Shown here in pieces: positions 1 through 59,264 of a stretch of 59,264 nucleotides of DNA. The notes under the pieces were generated by a model, which was not told the DNA's origin, did no database searches, and worked only from the letters and a program-made list of their open reading frames with translations. Every line of letters starts with the position of its first letter. The first letter of the stretch is position 1. Where the stretch lies: positions 1 to 59,264 of the IMG/VR virus record IMGVR_UViG_3300009481_000013, one strand, 5' to 3'. Source of the DNA: a virus. The position numbers and the translations under genes were made by a program.

Positions 1-114
1 ATTAAAATTAATTCATCTTTTATACCAAACCTCCGACCTAGACATATTGTTTATGTTCAGAAAGAAGGATATCGTAGATTCGCCGATGTTGACATTCGGA
101 AAGTAAGCAAATGA
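1..114 (+). CDS. SH3/KOW-like mini-protein, 3' end only
   Basis: The reading frame is open from the window edge and stops at 112-114. Its 37 visible residues end in a segment (HIVYVQ...DVDIRKVSK) that matches the C-terminal strand pattern of the following paralogues. It overlaps the next start as ATGA. It is the truncated first visible member of the tandem family; function unknown. Confidence 0.6.
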   Translation: MKINSSFIPNLRPRHIVYVQKEGYRRFADVDIRKVSK

Positions 115-302
115 ACCATTTTAAGAAAGGCAACCTAGTTGTAATAGTTGAAGAAGTCGCTGGAGAAGGGACTTCTATAAACAAAGGTGATTTAGGTATC
201 TATATCGGAAAGGTTAGTAAAAGCCTTCATAGAGTTTATCTGCTTAAAGGTAAGATATTTGTAAGTTTTTTTGAAAATGAGTTTATGAAGGCAAACAAAT
301 GA
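111..302 (+). CDS. SH3/KOW-like mini-protein, family member
   Basis: 63 aa. It begins with a charged K-K-G-N-L-V segment, has a central D-L-G-I-Y-I-G strand and ends in a basic/aromatic strand. This three-part pattern recurs in about fifteen neighbouring genes and suggests a small beta-barrel of the SH3/KOW type (inference from pattern only). It overlaps both neighbours by 4 bases, so it is probably translationally coupled. No catalytic residues are visible and the role is unknown. Confidence 0.75.
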   Translation: MNHFKKGNLVVIVEEVAGEGTSINKGDLGIYIGKVSKSLHRVYLLKGKIFVSFFENEFMKANK

Positions 303-532
303 CCAGTACCTTCAAAAAAGGTGAATTGGTGAAGTTGAGCCCAGAAGCTGGGTATTTTGCAATGATTGACGAATATCAAGATTTAGATTTAATAAATGAT
401 TTAGGCGTCTATATTAAAGCGCATGCATTGAAATGGACAAAAAAACCCTTCGTTCGCCACGATATTTATATGATAAGAGTGGGAAGAATTGTAACGCTCT
501 ATGAGAAAGAATTCGAGCCAATAAGCAAATGA
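299..532 (+). CDS. SH3/KOW-like mini-protein, family member
   Basis: 77 aa paralogue with FKKGELVKLS near residue 5, D-L-G-V-Y-I in the middle and a terminal strand ending in E-F-E-P-I-S-K. It is joined to both neighbours by ATGA overlaps. Divergence from its neighbours is high at the DNA level, so the duplication is old. Function unknown. Confidence 0.75.
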   Translation: MTSTFKKGELVKLSPEAGYFAMIDEYQDLDLINDLGVYIKAHALKWTKKPFVRHDIYMIRVGRIVTLYEKEFEPISK

Positions 533-768
533 ACATTGATATTAAAAAAGGTGATTTAGTCGAATTGAGTGAAGTATCCTATCTGAGGAACGTTGAAGGA
601 CTTGAAATCTTAGAACTTGGCGATGTAGGCGTTTACATTAGTCAGGTTTCTGAGACGCCATTCTCTGGTATGACACCGCAAACAACACGGCACATTATCC
701 ATATTTTAAGGGTGAAAAAAGCTATAGTGCTCTTTTATCACGAATTCGAGAAAGTATTGAAAAAATGA
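529..768 (+). CDS. SH3/KOW-like mini-protein, family member
   Basis: 79 aa paralogue: IKKGDLVELS at the start, G-D-V-G-V-Y-I in the middle, and a C-terminal strand H-I-I-H-I-L-R-V-K-K. ATGA overlaps on both sides keep it in the same translational chain. Function unknown. Confidence 0.75.
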   Translation: MNIDIKKGDLVELSEVSYLRNVEGLEILELGDVGVYISQVSETPFSGMTPQTTRHIIHILRVKKAIVLFYHEFEKVLKK

Positions 769-974
769 TCACTGCTAAGTTCAAAAGAGGCGATTTAATT
801 ACCATTAATCATAGCAATCTTATGGCTATTTACATTAGGGATATTTCTTCTAATGATGATATCTACATCAATGCTCAAGCCCGACACTTAGTTTATATAA
901 TAAGATCGAAAAATCGTGGTGGTGAGGCGCTGATGTCTATTACAAATATCAAGAAGGTATTTGTAAATGATTGA
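765..974 (+). CDS. SH3/KOW-like mini-protein, divergent member
   Basis: 69 aa. FKRGDLITIN opens the protein, a M-A-I-Y-I strand follows, and H-L-V-Y-I-I-R-S forms the usual third element. The spacing between the first two elements is shorter than in its neighbours. It overlaps the next gene by 8 bases. Function unknown. Confidence 0.7.
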   Translation: MITAKFKRGDLITINHSNLMAIYIRDISSNDDIYINAQARHLVYIIRSKNRGGEALMSITNIKKVFVND

Positions 975-1164
975 ACCACCTTATAAGCTGCGTCGAGGGG
1001 ATTTGATAGAGTTAAGCAATTTTTCTTATAAAACCGTTTATGAAGGTAATCTGTGCATCTATATTGGATTGAATAAATCTAGACTTTCTCACAAAATATA
1101 CAATATGAAGAGAAAAAAATTCTGTCATTTTAATATTAAATTTATCAAGAAGGTCCAATGTTGA
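967..1164 (+). CDS. SH3/KOW-like mini-protein, family member
   Basis: 65 aa paralogue with LRRGDLIELS, N-L-C-I-Y-I-G and a closing H-K-I-Y-N-M-K-R-K-K-F. It is closest to the next two genes, which share the L-C-I-Y-I and Y-N-x-R-x-K-K-F/E-F signatures, so these three form a recent sub-cluster. Function unknown. Confidence 0.75.
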   Translation: MIEPPYKLRRGDLIELSNFSYKTVYEGNLCIYIGLNKSRLSHKIYNMKRKKFCHFNIKFIKKVQC

Positions 1165-1367
1165 AAGAAGATTATCAAAAGGGTGATTTGGTTAAGGTAG
1201 CCAATTTCTTTACCGCGTCTGAAAGAACGGCGGCAGGCTTGGCTGATATAGAATACGACTTGTGCATCTATATTAGGCAAGGTCGTTTTGTAAACATCCA
1301 CTATCTTTACAATATAAGAAAAAAGAAGTTCTTAGATTATCTCTCAAAAAGTATCAAAAAAAAATAG
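1158..1367 (+). CDS. SH3/KOW-like mini-protein, family member
   Basis: 69 aa: YQKGDLVKVA, a 20-residue insert, then D-L-C-I-Y-I-R and Y-N-I-R-K-K-K-F-L. It overlaps the upstream gene by 7 bases and ends in a lysine run. Same sub-cluster as its neighbours. Function unknown. Confidence 0.75.
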   Translation: MLKEDYQKGDLVKVANFFTASERTAAGLADIEYDLCIYIRQGRFVNIHYLYNIRKKKFLDYLSKSIKKK

Positions 1368-1381
1368 AAAGAAGGTGGCAA

Positions 1382-1651
1382 ATGAACAAGCCTGAACTCA
1401 AGTTTAAGAAGGGTGACTTGATTAGGGTAATAAGATTTAGCATCCCTTCAGCAATAACAGATAAACCGCTTGTGGACTTTCCACTTAATGATGATTTGTG
1501 CATTTATATATGCTTGGATCCCAACAATGAAATGAGTGAAGGCGCGTTCGTGCTGCACAAAGTTTATAATCTCAGATTGAAAAAAGAATTTTATCATTAT
1601 TCAAACGTGTTAGAGAGCGTATCAAATAAACCCGCTTTCAAACTTTCATAA
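1382..1651 (+). CDS. SH3/KOW-like mini-protein, family member
   Basis: 89 aa. FKKGDLIRVI is followed by D-D-L-C-I-Y-I-C and Y-N-L-R-L-K-K-E-F. Unlike most members it is not overlapped by the upstream gene: a 14-base gap contains the ribosome binding site GAAGGTGG just before the ATG. Function unknown. Confidence 0.75.
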   Translation: MNKPELKFKKGDLIRVIRFSIPSAITDKPLVDFPLNDDLCIYICLDPNNEMSEGAFVLHKVYNLRLKKEFYHYSNVLESVSNKPAFKLS

Positions 1652-1672
1652 AGCCTTAAAGGATAAAACAAG

Positions 1673-1882
1673 ATGACATCAACTTTTAAGAAAGGCGACT
1701 TGGTAAGAGTAGTAACCAATATACCAGGTTCTGGCATTTGTGAAAGATTGGGGATTTATTTAGGTTACGAGTCAAAACATCAACTTTTTTATCCTCATTG
1801 TGTATTTGTAATGCAAACAGGCAAAAAAAGCAAAAATAATAAATATGAAGTTTTTAGAAGTTGTGAGGTTAGAAAGGTTTGA
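1673..1882 (+). CDS. SH3/KOW-like mini-protein, family member
   Basis: 69 aa, FKKGDLVRVV then R-L-G-I-Y-L-G-Y and a terminal strand. An AAGG site precedes the ATG. It overlaps the next gene by 4 bases. Function unknown. Confidence 0.75.
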   Translation: MTSTFKKGDLVRVVTNIPGSGICERLGIYLGYESKHQLFYPHCVFVMQTGKKSKNNKYEVFRSCEVRKV

Positions 1883-2133
1883 ACCAATCAATGAAAATTT
1901 TTGAAAAAGGCATTTTGGTGCAAACTGTTCATTCGGACTATTATTCAAAGAATAGTCCAGCTGGTCGTTTGGGTGTTTTGTTAAAATTTATTGGAGAACC
2001 TAGCCCGATAACTGGTTTAAAAGGCAGAAGGTTGTGGCAAGTTTGGTGGCAAGGTACTGACGATGTGTGCCTTGTAGATGAGCGATATATTAAAAATATG
2101 TTTCACACTTCGATACGCGATTGTAAATTTTAA
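1879..2133 (+). CDS. SH3/KOW-like mini-protein, family member
   Basis: 84 aa. The start codon is TTG overlapping the upstream stop; the ATG at residue 5 is an alternative. FEKGILVQTV, R-L-G-V-L-L-K and a Trp-rich segment (L-W-Q-V-W-W) follow. The tryptophans are unusual for the family and could mark a ligand surface. Function unknown. Confidence 0.65.
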   Translation: MNQSMKIFEKGILVQTVHSDYYSKNSPAGRLGVLLKFIGEPSPITGLKGRRLWQVWWQGTDDVCLVDERYIKNMFHTSIRDCKF

Positions 2134-2390
2134 TGCTAAAACAAAATTATAGAAAAGGCGAGCTTCTTTACATTAAGAATGAGGATCGACTACCTATTTC
2201 ATTGAAAAATTGTCAAGGAAAAATGGGAATCTTCCTTTTTGAAGAGCGTAAGGCAGAAAAAATTGGTCGTTATGAAGTTTATGTCTTAGGTGTGGGAAAA
2301 AGGTGGTTTGCATCGTTCGAGATAGAGCCTTTTGCTCCAAGTTTGCACCGAGAGGCACCAACAGAGCTTGATGGGACGAACGATGTTTAA
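2133..2390 (+). CDS. SH3/KOW-like mini-protein, family member
   Basis: 85 aa: YRKGELLYIK, K-M-G-I-F-L-F, then Y-E-V-Y-V-L-G. It overlaps the upstream stop by one base (TAATG). Function unknown. Confidence 0.75.
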   Translation: MLKQNYRKGELLYIKNEDRLPISLKNCQGKMGIFLFEERKAEKIGRYEVYVLGVGKRWFASFEIEPFAPSLHREAPTELDGTNDV

Positions 2391-2682
2391 AAAAGGTGAC
2401 TTAGTTGCGCTTGAACATTGCAAAGATCCCAAGTGTTGCGATAAGAAAACATCTTACTTGTGTGGTTGTTTAGACGTTGAATGTTTCAAAAAAGGTCACT
2501 TATTGATTGTTCTGAAGAAAGCGAATACTGCATATATACCCCCACCAATCAATCAAATCAAATATAGAGAAGGTGAATGGGATAGATATGAACTCTATGA
2601 CCTTAATCGGTATTGGAAATCAAGAAAAAAAACTACATTTTACAGTATACATTTAAAATTGGTCAATAGAAATGAGGTCTAA
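2383..2682 (+). CDS. SH3/KOW-like mini-protein with Cys-rich insert
   Basis: 99 aa. I place the start at the ATG at 2383, where the family motif FKKGDLVALE begins; an upstream in-frame ATG would add 17 residues unlike the family. It carries a Cys-rich stretch (K-C-C-D-K-K-...-C-G-C-...-C-F) that could bind zinc, followed by H-L-L-I-V-L and an aromatic C-terminal strand. Function unknown. Confidence 0.65.
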   Translation: MFKKGDLVALEHCKDPKCCDKKTSYLCGCLDVECFKKGHLLIVLKKANTAYIPPPINQIKYREGEWDRYELYDLNRYWKSRKKTTFYSIHLKLVNRNEV

Positions 2683-2941
2683 AGTGTCGGCATTATCAGG
2701 TGGAAGAGTATCTTATAACGTTCCTCAAGAGCATAAAAGAGGTGATCTGGTCTTAACGACAAACTCATTTAGTCGAGATAAAAAGTGGTATGGGATAGTA
2801 TTGAATTGTAGAGCTTATATGGGCACTCAGTACCGACTTTACGATTTGTTGGTCTTAAGTTTAAATAATAGAAATGTAAAAGTCTTGGTTAGAAATACAG
2901 AAATAGAGAAAGCTTCAAAGAAAGGAAACAATAGTGTTTGA
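2672..2941 (+). CDS. SH3/KOW-like mini-protein, family member
   Basis: 89 aa with a 20-residue N-terminal extension before HKRGDLVLTT. W-Y-G-I-V-L-N and Y-R-L-Y-D-L-L-V form the later strands. It overlaps genes on both sides (11 and 8 bases). Function unknown. Confidence 0.65.
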   Translation: MRSKVSALSGGRVSYNVPQEHKRGDLVLTTNSFSRDKKWYGIVLNCRAYMGTQYRLYDLLVLSLNNRNVKVLVRNTEIEKASKKGNNSV

Positions 2942-3557
2942 TTTTATTGTTAATATATTCTCAAAAAAAGAAAACCAACATCCGCAAGATATATTAAATG
3001 CAAAGATGTTTGAAAACTACCCAGGTTTAAAAATGAAGTTCCTCGGCTATACACGAGGTCACAAAAGAGTATACTCAAGTGTTGGCATTTGTGAACATCT
3101 TGCCTATCTGGATGCTTCCACTAAAGAAGATAAGATGAATATTTTGCAAAATCGTATAAAACGTGCTGGTTTGAGTGAATTTGGCTTATGTCCTCAGACA
3201 GTTCTTGATGGTGAAGGGTTTTTGAATATTCCTATGATTGATTTTGTTGGCAATCATAATGCTAACTATTTTAAAACGATGGCTCAAACGATGGGCGACA
3301 AGCTGCCTTTCTTGAGAGGAGCTAAGCTTTTTATTTTTCACAGCGGAAACAGTTATCATGGCTATGTCGATAAGATGATTGATTCAGAGAACTATCTCAA
3401 GTGGGGCAACTTCTTGCTTGAATCATCTGGAGTTGATCGCGCCTGGGTTAAGATGGGTATGCGGTGCCTTAGATGGTCTTTGAGTAAAGAAAATAATCGT
3501 AAAAAGCCTTCTCTATTTCAGGAGTTTGAGATTGGCACTAGGACATCAAAATGCTAA
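2934..3557 (+). CDS. Unknown protein, 207 aa
   Basis: GTG start preceded by AAAGGAA. It is much longer than the small genes around it. The middle holds H-S-G-N-S-Y-H-G-Y and W-G-N-F-L-L, with D-R-A-W-V-K-M-G-M-R-C-L-R-W-S near the C terminus. That ending (histidines, then W...R-C-L-R-W-S) recalls primase-polymerase-type proteins of phages, but I cannot see a complete catalytic triad. It ends overlapping another SH3-like gene. Confidence 0.6.
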   Translation: MFDFIVNIFSKKENQHPQDILNAKMFENYPGLKMKFLGYTRGHKRVYSSVGICEHLAYLDASTKEDKMNILQNRIKRAGLSEFGLCPQTVLDGEGFLNIPMIDFVGNHNANYFKTMAQTMGDKLPFLRGAKLFIFHSGNSYHGYVDKMIDSENYLKWGNFLLESSGVDRAWVKMGMRCLRWSLSKENNRKKPSLFQEFEIGTRTSKC

Positions 3558-3745
3558 AAAGGGGTCAACTAGTGAAAATAGTAAATGATAAATCTAATCA
3601 TCCGCTTCAGCAGGCTGGCAAAATTGGTGTTATTGTAGACGTTAAAAATTATCAAAATGTGACGCTATATTTTGTAGATATTCAAAATACGAATAACAAG
3701 AAGCTTAATTTTTCTTATCTAGAAGAATCTCTTTTTCTGTTGTAG
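3551..3745 (+). CDS. SH3/KOW-like mini-protein, family member
   Basis: 64 aa: LKRGQLVKIV, G-K-I-G-V-I-V-D-V and V-T-L-Y-F-V-D-I. This is a compact member and the clearest KOW-like one, because the G-x-I-G-V-I-V core is intact. ATG overlaps the previous stop. Function unknown. Confidence 0.7.
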   Translation: MLKRGQLVKIVNDKSNHPLQQAGKIGVIVDVKNYQNVTLYFVDIQNTNNKKLNFSYLEESLFLL

Positions 3746-3759
3746 ATAGAAGAGGCAAA

Positions 3760-3987
3760 ATGGATACTAAATGCAAAAAATGTCATAAAGAAAAAATAAC
3801 AGTTCAACTTCAAACTTGTTTGGGCTATACTTACTATGAGAAGAACGCTTGCAAGTGTTGTGATTTAGAATTGTTTGGTCCTTGCAAATGTAGCCTTTTC
3901 CTGCCTTCGTCGTCCTGTGGACTTTCAAACGTTTTTTGGAGAGGGCATATTGAGTACTGGCGGCATATTTTTGGAAGATTTAAATAA
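3760..3987 (+). CDS. Small Cys-rich protein, possible zinc binder
   Basis: 75 aa with CxxC pairs near the start (C-K-K-C), the middle (C-K-C-C) and C-K-C-S, consistent with a zinc knuckle. AGAGGC precedes the ATG. Its last 38 bases overlap the next gene in another frame. Function unknown. Confidence 0.55.
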   Translation: MDTKCKKCHKEKITVQLQTCLGYTYYEKNACKCCDLELFGPCKCSLFLPSSSCGLSNVFWRGHIEYWRHIFGRFK

Positions 3988-4213
3988 AGTTCCTGACAAA
4001 TGTAGTTTAGTTGAAATAACTAAAAGCTCACGCTATGGAAAACACAAAATCGAAATAGGCAATGTTGGTATTTTTGTCGAGTTTGTCAAAACATCTACAG
4101 AAGAAAAAGAATATGGTGGCTTAATACTAGAGTGGTTTTATGTATATCTGCCTAATATCGGACAAACTATATGTGTTCCAAGGACTGAGTTTAAGGTCTT
4201 GAATAAGGCTTGA
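3950..4213 (+). CDS. SH3/KOW-like mini-protein, family member
   Basis: I chose the TTG at 3950 because GGAGAGGG lies just upstream and the family-like segment starts soon after (87 aa). D-K-C-S-L-V-E-I, G-N-V-G-I-F-V-E-F and F-Y-V-Y-L reproduce the three-strand pattern. The frame stays open upstream, so the start is uncertain. Its stop lies next to promoter 4210-4238. Confidence 0.55.
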   Translation: MSTGGIFLEDLNKVPDKCSLVEITKSSRYGKHKIEIGNVGIFVEFVKTSTEEKEYGGLILEWFYVYLPNIGQTICVPRTEFKVLNKA

Positions 4214-4238
4214 CATTGTGTTTGTACTGTGTTAATCT
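4210..4238 (+). promoter_or_regulatory. Sigma70-like promoter
   Basis: TTGACA (4210-4215), 17-base spacer, TAATCT (4233-4238). It has the same -35 and spacing as the other promoters of this window and lies 35 bases before the GTG of the next gene, which has its own AGGAG site. Confidence 0.6.
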
Positions 4239-4272
4239 CAGTTAGGTAATAATAAACTTTAGGAGATTTTTC

Positions 4273-4602
4273 GTGAATGATGCCGAAGTAAGTTTTGAAC
4301 TAGAAGATTTGCGCTCCATTACAAAAGAAGCTATTGAAAAAAACAATAAAGATAGTGAAATTAAAATAACCCCTTTAAGTGATTCCTCGATTAATAATCA
4401 TATCCAAAATATGGAAAAAGATATTCAAGATTTTGCAAAGCAAGGTTTTTTTGAAGTCTTTTGGGATTTTGGAACTAGTAATATTCCTCTATTTCACGTG
4501 AGACAAATCTCAAAAGCTTTCAAACAAAAGCATCCACAATTCAGGCAAAAAACACATTCAGGAACCCTAAAGATTAGCGTCTATTGGGGAACAGAGTTTT
4601 AA
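4273..4602 (+). CDS. Unknown protein, 109 aa
   Basis: GTG start eight bases after AGGAG. The N-terminal half is acidic and helical. The C-terminal half holds an aromatic segment (F-F-E-V-F-W-D-F) and K-A-F-K-Q-K-H-P. It is the first gene after promoter 4210-4238, so it probably leads a transcript running to the terminator at 8510. Function not recognised. Confidence 0.65.
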   Translation: MNDAEVSFELEDLRSITKEAIEKNNKDSEIKITPLSDSSINNHIQNMEKDIQDFAKQGFFEVFWDFGTSNIPLFHVRQISKAFKQKHPQFRQKTHSGTLKISVYWGTEF

Positions 4603-4622
4603 ATTAAGAAAGGAAACATCAA

Positions 4623-5042
4623 ATGAGTAATGAAAAACCACATTGTCTTTCAGATTACTGGCAGATTGAACACAATCGTCGCTTGAGCGCAAAAAATACA
4701 AAGATGCCAAACAGAATGAACGATTCGTCAGCTCAGCATTATATCAAAAAAGGAAAAGTTCCTCACAAAAGATATGGCAAGACTTGTGGCAAATACAATC
4801 CAAAATACAGGCGAGTCAAGAAAGGCAACAAAGCTATTTTTCAGTACGGAGAAGTAGTATCTGTTAACAATCGTCAAGGATATATTCGAGATCATTATGA
4901 ATATGATGGTGTTATCTTTTACCAAATCGCTTGGCGTGTAGGAGATTCACAACTTTCTTGGTACGATAGGCATATCGGAAATGACAAAGTTCCTAGTCGT
5001 GGCTGGACCGAAGCACGTTTTATCAAGAGAATCGATGAATAA
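4623..5042 (+). CDS. Basic protein with SH3-like C-terminal half
   Basis: 139 aa. The first 70 residues are strongly basic. The second half (A-I-F-Q-Y-G-E-V-V-S-V, then G-V-I-F-Y-Q-I-A-W-R-V-G) resembles the small barrel proteins nearby, so it may be a fused family member. AAGGAAA precedes the ATG. Confidence 0.6.
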   Translation: MSNEKPHCLSDYWQIEHNRRLSAKNTKMPNRMNDSSAQHYIKKGKVPHKRYGKTCGKYNPKYRRVKKGNKAIFQYGEVVSVNNRQGYIRDHYEYDGVIFYQIAWRVGDSQLSWYDRHIGNDKVPSRGWTEARFIKRIDE

Positions 5043-5265
5043 GACTAACCTCATAGTTGACATTGAAGCAAAAGGTATGTATACGGAACAAGAATTGCGT
5101 TATTTGTCAGAACAGATTTGCAACTTCCTTTCTGGACCCCACGGAAATGGAATTACTGTAGGTACTCGTTACGACAAGAGTGATAAAACATTTGAAGTGT
5201 CAGATGTAAATATCAAACACCCTTCAAGCCTTGTATGGACAGCAAGCTGGTTCTCAGGTGATTAA
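5035..5265 (+). CDS. Unknown small protein, 76 aa
   Basis: I chose the ATG at 5035, overlapping the upstream stop by eight bases, rather than the ATG at 4981, which would lie deep in the previous gene. The product is mixed alpha/beta with T-E-Q-E-L-R-Y-L-S-E-Q and a Trp-rich end. Function not recognised. Confidence 0.55.
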   Translation: MNKTNLIVDIEAKGMYTEQELRYLSEQICNFLSGPHGNGITVGTRYDKSDKTFEVSDVNIKHPSSLVWTASWFSGD

Positions 5266-5537
5266 TGGCTAGAATTTTCTTCTTTACTAAACAACCTATC
5301 GAGATTGTCAGAATTCTTGACGGAAAGCTTGATGATTGCAGATTAGAAAAGCACCCCATTCGTTTAATAAATGGGGAAGAATATGTTTATAGTTATTGCA
5401 AATTTCGGAAAATAAGATTTAGAGAAGATGGTCGTCGATATCTAATGATTTATTTAGAATCAGAATTTGAATATTTCCCAGCCATAAAAGTAAGAAAGAT
5501 CTTTGATGATGATGAATGTTGCCCTGACCAACGATGA
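5265..5537 (+). CDS. Unknown small protein, 90 aa
   Basis: ATG overlaps the previous stop by one base. The protein is rich in beta-forming and basic residues (V-Y-S-Y-C-K-F-R-K-I-R-F, Y-L-M-I-Y-L), and may be another divergent small barrel. Function unknown. Confidence 0.6.
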   Translation: MARIFFFTKQPIEIVRILDGKLDDCRLEKHPIRLINGEEYVYSYCKFRKIRFREDGRRYLMIYLESEFEYFPAIKVRKIFDDDECCPDQR

Positions 5538-5805
5538 GTTTAAAACCATAACAAAGATAACCAGTAGACCGCAAATTGTGATTTATATTGCCCTGTTGGA
5601 TAGGGCAAACAGAGATACTAACTGGGATTGGCACGTTAATGTAGGCTATATCGACTTCTTATTGAAAGAAACACCTTTCAGCAAAGGAACGATTACGGAA
5701 TCTCTTCAGCATCTAGCTTGGGATGGTCACATTGAAAAAACAGGCGACCCAATGATTCCATTTCCTGACTGTCCAATTTTAATCACTTCAAGAAAACAAC
5801 AATGA
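5512..5805 (+). CDS. Winged-helix-like DNA-binding protein
   Basis: 97 aa from the ATG at 5512; the run of ATG codons just upstream makes the exact start uncertain. The order helix (Q-I-V-I-Y-I-A-L-L-D-R-A), helix (Y-I-D-F-L-L-K), recognition-like helix (S-K-G-T-I-T-E-S-L-Q-H-L) and wing (W-D-G-H-I-E-K-T-G-D) is that of winged-helix domains in phage replication or regulatory proteins. Which role applies is not visible. Confidence 0.55.
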   Translation: MNVALTNDEFKTITKITSRPQIVIYIALLDRANRDTNWDWHVNVGYIDFLLKETPFSKGTITESLQHLAWDGHIEKTGDPMIPFPDCPILITSRKQQ

Positions 5806-6020
5806 ATATTATCTTATTTAAACGTGGCGATTTAGTCATCGACGCAGCAAGAAATCTACACGGCTTAATCGTAGAGGTTGGTCTTAAGTCTGTAACCGTC
5901 AAATGGGCTAACAAGCCAATGATAAAAGAATATAGAAAAGAACAACTAATGCTTAATTCTTACCTCCGTCAAAAAATAATGGACGGAACATATCTTTACA
6001 ACGAAAAGGCAAATAAATGA
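5802..6020 (+). CDS. SH3/KOW-like mini-protein, family member
   Basis: 72 aa: FKRGDLVIDA, H-G-L-I-V-E-V-G, S-V-T-V-K-W-A. The middle element resembles a KOW motif. ATGA overlap with the preceding gene and with the exonuclease that follows. Confidence 0.65.
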   Translation: MNIILFKRGDLVIDAARNLHGLIVEVGLKSVTVKWANKPMIKEYRKEQLMLNSYLRQKIMDGTYLYNEKANK

Positions 6021-6574
6021 GTAAAATGATTTTTGACACACTAAAATATGCTTGGACAGACCTTGAAACCACAGGAACCGAAACAGAAGGTGGTGGTATT
6101 TTGGAAGTAGCTTGCATTATCACTGATAGAGCCCTTCAAGAGCTAGGTCGTTTTCACACTCTTGTCCATCCAGGTGATGAAGCGCTAAAAAATATGAGTC
6201 CGTATGTAGCAAATATGCACACTTCGAACAACCTCTTGAGAGACATTCAGGCTCTTGATGTCCCTTCTATTGAAGAAGCAGATGAAAAGTTTGCCGATTT
6301 CCTTAGGCATTACAATCAAGGTGAGCCAAAAGATATCATCCTCGCAGGAAACACCGTTGAGGGAGTAGATTTACCTTTCATTAAGTCTTTTATGCCATTA
6401 TCAAATAAAGAAAAACATTATAGGTATTTTGATATCACTTCTTTAAGGATTGGTGGTGGAATCAAGAATGGGCACGATGTAGATTTCGAAAAATCTCGTG
6501 GTCATCGAGCTTTTGACGATGTGCTTGAGTGTATTGAAGAGTTCAAATTTCTCAGAGCACAAATTCTCAAATAA
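6017..6574 (+). CDS. DnaQ-like (DEDDh) 3'-5' exonuclease
   Basis: 185 aa. Exo I is D-L-E-T-T-G near residue 16 (aspartate and glutamate metal ligands), followed by E-V-A-C-I-I-T-D. A candidate Exo II is G-N-T-V-E-G-V-D-L-P near residue 112, and Exo III is H-R-A-F-D-D-V near residue 165 (catalytic His and last Asp). Length and motif order fit oligoribonuclease/RNase T/DnaQ enzymes, which remove nucleotides from 3' ends in the cytoplasm. Whether the substrate is DNA or RNA cannot be read from sequence. ATGA overlap upstream. Confidence 0.85.
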   Translation: MSKMIFDTLKYAWTDLETTGTETEGGGILEVACIITDRALQELGRFHTLVHPGDEALKNMSPYVANMHTSNNLLRDIQALDVPSIEEADEKFADFLRHYNQGEPKDIILAGNTVEGVDLPFIKSFMPLSNKEKHYRYFDITSLRIGGGIKNGHDVDFEKSRGHRAFDDVLECIEEFKFLRAQILK

Positions 6575-6892
6575 ATGTTTAAAGTTTTATTTTTTAGCTC
6601 TCTATTTTTTACCCTTCAACCAACAGTTTATCAAGCCACTTGGATTACGACTGGTTATGGTTACGGAGCACCAAAGAAAAGTATCATAGTAGTAAAACCG
6701 TGTCAACCAGTAAATCACTACGATAAAGCAAAGTTTAATCGATTTTGTGCAAACGCGGGTAAATACCTTAAACATCAAAAAGGAAGTATGTTCTGCACTC
6801 ACTCAGGTCTACTTACAAAAGAGAAATGTGAAGATGTTGTTCGTCAAAATACGAAAGGAAAACGAACTATTTTAAGACTAATCGAAGATTGA
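6575..6892 (+). CDS. Small secreted protein
   Basis: 105 aa, starting directly after the exonuclease stop. The first ~20 residues (M-F-K-V-L-F-F-S-S-L-F-F) form a signal-peptide-like hydrophobic segment. Three to four cysteines in the rest could form disulfides in the periplasm. Function not recognised. Confidence 0.6.
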   Translation: MFKVLFFSSLFFTLQPTVYQATWITTGYGYGAPKKSIIVVKPCQPVNHYDKAKFNRFCANAGKYLKHQKGSMFCTHSGLLTKEKCEDVVRQNTKGKRTILRLIED

Positions 6893-7018
6893 AAAGTTTG
6901 GACTGTAAAAGCTTTCTACGCTCTGCTAAGATGATGCAAACAGAGCGACAAACAACATCGCAAAACGCAGGAGCGGACGACTCTGGATTTCCTCAGCGGT
7001 GTTATAGGAAGACTAAGT
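6893..7018 (+). other. Intergenic stretch with inverted repeat
   Basis: This 126-base gap holds a perfect 7-bp inverted repeat, CGCTCTG (6919-6925) and CAGAGCG (6941-6947), with no T-tract, so it is not a classical terminator. No promoter of the window's common type is visible. Confidence 0.45.
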
Positions 7019-7540
7019 ATGGCAAAGTTTAAAATTGGAGATTGGGTGGAGATTACTCCAAATCCTGATACTTCTTGGAGTGAATGGTCAACTAATCACG
7101 ATAGCTTTTGCGGAGCTATCGGTTACATTGGCGAAATAAGAGATAGCTTCTCTCAATTTGAAGATAACGACAAAATAAAAATCATTGTAGACTTTCGGGA
7201 AGATGTTTTCGGAGGTGGATATAATAGAAATTTTCTATGGTTCCTTAAGCGGCACGTAATCCTTTCAAACAAAACTTCAGAAGAAACAAAACAAAATCTT
7301 AGAAAGAGAGGAAGCGAACTTCAACGATGGGAAGCAACAAAGCGTTCAGTTGTAGACAAAAGTTTAAAAAAAGTCTTTTCGCCTCAGAAGAAGAAAAAAG
7401 TACCCGAAAAAGTAGATATCTGGGATGAAAAAACTGATCCAATGATCTCTATACCTAAGAGGACTAATGATAAAACATTTGATTTATTTGATGATGGTAT
7501 TGATATAGATGACTGGCTTAATGATACTTTTGGTCCCTAA
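7019..7540 (+). CDS. SH3/KOW-like protein with long charged tail
   Basis: 173 aa. FKIGDWVEIT and I-G-Y-I-G-E-I reproduce the small-barrel pattern in the first 80 residues. A lysine-rich linker and a very acidic C terminus (D-D-G-I-D-I-D-D-W) follow. It is the longest apparent member of the family in this window. Function unknown. Confidence 0.6.
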   Translation: MAKFKIGDWVEITPNPDTSWSEWSTNHDSFCGAIGYIGEIRDSFSQFEDNDKIKIIVDFREDVFGGGYNRNFLWFLKRHVILSNKTSEETKQNLRKRGSELQRWEATKRSVVDKSLKKVFSPQKKKKVPEKVDIWDEKTDPMISIPKRTNDKTFDLFDDGIDIDDWLNDTFGP

Positions 7541-7549
7541 GAGGAAAAT

Positions 7550-7756
7550 ATGCAAGTTAAAGAACTGCGCGAAGCACTTGAAGATTTAAATGATGAAGAC
7601 GAAGTTGTCATTGAGATTCGAAGTTTTACTTGGGGGTGCTACAAGAAGGTTAAAGACCTTCAAAAGAAAACACTTCAACAAAAGGGTGAATTTTTTGAAG
7701 ACGAAACCTATCTTGGAGAGCCTGAATTTCCAGTCAATGTTGCCATCCTCAAATGA
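7550..7756 (+). CDS. Unknown acidic protein, 68 aa
   Basis: GAGGAAA precedes the ATG. The start V-K-E-L-R-E-A-L-E-D-L-N-D-E-D-E-V is typical of small phage proteins beginning with a leucine-rich helix and an acidic turn. Function unknown. Confidence 0.6.
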   Translation: MQVKELREALEDLNDEDEVVIEIRSFTWGCYKKVKDLQKKTLQQKGEFFEDETYLGEPEFPVNVAILK

Positions 7757-8096
7757 CCTAACCGAGATATTCGAAGAAATTACTATGGAATCAGAACTTA
7801 TGTATTGGAAGAATCACCCTTTGTTTAGAGAAGTATCTTTTGAAATGTCTACAAAAGGCATCGAATCAATCAAATCAGAATCATTTCTAACGAACACCAA
7901 AGAACTACCTTATTTGCCAAAAGAAATACCGTTTAAGTTATTGTATATGCTCGGAACATATTTTGCCGATTCTACAATTAATACTCATCGTAATTTTTGG
8001 GTATATGTGATGATGGAATGCGATACTAAAACTTATGAAAATCTTTTAAAAATGCACTCAAAGGAATTGAGAGAAAAGATTTCACCAGTATGTTGA
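7737..8096 (+). CDS. Unknown protein, 119 aa
   Basis: The ATG at 7737 overlaps the previous gene by 20 bases; the ATG at 7785 is an alternative start giving 103 aa. The middle has L-P-Y-L-P-K-E-I-P-F-K-L-L-Y-M-L-G-T-Y-F. Function not recognised. Confidence 0.55.
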   Translation: MLPSSNDLTEIFEEITMESELMYWKNHPLFREVSFEMSTKGIESIKSESFLTNTKELPYLPKEIPFKLLYMLGTYFADSTINTHRNFWVYVMMECDTKTYENLLKMHSKELREKISPVC

Positions 8097-8311
8097 AAGA
8101 ATTAAAAAAAGGATCCCTAGTAAGACATTTAATTATTAAAAATATGAACGGAATAGTGATTTCGCCAAACGGTAGGGCAGAGAAAAGATATTATAAAGTT
8201 TATTGGCTGCTAAACTCCAAATGCGCAGGATTAAATAAAAAAAATAACAAGCGCTGGGAAAGTAGAAACAATTTAGTGGTTTATGAAAAAGAAAACCTTC
8301 AAGAAAGGTGA
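8090..8311 (+). CDS. SH3/KOW-like mini-protein, family member
   Basis: 73 aa: LKKGSLVRHL, M-N-G-I-V-I-S, Y-Y-K-V-Y-W-L-L. It overlaps the genes on both sides (7 and 29 bases). Function unknown. Confidence 0.7.
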   Translation: MLKELKKGSLVRHLIIKNMNGIVISPNGRAEKRYYKVYWLLNSKCAGLNKKNNKRWESRNNLVVYEKENLQER

Positions 8312-8498
8312 ACTGGTTTGGCTTTGGTGGAGAACCAAGGATGATGATCCCTTCACCGTATTAGACCAGCCCTACAAAAGATTCGCCATAGTCTTGGTTG
8401 CTAATGAACTTTTACAAGTAGCCGATATTAGCGTTCAAAAATATAAAATCCTAAAAAGAGTTCCTTACACTTATTTAGAACATTCAAACAAAGTCTAA
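8283..8498 (+). CDS. SH3/KOW-like mini-protein, last member of array
   Basis: 71 aa: FKKGELVWLWW, F-A-I-V-L-V-A, V-Q-K-Y-K-I-L-K-R-V. It overlaps the preceding gene by 29 bases and is followed within 12 bases by the terminator that closes the array. Confidence 0.7.
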   Translation: MKKKTFKKGELVWLWWRTKDDDPFTVLDQPYKRFAIVLVANELLQVADISVQKYKILKRVPYTYLEHSNKV

Positions 8499-8509
8499 AC
8501 ATAGAAGAG

Positions 8510-8540
8510 CCCCGCACTATTTACAGTTGCGGGGTTTTTT
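8510..8540 (+). terminator. Rho-independent terminator
   Basis: CCCCGCA (8510-8516) pairs perfectly with TGCGGGG (8528-8534) and is followed by six T. It separates the small-gene array from the large-protein cassette. The next ATG (8541) follows the T-tract directly, so the downstream gene must be expressed from read-through or from an internal start. Confidence 0.9.
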
Positions 8541-8993
8541 ATGATACTAGCTTTAAATGAATGGAAGGCTTTTCTTGGAGAAGCTAAAAGAAAAGAATGG
8601 GACTCAGCCCATGTCATCTTGATTAAGGGCAAAAAGGTACTTCTAGTACAGCGCTCTATCGACGATAGCTGGATGCCTGAGAAATGGGCAACTCCAGGTG
8701 GAGAGCTTGATAAAGGTGAGACTCTTGAGCAAGGTCTCAAAAGAGAAATAAAAGAAGAAACTGGTCTTGAAGTAGAACTTGAAGATCTGTTTTATCTTCC
8801 AGCCATTAGTTATAAAATGAAGCACGCTTTCTACGCTTGTAATAAAAGCGCAGGCAAGTTAGAGATTAATGCTAATGGTGTTCACGAACACGAAGCAGCA
8901 AAATGGGTTACCCAAAGTGAAATCACTAATATGGATACTGTTCCAGATATGTTAGAAGTTGTGAAAGAAGCGTTTAAGGTTGTGGGAAAATAA
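8541..8993 (+). CDS. Nudix hydrolase with capsid-targeting-like leader
   Basis: 150 aa. The Nudix box is intact: G-G-E-L-D-K-G-E-T-L then R-E-I-K-E-E-T-G-L (residues ~53-75), with the R-E-x-x-E-E metal-binding core. Nudix enzymes hydrolyse nucleoside diphosphates linked to another group; the substrate here is unknown. The first 14 residues (M-I-L-A-L-N-E-W-K-A-F-L-G-E, then A) look like the leaders of the following genes and end in an L-x-E/A site resembling T4-type prohead protease cleavage. The ATG directly follows a terminator and has no Shine-Dalgarno of its own. Confidence 0.85.
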   Translation: MILALNEWKAFLGEAKRKEWDSAHVILIKGKKVLLVQRSIDDSWMPEKWATPGGELDKGETLEQGLKREIKEETGLEVELEDLFYLPAISYKMKHAFYACNKSAGKLEINANGVHEHEAAKWVTQSEITNMDTVPDMLEVVKEAFKVVGK

Positions 8994-8994
8994 G

Positions 8995-9618
8995 ATGACA
9001 ATGAAGCTATTATTTGAAAACTGGAGAGGATTTTTGAACGAAGGAATGCAACAGATTGAGAATCTTCCTGAAGGGATTGGTGTACTCATCAATACGGAAA
9101 ATTCTCCTGAAGAAATCCGCATCTCTTATGTAGATTTGCATACTGCCAGTCCTTCTAGTGAGCCGCAAGGAGAAGTGACAATCGGAAATACACCTCAAGA
9201 ATATGCTGATTGGTATGGGGCTTGCTTGAATGCTTGGGTAGTAACTGGAGCAAAGGCTTCAAATGGTTGGGGACCTTTGTTGTACGATGTTGCTATCGAA
9301 TGGGCTTCAATGAGAGGTTCAGGAGTTGGTTTAGCACCCGATCGTTCTTTAGTGAGTGATGAGGCATATGCTGTGTGGGACAAATATGCCCATAGAGGCG
9401 ATGTTGAAGCGATTCAAATGGACAATCCAGAGAATGAATTAACTTCAGACGAGTCAGATAATTGCGCTCAAAACTCATCTGTTGCGGCAGCAAACAATCA
9501 AGGTGTAGAATGGCATCAAACTCCTCTTTCCAAAGTCTATAAGAAGAAAGGGGCTAAAATGATTAAAGCCCTTCAGGCTGCTCAGAAACTAGTTTTCAGA
9601 GAAGAAGGTGATCTGTGA
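8995..9618 (+). CDS. Virion-type protein, leader plus shared C-terminal domain
   Basis: 207 aa from the ATG at 8995 (another ATG lies two codons later). The leader ends F-L-N-E/G. The rest contains G-W-G-P-L-L-Y-D-V-A-I-E-W, D-R-S-L-V-S-D-E-A and S-K-V-Y-K-K-K, all repeated in the C-terminal third of the gene at 10121. I know this arrangement from uncharacterised proteins of T4-like marine phages; it may be an acyltransferase-like fold but no catalytic residues are certain. Confidence 0.7.
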   Translation: MTMKLLFENWRGFLNEGMQQIENLPEGIGVLINTENSPEEIRISYVDLHTASPSSEPQGEVTIGNTPQEYADWYGACLNAWVVTGAKASNGWGPLLYDVAIEWASMRGSGVGLAPDRSLVSDEAYAVWDKYAHRGDVEAIQMDNPENELTSDESDNCAQNSSVAAANNQGVEWHQTPLSKVYKKKGAKMIKALQAAQKLVFREEGDL

Positions 9619-10124
9619 TTGTAATCAAGATTGGAAAAAAGTGTTCTGAGGATATTTTACCTGGCGGCTTAGCAGACAAGAATAGTCCTAGCGATTTTGA
9701 TCCAAAACATTTGGCAAAGAGCACCAAAGTAGAAATGGAGCACGTTAACGATAAAAAAATTGCTCAAGAGATTGCGATGGATCACTTAACAGAAGATCCA
9801 AAATATTATGACAAATTGAAAAAAATAGAAACTGAATCTTTAGCAGATTCAAGAGTGAAGATTTATAGAGCCTTGCCTGCAACTACAACTGAAATACGAC
9901 ACGATGATTATGTTACATTGTCTCGTAAATTTGCAGGCGACCACGCAGTAACTTCAGCTGTTTATAATGAAGAGCCTTTTTATGTGGTTTGGGCTTTCGT
10001 AGCTAAAACAGATATTGTAGAAGCATCAAATCCTGGTGAATACAAATATATGGGAAAACCCTTTAAGGCTAAAGCGAGCCAAATAGCAAACGAAAATGGA
10101 GTCCTTAAGTGGTTAAAAATATGA
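9615..10124 (+). CDS. DUF5661-like domain plus ADP-ribosyltransferase-like domain
   Basis: 169 aa, GTG start overlapping the previous stop. Residues ~16-76 (G-G-L-A-D...V-E-M-E-H-V-N-D...I-A-M-D-H-L-T-E-D-P-K-Y-Y) match the pattern of DUF5661 from memory. Residues ~90-165 (K-I-Y-R-A-L-P, then D-Y-V-T-L-S-R-K-F-A, then K-T-D-I-V-E-A) have the R, S-T and late acidic positions of phage ADP-ribosyltransferase-like domains, which move ADP-ribose from NAD to proteins. The final catalytic glutamate is not certain. It has no leader of its own. ATGA overlap downstream. Confidence 0.6.
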   Translation: MIVIKIGKKCSEDILPGGLADKNSPSDFDPKHLAKSTKVEMEHVNDKKIAQEIAMDHLTEDPKYYDKLKKIETESLADSRVKIYRALPATTTEIRHDDYVTLSRKFAGDHAVTSAVYNEEPFYVVWAFVAKTDIVEASNPGEYKYMGKPFKAKASQIANENGVLKWLKI

Positions 10125-11413
10125 ATTCACTTGTTGAAAACTGGAAGGCATATCTTGAAGAATTGGTAGACCCAAGTTCTATTGATTTGTCTAGCTTTGC
10201 AATCAAAGATCAATTGAACCCTCAAGTATGGGTTGGTGGTCGTTTGCGTCCAGAAGTAAAAGAGCGCCTTATAGAGATTGCTAACGACTTCTTTGAAGCT
10301 CTAGAACTTCCTGATGTAGAGTTGAAGGATATCACCTTTACAGGTTCCTTGGCGAACTTCACGTGGTCCCAATTTTCTGATATCGACCTTCACTTGATTG
10401 TTGATTTTAACGAAGTTGACACAAACGTGGAATTGGTTAAGAATTGGCTTGATCAAGCTCGCGCAGTTTGGAACAAAAGTCACGATATTGAAATCGGGGG
10501 ACACGAGGTAGAGATTTACGTACAAAACGAAACAGAACCTCACATTTCAACAGGTGTTTATTCGGTATTGAATGATGCTTGGTTGACAAAACCTGATAAA
10601 GAAAAACCTACAGTCAAATGGGATGAGGTTCAGGAAAAGGCTGCATCCTTGATGAACGAGATTGAAGAGGTTGAAAAGATGTTTTCGTCAGGTGAAACGG
10701 AAGCAGCTTTAGAATACGCAGAAAGACTTAAAGAGAAGATTCGCAAGTTTAGAAAGAGTGGACTGGAAAAAGGAGGCGAGTTTTCTGTTGAGAATATCGC
10801 GTTTAAAACCCTTCGCAGAAACGGATACCTTGAAAAACTGTCTAAACTGAAGGATGATGCATATGATCAAAATATGTCTCTTCAAGAGTCGCGTAAATGG
10901 CAAAGCTTTATGAATGAAGCAGCTGTTACGCCAGAACAGATTCCTCAAGGTTGGAAGTTCACAATTAAAGAACAACCGAATCGAGTGGTTGTTGTTTTGA
11001 AAGACCATAGAGACAAAGGAGTAGGTAAAGTTCTTATTCAAAATGATACCAGACTACCTTGCATTGATGCTCTCTCTGTTCTCTCCTCTTACGCACCGAA
11101 AGGATATGGTCCTTTGCTTTATGATTTAGCAATGGAACTTTCTGGAGATAGGGGCATTTATTCAGATCGCACCAGTGTAAGTGACCAAGCTCAAAAGATT
11201 TGGGAATATTATGAGCATCATAGGAGTGACGTAGAATCGTTTCATCCTCTTGAATTGATCGATACAACGGAATCAGAATGTGTGGAAGATATCACTTTTA
11301 TGTTTGGAGAAGAATGGGAAGATGATCCACTTTCTAAAGTTTATAAAAAGAAAACTGACAAACTAGCTACTCTTGAAGCTCTCAGAACGGCAAACAAGAT
11401 AACATTTGTCTAG
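10121..11413 (+). CDS. Nucleotidyltransferase-domain virion-type protein with internal cleavage-like site
   Basis: 430 aa. A leader (N-W-K-A-Y-L-E-E) is followed by a Pol-beta-type nucleotidyltransferase core: F-T-G-S-L-A-N-F near residue 72 and S-D-I-D-L-H-L near residue 87, i.e. G-S plus D-x-D metal ligands. A coiled-coil-like linker follows. Near residue 257 a second leader-like segment (R-K-W-Q-S-F-M-N-E/A) appears, then the same C-terminal domain as the gene at 8995 (G-Y-G-P-L-L-Y-D-L-A-M). The layout suggests a fusion or a polyprotein that is cut into two products. Confidence 0.75.
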   Translation: MNSLVENWKAYLEELVDPSSIDLSSFAIKDQLNPQVWVGGRLRPEVKERLIEIANDFFEALELPDVELKDITFTGSLANFTWSQFSDIDLHLIVDFNEVDTNVELVKNWLDQARAVWNKSHDIEIGGHEVEIYVQNETEPHISTGVYSVLNDAWLTKPDKEKPTVKWDEVQEKAASLMNEIEEVEKMFSSGETEAALEYAERLKEKIRKFRKSGLEKGGEFSVENIAFKTLRRNGYLEKLSKLKDDAYDQNMSLQESRKWQSFMNEAAVTPEQIPQGWKFTIKEQPNRVVVVLKDHRDKGVGKVLIQNDTRLPCIDALSVLSSYAPKGYGPLLYDLAMELSGDRGIYSDRTSVSDQAQKIWEYYEHHRSDVESFHPLELIDTTESECVEDITFMFGEEWEDDPLSKVYKKKTDKLATLEALRTANKITFV

Positions 11414-11434
11414 TTATTGGAGCGAGGAAACACA

Positions 11435-13939
11435 ATGAATCAATTATGGGAACAAAAATGGCGTTCGTTTAGAAAAACTGAACCCCAATCAGCACCGGAG
11501 TACAACAAACCAAAATCTATTGATGAGGGCGGTCCGCTTCTTAGAGAACTTACAGAATTTGAATATGATAAGGTTGCTCACGTTGTTGGAAATGTAGACG
11601 CTGATGACTTATCGTTTGACAACATTTTTCAAGGTAAAAAAAGAATTGTTATCCCTTTTGTAGCTGGTCCAACTGGAGAGTTAAATAAGATAATCACATA
11701 TTTTGATAAAGCCGGTTACGAAATCGATTGGAACAATGGTCTAGTCGGAAAAGAGATAGAAACTCAGCGCGGGAAACAAATGCGCAAATCAAAGATTGGG
11801 AAATTTTTAAATAAAGCTATCTCTGTTCAAAAAAAGTTTGAAGCTTTGGCACTGACTCATAGCACTGCTGTTGGAAATGCACAAGCTCTTAGGAAAGAGG
11901 AAACAGAAGAAATAAAACAAAATCTTATTCGTCAAGGCGAAGGGGGGGGAAGTTATCGCATTAACCAAGAGGCTCGGAATATTTGGTTTGATAATGATAG
12001 AACTCCCGAATATAAAGTTATTCAAAAAACAATAGATGATTTTGAACTTAAAATGGATCAACTGCGCCGCAAAATTAATGATGAATTTGGTTCTTTTGTT
12101 TCTGCAAGAGAACTTGAAGCTATGCTTAAGTTTTGGAACGAAAAAGGAGACTTTTATCGCCAGAATCCTCAAGCAATTCAAGGCGAGGAAGGCAAATATT
12201 CACTTGTAATTACTCGTGCGCCGATTGATGTTCTTCGAATGAGCGATTTTGACGACATTACTTCGTGTCACAGCCCTCCCAACCGTGGCTCGCCGAATGG
12301 CGGGGGTTATTATGCTTGTGCAATAGCTGAAGCTAATGGTCACGGTCCTATTGTATATGTTGTAGAGAATGTTGACATTCCAGAAGATTTTGATTGGGAA
12401 GAAGACGAAGTATTTACAGACGATCATCGCGGAGTGAATGGGGTAGAGCCTATTTCTAGACTTAGAGTTAGAAAATTCGTAGACCCAGATAAAGAAATAA
12501 GTTTTGCTATTCCAGAGCTTAGAACTTATGGTAGAAAATTTCCTAATCTTGGAAATGCGGTTAATAATTTCTTTAGAAAATCTCAACCAGAAATAATGGC
12601 TAATCCTCCTTCTGACAAATTGTATAAATTGGAACGATATGGCGGCTCATATTCGGACAATACAGATGATAATCTTTTTAGAAGATTTTTCGACAATTCT
12701 ATTGCATATACTGGTAGTGCAAATCATCTAAATGACGATGAAGAAGAAGAATATGATGATGAGGAAGAGGCAGATTTAGAAGCTGAATATGAAGCAGAAT
12801 GCGAAGGAATTGATGCTCAATACAACAATCATCATACTCTTGAACACGCTTACGCAAGCTATGAAATTGAAGATTATGGTGACGGCGTAGCCGTCTTTAT
12901 GAACGGCGGAATGTCTATTGAGATTGATGAAGATGAAATGATCAATACTTTGCCCGATTGGAGAGGTCAGAACGAACTTTCAAAGCAGATTCAGGGTGAG
13001 TTAGATGTGTCTGTGAATGATATAAATTTTCAAGAATTTAACGGCTCACTTCACGTTCAACTAGATGCTTATACGAGCAACATCTATGAAAATACTCCAT
13101 CAGCTTATGAAGATTTTCTGAGATATAACGTTAAAGAATTAGATGATGGATATACTCAAATTTTAGCAACTGTTCGAAAAGTTTTAGTTGCGAATAAGAT
13201 TTTAGCACAAAACGCATTTGGAAGCCTCACGCTTGATGCCGAGGCACTTGATGATATTGGAGATAAATATAAACACTTTGACATAGAATATCACGATGGT
13301 GAACTTACTATCGATCTTAAAGAAGAATCAAAAATTCCTATTGACGTATCGCTTATTGTTGAGTTAAACAAAGAACTGGAGGGAACCCCTCAAAATGATG
13401 ATGCAAAATACAACGATTCTGTTCTCAGAGCAGGTCGACACAGTTTAAAACATTTTATTAAAACTCTCGAAGCAGACGGCTTTAAACATCAAGTGTGGTC
13501 AGGTATTGTCAGAATGATTGAGAATGCAGCTAAACAGATTGATCTTCCAGGTTTAGAAAATGACGTAAATAACGAAGTTAGCATTAAAATGCCTTTTGAA
13601 GATTTGAGTTTTTCGCCAGCAGGCAGGGGAATTACCCAAAATAATATTACAAAACCTTGGATTGCTTATACTGATCTGACAATGACTCTTACAGGTCTTG
13701 AAGAAAACGAAGATGTCATCATTGCAGTGAAGCTTATCGAATATATTGACGAACATTTTGAACGTGTTGCGGAATTCGTTAATAAAGAATTCAACAATTT
13801 TGCTAAAAGCGTAAACGATGCGATAAATAATGTGACCAGTTTATTTGAAAAAGAAAATATGGTAAATGAAGTGTTAAAAAGTATTCAGCCAAAAACGAAG
13901 AAAATAGTTATTGGTTTGCAAAGAAAAAAAACTAGTTAA
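11435..13939 (+). CDS. Large acidic virion-type protein
   Basis: 834 aa from the ATG at 11435, preceded by GCGAGG. The N terminus (L-W-E-Q-K-W-R-S-F-R) resembles the other leaders but lacks a clear L-x-E site. A central block (L-R-M-S-D-F-D-D-I-T-S-C-H-S-P-P, then Y-Y-A-C-A-I-A-E-A-N-G-H-G-P-I-V-Y) is, from memory, shared by uncharacterised T4-like marine phage proteins. Residues ~432-457 are almost all Asp/Glu. No enzyme motif is recognised; it is probably packaged or structural. Confidence 0.7.
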   Translation: MNQLWEQKWRSFRKTEPQSAPEYNKPKSIDEGGPLLRELTEFEYDKVAHVVGNVDADDLSFDNIFQGKKRIVIPFVAGPTGELNKIITYFDKAGYEIDWNNGLVGKEIETQRGKQMRKSKIGKFLNKAISVQKKFEALALTHSTAVGNAQALRKEETEEIKQNLIRQGEGGGSYRINQEARNIWFDNDRTPEYKVIQKTIDDFELKMDQLRRKINDEFGSFVSARELEAMLKFWNEKGDFYRQNPQAIQGEEGKYSLVITRAPIDVLRMSDFDDITSCHSPPNRGSPNGGGYYACAIAEANGHGPIVYVVENVDIPEDFDWEEDEVFTDDHRGVNGVEPISRLRVRKFVDPDKEISFAIPELRTYGRKFPNLGNAVNNFFRKSQPEIMANPPSDKLYKLERYGGSYSDNTDDNLFRRFFDNSIAYTGSANHLNDDEEEEYDDEEEADLEAEYEAECEGIDAQYNNHHTLEHAYASYEIEDYGDGVAVFMNGGMSIEIDEDEMINTLPDWRGQNELSKQIQGELDVSVNDINFQEFNGSLHVQLDAYTSNIYENTPSAYEDFLRYNVKELDDGYTQILATVRKVLVANKILAQNAFGSLTLDAEALDDIGDKYKHFDIEYHDGELTIDLKEESKIPIDVSLIVELNKELEGTPQNDDAKYNDSVLRAGRHSLKHFIKTLEADGFKHQVWSGIVRMIENAAKQIDLPGLENDVNNEVSIKMPFEDLSFSPAGRGITQNNITKPWIAYTDLTMTLTGLEENEDVIIAVKLIEYIDEHFERVAEFVNKEFNNFAKSVNDAINNVTSLFEKENMVNEVLKSIQPKTKKIVIGLQRKKTS

Positions 13940-13943
13940 AGAT

Positions 13944-14516
13944 ATGAAGATGTTAAAAGCTATATTTAGTGGTATTCTGTTGTTGGGGATGATTTCTTGT
14001 TCAAATTTGTCGGATGTCTCGACTTGTGGTCTAGATTATGAACCAATTCCCGGTTATAGTAATGCAGGTCAAAAGGTGATTGGAGATTACTTCGACGCAG
14101 AAAGAACTTCTATAGCTATGGATATTTTTTATGACAAGTGGGTTGAAAAATCAGAAGATTACGACGAAGTAGCATCAATTTTGTCAGGTGTTTGTGTTAA
14201 GTGGGAGCCTTATCCTTGGATTGTAGAAAGTTTAGGAAATTATGAAGATGGGGTACCTAAGCGTGCTGCTGGCTTAACTGAATCTAGACGATTAGTTAGA
14301 GTGTTTATCGGAGAAAATGAAGATAGTTTGGGAAATGAAATAGAAAGAACAATTTCGGCAACTGCCTTGTGGCACGAATTAGTTCATTTAACGCTTTGGA
14401 ACTTGAATGATGAACCAGACCCAGATCACGAAGGTTCTTCTTATAGTGGTTGGGAAACGGACGAAACTCAGGTAATCATCGATTCTAGAATAGAAGGAAA
14501 CCATTTGGGAATTTAA
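13944..14516 (+). CDS. Lipoprotein with HExxH metallopeptidase motif
   Basis: 190 aa. I start at the ATG at 13944; the frame extends upstream into the previous gene, which ends at 13939. A signal peptide ends in L-L-G-M-I-S-C, a plausible lipobox with Cys near residue 18. W-H-E-L-V-H-L-T near residue 145 is the HExxH zinc motif, with acidic residues downstream that could be the third ligand. It would be anchored in an envelope membrane, perhaps acting on host envelope proteins or peptidoglycan-linked peptides (inference). Confidence 0.75.
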   Translation: MKMLKAIFSGILLLGMISCSNLSDVSTCGLDYEPIPGYSNAGQKVIGDYFDAERTSIAMDIFYDKWVEKSEDYDEVASILSGVCVKWEPYPWIVESLGNYEDGVPKRAAGLTESRRLVRVFIGENEDSLGNEIERTISATALWHELVHLTLWNLNDEPDPDHEGSSYSGWETDETQVIIDSRIEGNHLGI

Positions 14517-14520
14517 AAAA

Positions 14521-15102
14521 ATGTATGAAAAGAAACGTATAAATGAAACTAAAAACTTTCTCAAAGGATGGGGAACTTATCTCAACGAAGCAGGCGGTCT
14601 CGATGGAGTCAACCGTTCTAAAATTGCTCAACTTCTTAAGCGCCTAGGTAAAAGCGAACAACCTCCTCCGATTCCAGATGATGCTATGCCTGCTGATGGC
14701 GCGGATGATGACAATGTTGTAGATGATGTTGATGTAATAGATTCAGGAAACGATCTTTCTATGGGACAAATAATGGTCGTTTTAAATCAGTTGCGCAATA
14801 CAGGCGGTCTATCATTTGAGGATTTGGGAAATGATCTGCTTAATCAAGTGAGAGATTCTATTAAAAAAACTATTACAACTTTAGCTAAAAGACCAGGTGT
14901 TCGTTCAAGTGACATAGCTCAAGATAAACAAAACATCGAAGAGGTTGGCGGCAGAATCTTAAAACGCCTTGAAGTGGCATTTGAAAAACTCTTTCAACCA
15001 AGGGCGCTTGTGAATCTTCAAGAAGTCCTTCAGGTTATTGAAAGCGAGGAACATAAAGTTCTTAAAGAGCACAAAAAACTTATTATAAGGATTAAAGACT
15101 GA
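14521..15102 (+). CDS. Virion-type protein with leader N-L-K-G-W...Y-L-N-E/A
   Basis: 193 aa. Residues 1-24 end in G-W-G-T-Y-L-N-E/A-G-G, the best match in the window to a T4-type internal-protein cleavage site. An Asp-rich segment (residues ~55-80) and helical regions follow. No enzyme motif is seen. It lies between two metallopeptidase genes and may be their partner or scaffold. Confidence 0.7.
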   Translation: MYEKKRINETKNFLKGWGTYLNEAGGLDGVNRSKIAQLLKRLGKSEQPPPIPDDAMPADGADDDNVVDDVDVIDSGNDLSMGQIMVVLNQLRNTGGLSFEDLGNDLLNQVRDSIKKTITTLAKRPGVRSSDIAQDKQNIEEVGGRILKRLEVAFEKLFQPRALVNLQEVLQVIESEEHKVLKEHKKLIIRIKD

Positions 15103-15103
15103 C

Positions 15104-15553
15104 ATGAGTGATGACGTGCTTAAAGATTTGTCTGATCAGTTTTACCCCTATGCTCAACAGAAAATGGGGTTTGACAAGCCAGTTCAAATAAATTACTTGA
15201 ATGATCCACAAAATGCTGAAGATCCTCTTGGAAAAACTGCATACTACGATCCAGAAGCTATGGAAATCTCACTTTTTGTTGATGGAAGGCACCCAAAAGA
15301 CATCCTTCGTTCTTTATCTCACGAGTTAGTTCATCATACACAAAATTGTCGCGGCGAGTTTGCAAACGGCTTTATAGCAACAGAAGGGTATGCGCAAGAA
15401 GATGAACATCTCCGCGAAATGGAACGCGAAGCATACGAACAGGGCAATCTTGTTTTCAGAGACTTTGAAGATGAGTTTAAAGCTAATAAAAAAAAGAAAA
15501 GTTTAAAGTTAGAAATTAAAATTAACAGAGGAAAGAAATTATGTCTAAGTTAG
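15104..15553 (+). CDS. HExxH metallopeptidase-like protein
   Basis: 149 aa, soluble, no signal peptide. L-S-H-E-L-V-H-H-T-Q near residue 72 is an HExxH motif, and M-E-R-E-A-Y-E near residue 107 could supply the third zinc ligand (E-x-x-A-Y pattern of gluzincins). The C terminus is lysine-rich. It has no leader and may act on the packaged proteins beside it, but it is not the usual prohead protease type. Confidence 0.7.
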   Translation: MSDDVLKDLSDQFYPYAQQKMGFDKPVQINYLNDPQNAEDPLGKTAYYDPEAMEISLFVDGRHPKDILRSLSHELVHHTQNCRGEFANGFIATEGYAQEDEHLREMEREAYEQGNLVFRDFEDEFKANKKKKSLKLEIKINRGKKLCLS

Positions 15554-15684
15554 AAGATCATTTTGATATTCGCAGAATCAAGCTTAATAAACAATTGATG
15601 GATAAATATGGCTATAAGCCAAAAAAAGATACCAACAAGGAAGTTCTTAAGAACGAACCCAAAACAAACAAGGAGAAAAAATAA
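15541..15684 (+). CDS. Small basic protein, 47 aa
   Basis: ATG preceded by AGAGGAAAG inside the end of the previous gene. The product is lysine-rich and highly charged. It ends in a TAATG overlap with the next gene, which supports it as a real gene. Function unknown; a small packaged basic protein is possible. Confidence 0.55.
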   Translation: MSKLEDHFDIRRIKLNKQLMDKYGYKPKKDTNKEVLKNEPKTNKEKK

Positions 15685-15953
15685 TGACATCACCAAAACA
15701 ACGCAAAAAGCGACGACTTTTGAGAGCGTTACAAGAACTACAAACAGCCGCACCTGAAGTGGTTGAAGTCGCGCCAGAGGAGCCAAAGAAAGCTTTACCA
15801 GAAGTAAAGAAAGAAGTTCCAAAAGTAGCAGCTAAGAAGGCTCCTAAGAAGCCAGCTGCTAAACCTGCAAAGGTGTCAGCGAAACCTGCCAAGAAGGCAG
15901 ACAAGCCAGCTGAGGATTCTGTAGAGGCATCTACCAAAGCTACCAAGGAGTAG
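15684..15953 (+). CDS. Histone H1-like Lys/Ala/Pro-rich protein
   Basis: 89 aa. Residues ~30-80 are repeats of K-K-A/P, A-K-P-A-K and similar, as in the tails of H1 and bacterial Hc1-like proteins. Such chains bind DNA without sequence specificity. Set among likely head-packaged proteins, it may help condense phage DNA (inference). Confidence 0.7.
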   Translation: MTSPKQRKKRRLLRALQELQTAAPEVVEVAPEEPKKALPEVKKEVPKVAAKKAPKKPAAKPAKVSAKPAKKADKPAEDSVEASTKATKE

Positions 15954-15959
15954 AAGATT

Positions 15960-16241
15960 GTGCCCGACTTCAGAAAAATGACCAAAAAGTTTCTTTTAGG
16001 AGAAACTAAAAGTAAAGAGCCAGGAATGATGAGTCATCTTCAAGCTCTTGAAGAGACGCTCGGCTTATTGCAGCCTCGCTCTAAATCCGATTCCCGTCGC
16101 GTTGAGATTGCGCGGGAACATTTGCGTGGAATGAAGCGTCAATATCGTCGCATTATACAAGAGAATAAAAAGTTGCAAGAAAAGGTTAGCCTTTTAGAGG
16201 AAGAAAAAGCAAATGCACTCATTGAAGAAGATTATAAATGA
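15960..16241 (+). CDS. Coiled-coil protein with cleavage-like leader
   Basis: 93 aa, GTG start. M-T-K-K-F-L-L-G-E/T near residue 14 fits the L-x-E pattern of the cassette. The rest is a long charged helix with heptad-like leucines. It overlaps the start of the next gene by 29 bases. Candidate scaffold or internal protein. Confidence 0.65.
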   Translation: MPDFRKMTKKFLLGETKSKEPGMMSHLQALEETLGLLQPRSKSDSRRVEIAREHLRGMKRQYRRIIQENKKLQEKVSLLEEEKANALIEEDYK

Positions 16242-19200
16242 GGGCGGCGCCGCTGCCGTTGCTCTAACAAATAAAAAACTAGCTCCACATCCAAACAATG
16301 CTGAAAGAGATTTGCAATATGGCAAAATCTCGGATGCTGAGCTGGATTCTATTTTTCCTAGAGAATATGGAACTATGACAGATGCTTCTGACGATACATA
16401 CGTTGGAAGGATTTTTCACGCTCTTGGTTCGCAAGGATTGATAGACACTTCTCATTCTCCCTCATATTCGATGGGCTCCACACGTCTGGCAGCACTCAAA
16501 AAATATGGTCGTGGTTCTATCGGGCTAGACAAGTATGAAACTGATGACGTAATCGCAACCGTAAGCGGAAAAAAGACTGAATATGGTGATTTAGATATTG
16601 ATCTTCTTTTTACTGGCGACAAAAAGTCTATTGCCAACGCAATTGAAGCTATTGACCCGTCTGTTTATGCAGCAGCAGCTGGAGGTCCCAAAGCTGTTGC
16701 TGTAGCTATTCGAATTGGAAACAAAGTTATCCAAGTAGACTTGGTTGATATCTCTGAAGGTCAAGCGGCACAGGACTTTCTTTGGAAGAGCAGTTTTGTA
16801 GACTTGGCAGCTGGAGTTAAAGGTGCTTTTTCTATTATTTTGCTGCGAGCAGTAGCTTCTGTTATGGAAATTGGTCCTAGTGATACCCTTGAGTCTCTTA
16901 TTCAATATGCTCAAGACAATCCAGAGTCTCGATTTGCCAAAGATTTCAATAAAAAGCTAAAACTAAATTATCAACCAGTTGGTTCGCGCTTTTCTCTTGG
17001 TTCAAAAGGTTTAAAGCTTATTGTAGATTTAGAAAAGCCAAGTAAAAAAGATCCTAACAAAAAAACTCAATCAAAAATCGATTTTGAAGATGCAGTGCGT
17101 CAAGGATACGAAGATTTAGATGAATTGGCGCAAATAATTCTTCAAAATCGAAATGCTGACTCATCTACGATTTATAGTGCAACGAAACTAGCTAGTTTTA
17201 TCAAAAAACACGTCCCTCAAAGCAAAATCAATCTGATTTGGAGCGCTTTTCTAAAAAGTACTAAAGATACGCTTGAAGGAAAAATCGATCAACACGATTA
17301 TGAGACTGGAATGGCTTTTTTGGGCAATTTACTCGGAACTGAGTGGACTCCTGAAGCAGCTGCAACCTTAAATGAAGCTCGTGAAGATATTGGGCGATTT
17401 ATTGGTAAAAATAAGTTCTCCAATAAGAATATGCTGTTGCTATTGAGGGCTTTGGTTTCCGAATCGGGCAACGAAGGAAAGACCAGTTTTGATATTAAGC
17501 TTTCAGAAAATCCAGCGGTTGATATGGTTGAGAAAATGGATTCATCGTTCAGTCACTTTGGTATCGACCCAGAAGGCAAGTTCTTTATGGAAACCAGCAA
17601 TAGCGGTCCTGTAACGAAAGAGAACTTGGAAGAAAAGTTCGGAACTAAGCCAGAGTTTTTCCACGATATCTATGAATCCTTCAAATGGTTGTCCAACAGT
17701 AAAGAGGTTCAAGGTTCTCTTCAAGAAATTTTCAAACAAATCGGACCAATTAGATATGATGCTGAACTCTTTCCAGTTTTGACTCACGAAGGTGATGCTT
17801 CAGGGAATATTGTATTCGTTGGCACACCTTATTCGAGAGAGAAGCTTGGAAGAGTTGGTGGTTTCGTAGTATTTAAAGCTCAAAAATGGAGTCCTGAAGA
17901 GCTTAGTTGGTATCGACCAGAACCAGCAGAGAACGTAGCTTTGGTGAAGATGATTAAACAGTCTTCTTTCTCAGGCAACTGGGCTGGAGATTGGAGAGTT
18001 TATACCAACGAAGAAGATATGAAACACAACGTCACGCTTCACGTTGAGTTTGATGAGTTGTTGTCAAGCTATTTGAGCAGTGAAGAGAGCTTCAATAAAG
18101 CTCTGGCACTTGTCTCTACACGTAAAAACAATCCCGATAAGGATGAACTGCTCTTTTCTCTAAACAGAATACGTGAGGTGTTGCAAGATAAGCTTAATTC
18201 TTATGCTTCTGGAGCTGAATCTATTCTAGGTGGTGAAGGCTCTTACATCGAAGGCGTTGTCCTCCGAGTAAAGAAGAACAATGGTGATATTTTCGAAGCA
18301 AAAGGGACTTCATACAAGTTTGATGAGCACAAGGAAGAACTTTGGGAGGATCGCGTCAATGTACTTAATCTTACCAAGACTTTTGAAAAGAAACTAATGA
18401 TTGAGGTTCTAGAACTTAGAACTGATCATCCAGCAACATTGAACAAAGCAATCAAGCAAGTGTCCCTTGAGTTTAACGCTACCTCAAGCGGCGATGAAGC
18501 GAAGGTGGAGTTTATTAGAGAGCTGTTACCTGTTATCACCGACAAGACAACTGGGTTTGATAAAATAAAACCTGAAACAATCAACCTAATCAATGAAACA
18601 GAAGCTCTTTACAAAGAACTCCTTCAGCAGTTTGAAGCGAACAAGCCAAATCTCGATCCTGACACTATCAGGAAAACCCAAGCTTTGTATGACTCTTCTG
18701 CTGAGTCTCTAAGTAAGTACAAAGCAGCTGCCAGCTCTACTCTTGAGAGTATGTCTTATTTCGTATACCTTATTGGTTTAACACTGAACAGAAGAATCGA
18801 CAGATTTGTGAATTTTGGAAGAACTAAGCCACGCCCAGAGAAGAAAGATGTTCCTAAAGTTATCTTTTGGAATGGCAGGGCTCAACCTTGGCACAAAGGT
18901 CACGATGCTATGGTGCAGAAAGGCAAAAGTATGCTCAATACACTTGATGCTGAAGCGGTAATGATTATGATTGTCAAAGGTGGTAAAGCTTCTCAAGACA
19001 AATCGGTAAATCCATTGTCAGAGTCAGATCAAATCAACTTGATTAGTGCAATCTACGAAAATGATCCGCAAGTTATCGTTTCAGACAAGATTTTGAAGCG
19101 TTCATTCATTGGAGAGATTGCAAATGTTGTCTACAGCACTGGATATGAGGTTGTAGGTTGGCTTGCTGGTGCAGATAGGATCGATAGCTACAGAAAAGGA

Positions 19201-20364
19201 TTGAATTCTTTTAATCCCGAAATGTGGGAAAAAGATCACGCTTATTCGCCATTTGACGCCGACGATGCTGGACACTCCACAGTTAAGATGATCGAGACTC
19301 CTCGCGTCATGAGCGGAACCAAGGCGCGTGAGCTAGTGAATCAGGTAGAGGTTCCTGAATGGATTGATGCTGTAGCTCCAGATGGTATTGGGGAAGCTGC
19401 TCAACAAGCTTATGTCGAAGTTTATGACAAACTTCGAAACCCTGAGCTTTCTGAAATAGTGTTTGATGCTCTTGAAGAGATGTCATCAGCTGGTGGTGGT
19501 GCTGTTAGTGGTTATCCTGGTGGTTTCAAAGACCCAGACGCAGATGAGGGCACTCTAATCAGAGAAGAGGAAACAGATGGTGACGAACTACTTAATACAG
19601 AGGTAAATGAAATGGATCGTGAAGTATTTATGAAAGAAATGCAACTTAGGAAGTTTATTCGTCGTGCAATCAATATTGTCGAGAGTAAGAATCAAAAACA
19701 GCGCTTTTTGCAAGAATCTAAAGTGCGAAAGTACGTACGAAAGCTTATTCTTGAAGCAGAAGAAGATCATCCTCACGATTCTACCGGTATCAATGTTCTG
19801 GAAGACCTTTTGAAGAAAATCATCCCAGTATTTGAGAAAGATTACAAATCGCTCACTACGGATGCAAACCAACGTAAATCTTTCCGTTCTCACGTTATCA
19901 ATGCAGTGCAAAATTCTCTTGCTCCTTCACGAGCTGAGATTAGTATTAATCCAGAAGCTCCACAAGGACCTGCTGTAGGGATGACTGAACAGGAAGATGA
20001 ACTTGAGATGGATATTCCTACTGAAAGGGATCTTGATCCTAAATTTATCGATATTGATCCAGCATCTAAAGAAGCTCCAGAAATTGCTCCAGAAGAGAAG
20101 TTTGGCATTCCTGGTGAAGACGAAACAGGACGTAATGTCGCTATGAGAAGTTGGGATCAAGTAGAAACTTCAGTTATTGATGCCTATAATGTTTTGTCAA
20201 ATGCACAGGATCGGGAAATGTTTTATGATTATCTTATTACAAATCTAAAACTATATTTCGATAAAATGGAAGAAGAACTTTCTCCAGGTGTTCAGGAACC
20301 TGAGTCAGAAATCTATCAGCAACAAAAAACAGCAGAACAACCTTCTTCTGATTTTAATCTTTAA
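16213..20364 (+). CDS. Giant multidomain nucleotidyltransferase/NMNAT-like polyprotein
   Basis: 1383 aa; AGGAAG precedes the ATG. The start L-K-K-I-I-N-E/G-G resembles the cassette's cleavage sites. Residues ~86-130 carry G-S-T-R-L-A and Y-G-D-L-D-I-D, a Pol-beta-type nucleotidyltransferase. Around residue 680, Y-I-E-G-V-V-L-R followed by E-A-K-G-T resembles motifs IV and V of nucleic acid ligases, though no motif I lysine is clear. Residues ~885-1040 form an NMN/nicotinate adenylyltransferase-like domain: G-R-A-Q-P-W-H-K-G-H (HxGH) and M-S-G-T-K-A-R-E. From ~1145 on there are F-L-Q-E/S and L-I-L-E/A sites between arginine-rich helices. This fits a packaged polyprotein cut by a prohead protease. 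NAD-related chemistry is inference. Confidence 0.75.
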   Translation: MHSLKKIINEGGAAAVALTNKKLAPHPNNAERDLQYGKISDAELDSIFPREYGTMTDASDDTYVGRIFHALGSQGLIDTSHSPSYSMGSTRLAALKKYGRGSIGLDKYETDDVIATVSGKKTEYGDLDIDLLFTGDKKSIANAIEAIDPSVYAAAAGGPKAVAVAIRIGNKVIQVDLVDISEGQAAQDFLWKSSFVDLAAGVKGAFSIILLRAVASVMEIGPSDTLESLIQYAQDNPESRFAKDFNKKLKLNYQPVGSRFSLGSKGLKLIVDLEKPSKKDPNKKTQSKIDFEDAVRQGYEDLDELAQIILQNRNADSSTIYSATKLASFIKKHVPQSKINLIWSAFLKSTKDTLEGKIDQHDYETGMAFLGNLLGTEWTPEAAATLNEAREDIGRFIGKNKFSNKNMLLLLRALVSESGNEGKTSFDIKLSENPAVDMVEKMDSSFSHFGIDPEGKFFMETSNSGPVTKENLEEKFGTKPEFFHDIYESFKWLSNSKEVQGSLQEIFKQIGPIRYDAELFPVLTHEGDASGNIVFVGTPYSREKLGRVGGFVVFKAQKWSPEELSWYRPEPAENVALVKMIKQSSFSGNWAGDWRVYTNEEDMKHNVTLHVEFDELLSSYLSSEESFNKALALVSTRKNNPDKDELLFSLNRIREVLQDKLNSYASGAESILGGEGSYIEGVVLRVKKNNGDIFEAKGTSYKFDEHKEELWEDRVNVLNLTKTFEKKLMIEVLELRTDHPATLNKAIKQVSLEFNATSSGDEAKVEFIRELLPVITDKTTGFDKIKPETINLINETEALYKELLQQFEANKPNLDPDTIRKTQALYDSSAESLSKYKAAASSTLESMSYFVYLIGLTLNRRIDRFVNFGRTKPRPEKKDVPKVIFWNGRAQPWHKGHDAMVQKGKSMLNTLDAEAVMIMIVKGGKASQDKSVNPLSESDQINLISAIYENDPQVIVSDKILKRSFIGEIANVVYSTGYEVVGWLAGADRIDSYRKGLNSFNPEMWEKDHAYSPFDADDAGHSTVKMIETPRVMSGTKARELVNQVEVPEWIDAVAPDGIGEAAQQAYVEVYDKLRNPELSEIVFDALEEMSSAGGGAVSGYPGGFKDPDADEGTLIREEETDGDELLNTEVNEMDREVFMKEMQLRKFIRRAINIVESKNQKQRFLQESKVRKYVRKLILEAEEDHPHDSTGINVLEDLLKKIIPVFEKDYKSLTTDANQRKSFRSHVINAVQNSLAPSRAEISINPEAPQGPAVGMTEQEDELEMDIPTERDLDPKFIDIDPASKEAPEIAPEEKFGIPGEDETGRNVAMRSWDQVETSVIDAYNVLSNAQDREMFYDYLITNLKLYFDKMEEELSPGVQEPESEIYQQQKTAEQPSSDFNL

Positions 20365-20372
20365 CTTTCCCC

Positions 20373-20401
20373 TTGACATCTTAAACTAGAAATGTTAGAT
20401 C
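20373..20401 (+). promoter_or_regulatory. Sigma70-like promoter
   Basis: TTGACA (20373-20378), 17 bases, TAGATC (20396-20401). The -10 is weaker than in other copies. It lies right after the polyprotein stop and before a GATC-rich leader, 113 bases before the next start. Confidence 0.5.
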
Positions 20402-20471
20402 TATGACTTGATCATTAGACAAGAGAACACTTGATCTATTTTTTCTTATTTGATCTATAATATTACTGATC
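20398..20471 (+). repeat. Cluster of TTGATC-like repeats (GATC sites)
   Basis: Five GATC sites lie at 20398, 20410, 20433, 20452 and 20468, most as (T/C)TTGATC(T/A) or its complement, in an AT-rich stretch between the promoter and the MazG-like gene. They could be operator half-sites or Dam-methylation sites. No protein is identified as binding them. Confidence 0.5.
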
Positions 20472-20513
20472 AATTGGTATAGTGTTCTATACGTTCAAAT
20501 CCAAGGAGAAATA

Positions 20514-21005
20514 ATGACTATTAGAGATGATTATGAAGAAATCGGAGCAAGCATTGGAAGGCTCATTCAAGAAAAACAAGCAGCGTACGGAGATTCATTT
20601 AACCGGTCTAACGAAATTCTACGGGTTCTATATCCTGAAGGTGTTACACCAGATAAGTATCGTGATTTCCTAGCTGTAACGAGAGTTATTGATAAGCTAT
20701 TCAGGATCGCTACAGACAGAGACGCACTTGGAGAAAGTCCGTGGCGTGATGTTATGGGCTATGCGCTTTTGAGTCTTGCTCACCAAGAAGAAGAGAGAGT
20801 GATTTCATTTACACCCGATGAAATAAAAAAGGCTGTAATAAGTGAATATGAAGAAGTTTATGGCGTAGAAACTCCTCCTAAGATTGCCCCTGCCCCTCGC
20901 GGCGGTCGGCAACAGAAAGGTTGGGCTCAACAACAAACAGCCACCGCTGGTCAGACCACTACAGTAGTTAATACAGAAGTGCCTGCCGATCATAAGAAAC
21001 GTTAA
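20514..21005 (+). CDS. MazG-like nucleotide pyrophosphohydrolase-type protein
   Basis: 163 aa, AAGGAG eight bases before the ATG. Q-A-A-Y-G-D-S-F, D-K-L-F-R-I-A-T and E-S-P-W-R-D-V-M-G-Y form the pattern of phage proteins in the DUF1599/MazG-like group (all-alpha, hydrolysing or sensing dNTPs). The C-terminal 45 residues are a low-complexity Gln/Thr-rich tail. It starts a short operon with the HTH gene at 21008 under promoter 20373 and the GATC cluster. Confidence 0.65.
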   Translation: MTIRDDYEEIGASIGRLIQEKQAAYGDSFNRSNEILRVLYPEGVTPDKYRDFLAVTRVIDKLFRIATDRDALGESPWRDVMGYALLSLAHQEEERVISFTPDEIKKAVISEYEEVYGVETPPKIAPAPRGGRQQKGWAQQQTATAGQTTTVVNTEVPADHKKR

Positions 21006-21007
21006 TA

Positions 21008-21379
21008 GTGGTTTGGACTCCAAAGAAAAAAAAGTTTGGCAAGAACAGATATTATTCAGTAGCCAAGTTGTTGCGAAGGCAAAGAAAAACTTCTCCACAG
21101 TTTGAAGTAATGCTCAGCAGCCTTTCTCTTGAAGAAGTGATTGCCCTGAAACTTGAGTTGGCAGCTCAGGCTTCAGGGTCTCCTCTTTACGGTGTTCCTC
21201 TTTGGAAGAATTTAAATTTTATCGTTAGAGATGCTGTTATTAAATATGCTCTTTCAGCTACTCGTACTAAACACGAAGCAGCTCGTTTTTTGGGAATGGA
21301 TATAAGTCAGTTTTGGTTAAGGCAGAAATATTATCAAACAGAAAGTTATTTTAACAAAGAAAAAGAAGATGATCTGTAG
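21008..21379 (+). CDS. Fis-like helix-turn-helix protein
   Basis: 123 aa, GTG start two bases after the MazG-like stop. A basic N terminus is followed by helices and, near residues 77-105, A-L-S-A-T-R-T-K-H-E-A-A-R-F-L-G-M-D, which matches the Fis/NtrC-type HTH (A-L-x-x-T-x-x-x-x-x-A-A-x-x-L-G-I). A DNA-binding regulatory role is likely; the target is unknown. Confidence 0.65.
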   Translation: MVWTPKKKKFGKNRYYSVAKLLRRQRKTSPQFEVMLSSLSLEEVIALKLELAAQASGSPLYGVPLWKNLNFIVRDAVIKYALSATRTKHEAARFLGMDISQFWLRQKYYQTESYFNKEKEDDL

Positions 21380-21443
21380 AACTTTTTTTTCTTTGTCCGT
21401 TTAAAGAGATAGAAAGCTAGTTAGCTTCACAAGAGATAGAACA

Positions 21444-21545
21444 ATGAGTAAAATACAAGGGATTTCTGGTTTTAGTATGTCACAGGTCACAAGATCGGTG
21501 GGTACAGCTGCGCGCAACGATATCGAAGAAAAAAATAGCCCTTGA
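21444..21545 (+). CDS. Possible 33-aa leader peptide
   Basis: ATG to TGA, with AAGAGATAG upstream. It lies directly before a large inverted repeat (CCTTGATT ... AATCAAGG) and terminator 21576-21597. A tiny ORF next to a terminator could be an attenuator leader, but coding bias is hard to judge at this length. Confidence 0.35.
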   Translation: MSKIQGISGFSMSQVTRSVGTAARNDIEEKNSP

Positions 21546-21575
21546 TTTGAACGTTTAACAACCGAAAGAATCAAG

Positions 21576-21597
21576 GGACTCGAAAGAGTCCTTTTTT
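21576..21597 (+). terminator. Rho-independent terminator
   Basis: GGACTC, GAAA loop, GAGTCC, then TTTTTT. An outer pair CCTTGATT/AATCAAGG around 21540-21575 may form an alternative structure. It ends the 20514-21379 operon just before the RNA-rich region. Confidence 0.9.
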
Positions 21598-21629
21598 ATT
21601 AGATACTTAGGAGAAACACAACAATAGGC

Positions 21630-21658
21630 TTGACAAATAGCGCGCCGCCTGCTACAAT
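21630..21658 (+). promoter_or_regulatory. Sigma70-like promoter for the tRNA/tmRNA region
   Basis: TTGACA (21630-21635), 17-base GC-rich spacer, TACAAT (21653-21658). It is a near-consensus promoter between the terminator and the first RNA genes. Confidence 0.75.
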
Positions 21659-21680
21659 GCGTTGGACTTAGGAGAAAGAG

Positions 21681-21824
21681 ATGAAATTACAACCTATTTT
21701 TGGTAAAATGCAAAGAGATGGTAAAAATAAGAATGGATTGATGATGTTTAAATGCTTAGAGTGTGGACGTAGGTCTTCTTGGGCAAGGCAAGAACATAAT
21801 CACCCAGAGGTTGAAGAAAAGTAA
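21681..21824 (+). CDS. Small zinc-finger-like protein, 47 aa
   Basis: GGAGAAAGAG precedes the ATG. C-L-E-C-G-R-R-S then H-N-H gives two cysteines and two histidines that could bind zinc. It is the first gene after promoter 21630 and lies seven bases before the first tRNA. Function unknown. Confidence 0.6.
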   Translation: MKLQPIFGKMQRDGKNKNGLMMFKCLECGRRSSWARQEHNHPEVEEK

Positions 21825-21831
21825 GAAATAT

Positions 21832-21909
21832 GCGCCCAAAGTGTCAAGAGGCTCTGTATACCTGTTTTGTACTCAGGAGGACCGAGTTCGAGACTTGGTG
21901 GGTGCTCCA
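21832..21909 (+). tRNA. tRNA-Thr(TGT)
   Basis: Acceptor GCGCCCA/TGGGTGC, discriminator T, encoded CCA. T-arm CCGAG-TTCGAGA-CTTGG. Anticodon loop TTTGTAC. The D-stem is weak (mostly G-U) and 31-39 is a T-T mismatch, so it may need modification or be degenerate. Confidence 0.7.
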
Positions 21910-21961
21910 AGAAGATGTGGAATAAGGTGATAACCACAGTTAAATAAAAACGACCTACTAT

Positions 21962-22259
21962 GGGGGATCCATGGTTTCGACAGAGTAAGGAGAATGATTC
22001 ATACAAGGAAGCCAGCCAACAAATGCTTTAAATCAGTGTTGGAAAGTATAACTGCAAACGATAATGTTGAACAGTTCGCTCCTATTGCTCTAGCAGCGTA
22101 GAAAGCTGGGCGTCAACTGCCTGGGAACAGAAAGTTGAAAAGAGAAGAATGAATGGTAGAATGGAATGTCAGTTGCTGGACTCAAACCAGCTAACCTTGT
22201 AAGTATTTGAATTATTTGAGTTATTTTGGACAGCGGTTCGACTCCGCTATCCTCCACCA
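21962..22259 (+). ncRNA. ssrA: tmRNA (ssrA), one-piece, with CCA
   Basis: Acceptor GGGGGAT (21962) pairs with ATCCTCC before ACCA (end 22259). The T-arm is AGCGG-TTCGACT-CCGCT. The 5' part has the tmRNA-type GGTTTCGACAGAG. The resume codon GCA (22054) starts the tag ANDNVEQFAPIALAA, then TAG (22099-22101). The ending A-L-A-A is a protease-recognition type tail. tmRNA frees stalled ribosomes with SmpB and tags the peptide for degradation; no smpB is visible here, so the host protein is presumably used. Confidence 0.95.
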
Positions 22260-22312
22260 GAGTGAAAGCCAGCAAGAACTAGGCTTGACGCATCGGAGAG
22301 ACGATGATTTAT

Positions 22313-22387
22313 AGGTTCGTAACTCAGAGGCAGAGTGCTACTTTTACACGGTAGAAGCCGAGATTTCGAAATTCTCCGAACCTACCA
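22313..22387 (+). tRNA. tRNA-Val(TAC)
   Basis: Acceptor AGGTTCG/CGAACCT is perfect, discriminator A, encoded CCA. D-stem ACTC/GAGT, anticodon stem CTACT/GGTAG with loop TTTACAC. The T-stem has one T-T mismatch. Confidence 0.85.
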
Positions 22388-22390
22388 TAG

Positions 22391-22464
22391 GCGTGCAGTG
22401 AAGGGCGGGATTGACTATCGTCCAGTTCATAGCCTAGTCAGCAATGAATCCTGACACTGCACGC
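22391..22464 (+). ncRNA. Small structured RNA closed by a 10-bp stem
   Basis: GCGTGCAGTG (22391-22400) pairs perfectly with CACTGCACGC (22455-22464). Inside, GGATT/AATCC and GACTA/TAGTC can form two more 5-bp helices. The length equals a tRNA and it lies four bases after one, but there is no T-arm or anticodon arm. It is not recognised; perhaps a tRNA remnant or a separate small RNA. Confidence 0.5.
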
Positions 22465-22484
22465 CAACGATTTTAAGAGATGGC

Positions 22485-22513
22485 TTGACAAGCCTAAAAT
22501 GATCTGTTAGAAT
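22485..22513 (+). promoter_or_regulatory. Sigma70-like promoter
   Basis: TTGACA (22485-22490), 17 bases, TAGAAT (22508-22513), preceded by GGC. The -35, spacer end (TGATCTGT) and -10 are almost identical to copies at 32343 and 40733. Confidence 0.8.
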
Positions 22514-22537
22514 GTTAGAAAAGAAAAGGAGAAAATT

Positions 22538-22561
22538 ATGGGCACCGAACCAACGTGGTAA
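22538..22561 (+). CDS. Seven-codon micro-ORF after a strong Shine-Dalgarno
   Basis: AAGGAG lies seven bases before ATG; the reading frame encodes M-G-T-E-P-T-W and stops with TAA. It is placed between promoter 22485 and tRNA-Asp. It could be a leader peptide or the remains of a deleted gene start. Confidence 0.3.
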   Translation: MGTEPTW

Positions 22562-22570
22562 ACAAATAGT

Positions 22571-22646
22571 GGCTTAGAGATCGAAGAGTCGAAATATCTG
22601 CCTGTCGAGCAGAATCAAACAGGTTCGAGTCCTGTCTAGGTCGCCA
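22571..22646 (+). tRNA. tRNA-Asp(GTC)
   Basis: Acceptor GGCTTAG/CTAGGTC (two wobbles), discriminator G, encoded CCA. Anticodon stem TCTGC/GCAGA, loop CTGTCGA. T-arm ACAGG-TTCGAGT-CCTGT. The D-arm is poorly paired. Confidence 0.8.
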
Positions 22647-22647
22647 T

Positions 22648-22748
22648 CCCGTTAGCAGAGACGGGCAAGATGAGTTCGAGGTCTGACGGCATTTCCACGC
22701 TGCTCACTCATCAGGGATACGATACAACAACCGCCAAGTGGTGTATCC
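22648..22748 (+). other. Hairpin-rich spacer between tRNAs
   Basis: No gene is seen. Three successive inverted repeats are present: CCCGT/ACGGG (22648-22665), GATGAGT/ACTCATC (22669-22712) and GGATAC/GTATCC (22715-22748). These may be processed leader or decayed tRNA sequences. Confidence 0.45.
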
Positions 22749-22777
22749 TGGGTAATGCTGATAGTTGTTAAATTTTT

Positions 22778-22856
22778 GGGGTATGGGTCTGCCTGGGGTG
22801 GACACCTCGCTTGCACCGAGGATCTCAACAGGGTTCGAGTCCCTGATACTCCACCA
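22778..22856 (+). tRNA. tRNA-Ala(TGC)
   Basis: Acceptor GGGGTAT/ATACTCC, discriminator A, encoded CCA. D-stem GTCT/GGAC, anticodon stem CCTCG/CGAGG with loop CTTGCAC, T-arm CAGGG-TTCGAGT-CCCTG. Confidence 0.9.
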
Positions 22857-23124
22857 TTGCGTTAGGGAATCCACACTGGGGACAGTGCCCGCGCAATCAA
22901 ATTACCTCGCGTTGGTTTAAAATTGATGCGTTTTTAAGGGAAAACGCGCTCGCTCCTCGCGGAAGCTTAGAGATTGAACGAGCATATACGATCTGAGGAT
23001 GTTTTTTAGATAAGCCACTGGCGGCGGGTTGAAGCTCTTCGGAGATTATCCAAAGTAACTAGCTTATGACGGGAAAGCCACCGTGTGTTCGGCTTGACAA
23101 GGTACGGAGAGACGTCGCATTTGT
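22857..23124 (+). other. 268-base spacer without a gene
   Basis: I see no convincing coding sequence. Structures include CACTG/CAGTG near 22876-22889 within a TTGCG/CGCAA pair, and a perfect GCGTTTT/AAAACGC hairpin (22928-22947). A TTGACA at 23094-23099 with a downstream GGAGAGAC block precedes tRNA-Ile. Confidence 0.45.
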
Positions 23125-23202
23125 GGGTGTGTAGCTCAGCCAGGTTAGAGCAGTCGTCTGATACGCGAAAGATCATAGGTTCAAATCCTATCATACCTAC
23201 CA
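23125..23202 (+). tRNA. tRNA-Ile(GAT)
   Basis: Acceptor GGGTGTG/CATACCT (first pair G-T), discriminator A, encoded CCA. D-stem GCTC/GAGC, anticodon loop CTGATAC in a 4-bp stem, T-arm ATAGG-TTCAAAT-CCTAT. Confidence 0.85.
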
Positions 23203-23204
23203 CA

Positions 23205-23272
23205 GCGGAAGACGTTGGTTCGATTCCAACTATCACAACCATAGTGATATCGTTTAGTGGAAGGATATCCGC
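23205..23272 (+). tRNA. Circularly permuted tRNA-like gene (3' half before 5' half)
   Basis: First part: anticodon-stem strand GCGGA (23205), AGAC, T-arm GTTGG-TTCGATT-CCAAC, acceptor TATCACA, A, CCA (ends 23241). One base later comes the 5' part: AGTGATA (23243), TC, D-arm GTTT-AGTGGAA-GGAT, A, anticodon-stem TCCGC (23268-23272). The acceptor pairs 6 of 7 and the anticodon stem 5 of 5, with tRNA-like spacing throughout. The break lies in the anticodon loop, so no anticodon can be read. It may be an expressed permuted tRNA or the remnant of a tandem duplication. Confidence 0.55.
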
Positions 23273-23329
23273 ACCATTTTAAGGAAAAAGAGTGACAAAC
23301 TTGGAAAAAAGCATTGCACGCATTAGCAA

Positions 23330-23488
23330 ATGAAGAAGCCTAGATTTCCTGAAGGGAGAGTAATTAAAGAAGGCGGAAAGCATACAGATTATTGTGGATG
23401 CAATGACTGCCGATTAGTTGAAAAGACTAAAGAAGAATTTCGTAGGGCATTGTTTTTTGCCCGAATAGAGGAGAAGAAGAGATGTTAG
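23330..23488 (+). CDS. Small Cys-containing protein, 52 aa
   Basis: ATG to TAG with Y-C-G-C-N-D-C-R near residue 22, a possible zinc or Fe-S knuckle, followed by a charged helix. No strong Shine-Dalgarno is seen. It lies between RNA genes. Function unknown. Confidence 0.45.
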   Translation: MKKPRFPEGRVIKEGGKHTDYCGCNDCRLVEKTKEEFRRALFFARIEEKKRC

Positions 23489-23505
23489 AAAGTGACTTTA
23501 TTTTT

Positions 23506-23583
23506 GGGCTGAAAGCTCAAGTGGTCGGAGCGCTGGTTTGAAACGCCTGAGATTAGAGGGTTCGAGTCCCTTTTAGCCCACCA
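23506..23583 (+). tRNA. tRNA-Phe(GAA)
   Basis: Acceptor GGGCTGA/TTAGCCC, A, CCA. D-stem GCTC/GAGC. Anticodon loop TTGAAAC with stem CTGGT/GCCTG (one mismatch). T-arm GAGGG-TTCGAGT-CCCTT. Shifting the loop by one would read TGA, but the Phe reading pairs better and the variable loop is short. Confidence 0.75.
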
Positions 23584-23587
23584 ATTA

Positions 23588-23669
23588 GTCTATAGTGAAC
23601 GATGGACGTTCAGTGCTCTCATAAGGCACGGAGAAATCACCACTGGTTCGATTCCAGTTATAGGCACCA
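23588..23669 (+). tRNA. tRNA-Met(CAT), elongator or Ile2-type
   Basis: Acceptor GTCTATA/TATAGGC, A, CCA. D-stem GAAC/GTTC, anticodon stem GTGCT/GGCAC with loop CTCATAA, T-arm ACTGG-TTCGATT-CCAGT. The variable region is 12 nt, longer than usual. A CAT anticodon could also be lysidine-modified to read ATA. Confidence 0.8.
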
Positions 23670-23720
23670 AAGGAGAAGGTTTTAAACTTTGCACTCCTTA
23701 AAAAATGCAAGGTTATTGTC

Positions 23721-23798
23721 GCGGGTTGGTGTAGTCCGGTCTAGCATTTTGGGTTCATGTCCCAAAGCCGTCAGTTCAAATCTGGCACCCGCAACCAA
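23721..23798 (+). tRNA. Initiator tRNA-fMet(CAT)
   Basis: CGCGGGT at the 5' end leaves the C1-A72 mismatch that defines bacterial initiators, and the anticodon stem ends in GGG/CCC around loop TTCATGT. The 3' end CGCAACCA is the same as in bacterial initiators and CCA is encoded. It should be formylated and used for initiation. Confidence 0.9.
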
Positions 23799-23852
23799 CA
23801 TCGAAAGCCGTAGATGTAGACTAGGTTTGACACTGGGAGAGACTGGAACTGT

Positions 23853-23930
23853 GGCGTGGTAGGATAACTGGAATAGTCCCCCTGATTTTCACTCAGGATG
23901 ATGCGAGTTCGATTCTCGTCCACGCTACCA
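23853..23930 (+). tRNA. tRNA-Glu(TTC)
   Basis: Acceptor GGCGTGG/CCACGCT (first pair G-T), A, CCA. D-stem GGAT/GTCC, anticodon stem CCTGA/TCAGG, loop TTTTCAC, T-arm GCGAG-TTCGATT-CTCGT. Confidence 0.9.
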
Positions 23931-23948
23931 AAACAAGGAGAAGACAAG

Positions 23949-24179
23949 ATGGATGATTTGGAGTTGTATTACCTCGAACGAGGAACGCGAATTATGAAGG
24001 TCAAGGAAGAAGCAAAGGTTCTTTTGAAGGAATACTCAGACATCCTTGAAACTTCTAAGCCAGAAATCAAGAGCAACCTTAATGAGTTTGCTTTAGAAGA
24101 GGCTGGTATTAAAATCACTGATATGGTGATTTACGATGAAGGCTCTATTAGTCTTGAATTTGGGAAGATGGTAGATTAA
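23949..24179 (+). CDS. Small acidic helical protein, 76 aa
   Basis: AAGGAGAAG precedes the ATG, 18 bases after the tRNA-Glu CCA. The first half is a charged helix and the second half beta-like (D-M-V-I-Y-D-E-G-S-I-S-L-E-F). Function unknown. Confidence 0.65.
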   Translation: MDDLELYYLERGTRIMKVKEEAKVLLKEYSDILETSKPEIKSNLNEFALEEAGIKITDMVIYDEGSISLEFGKMVD

Positions 24180-24180
24180 A

Positions 24181-24267
24181 ATGTTTAAGTGTCTTAACGA
24201 TTACCCTAGTGAAGTTCAACCTCAGCAAACGCTGGACGTTGTTCAATACTGTAGGGATATGGTCTAA
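24181..24267 (+). CDS. Possible 28-aa ORF
   Basis: The ATG lies just after the previous stop, and the frame ends inside the next tRNA. There is no independent support beyond the frame. Function unknown. Confidence 0.25.
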   Translation: MFKCLNDYPSEVQPQQTLDVVQYCRDMV

Positions 24268-24328
24268 CTGGTAAGACACTTGATTTTGATTCAAACCGAT
24301 GTGGGTTCGACTCCCTCTACCCCCACCA
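24253..24328 (+). tRNA. tRNA-Gln(TTG)
   Basis: D-arm GTCT/AGAC, anticodon loop TTTTGAT in stem TTGA/TCAA, T-arm with loop TTCGACT, encoded ACCA. The acceptor AGGGATA/TACCCCC has two A-C mismatches, unusual for a functional tRNA. Confidence 0.75.
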
Positions 24329-24332
24329 TTAA

Positions 24333-24408
24333 TGCCGATTTGCTTAGTGGACTAAAGCGGGGCACTCTGAATGCTCTATCATCGGTTCGAATCCGATATC
24401 GGCTGCCA
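24333..24408 (+). tRNA. tRNA-Gln(CTG)
   Basis: Acceptor TGCCGAT/ATCGGCT (T-T at position 1, as U1-containing Gln tRNAs tolerate weak first pairs), G, CCA. D-stem GCTT/AAGC, anticodon stem GGGCA/TGCTC, loop CTCTGAA, T-arm ATCGG-TTCGAAT-CCGAT. Confidence 0.85.
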
Positions 24409-24410
24409 CT

Positions 24411-24557
24411 ATGAATAAACTGACACCAGAAAAACTTGAAGAACTAAAAGAAGAGGGTCGCCAGCTCTCAAAAGAGTTAGATAAGCAAATAAGACAAATG
24501 TGGAACATTCCCGAAGAACAAATGAAAAGAAGGTGTAATTGTGGGAAATGTTGTTGA
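24411..24557 (+). CDS. Small helical protein with C-terminal Cys cluster, 48 aa
   Basis: ATG three bases after the tRNA CCA. A charged helix is followed by R-R-C-N-C-G-K-C-C, a compact Cys cluster that could bind metal. It overlaps the next gene by 17 bases. Function unknown. Confidence 0.45.
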   Translation: MNKLTPEKLEELKEEGRQLSKELDKQIRQMWNIPEEQMKRRCNCGKCC

Positions 24558-24846
24558 TATATTTAAGAATACTTTAAAGGAGCCAAAAGAAGGAAAAATT
24601 AAGCCTGCACATGAGGATGAAATTTCCATCTTAAATATGGAACAGATTCAGAGAATCTTTTATGAAGCTTTAATTTCGCAAGAAGAAAAGCCACCATCTG
24701 AAGAAGATTTGATTTCTATTTTGTGTTGGGCGCGTGAAACTACTATCAGAGTAGGCATTTTGAACTTGATTTACCAAGGAGAAGTAAAATTTAAATGGTG
24801 TAATAAAGAAAAAGATCTTATAGTTGAAAAAATAAAAGATAAATAG
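24541..24846 (+). CDS. Unknown protein, 101 aa
   Basis: GTG start with AGAAGG upstream. Mostly helical, with L-C-W-A-R-E-T-T-I-R-V-G-I-L-N-L-I-Y-Q-G-E-V. It ends five bases before tRNA-Ser. Function unknown. Confidence 0.6.
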   Translation: MGNVVDIFKNTLKEPKEGKIKPAHEDEISILNMEQIQRIFYEALISQEEKPPSEEDLISILCWARETTIRVGILNLIYQGEVKFKWCNKEKDLIVEKIKDK

Positions 24847-24850
24847 GTAT

Positions 24851-24939
24851 GGAAGTTGTCCGGCATGGACGAGGACACCGGTTTGAACCCGGCTGCGGCT
24901 TAATCTCCGTCAAGAGTTCGATTCTCTTAGCTTCCGCCA
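24851..24939 (+). tRNA. tRNA-Ser(TGA)
   Basis: Class II tRNA: acceptor GGAAGTT/AGCTTCC, G, CCA. Anticodon loop TTTGAAC in stem CCGG/CCGG, long variable arm with GCGG/CCGT, T-arm AAGAG-TTCGATT-CTCTT. Confidence 0.85.
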
Positions 24940-25013
24940 GTCCCAGAGAACTACTTGCTACCCAACTTGGACGGGAAAAAACGTAGTGACAGATTGGAGA
25001 GACGATCGCGAGT

Positions 25014-25097
25014 TAAGGGTTGGCAGAGTGGTTTAATGCGACCTCCTACAGGGAGGTGTCCCGAGACGGACCGTGGGTTCGAATCCCACACCCTACA
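25014..25097 (+). tRNA. Class II tRNA-like gene, odd anticodon ACA and no CCA
   Basis: Anticodon stem ACCTC/GAGGT is perfect with loop CTACAGG, which by position reads ACA. The long variable arm (GTCC/GGAC) suggests Leu or Ser; a one-base shift would read CAG (Leu). T-arm GTGGG-TTCGAAT-CCCAC. The acceptor is weak (5 of 7) and no CCA is encoded. Confidence 0.5.
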
Positions 25098-25107
25098 CTC
25101 ATTTTAC

Positions 25108-25199
25108 GGAAGGCTGACAGAGTCAGGTTGAATGTAGCGGGTTGCTAACTCGTAGGTTGTGAAAGCTTCCCAAGGGTTCGAATCCCTTGCCTTCCTCCA
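25108..25199 (+). tRNA. tRNA-Ser(GCT)
   Basis: Acceptor GGAAGGC/GCCTTCC perfect, T, CCA. Anticodon stem GCGGG/CTCGT, loop TTGCTAA, long variable arm, T-arm AAGGG-TTCGAAT-CCCTT. Confidence 0.9.
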
Positions 25200-25233
25200 A
25201 AAACAAGAAGCAGAACTTGTCAAATCTGTGTGT

Positions 25234-25311
25234 GCGTCGTCGGTCTCAATGGTGGGACATCACCCTTCCAAGGTGAACATCAGAAGGGTTCGATCCCCTT
25301 ACGACGCTCCA
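25234..25311 (+). tRNA. tRNA-Gly(TCC)
   Basis: Acceptor GCGTCGT/ACGACGC perfect, T, CCA. D-stem GTCT/GGAC, anticodon stem TCACC/GGTGA, loop CTTCCAA. Confidence 0.9.
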
Positions 25312-25314
25312 TTT

Positions 25315-25389
25315 GCGAGAGAGTATCTATGGTTGATTGTCTCGTTGCCAACGAGAAGCTTGCGAGTTCGAATCTCGTCTCTCGCTCCA
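25315..25389 (+). tRNA. tRNA-Gly(GCC)
   Basis: Acceptor GCGAGAG/CTCTCGC perfect, T, CCA. Anticodon stem TCTCG/CGAGA, loop TTGCCAA, T-arm GCGAG-TTCGAAT-CTCGT. Confidence 0.9.
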
Positions 25390-25392
25390 CAC

Positions 25393-25469
25393 GCCTTTGT
25401 AGCTCAGTCAGGTAGAGCGTTCCCTTGGTATGGGAAATGTCGTTAGTTCAAATCTAATCGGAGGCTCCA
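25393..25469 (+). tRNA. tRNA-Thr(GGT)
   Basis: Acceptor GCCTTTG/CGGAGGC, T, CCA. D-stem GCTC/GAGC, anticodon stem TTCCC/GGGAA, loop TTGGTAT, T-arm GTTAG-TTCAAAT-CTAAT. Confidence 0.9.
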
Positions 25470-25474
25470 ATATT

Positions 25475-25819
25475 ATGAAAGTTTTAGTTTGTGGCGGTAG
25501 GAAATACGACGATCAGGAATATGTGTCACAAGTTCTTGATATGATTCACAGCGATTATCCCATTACTTGCGTTGTACACGGCGCAGCAACAGGTGCCGAC
25601 ACATTTGGAGAATCTTGGGCAAAAGCAACCGGTATTGCTTTTAAACCCTACCCAGCAGATTGGGATACTTTCAAACACGCAGCAGGTTCAATCAGGAACG
25701 CTGAAATGCTAAAAGACAACCCAGATATCGAGCTAGTTATTGTGTTCCCAGGCAACAACGGAACCAATAATATGCGAAACAAAGCAGAAAAAGCAGGCAT
25801 TAACGTGTACTGCGCATAA
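25475..25819 (+). CDS. SLOG-superfamily protein (DUF2493-like)
   Basis: 114 aa from the ATG at 25475, six bases after a tRNA; the upstream extension would run through that tRNA. M-K-V-L-V-C-G-G-R-K-Y then V-H-G-A-A-T-G-A-D and V-I-V-F-P-G-N-N-G-T match the Rossmann-like SLOG/YspA pattern. SLOG proteins bind nucleotides or nucleotide-derived signals. No partner toxin or channel is next to it. Confidence 0.75.
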   Translation: MKVLVCGGRKYDDQEYVSQVLDMIHSDYPITCVVHGAATGADTFGESWAKATGIAFKPYPADWDTFKHAAGSIRNAEMLKDNPDIELVIVFPGNNGTNNMRNKAEKAGINVYCA

Positions 25820-25836
25820 CCCAAAAGGAGTAAAGA

Positions 25837-26097
25837 ATGGAAGAAGTAAAAGAAGTTCAGAAACAAGGGAAAACTTGGAAGAATTCAGCTTATAAAGCTA
25901 CATTTGAAGAAGCAGACGCTATTCGTATTGAACGCCTTCTAGAGCCTGGTACAGAGGCTAAGGTTAAATGGCTTGAATCAGAGAATAGGTTCGTTGTAAA
26001 GGTCCGTAGAGACCCCATTATAGAGGCATCTGAGAAGCTTTTCGGAGGCAATGCTAAAAAGAAGGGCAAGAATAAGAAGAAAGGTAAGCGCAAATAG
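25837..26097 (+). CDS. Small basic-tailed protein, 86 aa
   Basis: AAAGGAG precedes the ATG. The C terminus (residues ~70-86) is almost all lysine and glycine, suggesting nucleic acid binding. Function unknown. Confidence 0.65.
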   Translation: MEEVKEVQKQGKTWKNSAYKATFEEADAIRIERLLEPGTEAKVKWLESENRFVVKVRRDPIIEASEKLFGGNAKKKGKNKKKGKRK

Positions 26098-26099
26098 AC

Positions 26100-26128
26100 T
26101 TGACAAAAATAAAATGCTATGCTAGAAT
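26100..26128 (+). promoter_or_regulatory. Sigma70-like promoter
   Basis: TTGACA (26100-26105), 17 bases, TAGAAT (26123-26128), just after the preceding stop and 14 bases before tRNA-Ile(TAT). Confidence 0.75.
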
Positions 26129-26141
26129 GGGTAAGCATTGA

Positions 26142-26216
26142 GCGCCTAGGGAGGACGGTGTCCTCAGCGGGACTTATAATCCGCGAAAGTCGGCTCGTAC
26201 CCGAATGGGCGTACCA
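26142..26216 (+). tRNA. tRNA-Ile(TAT), divergent
   Basis: Acceptor GCGCCTA/TGGGCGT, A, CCA. D-arm GAGGA/TCCTC. Anticodon loop CTTATAA in a stem with one bulged G. The T-loop is CTCGTAC rather than TTCNANN. A TAT anticodon for ATA is rare in bacteria. Confidence 0.6.
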
Positions 26217-26232
26217 AAGAAAGAGAGATAAG

Positions 26233-26670
26233 ATGTCTAATACATATTTCATCACTACAAATCAGCATTTTGATTATGAAGAAGTGATAAAGTCAGTAAA
26301 TGACACTTTGAAGCGTCTTAAATATGACGATGTTGTTCACGTTTCGACAATAGATTTGTTTGATCAAATAAATATTGTAATGCCAGGAGTATCTTGTGCA
26401 TTCTTTATGATGTCAAAACGAAGGATTGAATATTCATCGCCACGAGGCGCCTTCGCGCAATGGTTGGTAACCTCTATCGAGAACGACATTGCACTGAAAT
26501 ACAACGGCTGGATGGGTGATGAGAACGAGAGATGGCGAGGAGAACATAATAAATATCCAACATATGAAAGTTGGATTGCAGCAATGACTTCTCATATAGA
26601 AGATAATGACTTGCGCTTTTTATTGTCTGAGAGAATGAGGCAAGAAGCACCAAAGAAAGAGAGCGAATAA
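26233..26670 (+). CDS. Unknown protein, 145 aa
   Basis: I start at the ATG at 26233 after GAGAGATAAG; the longer frame would run through the tRNA. The C-terminal half (N-E-R-W-R-G-E-H-N-K-Y-P-T-Y-E-S-W-I-A-A-M) is aromatic-rich. ATGA-type overlap with the next gene. Function unknown. Confidence 0.65.
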   Translation: MSNTYFITTNQHFDYEEVIKSVNDTLKRLKYDDVVHVSTIDLFDQINIVMPGVSCAFFMMSKRRIEYSSPRGAFAQWLVTSIENDIALKYNGWMGDENERWRGEHNKYPTYESWIAAMTSHIEDNDLRFLLSERMRQEAPKKESE

Positions 26671-26918
26671 TGAGTAAAGATTCACGAACGAAAACAGAAC
26701 GAAAGTATTACATTCAACATTTCAAGAAGCCAAACTGGCTTGATTGTCGAAAAATGAAAGGCGTTCAAGAGGTGTTTGGCAGCCCCGAACACGCAAAGCA
26801 AATGATGGACAAAGTGATGACGCATTTCAATGACTTTGTCCCAATGAACTATCGACTTGTTGAGCGAACGACCATCGTGATTGATGAGCCGCTTGAGAAG
26901 TTTGGAAAAGGTTGGTAA
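26670..26918 (+). CDS. Unknown protein, 82 aa
   Basis: ATG overlaps the previous stop by one base. Basic and helical, with S-P-E-H-A-K-Q-M-M-D-K-V-M-T. It ends five bases before tRNA-Arg. Function unknown. Confidence 0.6.
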   Translation: MSKDSRTKTERKYYIQHFKKPNWLDCRKMKGVQEVFGSPEHAKQMMDKVMTHFNDFVPMNYRLVERTTIVIDEPLEKFGKGW

Positions 26919-26922
26919 ATAT

Positions 26923-26999
26923 GCGCCGGTAGTCAAACTGGATTGGCACTTGATTACGGATCAAGATTAATGTGGGTTCGAGTCCCGCGCGGCGTGCCA
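26923..26999 (+). tRNA. tRNA-Arg(ACG)
   Basis: Anticodon stem CTTGA/TCAAG perfect, loop TTACGGA (A34 is expected to become inosine). Acceptor GCGCCGG/GCGGCGT pairs 6 of 7, G, CCA. D-stem GTCA/TGGC, T-arm GTGGG-TTCGAGT-CCCGC. Confidence 0.85.
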
Positions 27000-27005
27000 A
27001 ATATG

Positions 27006-27118
27006 GGGGGCGATAGTGTAAGTTGGTATGCACGCCTGCAAGGACGCTTGAGGAAGCGAGGATTAATTACCCTTGTGACTGCGGGAAGGTTTGTAGGTTC
27101 GAACCCTACCGTCCCCCA
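27006..27118 (+). tRNA. tRNA-like gene with ~32-nt insertion in the anticodon loop
   Basis: Acceptor GGGGGCG pairs with CGTCCCCC (one bulged T). D-arm GTGT/GCAC, T-arm GTAGG-TTCGAAC-CCTAC. Between CTGCA (27036-27040) and its partner TGCGG are 39 bases instead of 7. The last seven, TTGTGAC, would be a His(GTG) loop; the extra 32 hold a CGCTT/AAGCG hairpin. No CCA is encoded and the discriminator is not His-like. It could be an intron-bearing tRNA or a decayed chimera. Confidence 0.5.
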
Positions 27119-27136
27119 CTATTTCACGGAGAATAG

Positions 27137-27340
27137 ATGAATCTAAAAGATTTTAGAAAGAAGTATGAAGAGAAGCTCGGATACTTTCAAAAAGAAAAAA
27201 CAAACGCACGTTCTAAAGGTAGAGTTATGAATTGCAGGACTGCAATCAAGATTGTTGACGAACTGCTAACTGACCTTGGTGATCTAGAAGAGCACATTGA
27301 CGCTTCTTATATGGAATTTGAAGAACTAGTTGATGAATAA
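27137..27340 (+). CDS. Small helical protein, 67 aa
   Basis: ACGGAGAATAG precedes the ATG. Charged helix with an acidic C terminus. It ends four bases before tRNA-Cys. Function unknown. Confidence 0.6.
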   Translation: MNLKDFRKKYEEKLGYFQKEKTNARSKGRVMNCRTAIKIVDELLTDLGDLEEHIDASYMEFEELVDE

Positions 27341-27344
27341 ATAT

Positions 27345-27419
27345 GGACAGGATCCCGAACGATTAGGGTCTGGATTGCAAACCCAGTATTAGTGAGTTCG
27401 ATTCTCACCCTGTCTTCCA
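27345..27419 (+). tRNA. tRNA-Cys(GCA)
   Basis: Acceptor GGACAGG/CCTGTCT, T, CCA. Loop TTGCAAA in stem CTGG/CCAG, T-arm GTGAG-TTCGATT-CTCAC. Confidence 0.85.
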
Positions 27420-27436
27420 CTTGAAAGAAAAATGAG

Positions 27437-27709
27437 ATGAACAAAAAGTACCATCCACTACAACAGATTTACAAGGCAAAAGGTGATCGCCCAAGGTTTC
27501 GTTCAAATGAGATTGTCAAACTTCTTTTGAAGCTTGGACCATTCGATTTAAACAAGCTTCATAACTTTAAACTATCTGATGAGGATTGGCTCCAGTTTTA
27601 TCAACTCATTGGTTATTCGGTTGATGGCTTTGCAGAACTTAACAAGTCTCAAAATAATCCAGAAGTGATTGAAGAAGCAGACAGAATTGTTGAAGAGTAT
27701 GGGCTTTAG
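27437..27709 (+). CDS. Unknown protein, 90 aa
   Basis: GAAAGAAAAATGAG precedes the ATG. Helical, with W-L-Q-F-Y-Q-L-I-G-Y-S-V-D-G-F-A-E-L, a segment seen in several small phage proteins of unknown role (from memory). Confidence 0.6.
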   Translation: MNKKYHPLQQIYKAKGDRPRFRSNEIVKLLLKLGPFDLNKLHNFKLSDEDWLQFYQLIGYSVDGFAELNKSQNNPEVIEEADRIVEEYGL

Positions 27710-27713
27710 GTAT

Positions 27714-27786
27714 GCGCCACGCGACGGATTCGCAGATTCGGTTTCTACCCTTATCGTTCTAGGTTCGACTCCTAGGTGGCGTGCCA
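27714..27786 (+). tRNA. tRNA-Arg(TCT)
   Basis: Acceptor GCGCCAC/GTGGCGT, G, CCA. T-arm CTAGG-TTCGACT-CCTAG. Loop TTTCTAC. The anticodon stem has only two or three clear pairs and the D-loop is short. Confidence 0.7.
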
Positions 27787-27790
27787 TTTT

Positions 27791-27863
27791 GCCCTCTCTA
27801 AGGGATTTTAGACCTAGCTTTCCTAAAGCCGGTGGAACAGTTCGACTCTGTTAGAGGGTGCCA
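27791..27863 (+). tRNA. tRNA-Arg(CCT)
   Basis: Acceptor GCCCTCT/AGAGGGT, G, CCA. D-stem CTAA/TTAG. Loop TTCCTAA with stem TAGCT/AGCCG. T-arm AACAG-TTCGACT-CTGTT. Confidence 0.75.
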
Positions 27864-27876
27864 CAAAGGAGAACAA

Positions 27877-27975
27877 ATGACTAAAAAAGAACTCAAGAAA
27901 GAGAACAAGAAACTTAAGAAGAAGCTCGAAAAGCTTGAGAGATTTCGTCGAGAAGTTCAGGGAACTAAACGATGA
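27877..27975 (+). CDS. Lysine-rich helical peptide, 32 aa
   Basis: AAAGGAG precedes the ATG and it overlaps the next gene as ATGA, which supports translation. Its sequence is K-K-E-L-K-K-E-N-type heptads, a short coiled coil. Confidence 0.5.
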   Translation: MTKKELKKENKKLKKKLEKLERFRREVQGTKR

Positions 27976-28166
27976 AGAGAACTGAGTTTATAGACGGCAA
28001 GCCTGTAGCAGTTGAAGTTGATGTTGTAGAAGAGGCGTTCAACAAGTGGTGGGAACAATATTGTTTCTACAATAGTAATTACAATGCTACACTAACAATA
28101 CGCGAAGCTTATAAGGCAGGTTTTCAAGCTTGTCAAAATATTAACAACCCAGACGTAGGAATATAA
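27972..28166 (+). CDS. Unknown protein, 64 aa
   Basis: ATGA overlap upstream; it ends directly before the helicase start. E-A-F-N-K-W-W-E-Q-Y then R-E-A-Y-K-A-G-F-Q-A-C is a pattern common in small phage proteins. Function unknown. Confidence 0.65.
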   Translation: MKRTEFIDGKPVAVEVDVVEEAFNKWWEQYCFYNSNYNATLTIREAYKAGFQACQNINNPDVGI

Positions 28167-29633
28167 ATGAATGAATTTTTGAGTGAAGTATACGGTGATT
28201 TGGAAAAAGAACTTAAGCAAATTTGTGATTATGAGGTTCCAGAAAATTACGTAGCTCCTTTTAATCCAAGTTCAATGCAAATAAGTAGCGTTTTTCAATT
28301 ATTGAATAAGCAACATTTGGGTAATTTCTCCGCACCAGGCGCAGGAAAAACTCTTGCTGCTATTTTGAGTAGTTGTAAACTTGATGCTAAGTTGACCGTG
28401 ATCTTTTGCCCGAATAACGTGGTTGGAGATAATGGATGGGTGAAAGAGTTGGCAAAATGTCTCCAAGCGGACTCTTATGAGGTTCAGCTTAAGACTTGGA
28501 GTCCTGTTTGGAAGTCTAAAAATAAGCCAAGGTATTTGATTTTAACTTATGAAGGAGGCTTGCAAGCAGAAGATTCATCATTGCAAGCCAAAACTTTTCT
28601 AGAAGAAAACAAAGTAGATTTTCTCGTTTTAGACGAGATGCATTATGCCAAGCGCCGCTCTGAAGAAACTTCTGCTCGTCACGATGTTTTGATGAACTTC
28701 CGAATTCAAGCAGGAGAAGATAATCCAGATCTGCATGTTTTAGGGATGACTGCTACTCCTGTTGTCAATAATCTTACAGAAGGGAAACACACTATAGAAA
28801 TGATCAAGGGTGAAGAGAACGATTCTCTTGAAACGAGGAAAACCCTCGACAATGCCATGAAAATGCATCAAGAGTTTTCTCGTTGTAGTCTACGTGTTAT
28901 TCCAGATTATGAAATAGAATGCGAAGAATGTGATATTCCAATTAAAGGCGACTCACATTTGGAAGAATTTCTCTCTTTGGGAGATAATCCAACAGAAAGT
29001 AAGGTCGATAGATTACTTACTGAGATTAAAATGTCAACTATTTTGGAGAATCTTGTTCCAAAAACCATCATCTATACTCACTACGTAGATGGAATCGTTT
29101 CTTTGTTGAAAAAAGAAGTTTCTGCTGCTAATTGGACAGTAGGAGTTTACACAGGTGAAGATAAAAGTGGATTGGAAGGTTTTTGGAAGGGAGATATTGA
29201 TGTTTTGATTGCAAGTAGCGCAATTGCAACAGGAGTTGATGGTTTGCAAGACATTTGCGATCGTATTATTATCTCCAGTTTGCCTTGGACTAATGCGGGC
29301 TATCAGCAGCTGGTTGGTAGGGTTTATAGAAAAGGACAAAAGAAAAAAGTTGATATCTTTCGGCTTCTTGTTTATGTTACTGATCCAGAGACTGGCGAAG
29401 AACGATCTAATGATCGACGAAGAATGCAAATCATCGAAAACAAGGAAACTATTGCTGATGCTGTGCTGGATGGCTCTATTGGTAGAGACGCAGAGGAAAA
29501 AATCACTCAAAAGAAAGCAAAGAGAGCATTTGTTAAGTGGACTCAAAATATTGCTAAGGGAGACGTGAAGACTCATGTTGTTACTCCTCTTGAGCCAAAA
29601 TGGGATGCCACTAATCGAAAAGGTGATAAGTGA
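28167..29633 (+). CDS. SNF2-like superfamily 2 helicase/translocase
   Basis: 488 aa. Walker A S-A-P-G-A-G-K-T near residue 55, motif II D-E-M-H near 157, motif III T-A-T-P near 195, a second RecA lobe with I-A-T-G-V-D-G-L-Q and motif VI Q-L-V-G-R-V-Y-R-K-G-Q near 381, as in SNF2/SF2 ATPases moving on dsDNA. No nuclease domain is fused. ATGA overlap with the zinc-ribbon gene that follows suggests a joint function. A role in recombination, DNA processing or counter-defence is inference. Confidence 0.85.
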   Translation: MNEFLSEVYGDLEKELKQICDYEVPENYVAPFNPSSMQISSVFQLLNKQHLGNFSAPGAGKTLAAILSSCKLDAKLTVIFCPNNVVGDNGWVKELAKCLQADSYEVQLKTWSPVWKSKNKPRYLILTYEGGLQAEDSSLQAKTFLEENKVDFLVLDEMHYAKRRSEETSARHDVLMNFRIQAGEDNPDLHVLGMTATPVVNNLTEGKHTIEMIKGEENDSLETRKTLDNAMKMHQEFSRCSLRVIPDYEIECEECDIPIKGDSHLEEFLSLGDNPTESKVDRLLTEIKMSTILENLVPKTIIYTHYVDGIVSLLKKEVSAANWTVGVYTGEDKSGLEGFWKGDIDVLIASSAIATGVDGLQDICDRIIISSLPWTNAGYQQLVGRVYRKGQKKKVDIFRLLVYVTDPETGEERSNDRRRMQIIENKETIADAVLDGSIGRDAEEKITQKKAKRAFVKWTQNIAKGDVKTHVVTPLEPKWDATNRKGDK

Positions 29634-31171
29634 TGAAGATTAAGTTAAACAATCTGACAGTAACTCATCCAGAGCTATGTAAAAATTGGAGCCCTAAAAA
29701 TGAAAAAGGACCAGAGCATTATACAAAGAGGACAGCAAGAGAAGTTTTTCTTGATTGTCCCACTTGTAAATGTGAATATCTAACTAAAGTTGCAAATCTA
29801 ACGAGGGTTAAGGGTGAAACTTGTCCGAAATGTCGAATTGTTAACAACCTAACAACAACTCACCCAGAACTTTGTAAGGAATGGAGCCTCAAAAACGAAA
29901 AAGGACCAGAGCACCATACTGCCGGTGAAAATAAAAAAGTTTGGTGGGATTGTCCAACTTGCGATGAATCGTTTGATTCTTCTCCAAATTCTAGGACCCG
30001 CGCCGGGGTCGGTCGTGGTTGTCCCTATTGTTCAGGTCGTAAAGCAGGTTCTAATAGCAACCTAACAACAACTCACCCAGAACTAGTCAAAGAATGGAGT
30101 CCCAAAAATGAAAAGGGTCCTGAAGAATATACAAAAGGTTCAAATAAAAAAGTTTGGTGGGATTGTCCAACTTGTGAAATGACATATCCAGCCCCGCCCA
30201 AAAAACGTACCGTTGGTCGTGGTTGTTCCTATTGCGCCGGTAAAAGAGTATGTTCCAATAACAACCTAACAACAACTCACTCAGAACTTTGTAAGGAATG
30301 GAGCCTCAAAAACGAAAAGGGTCCTGAAGAATATATCAATGGCTCAGGAGAAAAAGTTTGGTGGGATTGTTCAGTTTGTAATGATTCGTGGAATGCTGCT
30401 ATTGTTAGCCGAGCGCGAGGCGCTGGTTGTCCCTATTGTTCAGGTCATAAAGCAGGTTCAAAAAATAATCTAGCAGTAATTAATCCTGATTTATGTAAAG
30501 AATGGAGTCCTAAAAACGAAAAGGGTCCTGAAGAATATACCCCAGGTTCAGGTTATAAAGTGTGGTGGGATTGTTCAGTTTGTAATGATTCGTGGAATGC
30601 TGCTATTTTTAGCCGAGCGCGAGGCGGTGGTTGTCCCTATTGTTCAGGTCAAAGACCTATTAAAAAGCTTCGCTCTATTCTTAAAGGGGTAATGTCTTTT
30701 ATCGATATCTTACCTTCATCAGAACTTTATGCTATCTTACAACAAGAGGGTGTTTCAAAGGCTAGATTAAAGAGAGTGTCAAAAGCAAAGAGGATTCTTC
30801 CTCCAAAAGATGTAGCTGCCTTCGTTGAGGGTGAAGAAGATACAACAGTAGAAGAGATGCTTCTAAAGGACGAAGAAGATTATTCTTTAGAGACCAAAGA
30901 ACTTCTAAAAGAAGGAGATAATCTGAGTGTTGAAGCTGAAGTAGATTTTTCAGACATTATGAATAAGAATGTTGATTCTCTTGTGTTTTTGATGAGCAAC
31001 AATTTTCGGCGCTGCTCTGATGATGATACTGCGACGTTTTTGATTGAGAAGGCAAAAGATCGAATTCGACAAGTAATAAACATAATAAGAGATAGAGATG
31101 GCAATGAAGCAGCAATGACTCATCTTCATTCTTCTTGGGCGTTGGCAGAGGAAAAGAGTAAAGTTGGATAA
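29630..31171 (+). CDS. Five-repeat zinc-ribbon protein (DUF4379-like)
   Basis: 513 aa. Five ~68-residue repeats fill residues ~1-340, each with (T)T-H-P-E-L-C/V-K-E-W, K-N-E-K-G-P-E, V-W-W-D-C-x-x-C and G-C-P-Y-C. The paired CxxC motifs form treble-clef zinc ribbons as in the DUF4379 family, often linked to nucleases. The last 170 residues are helical and acidic, without a nuclease motif I can see. It is translationally coupled to the SNF2-like helicase and may target it to DNA (inference). The repeats are also visible as DNA direct repeats. Confidence 0.8.
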   Translation: MMKIKLNNLTVTHPELCKNWSPKNEKGPEHYTKRTAREVFLDCPTCKCEYLTKVANLTRVKGETCPKCRIVNNLTTTHPELCKEWSLKNEKGPEHHTAGENKKVWWDCPTCDESFDSSPNSRTRAGVGRGCPYCSGRKAGSNSNLTTTHPELVKEWSPKNEKGPEEYTKGSNKKVWWDCPTCEMTYPAPPKKRTVGRGCSYCAGKRVCSNNNLTTTHSELCKEWSLKNEKGPEEYINGSGEKVWWDCSVCNDSWNAAIVSRARGAGCPYCSGHKAGSKNNLAVINPDLCKEWSPKNEKGPEEYTPGSGYKVWWDCSVCNDSWNAAIFSRARGGGCPYCSGQRPIKKLRSILKGVMSFIDILPSSELYAILQQEGVSKARLKRVSKAKRILPPKDVAAFVEGEEDTTVEEMLLKDEEDYSLETKELLKEGDNLSVEAEVDFSDIMNKNVDSLVFLMSNNFRRCSDDDTATFLIEKAKDRIRQVINIIRDRDGNEAAMTHLHSSWALAEEKSKVG

Positions 31172-31178
31172 ATGCAAT

Positions 31179-31689
31179 ATGTTAGGACAAGTATTTCATT
31201 ATTGGACTGTTAAATCAAGAGACCCTATCAAGAAAAGGTATTGGATTTGCTCTTGCAAATGTGGGAGTGAGAAATCTGTTTTTTGAAAGTAACTTAAAAT
31301 CAGAGAAGTCTAAAAGTTGCGGCTGTTGGGCAAAAGAAAAAGCATCCCGACCAAGAATAGATGACACCAATCCTGCTTTAAGAAGATTAATCCATTCCTA
31401 TCGATTCAATGCGAAGAGCAGAGGGTTAGAATGGAATCTTACAATAAAACAGTGTGAGGTCATTTTTCAAGAAAATTGTTTTTATTGCGGTGCTGAACCA
31501 AGCAAAGTAAGAAAGACAGGTATTAATCACTTTGTTTATAATGGGATTGATCGAAAAGATAACACCAAAGGGCATGATATTGGGAATGTTGTTTCTTGTT
31601 GTTTTATTTGTAATAGGGCAAAAAGTGTTCTAACAGTGGAAGAGTTTCTTGAATGGATTGAAAGAGTAAATACCTACCAACGCTCCTAA
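31179..31689 (+). CDS. HNH homing endonuclease split by a frameshift
   Basis: The first frame (31179-31286, 35 aa) holds W-T-V-K-S-R-D and W-I-C-S-C-K-C-G, the N-terminal zinc part of phage homing endonucleases, and ends at TTT-TGA. The +1 frame continues with S-N-L-K-S, S-C-G-C, then F-Y-C-G, N-G-I-D-R, N-V-V-S-C-C-F-I-C-N, the HNH core, to 31689. The switch lies in a T6 run (31279-31284). It may be a broken gene, a +1 programmed frameshift or a sequencing error. It follows the zinc-ribbon gene closely. Confidence 0.65.
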
Positions 31690-31709
31690 AAACACACAAC
31701 ATTTAATGC

Positions 31710-31738
31710 TTGACAGCCTCCATCTGGTCTGCTAAAGT
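31710..31738 (+). promoter_or_regulatory. Sigma70-like promoter overlapping a dyad
   Basis: TTGACA (31710-31715), 17 bases, TAAAGT (31733-31738). CCTCCATCT (31717-31725) in the spacer is an exact inverted repeat of AGATGGAGG (31744-31752), which contains the next gene's ribosome binding site. The dyad may be an operator. Confidence 0.65.
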
Positions 31739-31758
31739 GGATTAGATGGAGGTTTCTT

Positions 31759-32322
31759 TTGATTACAGAAATCAAGTTTAAAAAAGGTAAAGATGCTTGT
31801 CCTACTATCGAATGGCGTAGGAAGATGTCTGACGAGGAGTTTAAAACAGCAACTGAAAAAGTTGTTTGTTTTGCGGCTTCTACGGGAGTAGAAGTTAAGT
31901 TTTCTTCTCGTTACAGGTGTACACACAAAGTGTGTGATAAAATCATTTATATGAATTCGAGAATGAAGCCATCGAAGACTTATTATATTCTCCTTCACGA
32001 AATGGGACACAGTGTTATTCAGAGCTATATGACCAAAGGACAGGATCATTCAGAATATATGTTGAATTATCCAGGCAATGTAGATGAAAACACTATGTGC
32101 TATACAGCTGAAGGCGGTCGTGAACATCTTCTTTCCAAGAAAGACCAACGTCGACGAAATATTACAATCATTCACGAAGAACTTGATGCTTGGCGCAAAG
32201 GAATCGATATCGCGGCTATACTTCAATTACCATTGAGTTTGTACGATTACTATTCAATGGCTACAAAAGGTGTTGAATCCTACGTGGTTGGAGCAGTAGT
32301 CGATGGAAACTTGAAGCTTTGA
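31759..32322 (+). CDS. HExxH zinc metallopeptidase-like protein
   Basis: 187 aa, TTG start seven bases after GGAGG. Y-I-L-L-H-E-M-G-H-S near residue 77 is the zinc motif, with R-R-N-I-T-I-I-H-E-E-L-D-A-W downstream that may give the third ligand (E-x-x-A-W). No signal peptide. SprT-like or ImmA-like roles are possible; neither is shown. Confidence 0.75.
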   Translation: MITEIKFKKGKDACPTIEWRRKMSDEEFKTATEKVVCFAASTGVEVKFSSRYRCTHKVCDKIIYMNSRMKPSKTYYILLHEMGHSVIQSYMTKGQDHSEYMLNYPGNVDENTMCYTAEGGREHLLSKKDQRRRNITIIHEELDAWRKGIDIAAILQLPLSLYDYYSMATKGVESYVVGAVVDGNLKL

Positions 32323-32342
32323 AGAAGATCCGAGAAAGTAAC

Positions 32343-32371
32343 TTGACAAAGGCGAAATGATCTGTTAGGAT
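32343..32371 (+). promoter_or_regulatory. Sigma70-like promoter
   Basis: TTGACA (32343-32348), 17 bases, TAGGAT (32366-32371). The spacer is identical to the copy at 40733. A CCGGA/TCCGG hairpin lies just downstream. Confidence 0.8.
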
Positions 32372-32414
32372 CTATTTAAGGAACACCGGACGAGATTCCG
32401 GCTTGAGGAAGACA

Positions 32415-32504
32415 ATGTTTATTTCAAAGTTACATAAACAAAATACCATCGGCTATCATTTGTGGTATAGCCATGCGAACGCCCTCAAGTCTTATTTGGG
32501 CTAA
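32415..32504 (+). CDS. Possible 29-aa peptide
   Basis: GAGGAAG precedes the ATG; it follows the strong promoter 32343 and precedes tRNA-Asn. Aromatic and His-rich (Y-H-L-W-Y-S-H). It may be a leader peptide. Confidence 0.4.
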   Translation: MFISKLHKQNTIGYHLWYSHANALKSYLG

Positions 32505-32536
32505 TCTCTCCACAAAACCCCCTAAAACTAATGTAT

Positions 32537-32612
32537 TGTAGGAGAGGCGTCTGGGTGACGCCGGGCGATTGTTACTCGCTTGAGGTTGGTTCGAGTCCAA
32601 CTCTTACAACCA
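32537..32612 (+). tRNA. tRNA-Asn(GTT), copy 1
   Basis: Acceptor TGTAGGA/TCTTACA, A, CCA. D-stem GGCG/CGCC, anticodon stem GGCGA/TCGCT, loop TTGTTAC, T-arm GTTGG-TTCGAGT-CCAAC. Confidence 0.9.
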
Positions 32613-32689
32613 TTGCAGGTAGTATTAAAAAATAAAACGTCGGTCTGTTAAACCGAAAGATGCGAGTGGGAGTCTCGCCCTGTAAGCCA
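32613..32689 (+). tRNA. tRNA-Asn(GTT), copy 2, divergent
   Basis: It starts on the base after copy 1. Acceptor TTGCAGG/CCTGTAA, G, CCA. Anticodon stem TCGGT/ACCGA, loop CTGTTAA. The T-loop is TGGGAGT instead of TTCGAGT and the D-arm is A-rich, so it is not a recent duplicate and may be defective. Confidence 0.7.
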
Positions 32690-32703
32690 AGAAAGAAGGA
32701 AGA

Positions 32704-32844
32704 ATGTTTGAGTGGGTGATGAGATTGATTAGAAAACGCATTAATCCTAAAAGGATGTGCGACGATTGTCTAAGAGAGTTTACTTATCAGACCAAATCTG
32801 GTAAGATGCTATGTGAGAAGTGTCACAGGAGGCAAAATAAATGA
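32704..32844 (+). CDS. Zinc-ribbon peptide, 46 aa
   Basis: GAAGGAAGA precedes the ATG. C-D-D-C and C-E-K-C pairs 16 residues apart form a zinc ribbon. ATGA overlap with the deaminase gene. Confidence 0.65.
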   Translation: MFEWVMRLIRKRINPKRMCDDCLREFTYQTKSGKMLCEKCHRRQNK

Positions 32845-33257
32845 AGCCAGCTTGGGATCAAATTTGGATGGACTTAGCGGTAGCAATATCGCAACGTTCA
32901 AATGATCCTAAGTTCAAAGTCGGCGCTGTAATCGTCACAAGAGACAATGAGTCTGTTTTGTCGCTCGGTTACAATGGAGACGAAAAGGGTGGAGACAACA
33001 TTAGAGACAGCTTGGAAACAGGATGCTCTGGATTCATTCACGCTGAAGTTAACGCAGTTGCTAAAATGAACTATGTTGACCCAAGAGAGAGAAAGATTTA
33101 TCTGACTCACTCACCTTGCCTTGTATGTGCTAGATTGCTCGTCAATGCAAGAATTTCAGAAGTCATCTTTAGGGAAGAATATAAATCAGACACGAAAGGA
33201 CTTGACTTACTCAGAGAACGTGGTATAGTAGCTAGACAGTCAGAATACTGGGAATAG
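32841..33257 (+). CDS. Deoxycytidylate (dCMP) deaminase
   Basis: 138 aa. H-A-E-V-N-A (residue ~73) and P-C-L-V-C-A (~92) are the zinc-binding motifs of the cytidine/dCMP deaminase fold. The enzyme turns dCMP to dUMP, supplying thymidylate synthesis during phage DNA replication. Length is slightly short of T4 Cd; the allosteric N-terminal part looks reduced. No thymidylate synthase lies in the window. Confidence 0.85.
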   Translation: MKPAWDQIWMDLAVAISQRSNDPKFKVGAVIVTRDNESVLSLGYNGDEKGGDNIRDSLETGCSGFIHAEVNAVAKMNYVDPRERKIYLTHSPCLVCARLLVNARISEVIFREEYKSDTKGLDLLRERGIVARQSEYWE

Positions 33258-33270
33258 AAAGGAAGCAGAA

Positions 33271-33930
33271 ATGACGGATCTTAAAGTAGTTTGCATTAGC
33301 GATACGCACAATCAACTTGACACGTTGAATATTCCAGACGGCGACGTTTTGGTTCACGCTGGAGACTTTTCGATGATGGGCACTGAAGAAGAAGTAGTTA
33401 AGTTTTTTGAAGATTTTTCTGCACTACCTCATTATGTGAAGATTTGTATCGCGGGCAATCACGATTTTATGCCTGAGAAAGACCCTGGTGGTTTTCGAGC
33501 ACTTCTTCCCTTGGGGATTACTTACCTAGAGGATACCAGTGTTACGATTGAAGGAGTGAAGTTTTACGGTACTCCTTGGGTTCAAAACTTACCACGTTGG
33601 GCGTTCAACATCGATGATGTAAAAGAACGTGCAAAGAAGTGGGAGATGATTCCAGACGATGTCGACGTATTGATTACGCACGGTCCTCCATATGGAATCC
33701 TTGATTTGCTCAAGTACCCACGCGCAGGCGAAGATCCTCACGTTGGATGCAGTGCTCTCAATTATGAGGTGCTGGAGCGAATCAAGCCGAAGTACAATGT
33801 CTTTGGACACATCCACGAGGCAAGAAGCACACGTAAGATCGGAGAAACTACTTTCATCAATGCTTCTATTTTGGATGAAAAATATAGAATCAAAAATGAA
33901 CCGTACATATTTAACATTGGAGAGGAATAG
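33271..33930 (+). CDS. Calcineurin-like metallophosphoesterase
   Basis: 219 aa, AAGGAAG before the ATG. S-D-T-H (residue ~8), H-A-G-D (~29), G-N-H-D (~64), T-H-G-P (~136) and G-H-I-H (~182) give all five metal-binding blocks in order. Substrate unknown: nucleotides, phosphoproteins or 2',3'-cyclic phosphates are all possible. Confidence 0.85.
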   Translation: MTDLKVVCISDTHNQLDTLNIPDGDVLVHAGDFSMMGTEEEVVKFFEDFSALPHYVKICIAGNHDFMPEKDPGGFRALLPLGITYLEDTSVTIEGVKFYGTPWVQNLPRWAFNIDDVKERAKKWEMIPDDVDVLITHGPPYGILDLLKYPRAGEDPHVGCSALNYEVLERIKPKYNVFGHIHEARSTRKIGETTFINASILDEKYRIKNEPYIFNIGEE

Positions 33931-33932
33931 AA

Positions 33933-34058
33933 ATGAGTTGTTTGTATTGTGGTGGTGAAAGCTGCGGATCCTCCGCAGGAGGATCTGAAATGTGTAACAA
34001 CACAGGAAAAGATAAGGAAAAGGGAAAGAAAATGAAAAAGTACAAACACAAGCAATAA
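33933..34058 (+). CDS. Small Cys-rich, Lys-tailed peptide, 41 aa
   Basis: Two bases after the phosphoesterase stop. S-C-L-Y-C-G-G-E-S-C at the start, a lysine-rich end. It looks like a single zinc knuckle. Function unknown. Confidence 0.5.
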   Translation: MSCLYCGGESCGSSAGGSEMCNNTGKDKEKGKKMKKYKHKQ

Positions 34059-34063
34059 GGTTC

Positions 34064-34087
34064 GGACTGCACCTGTTAAAGCAGTCC
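34064..34087 (+). other. Perfect 7-bp hairpin
   Basis: GGACTGC, 10-base loop, GCAGTCC. No T-tract follows, so it is not a standard terminator; it sits six bases before tRNA-Lys and may guide processing. Confidence 0.45.
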
Positions 34088-34092
34088 CTTGT

Positions 34093-34176
34093 GGGATTGT
34101 GGCAGAGTGGCTTATGCACCTGACTCTTAATCAGCGCCGAAAGGCAACGTGGGTTCGAATCCCACCGGTCCCACCA
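34093..34176 (+). tRNA. tRNA-Lys(CTT) on a class II body
   Basis: Acceptor GGGATTG/CGGTCCC, A, CCA. The anticodon arm CTGA-CTCTTAA-TCAG is the usual Lys type. A long variable arm (GCC-GAAA-GGC) and a GCAGAGTGG D-arm are typical of Leu/Ser/Tyr tRNAs instead. Lys tRNAs normally have a 5-nt variable loop. Confidence 0.75.
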
Positions 34177-34255
34177 ACAGGTGTAACTCAATTGGATTAA
34201 GAGTAACGGGCTTTTACCCTGGAAGTTGTGGGCATCCAATCCACCACCTGTACCA
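34177..34255 (+). tRNA. tRNA-Lys(TTT)
   Basis: It starts on the base after the previous CCA. Acceptor ACAGGTG/CACCTGT perfect, A, CCA. D-stem ACTC/GAGT, loop CTTTTAC. The T-loop CATCCAA departs from TTCNANN. Confidence 0.8.
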
Positions 34256-34269
34256 TATCGGAGAAGAAA

Positions 34270-34530
34270 ATGATAGATATAGTAGGAAACGAAATCAAAG
34301 AAAGAGATGTCATAATATACGCCAACGATAATGGGTTTTTAACCTTTGCAATTGTTGAAAGTGTGAATGATGAACGTTTGGAAATCTTGGAAAAGGGTTA
34401 TCGAGATGTAGTACACAAAAAGGTCCTAGTAAGACCTAATAACACATTGTTGATAACTGGACAGATAGACCTACCTACGCCTGGGAATATTGATTCTCAA
34501 ATAAACTTTCTCAGGTCTTTAAAGAAGTAA
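34270..34530 (+). CDS. Small beta-rich protein, 86 aa
   Basis: GGAGAAGAA precedes the ATG at 34270. I-V-G-N-E-I-K-E-R-D-V-I-I-Y-A at the start and V-V-H-K-K-V-L-V-R-P suggest another small barrel distantly like the proteins at 1-8.5 kb. Function unknown. Confidence 0.6.
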   Translation: MIDIVGNEIKERDVIIYANDNGFLTFAIVESVNDERLEILEKGYRDVVHKKVLVRPNNTLLITGQIDLPTPGNIDSQINFLRSLKK

Positions 34531-34546
34531 AGAGATTGATGATTTA

Positions 34547-34828
34547 TGCTCGTGCTGCCGTCGAATGATAGATCGTAGCCAACCGTTCTAAGGGGAGTCT
34601 CAGCTGAACCTGTGGATTGAAAATGAAGCAGGGAGAAAGACGAACTGAAGTTTGAGGATCGATAGGAGAGGGATAGCTTCCTCAAAAATGTTCCTCACGG
34701 AAGGCGAGCCCTGGAGAGTAGGAAAAGGTGCGAAGAGTAAGCACTGAAGTACAAAATCCTAGCGTTGTCCGACTCAGACAATGCAAAAAAGGCTTAGGGT
34801 TAAATTCCCTACACGGGCGCTTTTTTTT
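34547..34828 (+). ncRNA. Candidate ~280-nt structured RNA with tRNA-like closing domain
   Basis: GCTCGTG (34548-34554) pairs with CACGGGC (34812-34818), and directly before the latter stands a 5-7-5 T-arm-like hairpin TAGGG-TTAAATT-CCCTA (34795-34811), exactly as in a tRNA or tmRNA. Inside are TTTGAGGA/TCCTCAAA, GTGC/GCAC within TAGGA/TCCTA, and an 8-bp stem around GCGTTGTC. T8 (34821-34828) follows. No coding frame is seen in this 312-base gap. It could be a divergent tmRNA-like RNA, an intron-bearing tRNA or a new RNA. Confidence 0.55.
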
Positions 34829-34842
34829 AACTGGAGATAAAT

Positions 34843-35460
34843 ATGAGTGCAAGTTTGCTTGGACATATGATGGAAGAATTGATTGCTGCTGGTGTTGAGA
34901 TTCACCTCACGCCAAAGAAATCAATCGATTCAGATGATGGCGGCAAGATGTCCGGCGCTTTCTCAGAAGATGATAAAATACTCGAAGTAGCCTCAGGAAG
35001 AGATGACTGTCTTCAAGTATTCGCACACGAATATTGTCACTTTAAACAATGGCAAGATGGACTTTTTGAAGACATTGAAGTTATTGCTGCATATTCGTGC
35101 TTTACTCCTTGGCTTTTGAGGCAAAGAGAGCTTTCTGAAGAACAACTTGAGCTTTTTATTCGTAAAATGCAATGGCTTGAGATGGAGAATGAAAAGAGGA
35201 CAGTAAAACTCTTGAAGAAGTTTAAAGTTGATTTTGATGAGGAAGAATATATCACCAAAACCAACATCTATATGCACTCATATGAGTTGTGTAAAAGAGT
35301 TCGTAAATGGCACAAGAAAGCACTTTATGATCTTCCTGAACTAATGGAACTAGTTTCAGGAGAAGAGTTTCTAAAAGAAGAAGATTTTGGTGAATTGCCA
35401 GAAGGATTTGAAGCGATAGCGATGCAATGCTACGACTTCACAAAGGAAGAAGAGGAATAA
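34843..35460 (+). CDS. HExxH metallopeptidase-like protein
   Basis: 205 aa, CTGGAGATAA before the ATG. F-A-H-E-Y-C-H-F near residue 60 is the zinc motif, I-E-V-I-A-A-Y near 79 may carry the third ligand (E-x-I-A-A-Y). The C-terminal half is helical and acidic. No signal peptide. Distinct in sequence from the other HExxH proteins here. Confidence 0.75.
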   Translation: MSASLLGHMMEELIAAGVEIHLTPKKSIDSDDGGKMSGAFSEDDKILEVASGRDDCLQVFAHEYCHFKQWQDGLFEDIEVIAAYSCFTPWLLRQRELSEEQLELFIRKMQWLEMENEKRTVKLLKKFKVDFDEEEYITKTNIYMHSYELCKRVRKWHKKALYDLPELMELVSGEEFLKEEDFGELPEGFEAIAMQCYDFTKEEEE

Positions 35461-35496
35461 AATGGACTATTATTATTGCTATAGACATTCACATAT

Positions 35497-35588
35497 GGAG
35501 TAGCTGTCAGAGACGGTGGACTGCGTCAGGCTGTAAACCTGAATCCTGTAATGGGACGCTGGGGGTTCGAATCCCTCCTACTTCACCA
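35497..35588 (+). tRNA. tRNA-Tyr(GTA)
   Basis: Class II. Acceptor GGAGTAG/CTACTTC, A, CCA. Anticodon stem TCAGG/CCTGA, loop CTGTAAA, long variable arm, T-arm with TTCGAAT. Confidence 0.9.
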
Positions 35589-35618
35589 ACTGATAGCTAG
35601 AATGTCGAGCAATAATAT

Positions 35619-35706
35619 GGTGTTTGATCCCGAAGTGGTCGAGGGGCTGGACTGTGAATCCGGTTTCAGAAATGATAAGCGAGTTCGAGTCTCGTCATTC
35701 ACCCCA
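35619..35706 (+). tRNA. tRNA-His(GTG) with long variable arm
   Basis: Anticodon stem CTGGA/TCCGG, loop CTGTGAA. The base before the acceptor is G and the discriminator is C, matching the G-1:C73 His identity pair. Acceptor GTGTTTG/CATTCAC has two T-T mismatches. The variable region (~15 nt with a TCA-GAAA-TGA hairpin) and the AAGTGGTCGAGGGG D-arm are of class II type, unusual for His. Confidence 0.75.
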
Positions 35707-35737
35707 AATCAAATACGCTTGACAAGCGGAGGACAGT

Positions 35738-35929
35738 ATGGTAGGTTTAAAGGTAATAGCACATTTTGCAAAGAAGCAGGATAGAGACTGGGTTCTCGTT
35801 GCTAAAGAAGGTGTTGTTGTGAAGGATTTTTTCTTACGTACTGGAAATCAGTCACTCTACCAAGTGGAGTATAAAGATGGAACTTTCGATAACTGTTGGA
35901 ATGACCAACTTGAGGTGATAGAAGAATAG
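35738..35929 (+). CDS. Small beta-rich protein, 63 aa
   Basis: GGAGGA lies five bases before the ATG. V-I-A-H-F-A-K-K, W-V-L-V-A-K-E-G-V-V-V, Y-Q-V-E-Y-K-D-G resemble an SH3-like barrel. Function unknown. Confidence 0.65.
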   Translation: MVGLKVIAHFAKKQDRDWVLVAKEGVVVKDFFLRTGNQSLYQVEYKDGTFDNCWNDQLEVIEE

Positions 35930-35961
35930 ATGGAAATTACTTGGGAAAAGTGAGTTAAGTA

Positions 35962-36147
35962 GTGTGGTATTGGCTATCGAACGTTAAAATGACAGTAGCT
36001 GTCAAAACAGATGAAAACGACAATATCGTAGAAAGCGCTCCAATCGTTCGAAGGTTCACTGGGCAAAACTTAGAAAACTTAGCAATGTGGATGAACAGAC
36101 AGAAGGGATTTGAGATAGAAGAAATGAAATGTGGGGATATGGCGTAA
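35962..36147 (+). CDS. Unknown protein, 61 aa
   Basis: GTG start at 35962, with an ATG at 35989 as alternative; no clear Shine-Dalgarno for either. Its last 15 bases overlap the next tRNA. Function unknown. Confidence 0.45.
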   Translation: MWYWLSNVKMTVAVKTDENDNIVESAPIVRRFTGQNLENLAMWMNRQKGFEIEEMKCGDMA

Positions 36148-36217
36148 TTGGTAGGCGCGTCGGGTTTAAGTTCTGATGTCTTCGGGCGTGTGGGTTCGAG
36201 TCCCACTATCCCTACCA
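36133..36217 (+). tRNA. tRNA-Leu(TAA)
   Basis: Class II. Acceptor GGGGATA/TATCCCT, A, CCA. Anticodon stem TCGGG/TCTGA, loop TTTAAGT, variable arm, T-arm GTGGG-TTCGAGT-CCCAC. Confidence 0.85.
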
Positions 36218-36230
36218 CAAAAAATAATAT

Positions 36231-36306
36231 GGGCTAGTATTCCAACGGCAGAGAAAATCGTTTCAAACGCGATCCAGTGAGGGTTCGAATCCCTCTTAGC
36301 CTACCA
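36231..36306 (+). tRNA. tRNA-Leu(CAA) on a class I body
   Basis: Acceptor GGGCTAG/TTAGCCT, A, CCA. Anticodon stem ATCGT/GCGAT, loop TTCAAAC. Only five bases separate the anticodon stem from T-arm GAGGG-TTCGAAT-CCCTC, whereas Leu tRNAs in bacteria have a long variable arm. Whether LeuRS would charge it is unclear. Confidence 0.7.
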
Positions 36307-36317
36307 AAGAGGAAAGT

Positions 36318-36704
36318 ATGAAGTATATTGACACGATGTTACTGGTTTGGATCTGGGCAATTCTATTACCCACCTGCTTCATTGAGCCTGTTCACATTGA
36401 AGAGCCAGACGCTGGAACACCTTCAAGAACAGTCATACTTCCACCATTCGCTATCACATGGGGTGAACCAGATGCAAACGATATTGACCTTGTTCAAGAC
36501 AGCGGTACTGTTGACAGTGGTTATGATGGCGGTTTGGACTTGGATGCAGGTAGCGATAGTGATTCGGGTCCTGTATTGGGTGACTCAGGGGTCCTAGAAG
36601 ACTCTGGTTGCGATTCTGACGATGATTCAGATAGTGATTCTGACGATGATTCTGACGATGATTCAGATAGTGATTCTGACAACCATCATGGACATCATCA
36701 TTGA
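36318..36704 (+). CDS. Secreted Asp/Ser-repeat protein with His tail
   Basis: 128 aa. A hydrophobic signal-like segment (residues 5-20) ends near L-L-P-T-C. The second half is repeats of D-S-D/D-D-S-D and the last seven residues are N-H-H-G-H-H-H. Such chains bind Ca2+ or other divalent metals outside the cytoplasm; the His tail adds a transition-metal site. Purpose unknown. Confidence 0.65.
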   Translation: MKYIDTMLLVWIWAILLPTCFIEPVHIEEPDAGTPSRTVILPPFAITWGEPDANDIDLVQDSGTVDSGYDGGLDLDAGSDSDSGPVLGDSGVLEDSGCDSDDDSDSDSDDDSDDDSDSDSDNHHGHHH

Positions 36705-36718
36705 AGCAAGGAAGATTA

Positions 36719-37222
36719 ATGTTAGACGAAAAAGCAGTTGAAGAGTCAGATTTCTTGAAACTTGGAGAGGCTCTAAGAGATCCAAAGTTTCTAGAGGTAA
36801 TGGTAAAGAAATGCCAGCTTGAAAACAAGGTCCGCGTCATTCCCGATAGAGAAACAGACGAACCCTATCTTGTACGCTACTATCTTCAAAACTTCAGACC
36901 GTTTGGACGTATTGTAATGCACAACGTACTTAGGTCAGATATTGATGGATTACACGATCATCCTTGGGGATTTCAAAACTACATCATTCGTGGTGGATAT
37001 TGGGAAACCAATCAAGAAGGAAGATTCTGGCGCCCAGCTGGCTACAGCGCCACAAGAGCCTCTGATTATATGCATCGTCTTGAGATTGATCCAGCTAAGG
37101 CGCTTGATGAAACTTGGACGCTATTTATGATGGGTCCTAAGGAAAAAGACTGGGGATTTCTCAATGAAGGTAAAGAATGGGTTCAATGGGAAAAACACCT
37201 AGCAAATAGAAAGAAGAAGTAA
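36719..37222 (+). CDS. Cupin-like protein
   Basis: 167 aa; AAGGAAG before the ATG at 36719 decides the start. L-H-D-H-P-W-G-F-Q-N-Y-I-I-R-G-G-Y-W-E near residue 84 is the first cupin box (HxH...G-x-Y-x-E), and M-H-R-L-E-I near 120 may be the second histidine. Metal-binding beta-barrel; catalytic role unknown, though related phage proteins are often near modification genes. Confidence 0.65.
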   Translation: MLDEKAVEESDFLKLGEALRDPKFLEVMVKKCQLENKVRVIPDRETDEPYLVRYYLQNFRPFGRIVMHNVLRSDIDGLHDHPWGFQNYIIRGGYWETNQEGRFWRPAGYSATRASDYMHRLEIDPAKALDETWTLFMMGPKEKDWGFLNEGKEWVQWEKHLANRKKK

Positions 37223-37224
37223 TA

Positions 37225-37293
37225 TATTCGGGGTGCTGGGCACAGGAAAGCCTCCAAAACTATCCTTGCTGGGTTCGATTCCCAGACCGTTTG
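37225..37293 (+). tRNA. Degenerate tRNA-Trp(CCA)-like gene
   Basis: Loop CTCCAAA reads CCA (Trp) and the T-arm CTGGG-TTCGATT-CCCAG is intact. The D-arm is shortened (GTGC/GCAC with a tiny loop), the anticodon stem pairs 5 of 7 and the acceptor is poor, with no encoded CCA. It is the only Trp candidate in the window. Probably a pseudogene or a highly divergent tRNA. Confidence 0.4.
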
Positions 37294-37315
37294 CAAAACC
37301 TTAGGAGGTTGAATT

Positions 37316-37786
37316 TTGTCTTTAGTTTATCTAGCAGGTCCCATCAGCGAGCTATCATACGATGATTGCACTGGTTGGCGAGAGTACGCAAAGAAAGAAC
37401 TAGCAAAAGCTGGCATTACAGGGTTAAACCCTTTGAGAGCAAAAGAATATCTTCAGAATGAAACTTCAATGCCAGACGCTGTAGGACAGATGAAGAGCGA
37501 TCATCCATTAGCTCACGTACTCAGCAGTAGAAAAGGCATCACAACTAGAGACAGATGGGACTGTACCCGATGTGACGTTGTGATTGCTAACCTTTTAGGA
37601 GCGAAGAAGCCGTCCATTGGAACGTGTATGGAAATCGCTTGGGCTGACTTGAATAGAATCCCAGTAATTCTAGTTGAAGAAGAAGGTGGATTCCACGATC
37701 ACGCAATGATTGCAGATTGTGTTGGATTCACAGTTCCAAATCTTGAGCAGGCACTAGAGCTTGCAAAGGCGTTGTTGCAGTCATGA
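37316..37786 (+). CDS. Nucleoside 2-deoxyribosyltransferase-like protein
   Basis: 156 aa, TTG start seven bases after AGGAGG. V-Y-L-A-G-P-I-S at the N terminus, D-R-W-D-C-T-R-C-D-V-V-I-A-N near residue 80 and G-T-C-M-E-I-A-W-A near 101 (catalytic Glu) match the family that cleaves or transfers 2-deoxyribose on nucleosides/nucleotides. Likely role: nucleotide salvage. ATGA overlap downstream. Confidence 0.75.
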   Translation: MSLVYLAGPISELSYDDCTGWREYAKKELAKAGITGLNPLRAKEYLQNETSMPDAVGQMKSDHPLAHVLSSRKGITTRDRWDCTRCDVVIANLLGAKKPSIGTCMEIAWADLNRIPVILVEEEGGFHDHAMIADCVGFTVPNLEQALELAKALLQS

Positions 37787-37989
37787 GAATGTATCACTAC
37801 AAAAAACTACCAGAAGGCGCCATTACTCACTTTGAGTTTGGTTATGAACAGATTGGCTTCATTACCTTAAAGAATCAACTTGTTAAAGTTGAATATAAAT
37901 ATGATGGGTTGGGATATTTGCAAGTCGATCCTGATACTACAAAGTACGGTCCAGTTGATGCTCCAGTTTTTAGGAAGAAAGCTAATTAG
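37783..37989 (+). CDS. Unknown protein, 68 aa
   Basis: ATGA overlap with the transferase gene. Beta-rich (V-K-V-E-Y-K-Y-D-G-L-G-Y-L-Q-V). Function unknown. Confidence 0.6.
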   Translation: MRMYHYKKLPEGAITHFEFGYEQIGFITLKNQLVKVEYKYDGLGYLQVDPDTTKYGPVDAPVFRKKAN

Positions 37990-37992
37990 AAC

Positions 37993-38151
37993 GTGATTGT
38001 ATGTGTTTGTAACGCAATAAACGAAGAAGAACTCGACGACGCTGTACAATGTGGGTGCAGCGCTGTAGAAGATGTTTGGAAACACTTTAAATGCCAAAAA
38101 CGTTGTGGTATATGTGTAGAGAGCATTGAAAAAAAGTTAGATACTGACTAG
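37993..38151 (+). CDS. Bfd-like [2Fe-2S] ferredoxin
   Basis: 52 aa, GTG start. M-I-V-C-V-C-N-A-I-N at the start and C-G-I-C-V-E at residues 38-43 give the C-x-C ... C-x-x-C arrangement of bacterioferritin-associated ferredoxin. Bfd reduces and mobilises iron from bacterioferritin. Extra cysteines at 20, 22 and 34 are not standard. A phage copy could release stored host iron (inference). It is a stand-alone gene four bases after its neighbour. Confidence 0.75.
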   Translation: MIVCVCNAINEEELDDAVQCGCSAVEDVWKHFKCQKRCGICVESIEKKLDTD

Positions 38152-38177
38152 TCAAAAAGTTTTTGTTCTTTAAGAGC

Positions 38178-38189
38178 ACTACTTACGGT
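38178..38189 (+). promoter_or_regulatory. ACTACTTACGGT element, copy 1
   Basis: A 12-mer two bases before the ATG of the next gene, replacing a Shine-Dalgarno. Nearly identical copies precede 41119 and 43526. Candidate late-type promoter or translation signal. Confidence 0.45.
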
Positions 38190-38191
38190 AG

Positions 38192-38548
38192 ATGCCCACC
38201 TTTAACGAACGAGCTTGGCGAAAGCTAGTATTAACTACACAATTTCCTGTACAAAATATAAGCGGTTCAACATTATCAGTTAATACTCTCAGCGGTTCTT
38301 CGCTGACTGTATCAACTGCTAGTGGTTCTTCGTTATCTGTTAGCAATGCTAGTGGTTCGTCGCTTAATGTTACAACTGCCAGCGGCTCCTATGTTTCTGC
38401 AAGTATTTCGAGCAGTGCAGCAAATGCTGTTCACGTTGCTTTGCCTATTGATCACAATATTGAACTAATGTGTACGCTAAATCAACTTCTTGAAGAACAA
38501 AAGAAAACTAATCTCTATTTATCAGAGATAGTGGGTGACACATTTTAA
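38192..38548 (+). CDS. Ser-rich repeat virion-type protein
   Basis: 118 aa. Residues ~25-75 are about five repeats of S-G-S-S-L-x-V-x-T/N-A, a beta-structured Ser/Thr repeat of phage fibres and decoration proteins. The C terminus is helical. No Shine-Dalgarno; preceded by element 38178. First of three likely structural genes. Confidence 0.6.
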   Translation: MPTFNERAWRKLVLTTQFPVQNISGSTLSVNTLSGSSLTVSTASGSSLSVSNASGSSLNVTTASGSYVSASISSSAANAVHVALPIDHNIELMCTLNQLLEEQKKTNLYLSEIVGDTF

Positions 38549-38563
38549 ATGAGGGTTTAAACA

Positions 38564-39148
38564 ATGATCTTGGAAGACGGAACAGGTACAGGCAGTAGGT
38601 TAAAAATTGATTCAGAAAATAGAATGTGGGCTCGTGTTATCACTGAATCCGAAGCACAACACGCTAGTGAAGAAGGCGATGCTTACAATATTAATACTGG
38701 AATAATGTTGGTGACTGGCTCTACGACTATCGCAGGTTTATATATTAAGAATACAGAAACAAGAAACCTTATCATTGAAGCAGTCGCTGTCGGAATTGGC
38801 ACAGGTTCTGCTCTAAATCCAGCAGTTGTCAGAATCGTTAGAGCACCAACACTCGGAACTATTATTTCTGATGCTAATGTTGTTGATATGAATGCTAATA
38901 GAAATTTTAACTCAAGTAAAACTTTATCATCACTCGCCTATAAAGGATCACTTGGTTCAACTTTTACTGATGGTGCTCCTGTTGCTCAGTTTTTCCAAAC
39001 TCACAATGGTCGCTTGTTTGCAACTATAAATTTTATTCTTCCTCAAGGTACTGCTATGGGTGTTTCAATCAACCCAAACCTTACGGCTGGCACATCTTCA
39101 GTTTATATTGCTGCTATTGTTAATTTAGCTCCTATTGTTGGTTCATAG
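38564..39148 (+). CDS. Virion-type beta-rich protein
   Basis: 194 aa. The start M-I-L-E-D-G-T-G-T-G-S-R-L-K-I recurs in the next gene (S-I-I-E-D-G-N-G-S-G-L-K-A), probably an attachment segment to a common virion partner. The rest is Gly/Ala/Thr-rich beta structure. Decoration or tail protein by context. Confidence 0.6.
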   Translation: MILEDGTGTGSRLKIDSENRMWARVITESEAQHASEEGDAYNINTGIMLVTGSTTIAGLYIKNTETRNLIIEAVAVGIGTGSALNPAVVRIVRAPTLGTIISDANVVDMNANRNFNSSKTLSSLAYKGSLGSTFTDGAPVAQFFQTHNGRLFATINFILPQGTAMGVSINPNLTAGTSSVYIAAIVNLAPIVGS

Positions 39149-39163
39149 TAAAAGGGGTTTATA

Positions 39164-40261
39164 ATGTCGTTAAAATCTATCATTGAAGATGGAAATGGCT
39201 CAGGATTAAAAGCAACAGTAGATAATGTTCCAGGTGACGGACAGAACGGTCTTGTTGTTCTTACGACTCCTTTGTTGGAGCTTTATCCTAAAACAAAATT
39301 CTTCACCAATCCAGAATACGGCGTTTCTATGGTACAGAGCGCTTCTTTGTCTGGCGCTCCCAAAAACATTCACAACGGAAATGACACAGGTCTTTGGGTT
39401 GGCTCTTCTATCGTCGGCGCTAAATTTAATTTTAGTTCAACAGATATAGCTTTTGAAGGCACCAGCAGCGTCCACGCTAACTCTCCATCTGTTGGGGACA
39501 TAATGCAATTTGCTAGTGGCAGCGCATTCACAGTTTCTGACTATGGTGCTCTTACTTTTCATATTAACGTTGACAGAAGGTGGACCACCGATTCGGTTTC
39601 AATCTATGGTTGGGATACAAATTCTGGCTCTATTGTTGGAAACAAGGTTTTGTTAGAAGATTATTTTGTTCAAAACGATTTTGATGTTTGGCAAACTGTT
39701 ACTATTCCGCTCGTTTCGATGGGACTTGGCGGTGATGAGATTATTGACTCTATTAGAATCGAAGGCGAATCAAACACAGGAAGAGGACCAGAATATTATC
39801 TAGACAAAATCGCATTAAAAGGAACTTCCACTTCTACACCTCTTTGTTATACAGCGAAACCTTCTCCAGGGACAAGATATCACGTTAATGCTTTTAGGCT
39901 TATTATCGGAAATAACATTTCAGGCTCCGTTACAAATGGGACCATGACAGGCTTATCATATGATAAATTTATAGGAATGAATGAACTTTCAGGTGGCTTG
40001 AACATTCAAAGAATTCTTAATGAAAGTGCTGATTTTACAGGACGCTTCACTACCACAAGCGATTTGATGTTTGCTGGCTTGAGAAATATTGACTCTATTA
40101 GTGATGGAACCAATTCTCTCTTTATTTATGAATTTGAGTTTCATACTCCAAGTATCTTAGATTCTAGAACAAATGACAGAATAGAGATTACTTTGAACGA
40201 TGATATGACAGATTTGACCTATTTGCGTGCTACATTGCTTGGATCTGAAGAATTCCTCTAA
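39164..40261 (+). CDS. Virion-type protein with carbohydrate-binding-like domain
   Basis: 365 aa; shares its N-terminal E-D-G-x-G-x-G segment with the upstream gene. The middle (residues ~75-220: G-A-L-T-F-H-I-N-V-D-R-R-W, Y-L-D-K-I-A-L-K-G) looks like the beta-sandwich of carbohydrate-binding modules. Candidate tail fibre or head decoration protein that binds host glycans (inference). Confidence 0.6.
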   Translation: MSLKSIIEDGNGSGLKATVDNVPGDGQNGLVVLTTPLLELYPKTKFFTNPEYGVSMVQSASLSGAPKNIHNGNDTGLWVGSSIVGAKFNFSSTDIAFEGTSSVHANSPSVGDIMQFASGSAFTVSDYGALTFHINVDRRWTTDSVSIYGWDTNSGSIVGNKVLLEDYFVQNDFDVWQTVTIPLVSMGLGGDEIIDSIRIEGESNTGRGPEYYLDKIALKGTSTSTPLCYTAKPSPGTRYHVNAFRLIIGNNISGSVTNGTMTGLSYDKFIGMNELSGGLNIQRILNESADFTGRFTTTSDLMFAGLRNIDSISDGTNSLFIYEFEFHTPSILDSRTNDRIEITLNDDMTDLTYLRATLLGSEEFL

Positions 40262-40268
40262 TGAGTAC

Positions 40269-40297
40269 TTGACAAAGGTGAAATGAACTGATAGGAT
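40269..40297 (+). promoter_or_regulatory. Sigma70-like promoter
   Basis: TTGACA (40269-40274), 17 bases, TAGGAT (40292-40297), a close copy of 32343. Confidence 0.8.
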
Positions 40298-40321
40298 ATT
40301 GTTCTCGCGAAAGGTATTAAA

Positions 40322-40729
40322 GTGAAAACGATTTTGATGATTTGTGTGTTGTGTTTCATTAGTGGAGTTGTAGAGGCAAAGCCACTCCCCACTAACGCTG
40401 AAAAGATTGAAGAGAAGCTTTGTCAAGATGAAGCAGCGCTTCAACAGGCAGAAAATGCTCAATGGTATCAAAGCGGCTGGGTGTGGATTGGTGGCGCTTT
40501 TCTTGCCACAGGTCTTTTTACTACAGTCCTCAGCGCTGTTCTCCTTCCTTTCACTGCGGGTGCTAGTTTGAGTCTAAGTTTGATGGGCTGCGGATTCCTT
40601 ACCTCGGCTGCATTCGATATTTGGTTTGGATTGTGGTTGCAAGGTCACGAACGCGACATGGCTAAAAAGTGCCAAGAGAAGAAAAAAGCTCCTAAAAATA
40701 CGAAAACGACAATGACAATGGTTTATTAG
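40322..40729 (+). CDS. Secreted/membrane protein, 135 aa
   Basis: GTG start. A signal peptide (M-K-T-I-L-M-I-C-V-L-C-F-I-S) ends near V-E-A-K; a helix follows, then two closely spaced membrane segments (residues ~55-105) and a lysine-rich tail. It stands alone between promoters at 40269 and 40733. Envelope function unknown. Confidence 0.7.
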   Translation: MKTILMICVLCFISGVVEAKPLPTNAEKIEEKLCQDEAALQQAENAQWYQSGWVWIGGAFLATGLFTTVLSAVLLPFTAGASLSLSLMGCGFLTSAAFDIWFGLWLQGHERDMAKKCQEKKKAPKNTKTTMTMVY

Positions 40730-40732
40730 GGC

Positions 40733-40761
40733 TTGACAAAGGCGAAATGATCTGTTAAGAT
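40733..40761 (+). promoter_or_regulatory. Sigma70-like promoter
   Basis: TTGACA (40733-40738), 17 bases, TAAGAT (40756-40761); spacer identical to that at 32343. Confidence 0.8.
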
Positions 40762-40863
40762 CTACTTAGAAGAGACATAGCCGAAACATTCAAACGGATG
40801 TACCAAGTGGGATAGGCTCCCTTGGCTGAAGAGGCAAGCCTAAACGAAAGGGAGGAGATACAA
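40762..40863 (+). promoter_or_regulatory. Structured leader of a 22-codon ORF
   Basis: The ~100-base leader has ACATTC-AAAC-GGATGT, a CCAA/TTGG plus GGGA/TCCC stem and a GGCT/AGCC stem, ending in GGGAGGAG before the ATG. The Shine-Dalgarno is unusually strong for this phage. Confidence 0.45.
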
Positions 40864-40932
40864 ATGAAAAACGATTCACAAGAGCTATATGTTAAGCGAC
40901 TGGAGAACGGTCTTCTCCCACTACCCGCGTAG
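40864..40932 (+). CDS. 22-aa peptide behind a strong ribosome binding site
   Basis: M-K-N-D-S-Q-E-L-Y-V-K-R-L-E-N-G-L-L-P-L then P-A and TAG. Promoter, structured leader and GGGAGGAG support expression. It precedes tRNA-Pro by 40 bases. Function unknown; leader peptide possible. Confidence 0.5.
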   Translation: MKNDSQELYVKRLENGLLPLPA

Positions 40933-40972
40933 GGTATATCACTTACATAAGAGATGTTTCTTGCACACTTAA

Positions 40973-41048
40973 CAGAGTATGAGAAAGCCTGGTATTCATC
41001 GTCCCCTGGAAGGACGAAACGCACGTTCAAATCGTGTCACTCTGACCA
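40973..41048 (+). tRNA. tRNA-Pro(TGG), copy 1, with C33
   Basis: Acceptor CAGAGTA/CACTCTG (6 of 7), A, CCA. Anticodon stem CGTCC/GGACG perfect with loop CCTGGAA; position 33 is C instead of the near-universal T. T-arm GCACG-TTCAAAT-CGTGT. Confidence 0.7.
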
Positions 41049-41085
41049 CGCTAAGTGCTTGAAAACATTGAAGAAACAAGATTTA

Positions 41086-41106
41086 TGAGATGTAGCTCAG
41101 TTCGGC
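41086..41106 (+). tRNA. tRNA 5' fragment, interrupted in the D-loop
   Basis: TGAGATG, TA, GCTC, AGTTCGGC is a standard tRNA 5' end (acceptor strand, 8-9, D-stem, most of the D-loop). It stops where element 41107-41118 begins. No matching 3' half (CATCTCA) is seen in the window. Confidence 0.55.
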
Positions 41107-41118
41107 ACTACTTACTGT
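41107..41118 (+). promoter_or_regulatory. ACTACTTACTGT element, copy 2
   Basis: It directly abuts the ATG of the HNH gene on one side and a truncated tRNA on the other. It is identical to 43514-43525 and one base different from 38178-38189. Confidence 0.45.
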
Positions 41119-41628
41119 ATGAACCAAGCTGAACTACAAGCTTTAATTGAAAAAGATTTCACGTTAAAGCAAATTACGAAAGAAACCGGGAAAGCTTCTA
41201 CAACTATACGATATTGGATTAAGAAGTACGGATTAAAACTGAAGAGGGGTCGACGCGGAAAACACCCAAAAGATTTTGTTGTTCAAAGAAGTTGTACTTG
41301 TGGTGAGACCAACCCTGACAAGTTTTACGGAAACAAAAAAAGTATCTGCGGTAAATGTCACAACAAGTATACCCTAGAAAAAGGAAGAGAAAACAGAAAG
41401 AAATCTATTGAATATCTTGGTGGTGAATGTGTGATTTGTAGTTGGAAAAAGTTTGGAAGTGGTTTTGACATTCACCATGTGGATCCAAATGAGAAAGATG
41501 TTGCCTTTGCTTCGATGAGAAGTTGGTGTTGGGAGCGAACGAAAAAAGAACTTGACAAATGTGTTCTTCTATGCAAATGTTGTCATGCGGGTGTTCATAG
41601 TAACGATTTGAAAATAGACCAGAATTAG
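41119..41628 (+). CDS. HNH homing endonuclease
   Basis: 169 aa. N-terminal HTH-like segment (F-T-L-K-Q-I-T-K-E-T-G-K-A-S-T-T-I-R-Y-W), a CxC/CxxC zinc element, then C-V-I-C ... F-D-I-H-H-V-D-P-N ... L-L-C-K-C-C-H-A-G-V-H, the HNH catalytic core (His-His near residue 117). It has no Shine-Dalgarno. Its 3' end overlaps tRNA-Pro by 10 bases and its 5' side abuts a broken tRNA, so it appears to have invaded the tRNA array. Confidence 0.85.
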   Translation: MNQAELQALIEKDFTLKQITKETGKASTTIRYWIKKYGLKLKRGRRGKHPKDFVVQRSCTCGETNPDKFYGNKKSICGKCHNKYTLEKGRENRKKSIEYLGGECVICSWKKFGSGFDIHHVDPNEKDVAFASMRSWCWERTKKELDKCVLLCKCCHAGVHSNDLKIDQN

Positions 41629-41696
41629 CGAAGCTTGGTTATCGCGTCTGCTTTGGGAGTAGAAGATCGTAGGTTCAAATCCTACATTCTGGACCA
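41619..41696 (+). tRNA. tRNA-Pro(TGG), copy 2
   Basis: Acceptor CCAGAAT/ATTCTGG perfect, A, CCA. D-stem GCGA/TCGC, anticodon stem TCTGC/GTAGA, loop TTTGGGA, T-arm GTAGG-TTCAAAT-CCTAC. Overlaps the end of the HNH gene. Confidence 0.9.
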
Positions 41697-41721
41697 AATT
41701 GAATGAAAACAAGGAGTTAGA

Positions 41722-42090
41722 GTGTATATTGTTCATCTGAATTTGCGATTTCTCGGTGATGATCAAAACAGTTTTGATTTTTATGAGAAAACGTTTACTG
41801 ACTTGGAGAATGAAATTGAGAAAAAACTTTCTCTCAGAATAGAGTATTACAAGAACGCCATAGTTACAACTAACGTTCTGTATGTTGATAAAATTACAGG
41901 CAAGCCTGAAATTCTTAATGGAGGAGGTCATTGGGTACATCCGATCCATGAGCTTCCTCCTCAATCAGTAAAGGATATTTATAATTCTATTTCTCAAATG
42001 AGCGATTGGTATATGCCTCCTAACCTTCCTGATTGTGAACATATGGATGTAGGTGCTCATCTAGACTCTATTTTGAGTTCTATTAGATAA
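41722..42090 (+). CDS. Unknown protein, 122 aa
   Basis: GTG start with AAGGAG nine bases upstream. Beta-alpha pattern at the N terminus (Y-I-V-H-L-N-L-R-F) and an H-W-V-H-P-I-H-E-L segment. No known motif. Confidence 0.6.
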   Translation: MYIVHLNLRFLGDDQNSFDFYEKTFTDLENEIEKKLSLRIEYYKNAIVTTNVLYVDKITGKPEILNGGGHWVHPIHELPPQSVKDIYNSISQMSDWYMPPNLPDCEHMDVGAHLDSILSSIR

Positions 42091-42105
42091 GATAGAAGAG
42101 GACTA

Positions 42106-42339
42106 ATGGCAAAACGCATTGAAATTGATGGCAAGTTCTATAGGATGAGACGTGGAACGCTTGTAGAGATTCCTAGCGAATGGGTGGGCAATACTACTCA
42201 TCCACAAACCATCCGCAAGCGCCAGTCTAAACAGACAGGCAAATCTAGGCGCAAAGGCAATTGGGGTAGCAAATACCGCGAACGATTGCCCTCGCGAATG
42301 GAAGAGAACAAAGGTCCCATCGAAGAAGGATTAGAATGA
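42106..42339 (+). CDS. Basic protein, 77 aa
   Basis: GAGG upstream of the ATG. Rich in Arg/Lys (R-K-R-Q-S-K-Q-T-G-K-S-R-R-K-G), probably nucleic acid-binding. ATGA overlap with the next gene. Confidence 0.6.
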   Translation: MAKRIEIDGKFYRMRRGTLVEIPSEWVGNTTHPQTIRKRQSKQTGKSRRKGNWGSKYRERLPSRMEENKGPIEEGLE

Positions 42340-42626
42340 CAAGCAAGAACACTGATTGGTATTGGGACGAAGAGGAAAATAAGTATGTGCTGTTGGCAGG
42401 CGCGCTTACAGTTGAGTTAACTAAGCAACTTGCAGCAACAACAAGATCTATTTGGAAACTTGAAATTAACTGTGTGCCCAATTCTATCTATTACATCTAT
42501 CCTAAAGGAACAGAGGAAGAAGAAGATTTGCTAGAAGAAGCTGCGGAAAGAGCCATAAGTGTTATTGAGAATCGTATTGGAGCAATGCACTCTTACATAG
42601 ACATACTCAAGTATGTAAAGGATTAG
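42336..42626 (+). CDS. Unknown protein, 96 aa
   Basis: ATGA overlap upstream. W-Y-W-D-E-E-E-N-K-Y then L-T-K-Q-L-A-A-T-T-R-S-I-W-K-L; an alpha/beta protein without known motif. Stop is followed after one base by the next ATG. Confidence 0.6.
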   Translation: MTSKNTDWYWDEEENKYVLLAGALTVELTKQLAATTRSIWKLEINCVPNSIYYIYPKGTEEEEDLLEEAAERAISVIENRIGAMHSYIDILKYVKD

Positions 42627-42627
42627 A

Positions 42628-42849
42628 ATGACAACTAAAAAAGAAGATTCGTTTGATACATTTCCTTTTGCTGTTATAGGCGTAATGTTTATAATTTCTC
42701 TCATTTCGATAGGAACGATGTTCATCGTTGACTACAATGAACCCGAACGAGTAAGATGCGTAAAAGTAGCCAAACGCGGCTGTTCCAATGTTGATGAGAG
42801 TGGAGACTTTGGCGCTTGTATTGCTAAGGCTTGCGGAGAAGCTAAATGA
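42628..42849 (+). CDS. Small membrane protein, 73 aa
   Basis: One membrane segment (F-A-V-I-G-V-M-F-I-I-S-L-I-S-I-G) at residues ~14-36, then a Cys-containing soluble tail (C-V-K-V-A-K-R-G-C ... C-I-A-K-A-C). ATGA overlap with a lipoprotein gene; the pair may work together in the envelope. It is short for an inner-membrane spanin. Confidence 0.65.
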   Translation: MTTKKEDSFDTFPFAVIGVMFIISLISIGTMFIVDYNEPERVRCVKVAKRGCSNVDESGDFGACIAKACGEAK

Positions 42850-43058
42850 AAACAATTGCCCTCCTCGCTCTCGCACTCTCCCTTAACGGTTGTTGCTGTT
42901 GGGGACTTGGAGTAAAAGTCAGTGAGTCTTATGATTGTTTCGATAGCCAAAGAGAAGCTTATTGTCTTGAAGCAAAGACAGAAGAGGAGAAGATAGATTG
43001 TTTCGGAGAACTTCAGGAGAGATGTGTTCACGAGTCTTTGACAGGAAAGTTTGATTAA
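42846..43058 (+). CDS. Small lipoprotein, 70 aa
   Basis: Signal peptide ending L-S-L-N-G-C, a good lipobox (Cys at residue 16), followed by further cysteines. Translationally coupled to the membrane protein upstream. An outer-membrane spanin-like role is possible but neither length nor position proves it. Confidence 0.7.
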   Translation: MKTIALLALALSLNGCCCWGLGVKVSESYDCFDSQREAYCLEAKTEEEKIDCFGELQERCVHESLTGKFD

Positions 43059-43067
43059 GTAATTTGT

Positions 43068-43154
43068 GCTCAGGTGGTGGAACTGGCAGACACGCCGCAT
43101 TTAGGCTGCGGTGTCCGAAAGGACGTGAGGGTTCGAATCCCTTCTTGAGTACCA
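43068..43154 (+). tRNA. tRNA-Leu(TAG)
   Basis: Class II. Acceptor GCTCAGG/CTTGAGT, A, CCA. Anticodon stem CCGCA/TGCGG, loop TTTAGGC, variable arm TGTCC-GAAA-GGACG, T-arm with TTCGAAT. Confidence 0.9.
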
Positions 43155-43166
43155 GCGCCGGAAGAT

Positions 43167-43186
43167 GTAGGGTATTGAATCCCTAC
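43167..43186 (+). other. T-arm-like hairpin fragment
   Basis: GTAGGG-TATTGAAT-CCCTAC, a perfect 6-bp stem, stands 12 bases after tRNA-Leu with no tRNA body around it. It may be a leftover 3' tRNA part. Confidence 0.35.
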
Positions 43187-43265
43187 TGCAACTAAAGAGG
43201 GAAATGCTGACACATTTGCTTCTGCGAGGGAAAAAGGATATGTCAGTATCTTACAAAACCATCGT

Positions 43266-43299
43266 TCTTGTATAGCTCAACCAGAGCACCGGATATTTT
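43266..43299 (+). tRNA. tRNA 5' half A
   Basis: TCTTGTA, TA, D-arm GCTC-AACCA-GAGC, A, CCGGA, TATTTT. This is a tRNA from the 5' end into the anticodon loop, where tRNA-Glu(CTC) begins on the very next base. Confidence 0.5.
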
Positions 43300-43376
43300 G
43301 GAGTATTCGTCTAGCGGAATAGGACGCCTGATTCTCAATCAGGAAAACGACGGTTCGAATCCGTCATACTTCACCA
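43300..43376 (+). tRNA. tRNA-Glu(CTC), nested between tRNA halves
   Basis: Acceptor GGAGTAT/ATACTTC, A, CCA. D-stem GTCT/GGAC, anticodon stem CCTGA/TCAGG, loop TTCTCAA, T-arm GACGG-TTCGAAT-CCGTC. It directly follows half A and directly precedes a 3' half. Confidence 0.9.
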
Positions 43377-43411
43377 CCCCCGGTACGTGGGTTCGAATCC
43401 CACTGCACGTG
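43377..43411 (+). tRNA. tRNA 3' half
   Basis: CCCC, CGG, TAC, T-arm GTGGG-TTCGAAT-CCCAC, acceptor strand TGCACGT, G; no CCA. CCGG can pair with the CCGG of half A or half B. The acceptor pairs 5 of 7 with half A and 6 of 7 with half B downstream. Confidence 0.5.
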
Positions 43412-43415
43412 TTTT

Positions 43416-43437
43416 TAATAGCTGTCACTATTAAAGA
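43416..43437 (+). other. Perfect 8-bp hairpin between tRNA halves
   Basis: TTTAATAG, loop CTGTCA, CTATTAAA. It lies in the 62-base spacer between the 3' half and half B. There is no T-tract after it. Confidence 0.45.
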
Positions 43438-43473
43438 ATACAAGAAGATTGTTGGCAGGCAATGCTTGACTGC

Positions 43474-43503
43474 AAGTGTATCGTCTATTGGAAGGACGCC
43501 GGA
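43474..43503 (+). tRNA. tRNA 5' half B
   Basis: AAGTGTA, TC, D-arm GTCT-ATTGGAA-GGAC, G, CCGGA, then TTTTTTATAA and element 43514-43525. Spacing is exactly tRNA-like up to the anticodon loop. Its best partner is the 3' half upstream, which gives a permuted order. Confidence 0.5.
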
Positions 43504-43513
43504 TTTTTTATAA

Positions 43514-43525
43514 ACTACTTACTGT
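43514..43525 (+). promoter_or_regulatory. ACTACTTACTGT element, copy 3
   Basis: It abuts the GTG of the next gene. Same 12-mer as 41107-41118. Again a tRNA 5' half lies on its upstream side. Confidence 0.45.
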
Positions 43526-43903
43526 GTGAGTAAAACAATAGCGCAGTTACTTAGCGAGCATCCTCAGTTCAATTTTGAACCAGGGATGCTTGTTTTGTTT
43601 CACAAGTCTCGAAAAGAAGAAGTAAAGTTGCGCCTCACAAGCCCTGAGACAGCCGTTCTATGGCAGACGGCAGACGCACTTATGGAACCAATCTTAAACG
43701 ACTACGGGACGTCTGCGGCGCTCATAGAGGTTCTAACTAACGCCACCGGCAAAGGAAGGTTTGAGATTCACCGCACGTCAGCCATTACAAACAAAAGATG
43801 GGTTGTTAAAGTGTTCAAAGGCGGTACATATGAAAATGGCGAGTCACTAGGGGAAACGCTAGCACTCGCCATTTTAGATTTATGGGACAGAAAGGTCAGA
43901 TAA
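43526..43903 (+). CDS. Unknown protein, 125 aa
   Basis: GTG start with no Shine-Dalgarno, directly behind element 43514. Mixed alpha/beta: T-A-V-L-W-Q-T-A-D-A-L-M-E-P-I-L, then E-I-H-R-T-S-A-I-T-N-K-R-W-V-V-K-V. Not an endonuclease by any visible motif. It converges with and slightly overlaps the minus-strand protease gene. Confidence 0.6.
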   Translation: MSKTIAQLLSEHPQFNFEPGMLVLFHKSRKEEVKLRLTSPETAVLWQTADALMEPILNDYGTSAALIEVLTNATGKGRFEIHRTSAITNKRWVVKVFKGGTYENGESLGETLALAILDLWDRKVR

Positions 43904-44567
43904 TATCTTTTACGAATTCCTGAATATCTTCTAGAGTTACCATCAAACCTACATTTTCTAAAGTTATAAAAGCCATAGAAGCGATTCCGATGATTTCCCA
44001 TCTTTCATTATAGACTGGAGAGCCTGAACTTCCTGGTCTAGTTGGAATAGTGTGCATATCCAAGTCATAACCAAGCTTTTCGCGATTAACTCTTCCGGCA
44101 TAATAGCCTTCAAATTGGAGGATCATATTTTTATCGTGAATCCCCCAAGGTGCTGCTAGATTATATGTTTTTTCTCCTGGTTTTGGCATTTGATGTGCAA
44201 TAGGACTTATTGGTCGTTCTACCCTATCCATAGTAATTAAAAGGCACAAATCTGACTTTTTAGATACTTTTAAAATCAGAGTTCTATGTTTGTTAAGTTC
44301 TATGTCTAAAGCATATAATAAACCATCTTGAGGTTCGCAAATATGACCAGCAGTAAGGATAAAAGTGTTGTTTTCAATATGTTGAATAATAACACCAGAA
44401 CCTGAGCCTAGTTTTTGTCCGTTTTGTTCGGAAATAACCTTGACAAAAGATTCTCTTGGTGGTATATTAGTTGTTGGGATAAGATTTTTTAATGAGACGC
44501 AGGCGATTGGATTTATTAAAATGGCAAATCCCAATACAAGAGCGAATGTTCGTAGTAATGTTTTCAT
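43896..44567 (-). CDS. Exported trypsin-like serine protease
   Basis: 223 aa, the only convincing minus-strand gene. A signal peptide ends near N-P-I-A-C, a possible lipobox. Catalytic triad: His in T-A-G-H-I-C (residue ~94), Asp in K-S-D-L-C-L-L (~127), Ser in P-G-S-S-G-S-P-V-Y (~191). Chymotrypsin-fold proteases of this type act in the periplasm. The target is unknown; no Shine-Dalgarno is obvious. It is divergent from phoH and convergent with the gene at 43526, which suggests separate acquisition. Confidence 0.8.
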   Translation of the reverse strand: MKTLLRTFALVLGFAILINPIACVSLKNLIPTTNIPPRESFVKVISEQNGQKLGSGSGVIIQHIENNTFILTAGHICEPQDGLLYALDIELNKHRTLILKVSKKSDLCLLITMDRVERPISPIAHQMPKPGEKTYNLAAPWGIHDKNMILQFEGYYAGRVNREKLGYDLDMHTIPTRPGSSGSPVYNERWEIIGIASMAFITLENVGLMVTLEDIQEFVKDII

Positions 44568-44626
44568 ATTAGTAACTATGAAGAACTACTTAAAAGAGAT
44601 TAAGTTCTTAATAAAAAGGTGGGTAA

Positions 44627-45955
44627 ATGGCTAAAAATACATATGTTCTCGATACAAGCGTGTATCTAACTAACTTTCACGCACTCTACGAGTACAAGAA
44701 TCACGATATCGTGGTGCCCCTAAAAGTTTTAGAAGAAATTGACAAACACAAGAATAGGCAAGATTCTGTGGGACATCAGGCTCGAAACACAATTCGAGAG
44801 CTTGATCGTCTTAGGGAAAAAGGCAGCCTCTCGAAGGGCGTTCGTCTCGGCAAGGGTAAGGGCATTTTGCGAGTGGAAGGATCATCAACTTCTTTCCTTC
44901 CAGAAGATCTGTCCCCAAAAGTTCCAGACAATATGATTATTTCTACCGCATTGGCAGAGCGCCATGACGCTGCGCACAACGCTCCAAGTCGTAAGGTGAT
45001 TTTGGTTACTCGCGATATTAATATGCGAGTGATTTGTGATTCAATTGGTCTTAAGTGCGAATCATATGATCCAGAAAAGGCAGTTCAAGACAGAAATGAG
45101 CTTTATTCTGGATATGCAGAAGTGGAAGTAGACGAAGAGTTTTTAGATCGTTTTTATGCTGGTGAAGTAAACAATCTCCCTCCAGAGATTATTGATGGTG
45201 GTTTCAAATACCAACCCAATGAATTCATAATGCTAAGAGCTGCTGGAAACGAAAAGAAGACTGCTCTTACGCGCATCTTTAAAAGTGGTAAACTTGAAAA
45301 AGTTAAAGAGTCTAAAAGAAAGATTTGTAACGTAAAGACACGCAACCGCGAACAATCTTTTGCTATGGACTTGCTGTTAGATCCTGATGTCAAGGTTGTT
45401 ACTCTTGTGGGTAAAGCAGGTTCAGGCAAGACTTTATGTGCCATTGCAGCTGGACTCCATCAAACAATCGACGAAGACAAATATCGACGTTTAATTGTTT
45501 CGAGACCCATTCAACCAATGGGAAAAGATATTGGATTCCTTCCAGGTGATATTAACGATAAGATGCTTCCTTGGTTGGCTCCCATTCAAGACAATTTGCA
45601 GACCCTTCTTGGTGACAGGGCTCAGCTTGAAGAGCATATGTTTCAGGGCACGATTGAAATCGAAGCTTTGACTTATATTCGTGGTCGTTCTATTTCTGAT
45701 GCTTACATTATTATCGATGAGTCACAGAACTTGACGATGCACGAGTTGAAGACTATTATCACTCGCGTTGGAGAGAATACTAAGATTGTTCTTACTGGCG
45801 ACATCGAACAGATTGATAATGCTTTTATTAACGATGTGACGAATGGTTTGACTCACGCAGTAGAGAAGTTTAAACATTCTGAGCTTGCTGGTCACGTAAC
45901 TTTGGTCAAGGGCGAAAGGAGCGCGGTCGCGACTCTCGCAGCCAAGGTACTATAG
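44627..45955 (+). CDS. phoH: PIN-PhoH ATPase
   Basis: 442 aa. N-terminal PIN nuclease-like domain (Y-V-L-D-T-S-V-Y at residue ~5, K-V-L-E-E-I-D at ~34, R-D-I-N at ~128). C-terminal PhoH ATPase with Walker A V-G-K-A-G-S-G-K-T near 262 and Walker B I-I-I-D-E-S-Q-N near 362. This PhoH2 layout is linked to RNA binding and unwinding; PhoH is common in large phages. AGGTGGG precedes the ATG. Confidence 0.9.
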   Translation: MAKNTYVLDTSVYLTNFHALYEYKNHDIVVPLKVLEEIDKHKNRQDSVGHQARNTIRELDRLREKGSLSKGVRLGKGKGILRVEGSSTSFLPEDLSPKVPDNMIISTALAERHDAAHNAPSRKVILVTRDINMRVICDSIGLKCESYDPEKAVQDRNELYSGYAEVEVDEEFLDRFYAGEVNNLPPEIIDGGFKYQPNEFIMLRAAGNEKKTALTRIFKSGKLEKVKESKRKICNVKTRNREQSFAMDLLLDPDVKVVTLVGKAGSGKTLCAIAAGLHQTIDEDKYRRLIVSRPIQPMGKDIGFLPGDINDKMLPWLAPIQDNLQTLLGDRAQLEEHMFQGTIEIEALTYIRGRSISDAYIIIDESQNLTMHELKTIITRVGENTKIVLTGDIEQIDNAFINDVTNGLTHAVEKFKHSELAGHVTLVKGERSAVATLAAKVL

Positions 45956-45974
45956 AAAGGGGAATAACAATAAG

Positions 45975-46009
45975 TTCACTACTAGTTAGTAACACTAGGA
46001 GGTAGTGAA
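45975..46009 (+). promoter_or_regulatory. Hairpin enclosing the HNH ribosome binding site
   Basis: TTCACTAC (45975-45982) pairs with GTAGTGAA (46002-46009), and inside it CTAGT pairs with ACTAG. AGGAGG lies within the 3' arm and the ATG follows at 46010. In T4, similar hairpins block translation of homing endonucleases from early transcripts. Confidence 0.65.
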
Positions 46010-46579
46010 ATGTTTGTTAGAATTGAAAAACCAGGAAGTTGGGATGAAAAAACAGTTATTGTTCAATGTGAGGAGTGTAATAGAGAAAGAGAAATCAAAT
46101 GGACTACTGCTCGTATGAAAAAAGAGCATCTGTGTAGATCGTGTTCAATTAGTATTGCGAATACTGGAGCAAAGCGCTCTGAAGAAGCTAAAAAAAGAAT
46201 GAGTATTGCTCAAAGAAAATGTGGCAATGGTGGGATAAGAATGAACCAGAGCGGCGGCTATAAACAAGTTATTGTAGATGGCTATCATCCAAGAAAAAAA
46301 GATAGAAAAGGCGGCAACTATATTATGGAACACATTCTCATTGTAGAGAAAAGATTAGGTCGCTTCTTGGAATCGCGCGAAATTGTTCACCACATTGACG
46401 GTAACAAACAAAATAATGATGATTCTAATCTTTTTTTGTGTTCTGGAGAAACAAAAAAAGAATCTAGACAAATCCACAATGCTTGCCATACATCAGCTGA
46501 AAAATTAGCATTTGACATGCTCAAGAGAGGTATGGTAGAGTTTGTGGACGGTCATTATCAACTTAAGGAAAAACAATGA
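46010..46579 (+). CDS. HNH homing endonuclease
   Basis: 189 aa. CxxC zinc pair (C-E-E-C ... C-R-S-C) in residues 20-45, a NUMOD-like helix (R-S-E-E-A-K-K-R-M-S-I-A-Q), then R-E-I-V-H-H-I-D-G-N-K-Q-N-N near residue 125, the HNH core, with N-L-F-L-C. DNA-nicking mobile enzyme, inserted after phoH. Translation is probably limited by the hairpin over its start. Confidence 0.85.
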   Translation: MFVRIEKPGSWDEKTVIVQCEECNREREIKWTTARMKKEHLCRSCSISIANTGAKRSEEAKKRMSIAQRKCGNGGIRMNQSGGYKQVIVDGYHPRKKDRKGGNYIMEHILIVEKRLGRFLESREIVHHIDGNKQNNDDSNLFLCSGETKKESRQIHNACHTSAEKLAFDMLKRGMVEFVDGHYQLKEKQ

Positions 46580-46992
46580 ACAATAAATACAACGTAGATG
46601 AACTTTATGAAAAGATGGGATTGATCCCCTATGATGAATTTTCAACTAAACAAAGAGCAATCAACTTGGCTCACCCTGAATCATATAGGGGAGAGTGTGA
46701 TGGTTTTAGGCAAACAGGTAGGACCACTAGACAACTTTGCAAAGCAATAGCTAACGTTTTGTCTGGAACGGATGTAGTGTATTACGTTAGTAATCAAATT
46801 TCCGCAAACCATCACAAAAAGAAAGCAGAAGAAATTTTAAATAAGATTGAAATTCATAATTTTACTTCCCCAAACAATGACATTTGTTGTTTCTCTAAAG
46901 ATGGTACGTCATCCCTGATGGGAACAAAACTTTCTTTCGTGATTGAAAAATCTACAAAGAAGGTTTATTTTGATGCAGCTTTTAACGATTGA
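46576..46992 (+). CDS. Unknown protein with P-loop-like G-R-T-T segment, 138 aa
   Basis: ATGA overlap with the HNH gene. F-R-Q-T-G-R-T-T-R-Q-L-C-K-A-I-A near residue 50 resembles a Walker A of the short phage ATPase type. No Walker B is evident. Function unknown. Confidence 0.55.
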   Translation: MNNKYNVDELYEKMGLIPYDEFSTKQRAINLAHPESYRGECDGFRQTGRTTRQLCKAIANVLSGTDVVYYVSNQISANHHKKKAEEILNKIEIHNFTSPNNDICCFSKDGTSSLMGTKLSFVIEKSTKKVYFDAAFND

Positions 46993-47028
46993 TTTTTTAA
47001 ACACAGCAAACGCTGTAAGGAAAGGAAA

Positions 47029-47373
47029 ATGACAGAAGAAAATATTAAAACGCTAACTGAATTGGAGGCAGAAGCTCAAGCAGAGTTGCAACAACCTGTA
47101 GAGCCTATCAACCCTTTGAAAGCTTTTTTTATAGAATATGTAGGCAATAAATACAAGCCTGAAGATGGTGCAGTGACGGTTGAGATGTGCGTTCAAGCTT
47201 TAGGTGAAGATTTCCCAGAGTTTTTGGTGCCTGTGTGTGAGCAAAACTTCTTTCTTGGTTATAATCAATGTGAGGCAGATATTCGAACAGCACTTACCGC
47301 TCGTGACGCAGCTAAGGAAACTGAAGCAAGTGTTGATTTAGATGAAACAGAGGATGTAGTCATTAATGAATGA
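47029..47373 (+). CDS. Acidic protein, 114 aa
   Basis: AAGGAAA before the ATG. Very acidic at both ends, helical, with Y-V-G-N-K-Y-K-P-E-D-G-A-V-T-V-E-M. Overlaps the next gene by 8 bases. Function unknown. Confidence 0.6.
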   Translation: MTEENIKTLTELEAEAQAELQQPVEPINPLKAFFIEYVGNKYKPEDGAVTVEMCVQALGEDFPEFLVPVCEQNFFLGYNQCEADIRTALTARDAAKETEASVDLDETEDVVINE

Positions 47374-48040
47374 TTACGGAGTAAAAACCTATATCAAGCA
47401 GACAGCAGGAGGACTACAACAAGAACTTTTGTTTAACCGCATTATTGTTTATCAGCAAAATCCACTCCCAGATGGAATCGAAATAAAGAATCTCATTCAG
47501 AGCATCGAGGAAAAGGTTCCTCAATTTTTATGCAACGATATCGATTCTATTTTCGTCGGTCAGTTTTCTTTTTTGAAAGAAAAAGATCTAGAAGCTGTTT
47601 ACGAAAACGGCGCCATCTACATCAGTAATGAGCAAGATAACGAGCAAGATTTTTTGTCAGATATTGTTCACGAAATAGCACATTCTGTTGAAGAGATATA
47701 TCCGCTTGACATATATGGAGACAAAACAATAGAAAATGAATTTCTCATAAAGCGTAAAAGTATGGCAGAGATTTTGAATGCTCACGGCTTTAAAGAGTAT
47801 GATATGGCATCTTATGCTGAAACAGAATACTCAGTTGAGTTTGATACTTATTTGTATCAGCACGTCGGATATGAACTTCTTCACACGCTTTTGCAGGGAT
47901 TGTTTGTTTCGCCATATGGCGCTACCTCATTGAGAGAATATTTTGCAAATGCATTTGAAGAATTTTATGCTGGAGATACGTATTACGTTAAATCTATTTC
48001 TCCAGCTATCTATAGAAAGATAATCGACATTCAAGGTTGA
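47366..48040 (+). CDS. HExxH metallopeptidase-like protein
   Basis: 224 aa, no signal peptide. I-V-H-E-I-A-H-S-V-E-E near residue 101 is the zinc motif; L-R-E-Y-F-A-N-A-F-E-E near 190 carries a probable third ligand (E-x-x-A-x-x-F pattern of neutral zinc peptidases). Fifth HExxH protein of the window. Confidence 0.75.
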   Translation: MNDYGVKTYIKQTAGGLQQELLFNRIIVYQQNPLPDGIEIKNLIQSIEEKVPQFLCNDIDSIFVGQFSFLKEKDLEAVYENGAIYISNEQDNEQDFLSDIVHEIAHSVEEIYPLDIYGDKTIENEFLIKRKSMAEILNAHGFKEYDMASYAETEYSVEFDTYLYQHVGYELLHTLLQGLFVSPYGATSLREYFANAFEEFYAGDTYYVKSISPAIYRKIIDIQG

Positions 48041-48060
48041 TAAACAAGAGGAAAAAAACA

Positions 48061-48381
48061 ATGGAAAAAAACATCAAAGTAAGCAAAGACAAGGTAGTAG
48101 TTTCGCTTAAGCTAGCACCTTGGAAGCCTGGTCACAAAAAGGTTAGATATTACGAAGAAAATGCTCGTGAATGGGTAAAAGAAGAGCATCCAAAAGTTGT
48201 GATTGGTAAAACCCTTAAACCTTGCGTTGTACGCAACCAGGGAAGTATTACAGAGGGTGAATGGATTTTTGAAGTAGTCCAAGAAGTAAAAGAAGTAAAA
48301 GAAGTAAAGAAAGTGACCAAGAAAAAGGTTGCCCCAAAGAAAGAGGTGGTTAGTGTTAAAGATTCTAACCGAACAAGTTGA
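48061..48381 (+). CDS. Lys/Val-repeat protein, 106 aa
   Basis: AAGAGG before the ATG at 48061 decides the start. The last 40 residues are repeats of K-E-V and K-K-V, a charged tail. Its end overlaps the nuclease start by 29 bases. Function unknown. Confidence 0.55.
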   Translation: MEKNIKVSKDKVVVSLKLAPWKPGHKKVRYYEENAREWVKEEHPKVVIGKTLKPCVVRNQGSITEGEWIFEVVQEVKEVKEVKKVTKKKVAPKKEVVSVKDSNRTS

Positions 48382-49204
48382 AGAAAAAAAGGGTAGATAT
48401 CTTTCTTGGTCAGCTGCCAAGAACTGGGATGAATGCCCTTATTATTATAAGTTAACAAAAATAGATGATATTGGTGGCTTTGAGGGGAATGTTCATACCG
48501 CTTTTGGTCACGGAGTTCACTGGACCATCGAAAAGGAGCTAACCCCTACACGGACTGGCTCTATTGATCTTGCTGAAACGTTTACAGAGAACTTCAACAA
48601 AGCTCTTGGCGAACTTCCAGAAGAGCAAAAGAAACTTCTTTCAGAAGAACCCAAAACAATGAAACTTCACGATGAAATGAAACTTCAGGGTCGTGAACTT
48701 GTTCCTTTTCTTAAGCCTGCGCTTGATGAGTATTTTGGCGAATGGGAACTTGTTGGTATTGAAGAGAAATTTTACGAAAAATGTAACTTCTATGATTTGG
48801 GAGATTTCTTTTTTAAAGGATTTATTGATATTGTCGTCAAAACAAAAGATGGGAAGTTTCATATTGTTGATTGGAAAACTTGTAGCTGGGGTTGGGATGT
48901 GCGAAAGAAGTCAGATCCTATGGTTACCTATCAGCTAACTGTTTACAAACATTTCTTCTGTCAAAAATATGGTATTAAACCATCAAAAGTTGAAACTCAT
49001 TTTGCCCTTTGTAAAAGAACTAACAAGACCAACAAAAGAGTCGAGTTTTTTAAAGTTACGAGCGGACCAAAAAAAACTGCCAATGCTCTTAACTTCTTGA
49101 AACGAGTCGTATACAATGTCGATCATAACAATCACTTAAAAAATCGCAGTAGTTGTTATAAAAAAAAGAAATGTGAGTTTCGCCATACGAAACATTGCTT
49201 ATAG
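48353..49204 (+). CDS. PD-(D/E)XK nuclease, Cas4/RecB-like
   Basis: 283 aa from the GTG at 48353, after AGAGGTGG. S-W-S-A-A-K-N-W-D-E-C-P at the start (with the first Cys), G-F-I-D-I-V-V ... F-H-I-V-D-W-K-T near residues 155-180 (D ... D-x-K catalytic core), a Gln-Tyr motif (Y-Q-L-T-V-Y) and C-terminal Cys-x5-Cys-x7-Cys. Four cysteines fit the 4Fe-4S cluster of Cas4/AddB-type exonucleases. Phage homologues act in recombination. No CRISPR array is present. Confidence 0.8.
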   Translation: MLKILTEQVEEKKGRYLSWSAAKNWDECPYYYKLTKIDDIGGFEGNVHTAFGHGVHWTIEKELTPTRTGSIDLAETFTENFNKALGELPEEQKKLLSEEPKTMKLHDEMKLQGRELVPFLKPALDEYFGEWELVGIEEKFYEKCNFYDLGDFFFKGFIDIVVKTKDGKFHIVDWKTCSWGWDVRKKSDPMVTYQLTVYKHFFCQKYGIKPSKVETHFALCKRTNKTNKRVEFFKVTSGPKKTANALNFLKRVVYNVDHNNHLKNRSSCYKKKKCEFRHTKHCL

Positions 49205-49212
49205 GATTATAA

Positions 49213-50562
49213 ATGACTGACAAAACCCTTACCTTTTCTGACAAAGTAGAAGAGCTTGCAACTGTAACAAAAATTCCCACCAAGAAAATAAAAATCTTAA
49301 CTATCGGAGACCACCCAATGTCTCCTTCTGGTGTTGGTACACAGACTCGCTATATGATTGAGCACTTACTTTCTACAGGAAAATATCAGTTCATTTCTAT
49401 GGGTGGAGCAATAAAACATCACGATTATCGCCCTCAAAAGACGGAAGAATGGGAAGAAGATTGGATTATGCTTCCTATTGATGGATATGGCAACCAAGAT
49501 TTGGTTCGCTCCCTTATTCTGGCGCACAAGCCAGATGTTCTTTGGTTTATGACTGACCCAAGATTTTATGGTTGGTTGTGGAATATGGAAGAAGAAATTC
49601 GCCCATTTGTCCCTATGGTTTATTATCACGTTTGGGACAACTATCCGTTCCCTAAGTTTAATAAGCCGTTTTACGATTCAAATGATGCTATTGTAACGAT
49701 TTCTAAGTTGACTGACAACTGTGTAAGAAATGTTTCACCTGAGGTAAAGTGTATTCATTTGCCTCACTCAGTAGATACTGATGTTTTTAAGAAGCTGCCA
49801 GATGATGACATTGAAACTTTCAGAAAAGGCGCTTTCCCTAAAGAGGAAAAGGATTCAAAATTTACTTTTTTGTGGAATAGTCGCAACGCCCGTCGAAAAC
49901 AATCGGGTTCATTAATTTTTTGGTTCAATGAGTTTCTTGATAGGGTGGGTCGTGATAAAGCACGATTGATTATGCATACCGATCCTAAAGATCCTAATGG
50001 ACAAGATTTGGAAGCAATCATTCACGAACTTGGTTTAACCAATAGCGAAGTAATGTTTTCCCGTGCCAAGCTTCATTCACTTGACTTAGCAAACTTGTAC
50101 AATATGGCAGATTGCACTCTTAGCGTTTCAGATGCTGAAGGGTTTGGTCTTTCAACAATGGAATCCATCGCTTGTGAGACACCTATTATCGTTACTATGA
50201 CTGGCGGTCTACAAGAACAAGTAACCGATGGCGAGAACTGGTTTGGTATTGGTCTAGAACCATCTTCAAAATCTATTATTGGTTCACAAGATGTTCCCTA
50301 TATCTACGAAGATCGCCTTGCAAAAGAAGATGTCATTGCAGCATTAGTGAAAATGTATGAAATGAGTCCAGAAGACCGCGCCGCACTTGGTAAGGCTGGT
50401 CGCGAACACGTTCTTAAAAACTATAACTTCAAAGATATGATTAATGGTTGGGACGATATTTTTACCGATATTCATAAAGAATGTGGCTCTTGGGATAATC
50501 GCAAGGGATATGATAGATGGACTTTCGAAGAAATGGGTAAAGCCAAGAAGGAGGCAGCGTGA
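49213..50562 (+). CDS. Glycosyltransferase, GT-B fold (GT4-like)
   Basis: 449 aa. N-terminal Rossmann half (I-L-T-I-G-D-H-P-M-S-P-S-G-V-G) and C-terminal half with V-S-D-A-E-G-F-G-L-S-T-M-E near residue 305, the E-x7-E-type donor-binding site of GT4 enzymes. It starts the glycan cluster and transfers a sugar from a nucleotide donor. ATGA overlap with the next GT. Confidence 0.85.
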   Translation: MTDKTLTFSDKVEELATVTKIPTKKIKILTIGDHPMSPSGVGTQTRYMIEHLLSTGKYQFISMGGAIKHHDYRPQKTEEWEEDWIMLPIDGYGNQDLVRSLILAHKPDVLWFMTDPRFYGWLWNMEEEIRPFVPMVYYHVWDNYPFPKFNKPFYDSNDAIVTISKLTDNCVRNVSPEVKCIHLPHSVDTDVFKKLPDDDIETFRKGAFPKEEKDSKFTFLWNSRNARRKQSGSLIFWFNEFLDRVGRDKARLIMHTDPKDPNGQDLEAIIHELGLTNSEVMFSRAKLHSLDLANLYNMADCTLSVSDAEGFGLSTMESIACETPIIVTMTGGLQEQVTDGENWFGIGLEPSSKSIIGSQDVPYIYEDRLAKEDVIAALVKMYEMSPEDRAALGKAGREHVLKNYNFKDMINGWDDIFTDIHKECGSWDNRKGYDRWTFEEMGKAKKEAA

Positions 50563-51812
50563 AAAGGATTGTAATCAAGGGACCAGCTCTTAGTGCGTCA
50601 GGATATGGGGAACAATGCAGGTTTGCCCTCAAATCTCTCATGGCTCACGAAGAAAGGTTTGAAATATATCTTGAAAATATTAGCTGGGGTAAAACTGGCT
50701 GGATTCCAATGGATAGTGAAGAAAGAAACATTATTGATCACCTTATCGGCAAGACAATGATTTATGTTCAACAAGGCGGAACGTTTGATATTTCCTTGCA
50801 AGTAACAATTCCAAATGAGTGGGATCCTAATCTTGCTCCCTATAATGTTGGTTATACAGCTGGTATTGAAACAACTCGTATTTCTCCTCAATGGATTGAA
50901 GCGAGCAATAAAATGGATAAAATCATTGTTGTATCTAACCACGCTAAAGCTGGCTTCGACCACACTGTCTATAAGGCGCGCAATGAGCAGACAGGAGAAG
51001 AGAAAGAGTTCAGAACGACAACTCCAATAGAAGTTGTTAACTATGCGTTGCGCAAGAGTAAGCCAGCAAAGCTAGATTTAGAGCTTGAGAATGATTTCAA
51101 CTTTTTGACAGTTTGTCAATGGGGACCTCGTAAGAATCTTGAAGCTACTATCGTTAGCTTTATGGAAGAGTTTCACGATGAAGATGTGGGTTTGGTTGTA
51201 AAGACCAATATTGCTAGAAACAATGAAATGGATCGACAACATTGCCGCTTGCGCTTCGACGATTTTCTAGCGAACTTCCCTGACAGAAAGTGCAAATTGT
51301 ACCTTGTACACGGCAATCTTTCTTCTGAAGAGATGGCAGGACTTTACACACATCCAAAAATTAAAGGTATTGTTTCAACTACACACGGCGAGGGATTTGG
51401 TTTGCCACTTTTCGAAGCTGTATGTCACGGTTTGCCAGTGATTGCTCCTAACTGGAGTGGGCAAGTGGACTTCCTTTATGCACCTGTAAAAGATAAGAAG
51501 ACTAAAAAGATTAAGCAACGTCCTCATTTCCTTAAAGTTGATTTTGAATTGAAACAAGTTCAACAACAAGCAGTATGGGATGGAGTGGTTCAAGCGGATT
51601 CTAAATGGTGTTTTGTTAAGAAGAGTAGTGTTAAACAAAATATGAGGAATCTATTCAAAGAGCTTCAAAAGCGTCAATCACTCGCAAAGAAACTTCAGAA
51701 ATATGTAATTAAAAAGTTCGAGGAAGAGGCTATTTTTGAACAGTTTGCTACTGCTGTACACGAGTCTGAAGATGCCTGGGAGAATGACCTAGATGAAATT
51801 GCAGAAGTCTAG
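50559..51812 (+). CDS. Glycosyltransferase, GT-B fold (GT4-like)
   Basis: 417 aa. G-P-A-L-S-A-S-G-Y-G-E-Q at the N terminus and T-H-G-E-G-F-G-L-P-L-F-E-A near residue 275 with the family's Glu. Partner of the preceding enzyme in a stepwise sugar chain (inference). It overlaps the next gene by 20 bases. Confidence 0.85.
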   Translation: MKRIVIKGPALSASGYGEQCRFALKSLMAHEERFEIYLENISWGKTGWIPMDSEERNIIDHLIGKTMIYVQQGGTFDISLQVTIPNEWDPNLAPYNVGYTAGIETTRISPQWIEASNKMDKIIVVSNHAKAGFDHTVYKARNEQTGEEKEFRTTTPIEVVNYALRKSKPAKLDLELENDFNFLTVCQWGPRKNLEATIVSFMEEFHDEDVGLVVKTNIARNNEMDRQHCRLRFDDFLANFPDRKCKLYLVHGNLSSEEMAGLYTHPKIKGIVSTTHGEGFGLPLFEAVCHGLPVIAPNWSGQVDFLYAPVKDKKTKKIKQRPHFLKVDFELKQVQQQAVWDGVVQADSKWCFVKKSSVKQNMRNLFKELQKRQSLAKKLQKYVIKKFEEEAIFEQFATAVHESEDAWENDLDEIAEV

Positions 51813-53409
51813 AAAGATTGTTTTCATAGCGGATTACTTCGTTGGAGAAGTTGTGGGGGGTGCCGAATGTAACGATTCGGTCCTCATTTCTTTTTTAGAG
51901 GCACAAGGTTATGAGGTTGAGAAGAGAGAGTCTCAACGTGTTCGCGTGTCTGACTTTGTCTCAAATGATGCTTTCTATATTGTTGGTAATTTTATTGGAC
52001 TCTCAGAAGATGTCAAATATACCATGGCTACTGCTGGTGTTGAGTATATAATTTATGAGCACGACCATAAATATTTAAAGTCACGCGACCCATCAAAATT
52101 TAAAAACTTCAAGGCTCCTTTGAACCAGATTATCAATCACGATTTTTACAGCAATGCGAAAGCCGTGGTTGTACTTAGCGAGATTTGCCAGGAGGTGATT
52201 TGCAAAAATCTCAACATCAATAATGTTTATAACATTGGATGCAGTCTGTGGGGGAAGGCTCGCCTTGAACTTTTGGAGCGCTTAAGTTATTCGAACAAAA
52301 CGGAAATGGTTTCAATTATGGAATCTAGCAACCCCACTAAAGGCACCGCAGCCGCTGTTGCGTTTTGTAAAAAGAATTCCTGGGATCCTCGTTTAATTCC
52401 AACAACTAAAATTCAAGAACAGTTTTTAGCAGATTTAGCTAAAACACATAAGTTGGTTTTTATCCCTCAAGTTCTTGAGACATTCTGTCGCTTGGCAGCT
52501 GAAGCTAAAATGCTCAACTGCACACTAATCACTAAGCCTAAAATGCTCGGGTTTGCAAGTGAAGCGTGTTTTGAGTTGCAAGGAAAAGAACTCATTGATG
52601 AAATGAGGCGTAGAGTCGACAAGGCGCTCAAGCTTTTCGAGGACTTGGTTGAAGGTAAAGAAGATACTGGCGACGGCAAGGTCACAGCCATTTTAAATTG
52701 CTACAAACGCCCACAACTTTTAAAAGAACAGATTCAGGCTTTAAGAAATCAATCTAATCCTCCTGACGAGATTTGGGTATGGGCTAACGACGATGGTCTT
52801 GAAGACAAACGTAGTCGTGCGTCACGCCTACGAACTTGTGGTGCAGACAGAGTTTTTAATAATGATCACAACTGGAAGTTCTATGGCAGATTCGCAGCTG
52901 CCTTGCTTGTCGACACCGAATATGTCGCAATCTTTGATGATGATACAATACCAGCAAAAGATTGGCTCTCAAACTGCCTAGAAACGATGGCAGTTAAGGA
53001 GGGCATCCTCGGTGGAGTTGGTTGCATACTGCCGGGAGACAGCTACTACGGGCACGAGAGAGTGGGTTGGAGTGCTCCCAACAAAGAGATAGTTGAAGTT
53101 GACCTTGTAGGTCACGCTTGGTTCTTCAAAAGAGAGTGGTTGCAATATTTGTGGAGAGAAAAACCACAAACTTGGGACAACGGAGAAGATATACAATTTT
53201 CTTATCTCGCTCAGAAATATGGAAATATTAAAACATACGTTCCCCCACACGACAAGCCAGAAAAGTTTAGCTCGACAAAGGGAATGGAGTATGGTATAGA
53301 TGATGTTGCAACTTCGAACACACGAAACCACGAAGTCTTCTATAAAGAGAGAAACGATTGTGTGAAGAATGCAGTTAAGAACGGTTGGAAAATCGTTAGG
53401 AGTCGATAA
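51793..53409 (+). CDS. Bifunctional glycosyltransferase: GT-B-like N-terminus plus GT2
   Basis: 538 aa. The N-terminal ~270 residues look like a partial GT-B enzyme (G-G-A-E-C-N-D-S at ~20). The C-terminal half is a GT-A family 2 domain: A-I-L-N-C-Y-K-R-P near 301 and I-F-D-D-D-T near 378 (DxD metal site). The fusion suggests two consecutive transfers. Confidence 0.8.
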   Translation: MKLQKSRKIVFIADYFVGEVVGGAECNDSVLISFLEAQGYEVEKRESQRVRVSDFVSNDAFYIVGNFIGLSEDVKYTMATAGVEYIIYEHDHKYLKSRDPSKFKNFKAPLNQIINHDFYSNAKAVVVLSEICQEVICKNLNINNVYNIGCSLWGKARLELLERLSYSNKTEMVSIMESSNPTKGTAAAVAFCKKNSWDPRLIPTTKIQEQFLADLAKTHKLVFIPQVLETFCRLAAEAKMLNCTLITKPKMLGFASEACFELQGKELIDEMRRRVDKALKLFEDLVEGKEDTGDGKVTAILNCYKRPQLLKEQIQALRNQSNPPDEIWVWANDDGLEDKRSRASRLRTCGADRVFNNDHNWKFYGRFAAALLVDTEYVAIFDDDTIPAKDWLSNCLETMAVKEGILGGVGCILPGDSYYGHERVGWSAPNKEIVEVDLVGHAWFFKREWLQYLWREKPQTWDNGEDIQFSYLAQKYGNIKTYVPPHDKPEKFSSTKGMEYGIDDVATSNTRNHEVFYKERNDCVKNAVKNGWKIVRSR

Positions 53410-54467
53410 TGTTAGGTATTGCTTTTGGAACCAGACCTGAATGGATTAAGATTTTACCTGTTGTTAAGGAGTTAATCGAACGTGTTATTCCATTCAAATT
53501 AATAATCACAGGGCAGCATAGTGATCTTCTTAACTATAATAAAATAAGTGAAGACTTGTTTGATCGCGGTTATGATCCTGCTGATTGGAAGAAAGGTAAG
53601 CGAACAATGCGTGTGCTTGAAATAGCAACGCTTGATGATGCCAATAGATTAGATTCTATTGTTTCTAGTATTTTAAGCAAAAGTGATAATATTCTTGATG
53701 GGTGTACTTCCATTATGGTCCAGGGTGATACTACTTCAGCTTTTGCTTGTGCTCTTGCAGCCTTTCACAGACAGATTCCTGTGATTCACCTTGAAGCAGG
53801 GTTGAGAACGTATGTTTTGGAACAACCGTTTCCTGAAGAAGGAAATAGGCAGATGATCTCTTGTATTGCGAAGCTCCATTTATGCCCAACATATGAGGCA
53901 GAAGAAAATCTTTATTCTGAAAGAAAAGATTGGCAGTCTCTCGTTAAGACTACAGGAAATACTGTACTCGACAACATTCGAGATGTGAAGACGACGAACT
54001 TGAAGAGAGTGTTGGTAACAATGCATCGTAGAGAGAATCACGAACGTCTTGACGAGTGGTTTACAAATATCAATGCTTTGGCAAAAGAGAGACCTGACTA
54101 TGAGTTCTTGCTTCCCATTCATCCGAACCCTAATGTTTTGAAGCATCGTGATTTACTGACGCACGTTAAGGTGGTAGAGCCAATGGAGCACGATGAATTG
54201 ATCAAATACCTTGCCTCTTGCGAATATGTTATTACAGACAGTGGTGGAATCCAAGAAGAAGCTTGTTTCTTACGCAAGCCCACGATTGTTTGTAGAAAAG
54301 ATACAGAGAGAGAAGAAGGATTGGGAAACTTTTCGATGTTGTGTACTGGTCCAGAATTTCTTAGTGATATACACGGGCGACTTCACAAACTGAAGTGTGA
54401 GGGTCCTTGCCCCTATGGCGATGGTCATTCAGTAGAGAAGGTGGTAGATGCAATCCAAGGACTTTAG
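53409..54467 (+). CDS. wecB: UDP-GlcNAc 2-epimerase (WecB type)
   Basis: 352 aa. F-G-T-R-P-E-W-I-K at the N terminus, V-Q-G-D-T-T-S-A-F-A near 100, H-L-E-A-G-L-R near 126, T-M-H-R-R-E-N near 203 and T-D-S-G-G-I-Q-E-E near 277 are the family blocks in order. It makes UDP-ManNAc. TAATG overlap with the previous gene. Confidence 0.9.
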   Translation: MLGIAFGTRPEWIKILPVVKELIERVIPFKLIITGQHSDLLNYNKISEDLFDRGYDPADWKKGKRTMRVLEIATLDDANRLDSIVSSILSKSDNILDGCTSIMVQGDTTSAFACALAAFHRQIPVIHLEAGLRTYVLEQPFPEEGNRQMISCIAKLHLCPTYEAEENLYSERKDWQSLVKTTGNTVLDNIRDVKTTNLKRVLVTMHRRENHERLDEWFTNINALAKERPDYEFLLPIHPNPNVLKHRDLLTHVKVVEPMEHDELIKYLASCEYVITDSGGIQEEACFLRKPTIVCRKDTEREEGLGNFSMLCTGPEFLSDIHGRLHKLKCEGPCPYGDGHSVEKVVDAIQGL

Positions 54468-55230
54468 AAAACATTTTTGGATGCTCCAAAAGAAGCTAAA
54501 GAGTGGTGAGAACTTTGCCTTCTCGCGTTATTCTGATGGTGAAATGATTATTATGCAGAATAAGCATTTGAAACTCGGTGACGAAAAAACGACCGTTGAT
54601 GGTGCAAACGCTGGCATTGGTTATGATAAATCAGATCATAAAGAATTTGATCCAAAGAAACATTCACATTTTAGAGATGAACTGCTCAAAGCCTATCAGC
54701 ATAAACAAGATAACTATTTTGTTGGTTTGAGTTGCCCGTGTTGTGTTGGTAAAGAGCAAAACAAATGGATGAAAGACGTTCGCGGCGGAGATGATAAGCA
54801 CTTGACTTGGGCGAATCTGTTTGTAAACTCAAACTATCCATATTTTCTAAACCATATTGTACCACTTTTGAAAAATAAAAAAGTATACATTGTGTGTAAC
54901 GAAAATGCTGATTTGAGTGAACTACCTTTTAAGGTGGAGAAAGATTGGCGTATTGGTTCAAACGCAATGATTGAAGATGCTGATTTGATTGATGGTATAG
55001 ATGGTTTCATTAATACGAATAAAGTGAAAAATGCAGTGTTTTTGTTCGCAGGTGCTTCTTTGACGAATTTGTTGATTGGTAGATTGTTCCCGACACATCC
55101 TGATAACACATATCTCGACATTGGAACAACGCTGAATCCACATATGAAGTTGCCTATTGCTAGAAATTATTTGAAGGGATATTTTTTAAAATCTGGCAAC
55201 ACAGAAATTTACAGGAGGTGTGTGTGGTGA
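54448..55230 (+). CDS. Glycosyltransferase-like protein (GT-D/DUF1792 type)
   Basis: 260 aa. F-S-R-Y-S-D-G-E near residue 24 corresponds to the R-F-G-D-G-E signature of DUF1792 GT-D enzymes (DxE metal site). V-G-L-S-C-P-C-C and V-F-L-F-A-G-A-S follow. Overlaps the epimerase by 20 bases. Confidence 0.65.
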   Translation: MQSKDFRKHFWMLQKKLKSGENFAFSRYSDGEMIIMQNKHLKLGDEKTTVDGANAGIGYDKSDHKEFDPKKHSHFRDELLKAYQHKQDNYFVGLSCPCCVGKEQNKWMKDVRGGDDKHLTWANLFVNSNYPYFLNHIVPLLKNKKVYIVCNENADLSELPFKVEKDWRIGSNAMIEDADLIDGIDGFINTNKVKNAVFLFAGASLTNLLIGRLFPTHPDNTYLDIGTTLNPHMKLPIARNYLKGYFLKSGNTEIYRRCVW

Positions 55231-55607
55231 ATGTTGTACACAATAAAAGAAAATATTGGGATTTCATTAGAAATCTTCGAAATGATTCGAGAGTAAAAAA
55301 AGGATTCATCCAACAGCACGAGATATCTCTTGATGAACATTACGACCACATGGGTCATTGCGCAGCTACATATAGGATTTGCCTTATTGAAGATAAGCCC
55401 GCAGGCTACGCCCGCGTTGATTATAGTGGAGACATTAGCGTTTGTGTCCACCCAGACTATCAGAAACAAGGTGTAGGAACGGCATTGATTGAAGATATTT
55501 CCTACTCAGACGCCTTTGCTAAAATAAAGATTGAGAATGAAGCAAGTCTGCGCCTCTTTGAGAAGTGTGGCTTCAAGAAAAAGTATTACATTATGGAGAA
55601 AGAATGA
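55227..55607 (+). CDS. GNAT N-acetyltransferase
   Basis: 126 aa, start chosen at the GTG eight bases after AGGAGG. V-C-V-H-P-D-Y-Q-K-Q-G-V-G-T-A-L-I near residue 80 is the acetyl-CoA-binding loop (Q/R-x-x-G-x-G/A). In this cluster it may acetylate an amino sugar, next to the DegT-like gene. Confidence 0.8.
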   Translation: MNVVHNKRKYWDFIRNLRNDSRVKKGFIQQHEISLDEHYDHMGHCAATYRICLIEDKPAGYARVDYSGDISVCVHPDYQKQGVGTALIEDISYSDAFAKIKIENEASLRLFEKCGFKKKYYIMEKE

Positions 55608-56251
55608 AAGAAAATCCCTATGAAATTGTCAGAATGTTCGAGCGAGTAGTAGCAGAGTACACGGGTGCCCCTTATGCGGTATCGGTAGACTCTTGTACAA
55701 ATGCGTTGTTCTTGAGTCTTAAATATAAAGCTAAGCTTGAATCGTTACATCAACGTCTCCATACACATATCGTTATTCCAAAAAGAACATACCTTTCAGT
55801 ACCTCAATCAATTATTAGAGCAGGATACAACCTGGTATTCGATGAGCGCGAGTGGGAAGGAACTTATGATTTGATTGGCTCTAATGTAGTTGATGCAGCC
55901 AAACGCTTTACATCAAATATGTATGTACCAGGAAAGATGATGTGTCTTTCGTTTCACATTAAAAAGCATCTGAAGATTAGTAAGGGCGGAATGATTTTAA
56001 CAGACGATCCTGATGCAGTTGCGTGGCTCAAGAAGGCGCGATACGAAGGGCGCTCAGAAGGTGTTAGATATCAAGATGATGACATTGATATGTTGGGATG
56101 GAATATGTACATGACCCCTCAACAAGCAGCACACGGTCTTACTCTTATGCAAAACTTTCCAAAGGATAATCCAGATCTTCCTGAGGATCCACCATATAGA
56201 GATTTGACTGAGTTCACTATTTTCAGAAATACTCCGGTGTTGAAAAAATGA
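55604..56251 (+). CDS. Short DegT/DnrJ-type aminotransferase-like protein
   Basis: 215 aa from the ATG at 55604 (ATGA overlap). S-V-D-S-C-T-N-A-L near residue 27 (PLP phosphate region) and C-L-S-F-H-I-K-K-H near 125, where a lysine falls near the PLP-lysine position, followed by K-G-G-M-I-L-T-D. Full enzymes have ~370 residues; this one lacks most of the C-terminal domain, so it may be a minimal form. Confidence 0.7.
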   Translation: MKENPYEIVRMFERVVAEYTGAPYAVSVDSCTNALFLSLKYKAKLESLHQRLHTHIVIPKRTYLSVPQSIIRAGYNLVFDEREWEGTYDLIGSNVVDAAKRFTSNMYVPGKMMCLSFHIKKHLKISKGGMILTDDPDAVAWLKKARYEGRSEGVRYQDDDIDMLGWNMYMTPQQAAHGLTLMQNFPKDNPDLPEDPPYRDLTEFTIFRNTPVLKK

Positions 56252-57123
56252 TTACATTTGTAGAGCTTGGAGTCTTGGGGCGACTGGGGAACCAACTTTT
56301 CCAATATGCTGCTCTTAAGGCACTGGGTTTGGAAAATGGCTATGACGTGCGTATTCCAAATCCAGCTACTCAGGTATGGCACAATCAGAAGTGTTTGCTT
56401 TCAGAGTTTAATCTTGAGTGCAAATATTACGATACCGATCTTCCTTTGTATATAAAATATCTCTATAACGAACGTGATCATATGAACTACGATCCCAATT
56501 TTTGGATCATTCCAGATGGTACAAACTTGAAGGGATTCTTTCAAAGTACACACTATTTTGAGAAACATTCTGAACAGATTAAAAAAGAACTGACACCTAA
56601 ACCTTGGCACCTCAAGAAAGCTGAAAAGAAAATAGCAGAAATAAAAGCAAAGTACCCTGGCTGTGATATTGTAAGCCTCCACCTTCGCCGAGGAGATAAC
56701 ACCGATGGTTCTAATATTTCGGTCAAGTTGAATCAGATGTATGATTCTTTCGAATCTGATTATGATGAGTATCTGGAAAAAGCGCTTCTCCAGTTTGATA
56801 GAAGAACCACTAAGTTCTTTGTATTCTCTGGTGGATCGCGCTCAGTAGGAAACGATAACACCGCAGATATGGAGTGGTGCAAGAAAGAGTTCTCAGGTGC
56901 TGAGTTCATCTTTTCTGAGACAAACGATACAATGGAAGATTTTTGTTTGATTAGGGCTTGTGATCACAATATCATCTCTCCAGTGAGTAGTTTCGGCTGG
57001 TGGGCAGCTTATCTAAATCCAAGCAAGGAAAAGATTGTAGTTGCTCCTAAACATTACCACCCAGATATGCCAGAATACAAGCACAGACCGGGATTTTACC
57101 CAAAGGATTGGAGACTATTATGA
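56248..57123 (+). CDS. Alpha-1,2-fucosyltransferase-like (GT11)
   Basis: 291 aa. G-R-L-G-N-Q-L-F-Q-Y-A near residue 11, V-S-L-H-L-R-R-G-D near 141 and S-S-F-G-W-W-A-A-Y near 247 are the three GT11 blocks; the H-x-R-R-x-D site binds GDP-fucose. It would cap a glycan with fucose or a related sugar. ATGA overlaps on both sides. Confidence 0.9.
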   Translation: MITFVELGVLGRLGNQLFQYAALKALGLENGYDVRIPNPATQVWHNQKCLLSEFNLECKYYDTDLPLYIKYLYNERDHMNYDPNFWIIPDGTNLKGFFQSTHYFEKHSEQIKKELTPKPWHLKKAEKKIAEIKAKYPGCDIVSLHLRRGDNTDGSNISVKLNQMYDSFESDYDEYLEKALLQFDRRTTKFFVFSGGSRSVGNDNTADMEWCKKEFSGAEFIFSETNDTMEDFCLIRACDHNIISPVSSFGWWAAYLNPSKEKIVVAPKHYHPDMPEYKHRPGFYPKDWRLL

Positions 57124-57815
57124 AATTGATTTTTGATGTTGGCTATAATAGAGGCGACTTTACCTCTAAGTGTTTTGAGAAGTTCCCAGAGTGTAAATCG
57201 ATTGGTGTAGAAGCTAATCCTAATCTTGCTTATGCTGCCGAGGACACTCCAAATGTTACGGTGCTGAACAGGCTCGCTGCTCGTGAGGGCGATGATGACC
57301 TTGAGTTTTTCATTGAGCCAGACCAAGATGGTATCTCTACTGCTTCAAAAAAGTTTATGGAGAACTCACGTTTTTCAAAAGGAAGCGACAATCTTGCACC
57401 CCATTCAGCCGAATGGATTCCTCCTATTATGATTGAGACGATTACAATAGATGAGATGGTAGAAGAATATGGCAAACCAGATTTAATCAAAGTTGACGTA
57501 GAAGGTTATGAACTTGAAGTTTTAGCTGGATTAAGTCATAAAATCAATAGACTCTGCTTTGAGTGGCACGAAGAATTTTTAGATGAATTTGTTTTGTGTC
57601 TTGAAGAACTGGAGAGAATCGGATATAAAGAATATGGAATCATTGGCTACTTTGTTGAGCCAGATAAAATTGAGGGCATGACTTATTCCCCTCAAGGCGA
57701 TCCGTATATGGTAGAGCCAGAAAGCTATTTGTCACGCGAAGAGCTGCTTGACAATGTTAGAAAAGTCTGTTATCCTGAGCGCCGCATTAACTACGGAATG
57801 TTGTGGGCGAAATGA
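57120..57815 (+). CDS. FkbM-family methyltransferase
   Basis: 231 aa. F-D-V-G-Y-N-R-G-D-F (SAM-binding), G-V-E-A-N-P near 29 and L-I-K-V-D-V-E-G-Y-E near 123 are the FkbM pattern. It probably O-methylates a sugar of the glycan. ATGA overlap. Confidence 0.85.
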   Translation: MKLIFDVGYNRGDFTSKCFEKFPECKSIGVEANPNLAYAAEDTPNVTVLNRLAAREGDDDLEFFIEPDQDGISTASKKFMENSRFSKGSDNLAPHSAEWIPPIMIETITIDEMVEEYGKPDLIKVDVEGYELEVLAGLSHKINRLCFEWHEEFLDEFVLCLEELERIGYKEYGIIGYFVEPDKIEGMTYSPQGDPYMVEPESYLSREELLDNVRKVCYPERRINYGMLWAK

Positions 57816-58774
57816 AAGTATTAAATAATAGAAACCAAAACTACTCAGATGATGCAGATTTTTATCTAGAGTTTGAAGATCATGATGACGGTGATGATAG
57901 CGAAGTGTTGTACTACGGCTATGCATCTTGTCATGATAAGGCTAACATAGAACTTTACAAAGATTCAAAGCAGATTTTCTGGCAGATGGAACAGCCTTGC
58001 GGTCTTATGGATCCAGGCAAGACAGAATTTCATGTAAATATTGGAGAGAATTTTGATCGAATCTATTCTACGTGTCCGTACACTGCTGAGTGGTTAAATA
58101 AAATCAAGTACACTGATGGAAGATACCGAGTGTCCATTTTCCCCCACAATGCAAAGTACGCAATCAAAAAAGAAGAAGAAGTTGAGCGAGAGTTCGACGC
58201 TATCACTTGGGGCAACCCACACGTTCAAGACGTATATGATATTATAGAGACGATTTCCAAATTCAAGTACAACTTCTATACTCTGGGCTTGGCTAACCTC
58301 AATGCATACAAAAAGTATGTAACTGGCATGAAGATGGACAGAAAGGTTATGTGGGAGACTTTGCGAAAGACAAAGATCATGGTTACATCTAACCTCTTAT
58401 ACGTTCAGCCTCGTCACGTTGCAGCAACCAAGGGGATTCCTCAATGGGAACTCAATGAAGCTTTTTCTCATGTAGACCAAGGTATTATGCCTCAAATTAA
58501 GACCAGATGTATTGAGGCAGTCTTTAATAAGACTCTTCTTTTGGTCAAACGTGACCCATGGAGAGTTCTTGAGAAATGGTTTGTTGCTGGCGAAGACTTC
58601 TTGTATTACGACGACAAGAATGATCTTTACGAGAAGATAAAAGAGATTTCCAACAACTGGGATGATTACAAACACATTCCAGAAAGCGCTTATGAGAGAG
58701 CACTTAACAATTACACCACTGACCATTTGATGGAAGCTATCAAAAACGATGTTACAATGGAAATGCTGAAATGA
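57812..58774 (+). CDS. Glycosyltransferase-like protein, 320 aa
   Basis: ATGA overlap. Short beta-alpha units with Y-T-A-E-W-L-N near 90 and T-R-C-I-E-A-V-F-N-K-T-L-L-L-V near 230, where GT-B enzymes bind the donor. No exact family. Its place between FkbM and an epimerase supports a sugar-transfer role. Confidence 0.6.
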   Translation: MKVLNNRNQNYSDDADFYLEFEDHDDGDDSEVLYYGYASCHDKANIELYKDSKQIFWQMEQPCGLMDPGKTEFHVNIGENFDRIYSTCPYTAEWLNKIKYTDGRYRVSIFPHNAKYAIKKEEEVEREFDAITWGNPHVQDVYDIIETISKFKYNFYTLGLANLNAYKKYVTGMKMDRKVMWETLRKTKIMVTSNLLYVQPRHVAATKGIPQWELNEAFSHVDQGIMPQIKTRCIEAVFNKTLLLVKRDPWRVLEKWFVAGEDFLYYDDKNDLYEKIKEISNNWDDYKHIPESAYERALNNYTTDHLMEAIKNDVTMEMLK

Positions 58775-59264
58775 GTTTCTACAAGAATAAGAAAGTCCTC
58801 GTCACCGGTGGAGCCGGTATGATTGGTAGAGAAGTAGTAGACCTTTTATTGGAAAAGGGTGCTAAAGTCAGAGTATCGAGCATCGACGACAATCCAGTGT
58901 TGCCCAAAGGTGTTGCTTATTTTCAAGCAGATTTGACGGACATCAATCTTTGTCACGAAGCTTGTAGAGACATTGACTATGTTGTAAATTGTATTGGAGT
59001 CAAGGGTTCGCCCAAGATGTGTATGGAGAAGCCAGCCAGCTTCTTCGTCCCAATGTTACAGTTTAATACTAACATGATGCAGGCTGCCCTTGAGAACAAG
59101 ATTGAGCGATATGTATATGTCAGTAGTGTTGGAGTTTATTCGCCTCAGGAAGTTTTCCAAGAAGATTCCGTTTGGTCTACGTTCCCATCGCCAAACGACA
59201 AGTTTGCAGGCTGGGCAAAGAGAATGGGCGAACTTCAAGCTGAAGCTTACAAGATTCAATACGG
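58771..59264 (+). CDS. NAD-dependent sugar epimerase/dehydratase (SDR), 5' part
   Basis: 164 aa visible; cut by the window end. V-L-V-T-G-G-A-G-M-I-G near residue 9 is the NAD-binding G-x-x-G-x-x-G, A-D-L-T-D near 52 and V-S-S-V-G-V-Y near 114 are extended-SDR features. Catalytic Y-x-x-x-K lies beyond or near the edge. ATGA overlap with the previous gene. Confidence 0.85.
   Translation, partial: MSFYKNKKVLVTGGAGMIGREVVDLLLEKGAKVRVSSIDDNPVLPKGVAYFQADLTDINLCHEACRDIDYVVNCIGVKGSPKMCMEKPASFFVPMLQFNTNMMQAALENKIERYVYVSSVGVYSPQEVFQEDSVWSTFPSPNDKFAGWAKRMGELQAEAYKIQY

What the first reader, a model, noticed from the sequence alone, without database searches (positions are those of the whole stretch)
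23205..23272. tRNA with its two halves in permuted order
A 3' half (GCGGA to CCA) is followed one base later by a 5' half (AGTGATA to TCCGC). The anticodon stem pairs 5/5, the acceptor 6/7, and every arm has canonical length. Circularly permuted tRNAs are known from a few algae and archaea, where a circular precursor is cut. In a phage this would be novel; the plain alternative is a tandem duplicate that lost its outer halves.
Basis: seen in the sequence. Interest (0 to 1): 0.85.

Follow-up and report, generated by a model that had tools for sequence, protein, structure and literature searches.

The report
Permuted tRNA-like RNA in a phage
In a large phage's tRNA cluster, the two halves of a tRNA-shaped RNA are written in swapped order; the fold is real and apparently kept by selection in a related phage, but it looks more like the known tRNA-mimicking 'Y RNAs' of bacteria and phages than a tRNA that reads codons.

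Summary
In detail: window 23205-23272 holds a tRNA 3' half (with CCA), one base, then the matching 5' half, with acceptor 6/7 and anticodon stem 5/5. A covariance model of rearranged normal tRNAs finds it at 39.5 bits, and its minimum-energy fold is the permuted cloverleaf. Related phage G007 has the same element in the same place: 35 of 70 positions identical, yet 20/21 pairs stand in each (8 changed on both sides), which argues against simple decay. Two IMG/VR screens found 13 distinct places where neither half belongs to a complete tRNA; in all 13 the acceptor halves pair at least 6/7, against 3 of 106 complete tandem pairs. Several of these carry a leader-trailer helix, match Rfam YrlA and lie in phages with a Ro/TROVE gene; they are YrlA-type Y RNAs, whose tRNA-like module has this same order. 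The window element has that module but no Ro-binding stem, no YrlA match and no Ro gene in the fragment. It lacks U33, a definable anticodon and BHB-like pairing. Best reading: a compact, stemless, Y-RNA-like tRNA mimic. A decoding permuted tRNA or a young relic is not excluded. New variant of a known kind.

The parts
23205..23241 (+). tRNA 3' half of the permuted element (positions 39-73 plus CCA): GCGGA AGAC GTTGGTTCGATTCCAAC TATCACA A CCA
   Evidence: R1 covariance model match 23205-23272, 39.5 bits; Rfam tRNA half match 23203-23238, 19.2 bits
23242..23242 (+). single base between CCA and position 1; with A73-CCA it forms the 5-nt linker ACCAT that closes the acceptor hairpin
   Evidence: linkers of other elements are also mostly 5 nt
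23243..23272 (+). tRNA 5' half (positions 1-31): AGTGATA TC GTTTAGTGGAAGGAT A TCCGC
23125..23202 (+). complete tRNA-Ile(GAT) whose CCA ends 2 nt before the element
23273..23290 (+). AU-rich trailer ACCATTTTAAGG after the element; no complementarity to the leader
43155..43293 (+). second permuted tRNA-like candidate between tRNA-Leu(TAG) and tRNA-Glu(CTC): 3' half 43157-43193 (T-loop changed), linker with hairpin, 5' half 43266-43293; counterpart in G001 at L001 8672-8813
   Evidence: G001 copy is the best R1 match, 49.8 bits; the two copies were paired by eye
43377..43503 (+). third, weaker permuted candidate after tRNA-Glu: 3' half 43379-43410, 5' half 43474-43503, absent from G001
   Evidence: acceptor 6/7, anticodon stem 4/5

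Best explanation
The locus encodes a real RNA that folds into a circularly permuted cloverleaf: T-arm, then acceptor helix closed by a 5-nt loop, then D-arm, all closed by the anticodon stem. It is a tRNA mimic built like the tRNA-like module of YrlA Y RNAs, in a compact form without the Ro-binding end stem, co-transcribed in the phage's tRNA array and cut out by the processing of its neighbours. It most likely acts by being taken for a tRNA, for example as a decoy or competitor for host tRNA nucleases or modifying enzymes, or as a tether for a nuclease such as PNPase, rather than by decoding. Shown: the permuted cloverleaf, its presence in the same interval of G007 with intact pairing, recurrence in other phages, and the same element order in YrlA. 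Inferred: expression, processing and the mimic function.
For: Permuted cloverleaf found by an independent covariance model and as the MFE fold. G007 element in the same interval, 20/21 pairs kept with 22 of 42 paired bases changed and 8 double changes; 0 of 200,000 simulated neutral copies kept that many. Levitt pair G15-C48 here, A15-U48 in G007 (sequences). All 13 distinct orphan-orphan sites in two IMG/VR screens pair across (>=6/7), 3 of 106 complete tandem pairs do, and 73 genome-collection matches contain no orphan-orphan site. Rfam's YrlA consensus has the order T-arm, acceptor hairpin, D-arm, and YrlA matches fall on the helix-bearing elements. G007, G001 and L169 elements have 5-nt closing loops ATTGT and ACTGC like those of Y-type elements (the second screen selected for AYTG; these three were first found without that condition). 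Close relative G001 encodes RtcB and an Rnl2-type RNA ligase in its tRNA region; RtcB, Rsr and Y RNAs share operons in bacteria (PMC7790460).
Against: No Ro-binding leader-trailer helix; no YrlA hit at the element; no TROVE gene in the window, G001 or G007, all fragments. CCA sits exactly where a tRNA needs it. G001 lacks the element at this place. G007 and window copies could be independent permutations rather than orthologues. No expression data.
Confidence: 0.5

Rival explanations
1. A true circularly permuted tRNA gene: flanking processing frees the two ends, an RNA ligase joins them in the anticodon loop, and RNase P plus 3' trimming open the acceptor loop to give a decoding tRNA.
For: Encoded CCA and one intervening base, as in Thermofilum pendens tRNA-Tyr; Glu-type D-helix features (U11-A24, U13-G22, A46, no 47) in this element and G007 (sequences; identity rules from memory); RNA ligases in G001.
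Against: No U33 from either flank in the window element with the full stem; the CCA of tRNA-Ile overlaps the would-be anticodon; no BHB or other end pairing; CCA not kept in G007 (ATTGT). RNA ligases are common in large phages for tRNA repair.
Confidence: 0.2
2. A relic: a tandem tRNA duplicate that lost its outer halves, not yet decayed.
For: G001 lacks it; a tRNA-Trp relic and other odd tRNA remnants lie in the same arrays; anticodon loop lost; A1-A72 mismatch.
Against: Diverged element with intact pairing at the same place and of the same architecture in G007; recurrence in unrelated phages with mostly 5-nt linkers.
Confidence: 0.2
3. A cis element: the cloverleaf is a processing or termination signal between the tRNA array and the downstream small ORF.
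For: In both phages it lies between a tRNA and an ORF, and T-runs follow the closing stem.
Against: Keeps tRNA features (T-loop, GG in D-loop, Levitt pair) that a terminator or cleavage signal does not need; the G001 element at L001 8672-8813 lies between two tRNAs with no ORF.
Confidence: 0.1

Closest known systems
YrlA bacterial/phage Y RNA, tRNA-like module (Rfam RF02553)
   Same: Same order: closing stem, T-arm, acceptor hairpin with closed loop, D-arm; found in phages, often near Ro/TROVE and RtcB genes
   Different: No 5'/3' Ro-binding stem, no RF02553 match, no Ro gene in the fragment, lies 2 nt after a tRNA CCA inside a tRNA array, and encodes CCA in the loop
Circularly permuted tRNA genes of algae and Thermofilum pendens
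   Same: 3' half before 5' half with a short intervening sequence (1 nt after CCA, as in T. pendens tRNA-Tyr)
   Different: No BHB-like end pairing, no U33 or anticodon, phage context
Permuted tmRNA
   Same: Acceptor 3' strand encoded before the 5' strand
   Different: No mRNA-like domain; this phage has a normal one-piece tmRNA at 21962-22259

Membership tests
YrlA Y RNA | tRNA-like module in the order T-arm, closed acceptor hairpin, D-arm | tested here: met
   consensus order
YrlA Y RNA | large stem made by pairing of 5' and 3' ends (Ro binding) | tested here: not met
   longest leader-trailer run 4 bp within 60 nt; met in L401, L402, L362, L376 (8-11 bp)
YrlA Y RNA | match to Rfam RF02553 | tested here: not met
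   no hit at the element up to E=10; the nearest YrlA hit, 17.7 bits at 23074-23185, covers tRNA-Ile
YrlA Y RNA | Ro/TROVE protein encoded by the same phage | tested here: inconclusive
   none in G000, G001, G007, all fragments
Circularly permuted tRNA gene | 3' half upstream of a cognate 5' half with a short intervening sequence | tested here: met
Circularly permuted tRNA gene | BHB-like motif when the termini pair | tested here: not met
   no leader-trailer complementarity
Circularly permuted tRNA gene | joined halves give a 7-nt anticodon loop with U33 and an anticodon | tested here: not met
   no junction keeps all five stem pairs together with U33; the best search result trades a stem pair for U33
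Circularly permuted tRNA gene | circular RNA intermediate and mature tRNA | not testable with these tools
   needs RNA from infected cells
Tandem-duplicate relic | loss of constraint on pairing in relatives | tested here: not met
   G007: 20/21 pairs kept at 50% identity; rests on one relative and on orthology

The most novel reading that the evidence does not exclude
The element is a phage-encoded circularly permuted tRNA gene that is joined by a phage or host RNA ligase into a working tRNA, and phage Y RNAs with intact anticodon loops (L401 Lys-UUU, L402 Arg-UCU, L392 Thr-UGU) are likewise permuted tRNAs that can be spliced.
Probability: 0.15. Interest if true: 0.9.

Novelty: new variant of a known kind. 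Interest (0 to 1): 0.58.

Why it matters
It shows that permuted tRNA-shaped RNAs recur in large phages, mostly unannotated, with and without the Ro-binding stem. It links phage tRNA arrays, RNA repair genes and Y RNAs, and it raises a testable question: whether Y RNAs arose from tRNA genes by circular permutation, since several phage Y RNAs rebuild complete tRNAs with anticodons.

Tried and rejected
Group I permuted intron-exon: no group I intron among the listed Rfam matches in the window or in the loci of 12 elements (one search listed 150 of 166). Homologues of the element in annotated phages by blastn: none convincing. Exact junction pattern in IMG/VR: none. More close relatives by flanking proteins: only G001 and G007. 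RNA ligase as proof of splicing: Rnl2-type or RtcB genes in 6 element-carrying contigs, absent from the window, G007 and others, and not restricted to carriers (G013); only suggestive. Acceptor covariation over 21 elements is partly by construction because most were selected for pairing; the unselected test is.

Full report
The window is a 59,264-base virus record from IMG/VR, possibly a fragment. It carries a tmRNA and 26 tRNAs by ARAGORN, with further tRNAs by Rfam. Its relatives are G001 (IMGVR_UViG_3300022226_000011) and G007 (IMGVR_UViG_3300012271_000010); G007 encodes a baseplate wedge subunit, so this is a contractile-tailed phage lineage.

Observation. The sequence at 23205-23272 is exactly as described. 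A covariance model built only from normal tRNAs rearranged into the permuted order, with random linkers, finds it at 39.5 bits, beside the G007 element (42.4 bits) and two elements of G001 (49.8 and 38.5 bits). Ordinary tandem tRNAs also match this model, with up to 46.6 bits, because they contain a T-arm followed by a D-arm, but their acceptor and anticodon stems are broken. Unconstrained folding gives the permuted cloverleaf for the window, G007 and L169 elements.

Conservation. In G007 the interval between an upstream tRNA 3' end and tRNA-Phe holds the same structure with the same 2-nt leader and 5-nt linker. The two copies are identical at 35 of 70 positions; 22 of 42 paired bases differ, yet each copy forms 20 of 21 pairs, 8 of them changed on both sides; no simulated neutral copy in 200,000 reached 20. 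The caveat is that the two could descend from different tRNAs permuted separately. In G001 this interval has no such element.

Recurrence. In 77 both tRNAs were complete, and 1 of them paired across at acceptor >=6/7; in 5 neither half belonged to a complete tRNA, and all 5 paired across. The same pattern in 84,980 bacterial and archaeal genomes gave 73 sites and no orphan-orphan site. A second screen (linker AYTG, any D-arm) gave 41 sites: 29 complete pairs, 2 with acceptor >=6/7, and 10 orphan-orphan sites, all >=6/7. The union is 13 distinct orphan-orphan sites. This excludes chance adjacency of unrelated halves, but not by itself young relics of tandem duplicates.

What the others are. Five of these elements (L401, L402, L392, L362, L376) rebuild complete tRNAs with U33 and an anticodon if joined inside the anticodon stem. 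L401, L402, L362 and L376 have leader-trailer helices of 8-11 bp, and L392 a 7-bp one read by eye. Rfam YrlA matches L401, L402, L392, Caulobacter phage CcrPW and the mycobacteriophages Sparky and Phabba at these places, below the gathering score. TROVE genes lie in the contigs of L392, L402, L368, L377 and L326 and beside elements or their blast matches in CcrColossus, Sparky, Asterius and FuzzBuster. The YrlA consensus itself runs Ro stem, closing stem, T-arm, acceptor hairpin, D-arm. YrlA is described as a basal stem that tethers Rsr plus a tRNA-like domain modified by DusA and TruB, in some bacteria in operons with RtcB (PMC8394870; PMC7790460). So permuted cloverleaves of this kind are known in substance as Y RNAs.

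The window element. It shares the module but does not show three other YrlA features: no end stem, no RF02553 match, no Ro gene in the fragment. It also fails two tests of a permuted tRNA: no end pairing, and no U33 or anticodon together with the full stem. It is therefore filed under neither; it works most like the tRNA-mimic module of a Y RNA. PMC7790460 suggests that YrlA's tRNA-like domain could act as a competitive inhibitor of an anticodon nuclease, a plausible role for a phage RNA.

RNA repair. G001 carries an Rnl2-type ligase beside its tRNA array and RtcB in the tRNA region; other carriers have RtcB or Rnl2-type ligases, whereas no RtcB was found in 24 related or distant records and Rnl2 in only two of 19 records, G001 and G013. 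Such ligases are common in jumbo phages for tRNA repair (PMC7824862), so they do not prove splicing.

Literature. Searches of the held library found no report of permuted tRNAs in phages; the primary YrlA papers are not held.

Noticed in passing
window 27005-27117; G001 about 24999-25110: tRNA-like gene with an insert of about 40 nt in the anticodon loop; the anticodon stem pairs in both (CCTGC/GCGGG versus CTTGC/GCGAG), a possible intron.
   Followed up: partly
window about 34545-34820; L041 335-600: RNA of about 275 nt with tRNA-like ends (7-bp acceptor that covaries, T-arm) and no CCA, followed by a T-run; conserved in G001 and G007; no Rfam match.
   Followed up: partly
window 22707-22770; L007 726-811; L196 2184-2250: Conserved segment ending in CCTGGGTAATGC; in G001 and G007 it gives sub-threshold HDV-like ribozyme hits.
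   Followed up: no
window 22383-22464; L004 17409-17480; L128 1580-1650: Conserved hairpin RNA with the motif GGCGGGA(T/C)TGACTATCGTCC in all three phages.
   Followed up: no
window 37222-37297: Decayed tRNA-Trp at the place where G001 has two tRNAs called Trp.
   Followed up: partly
L401, L402, L392, L141, L211, L368: Phage Y-RNA-like elements that rebuild complete tRNAs with anticodons, mostly with the junction at 28/29, suggesting that Y RNAs may derive from tRNAs by permutation.
   Followed up: partly
L418-L421, L423, L425 (CcrPW, CcrColossus, Sparky, Phabba, KP13-26, FuzzBuster): Permuted tRNA-like elements in isolate genomes with no annotation at the element.
   Followed up: partly
window about 21828-21909: tRNA-Thr(TGT)-like gene, homologous to L004 16769-16847, missed by ARAGORN and Rfam in the window.
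   Followed up: no
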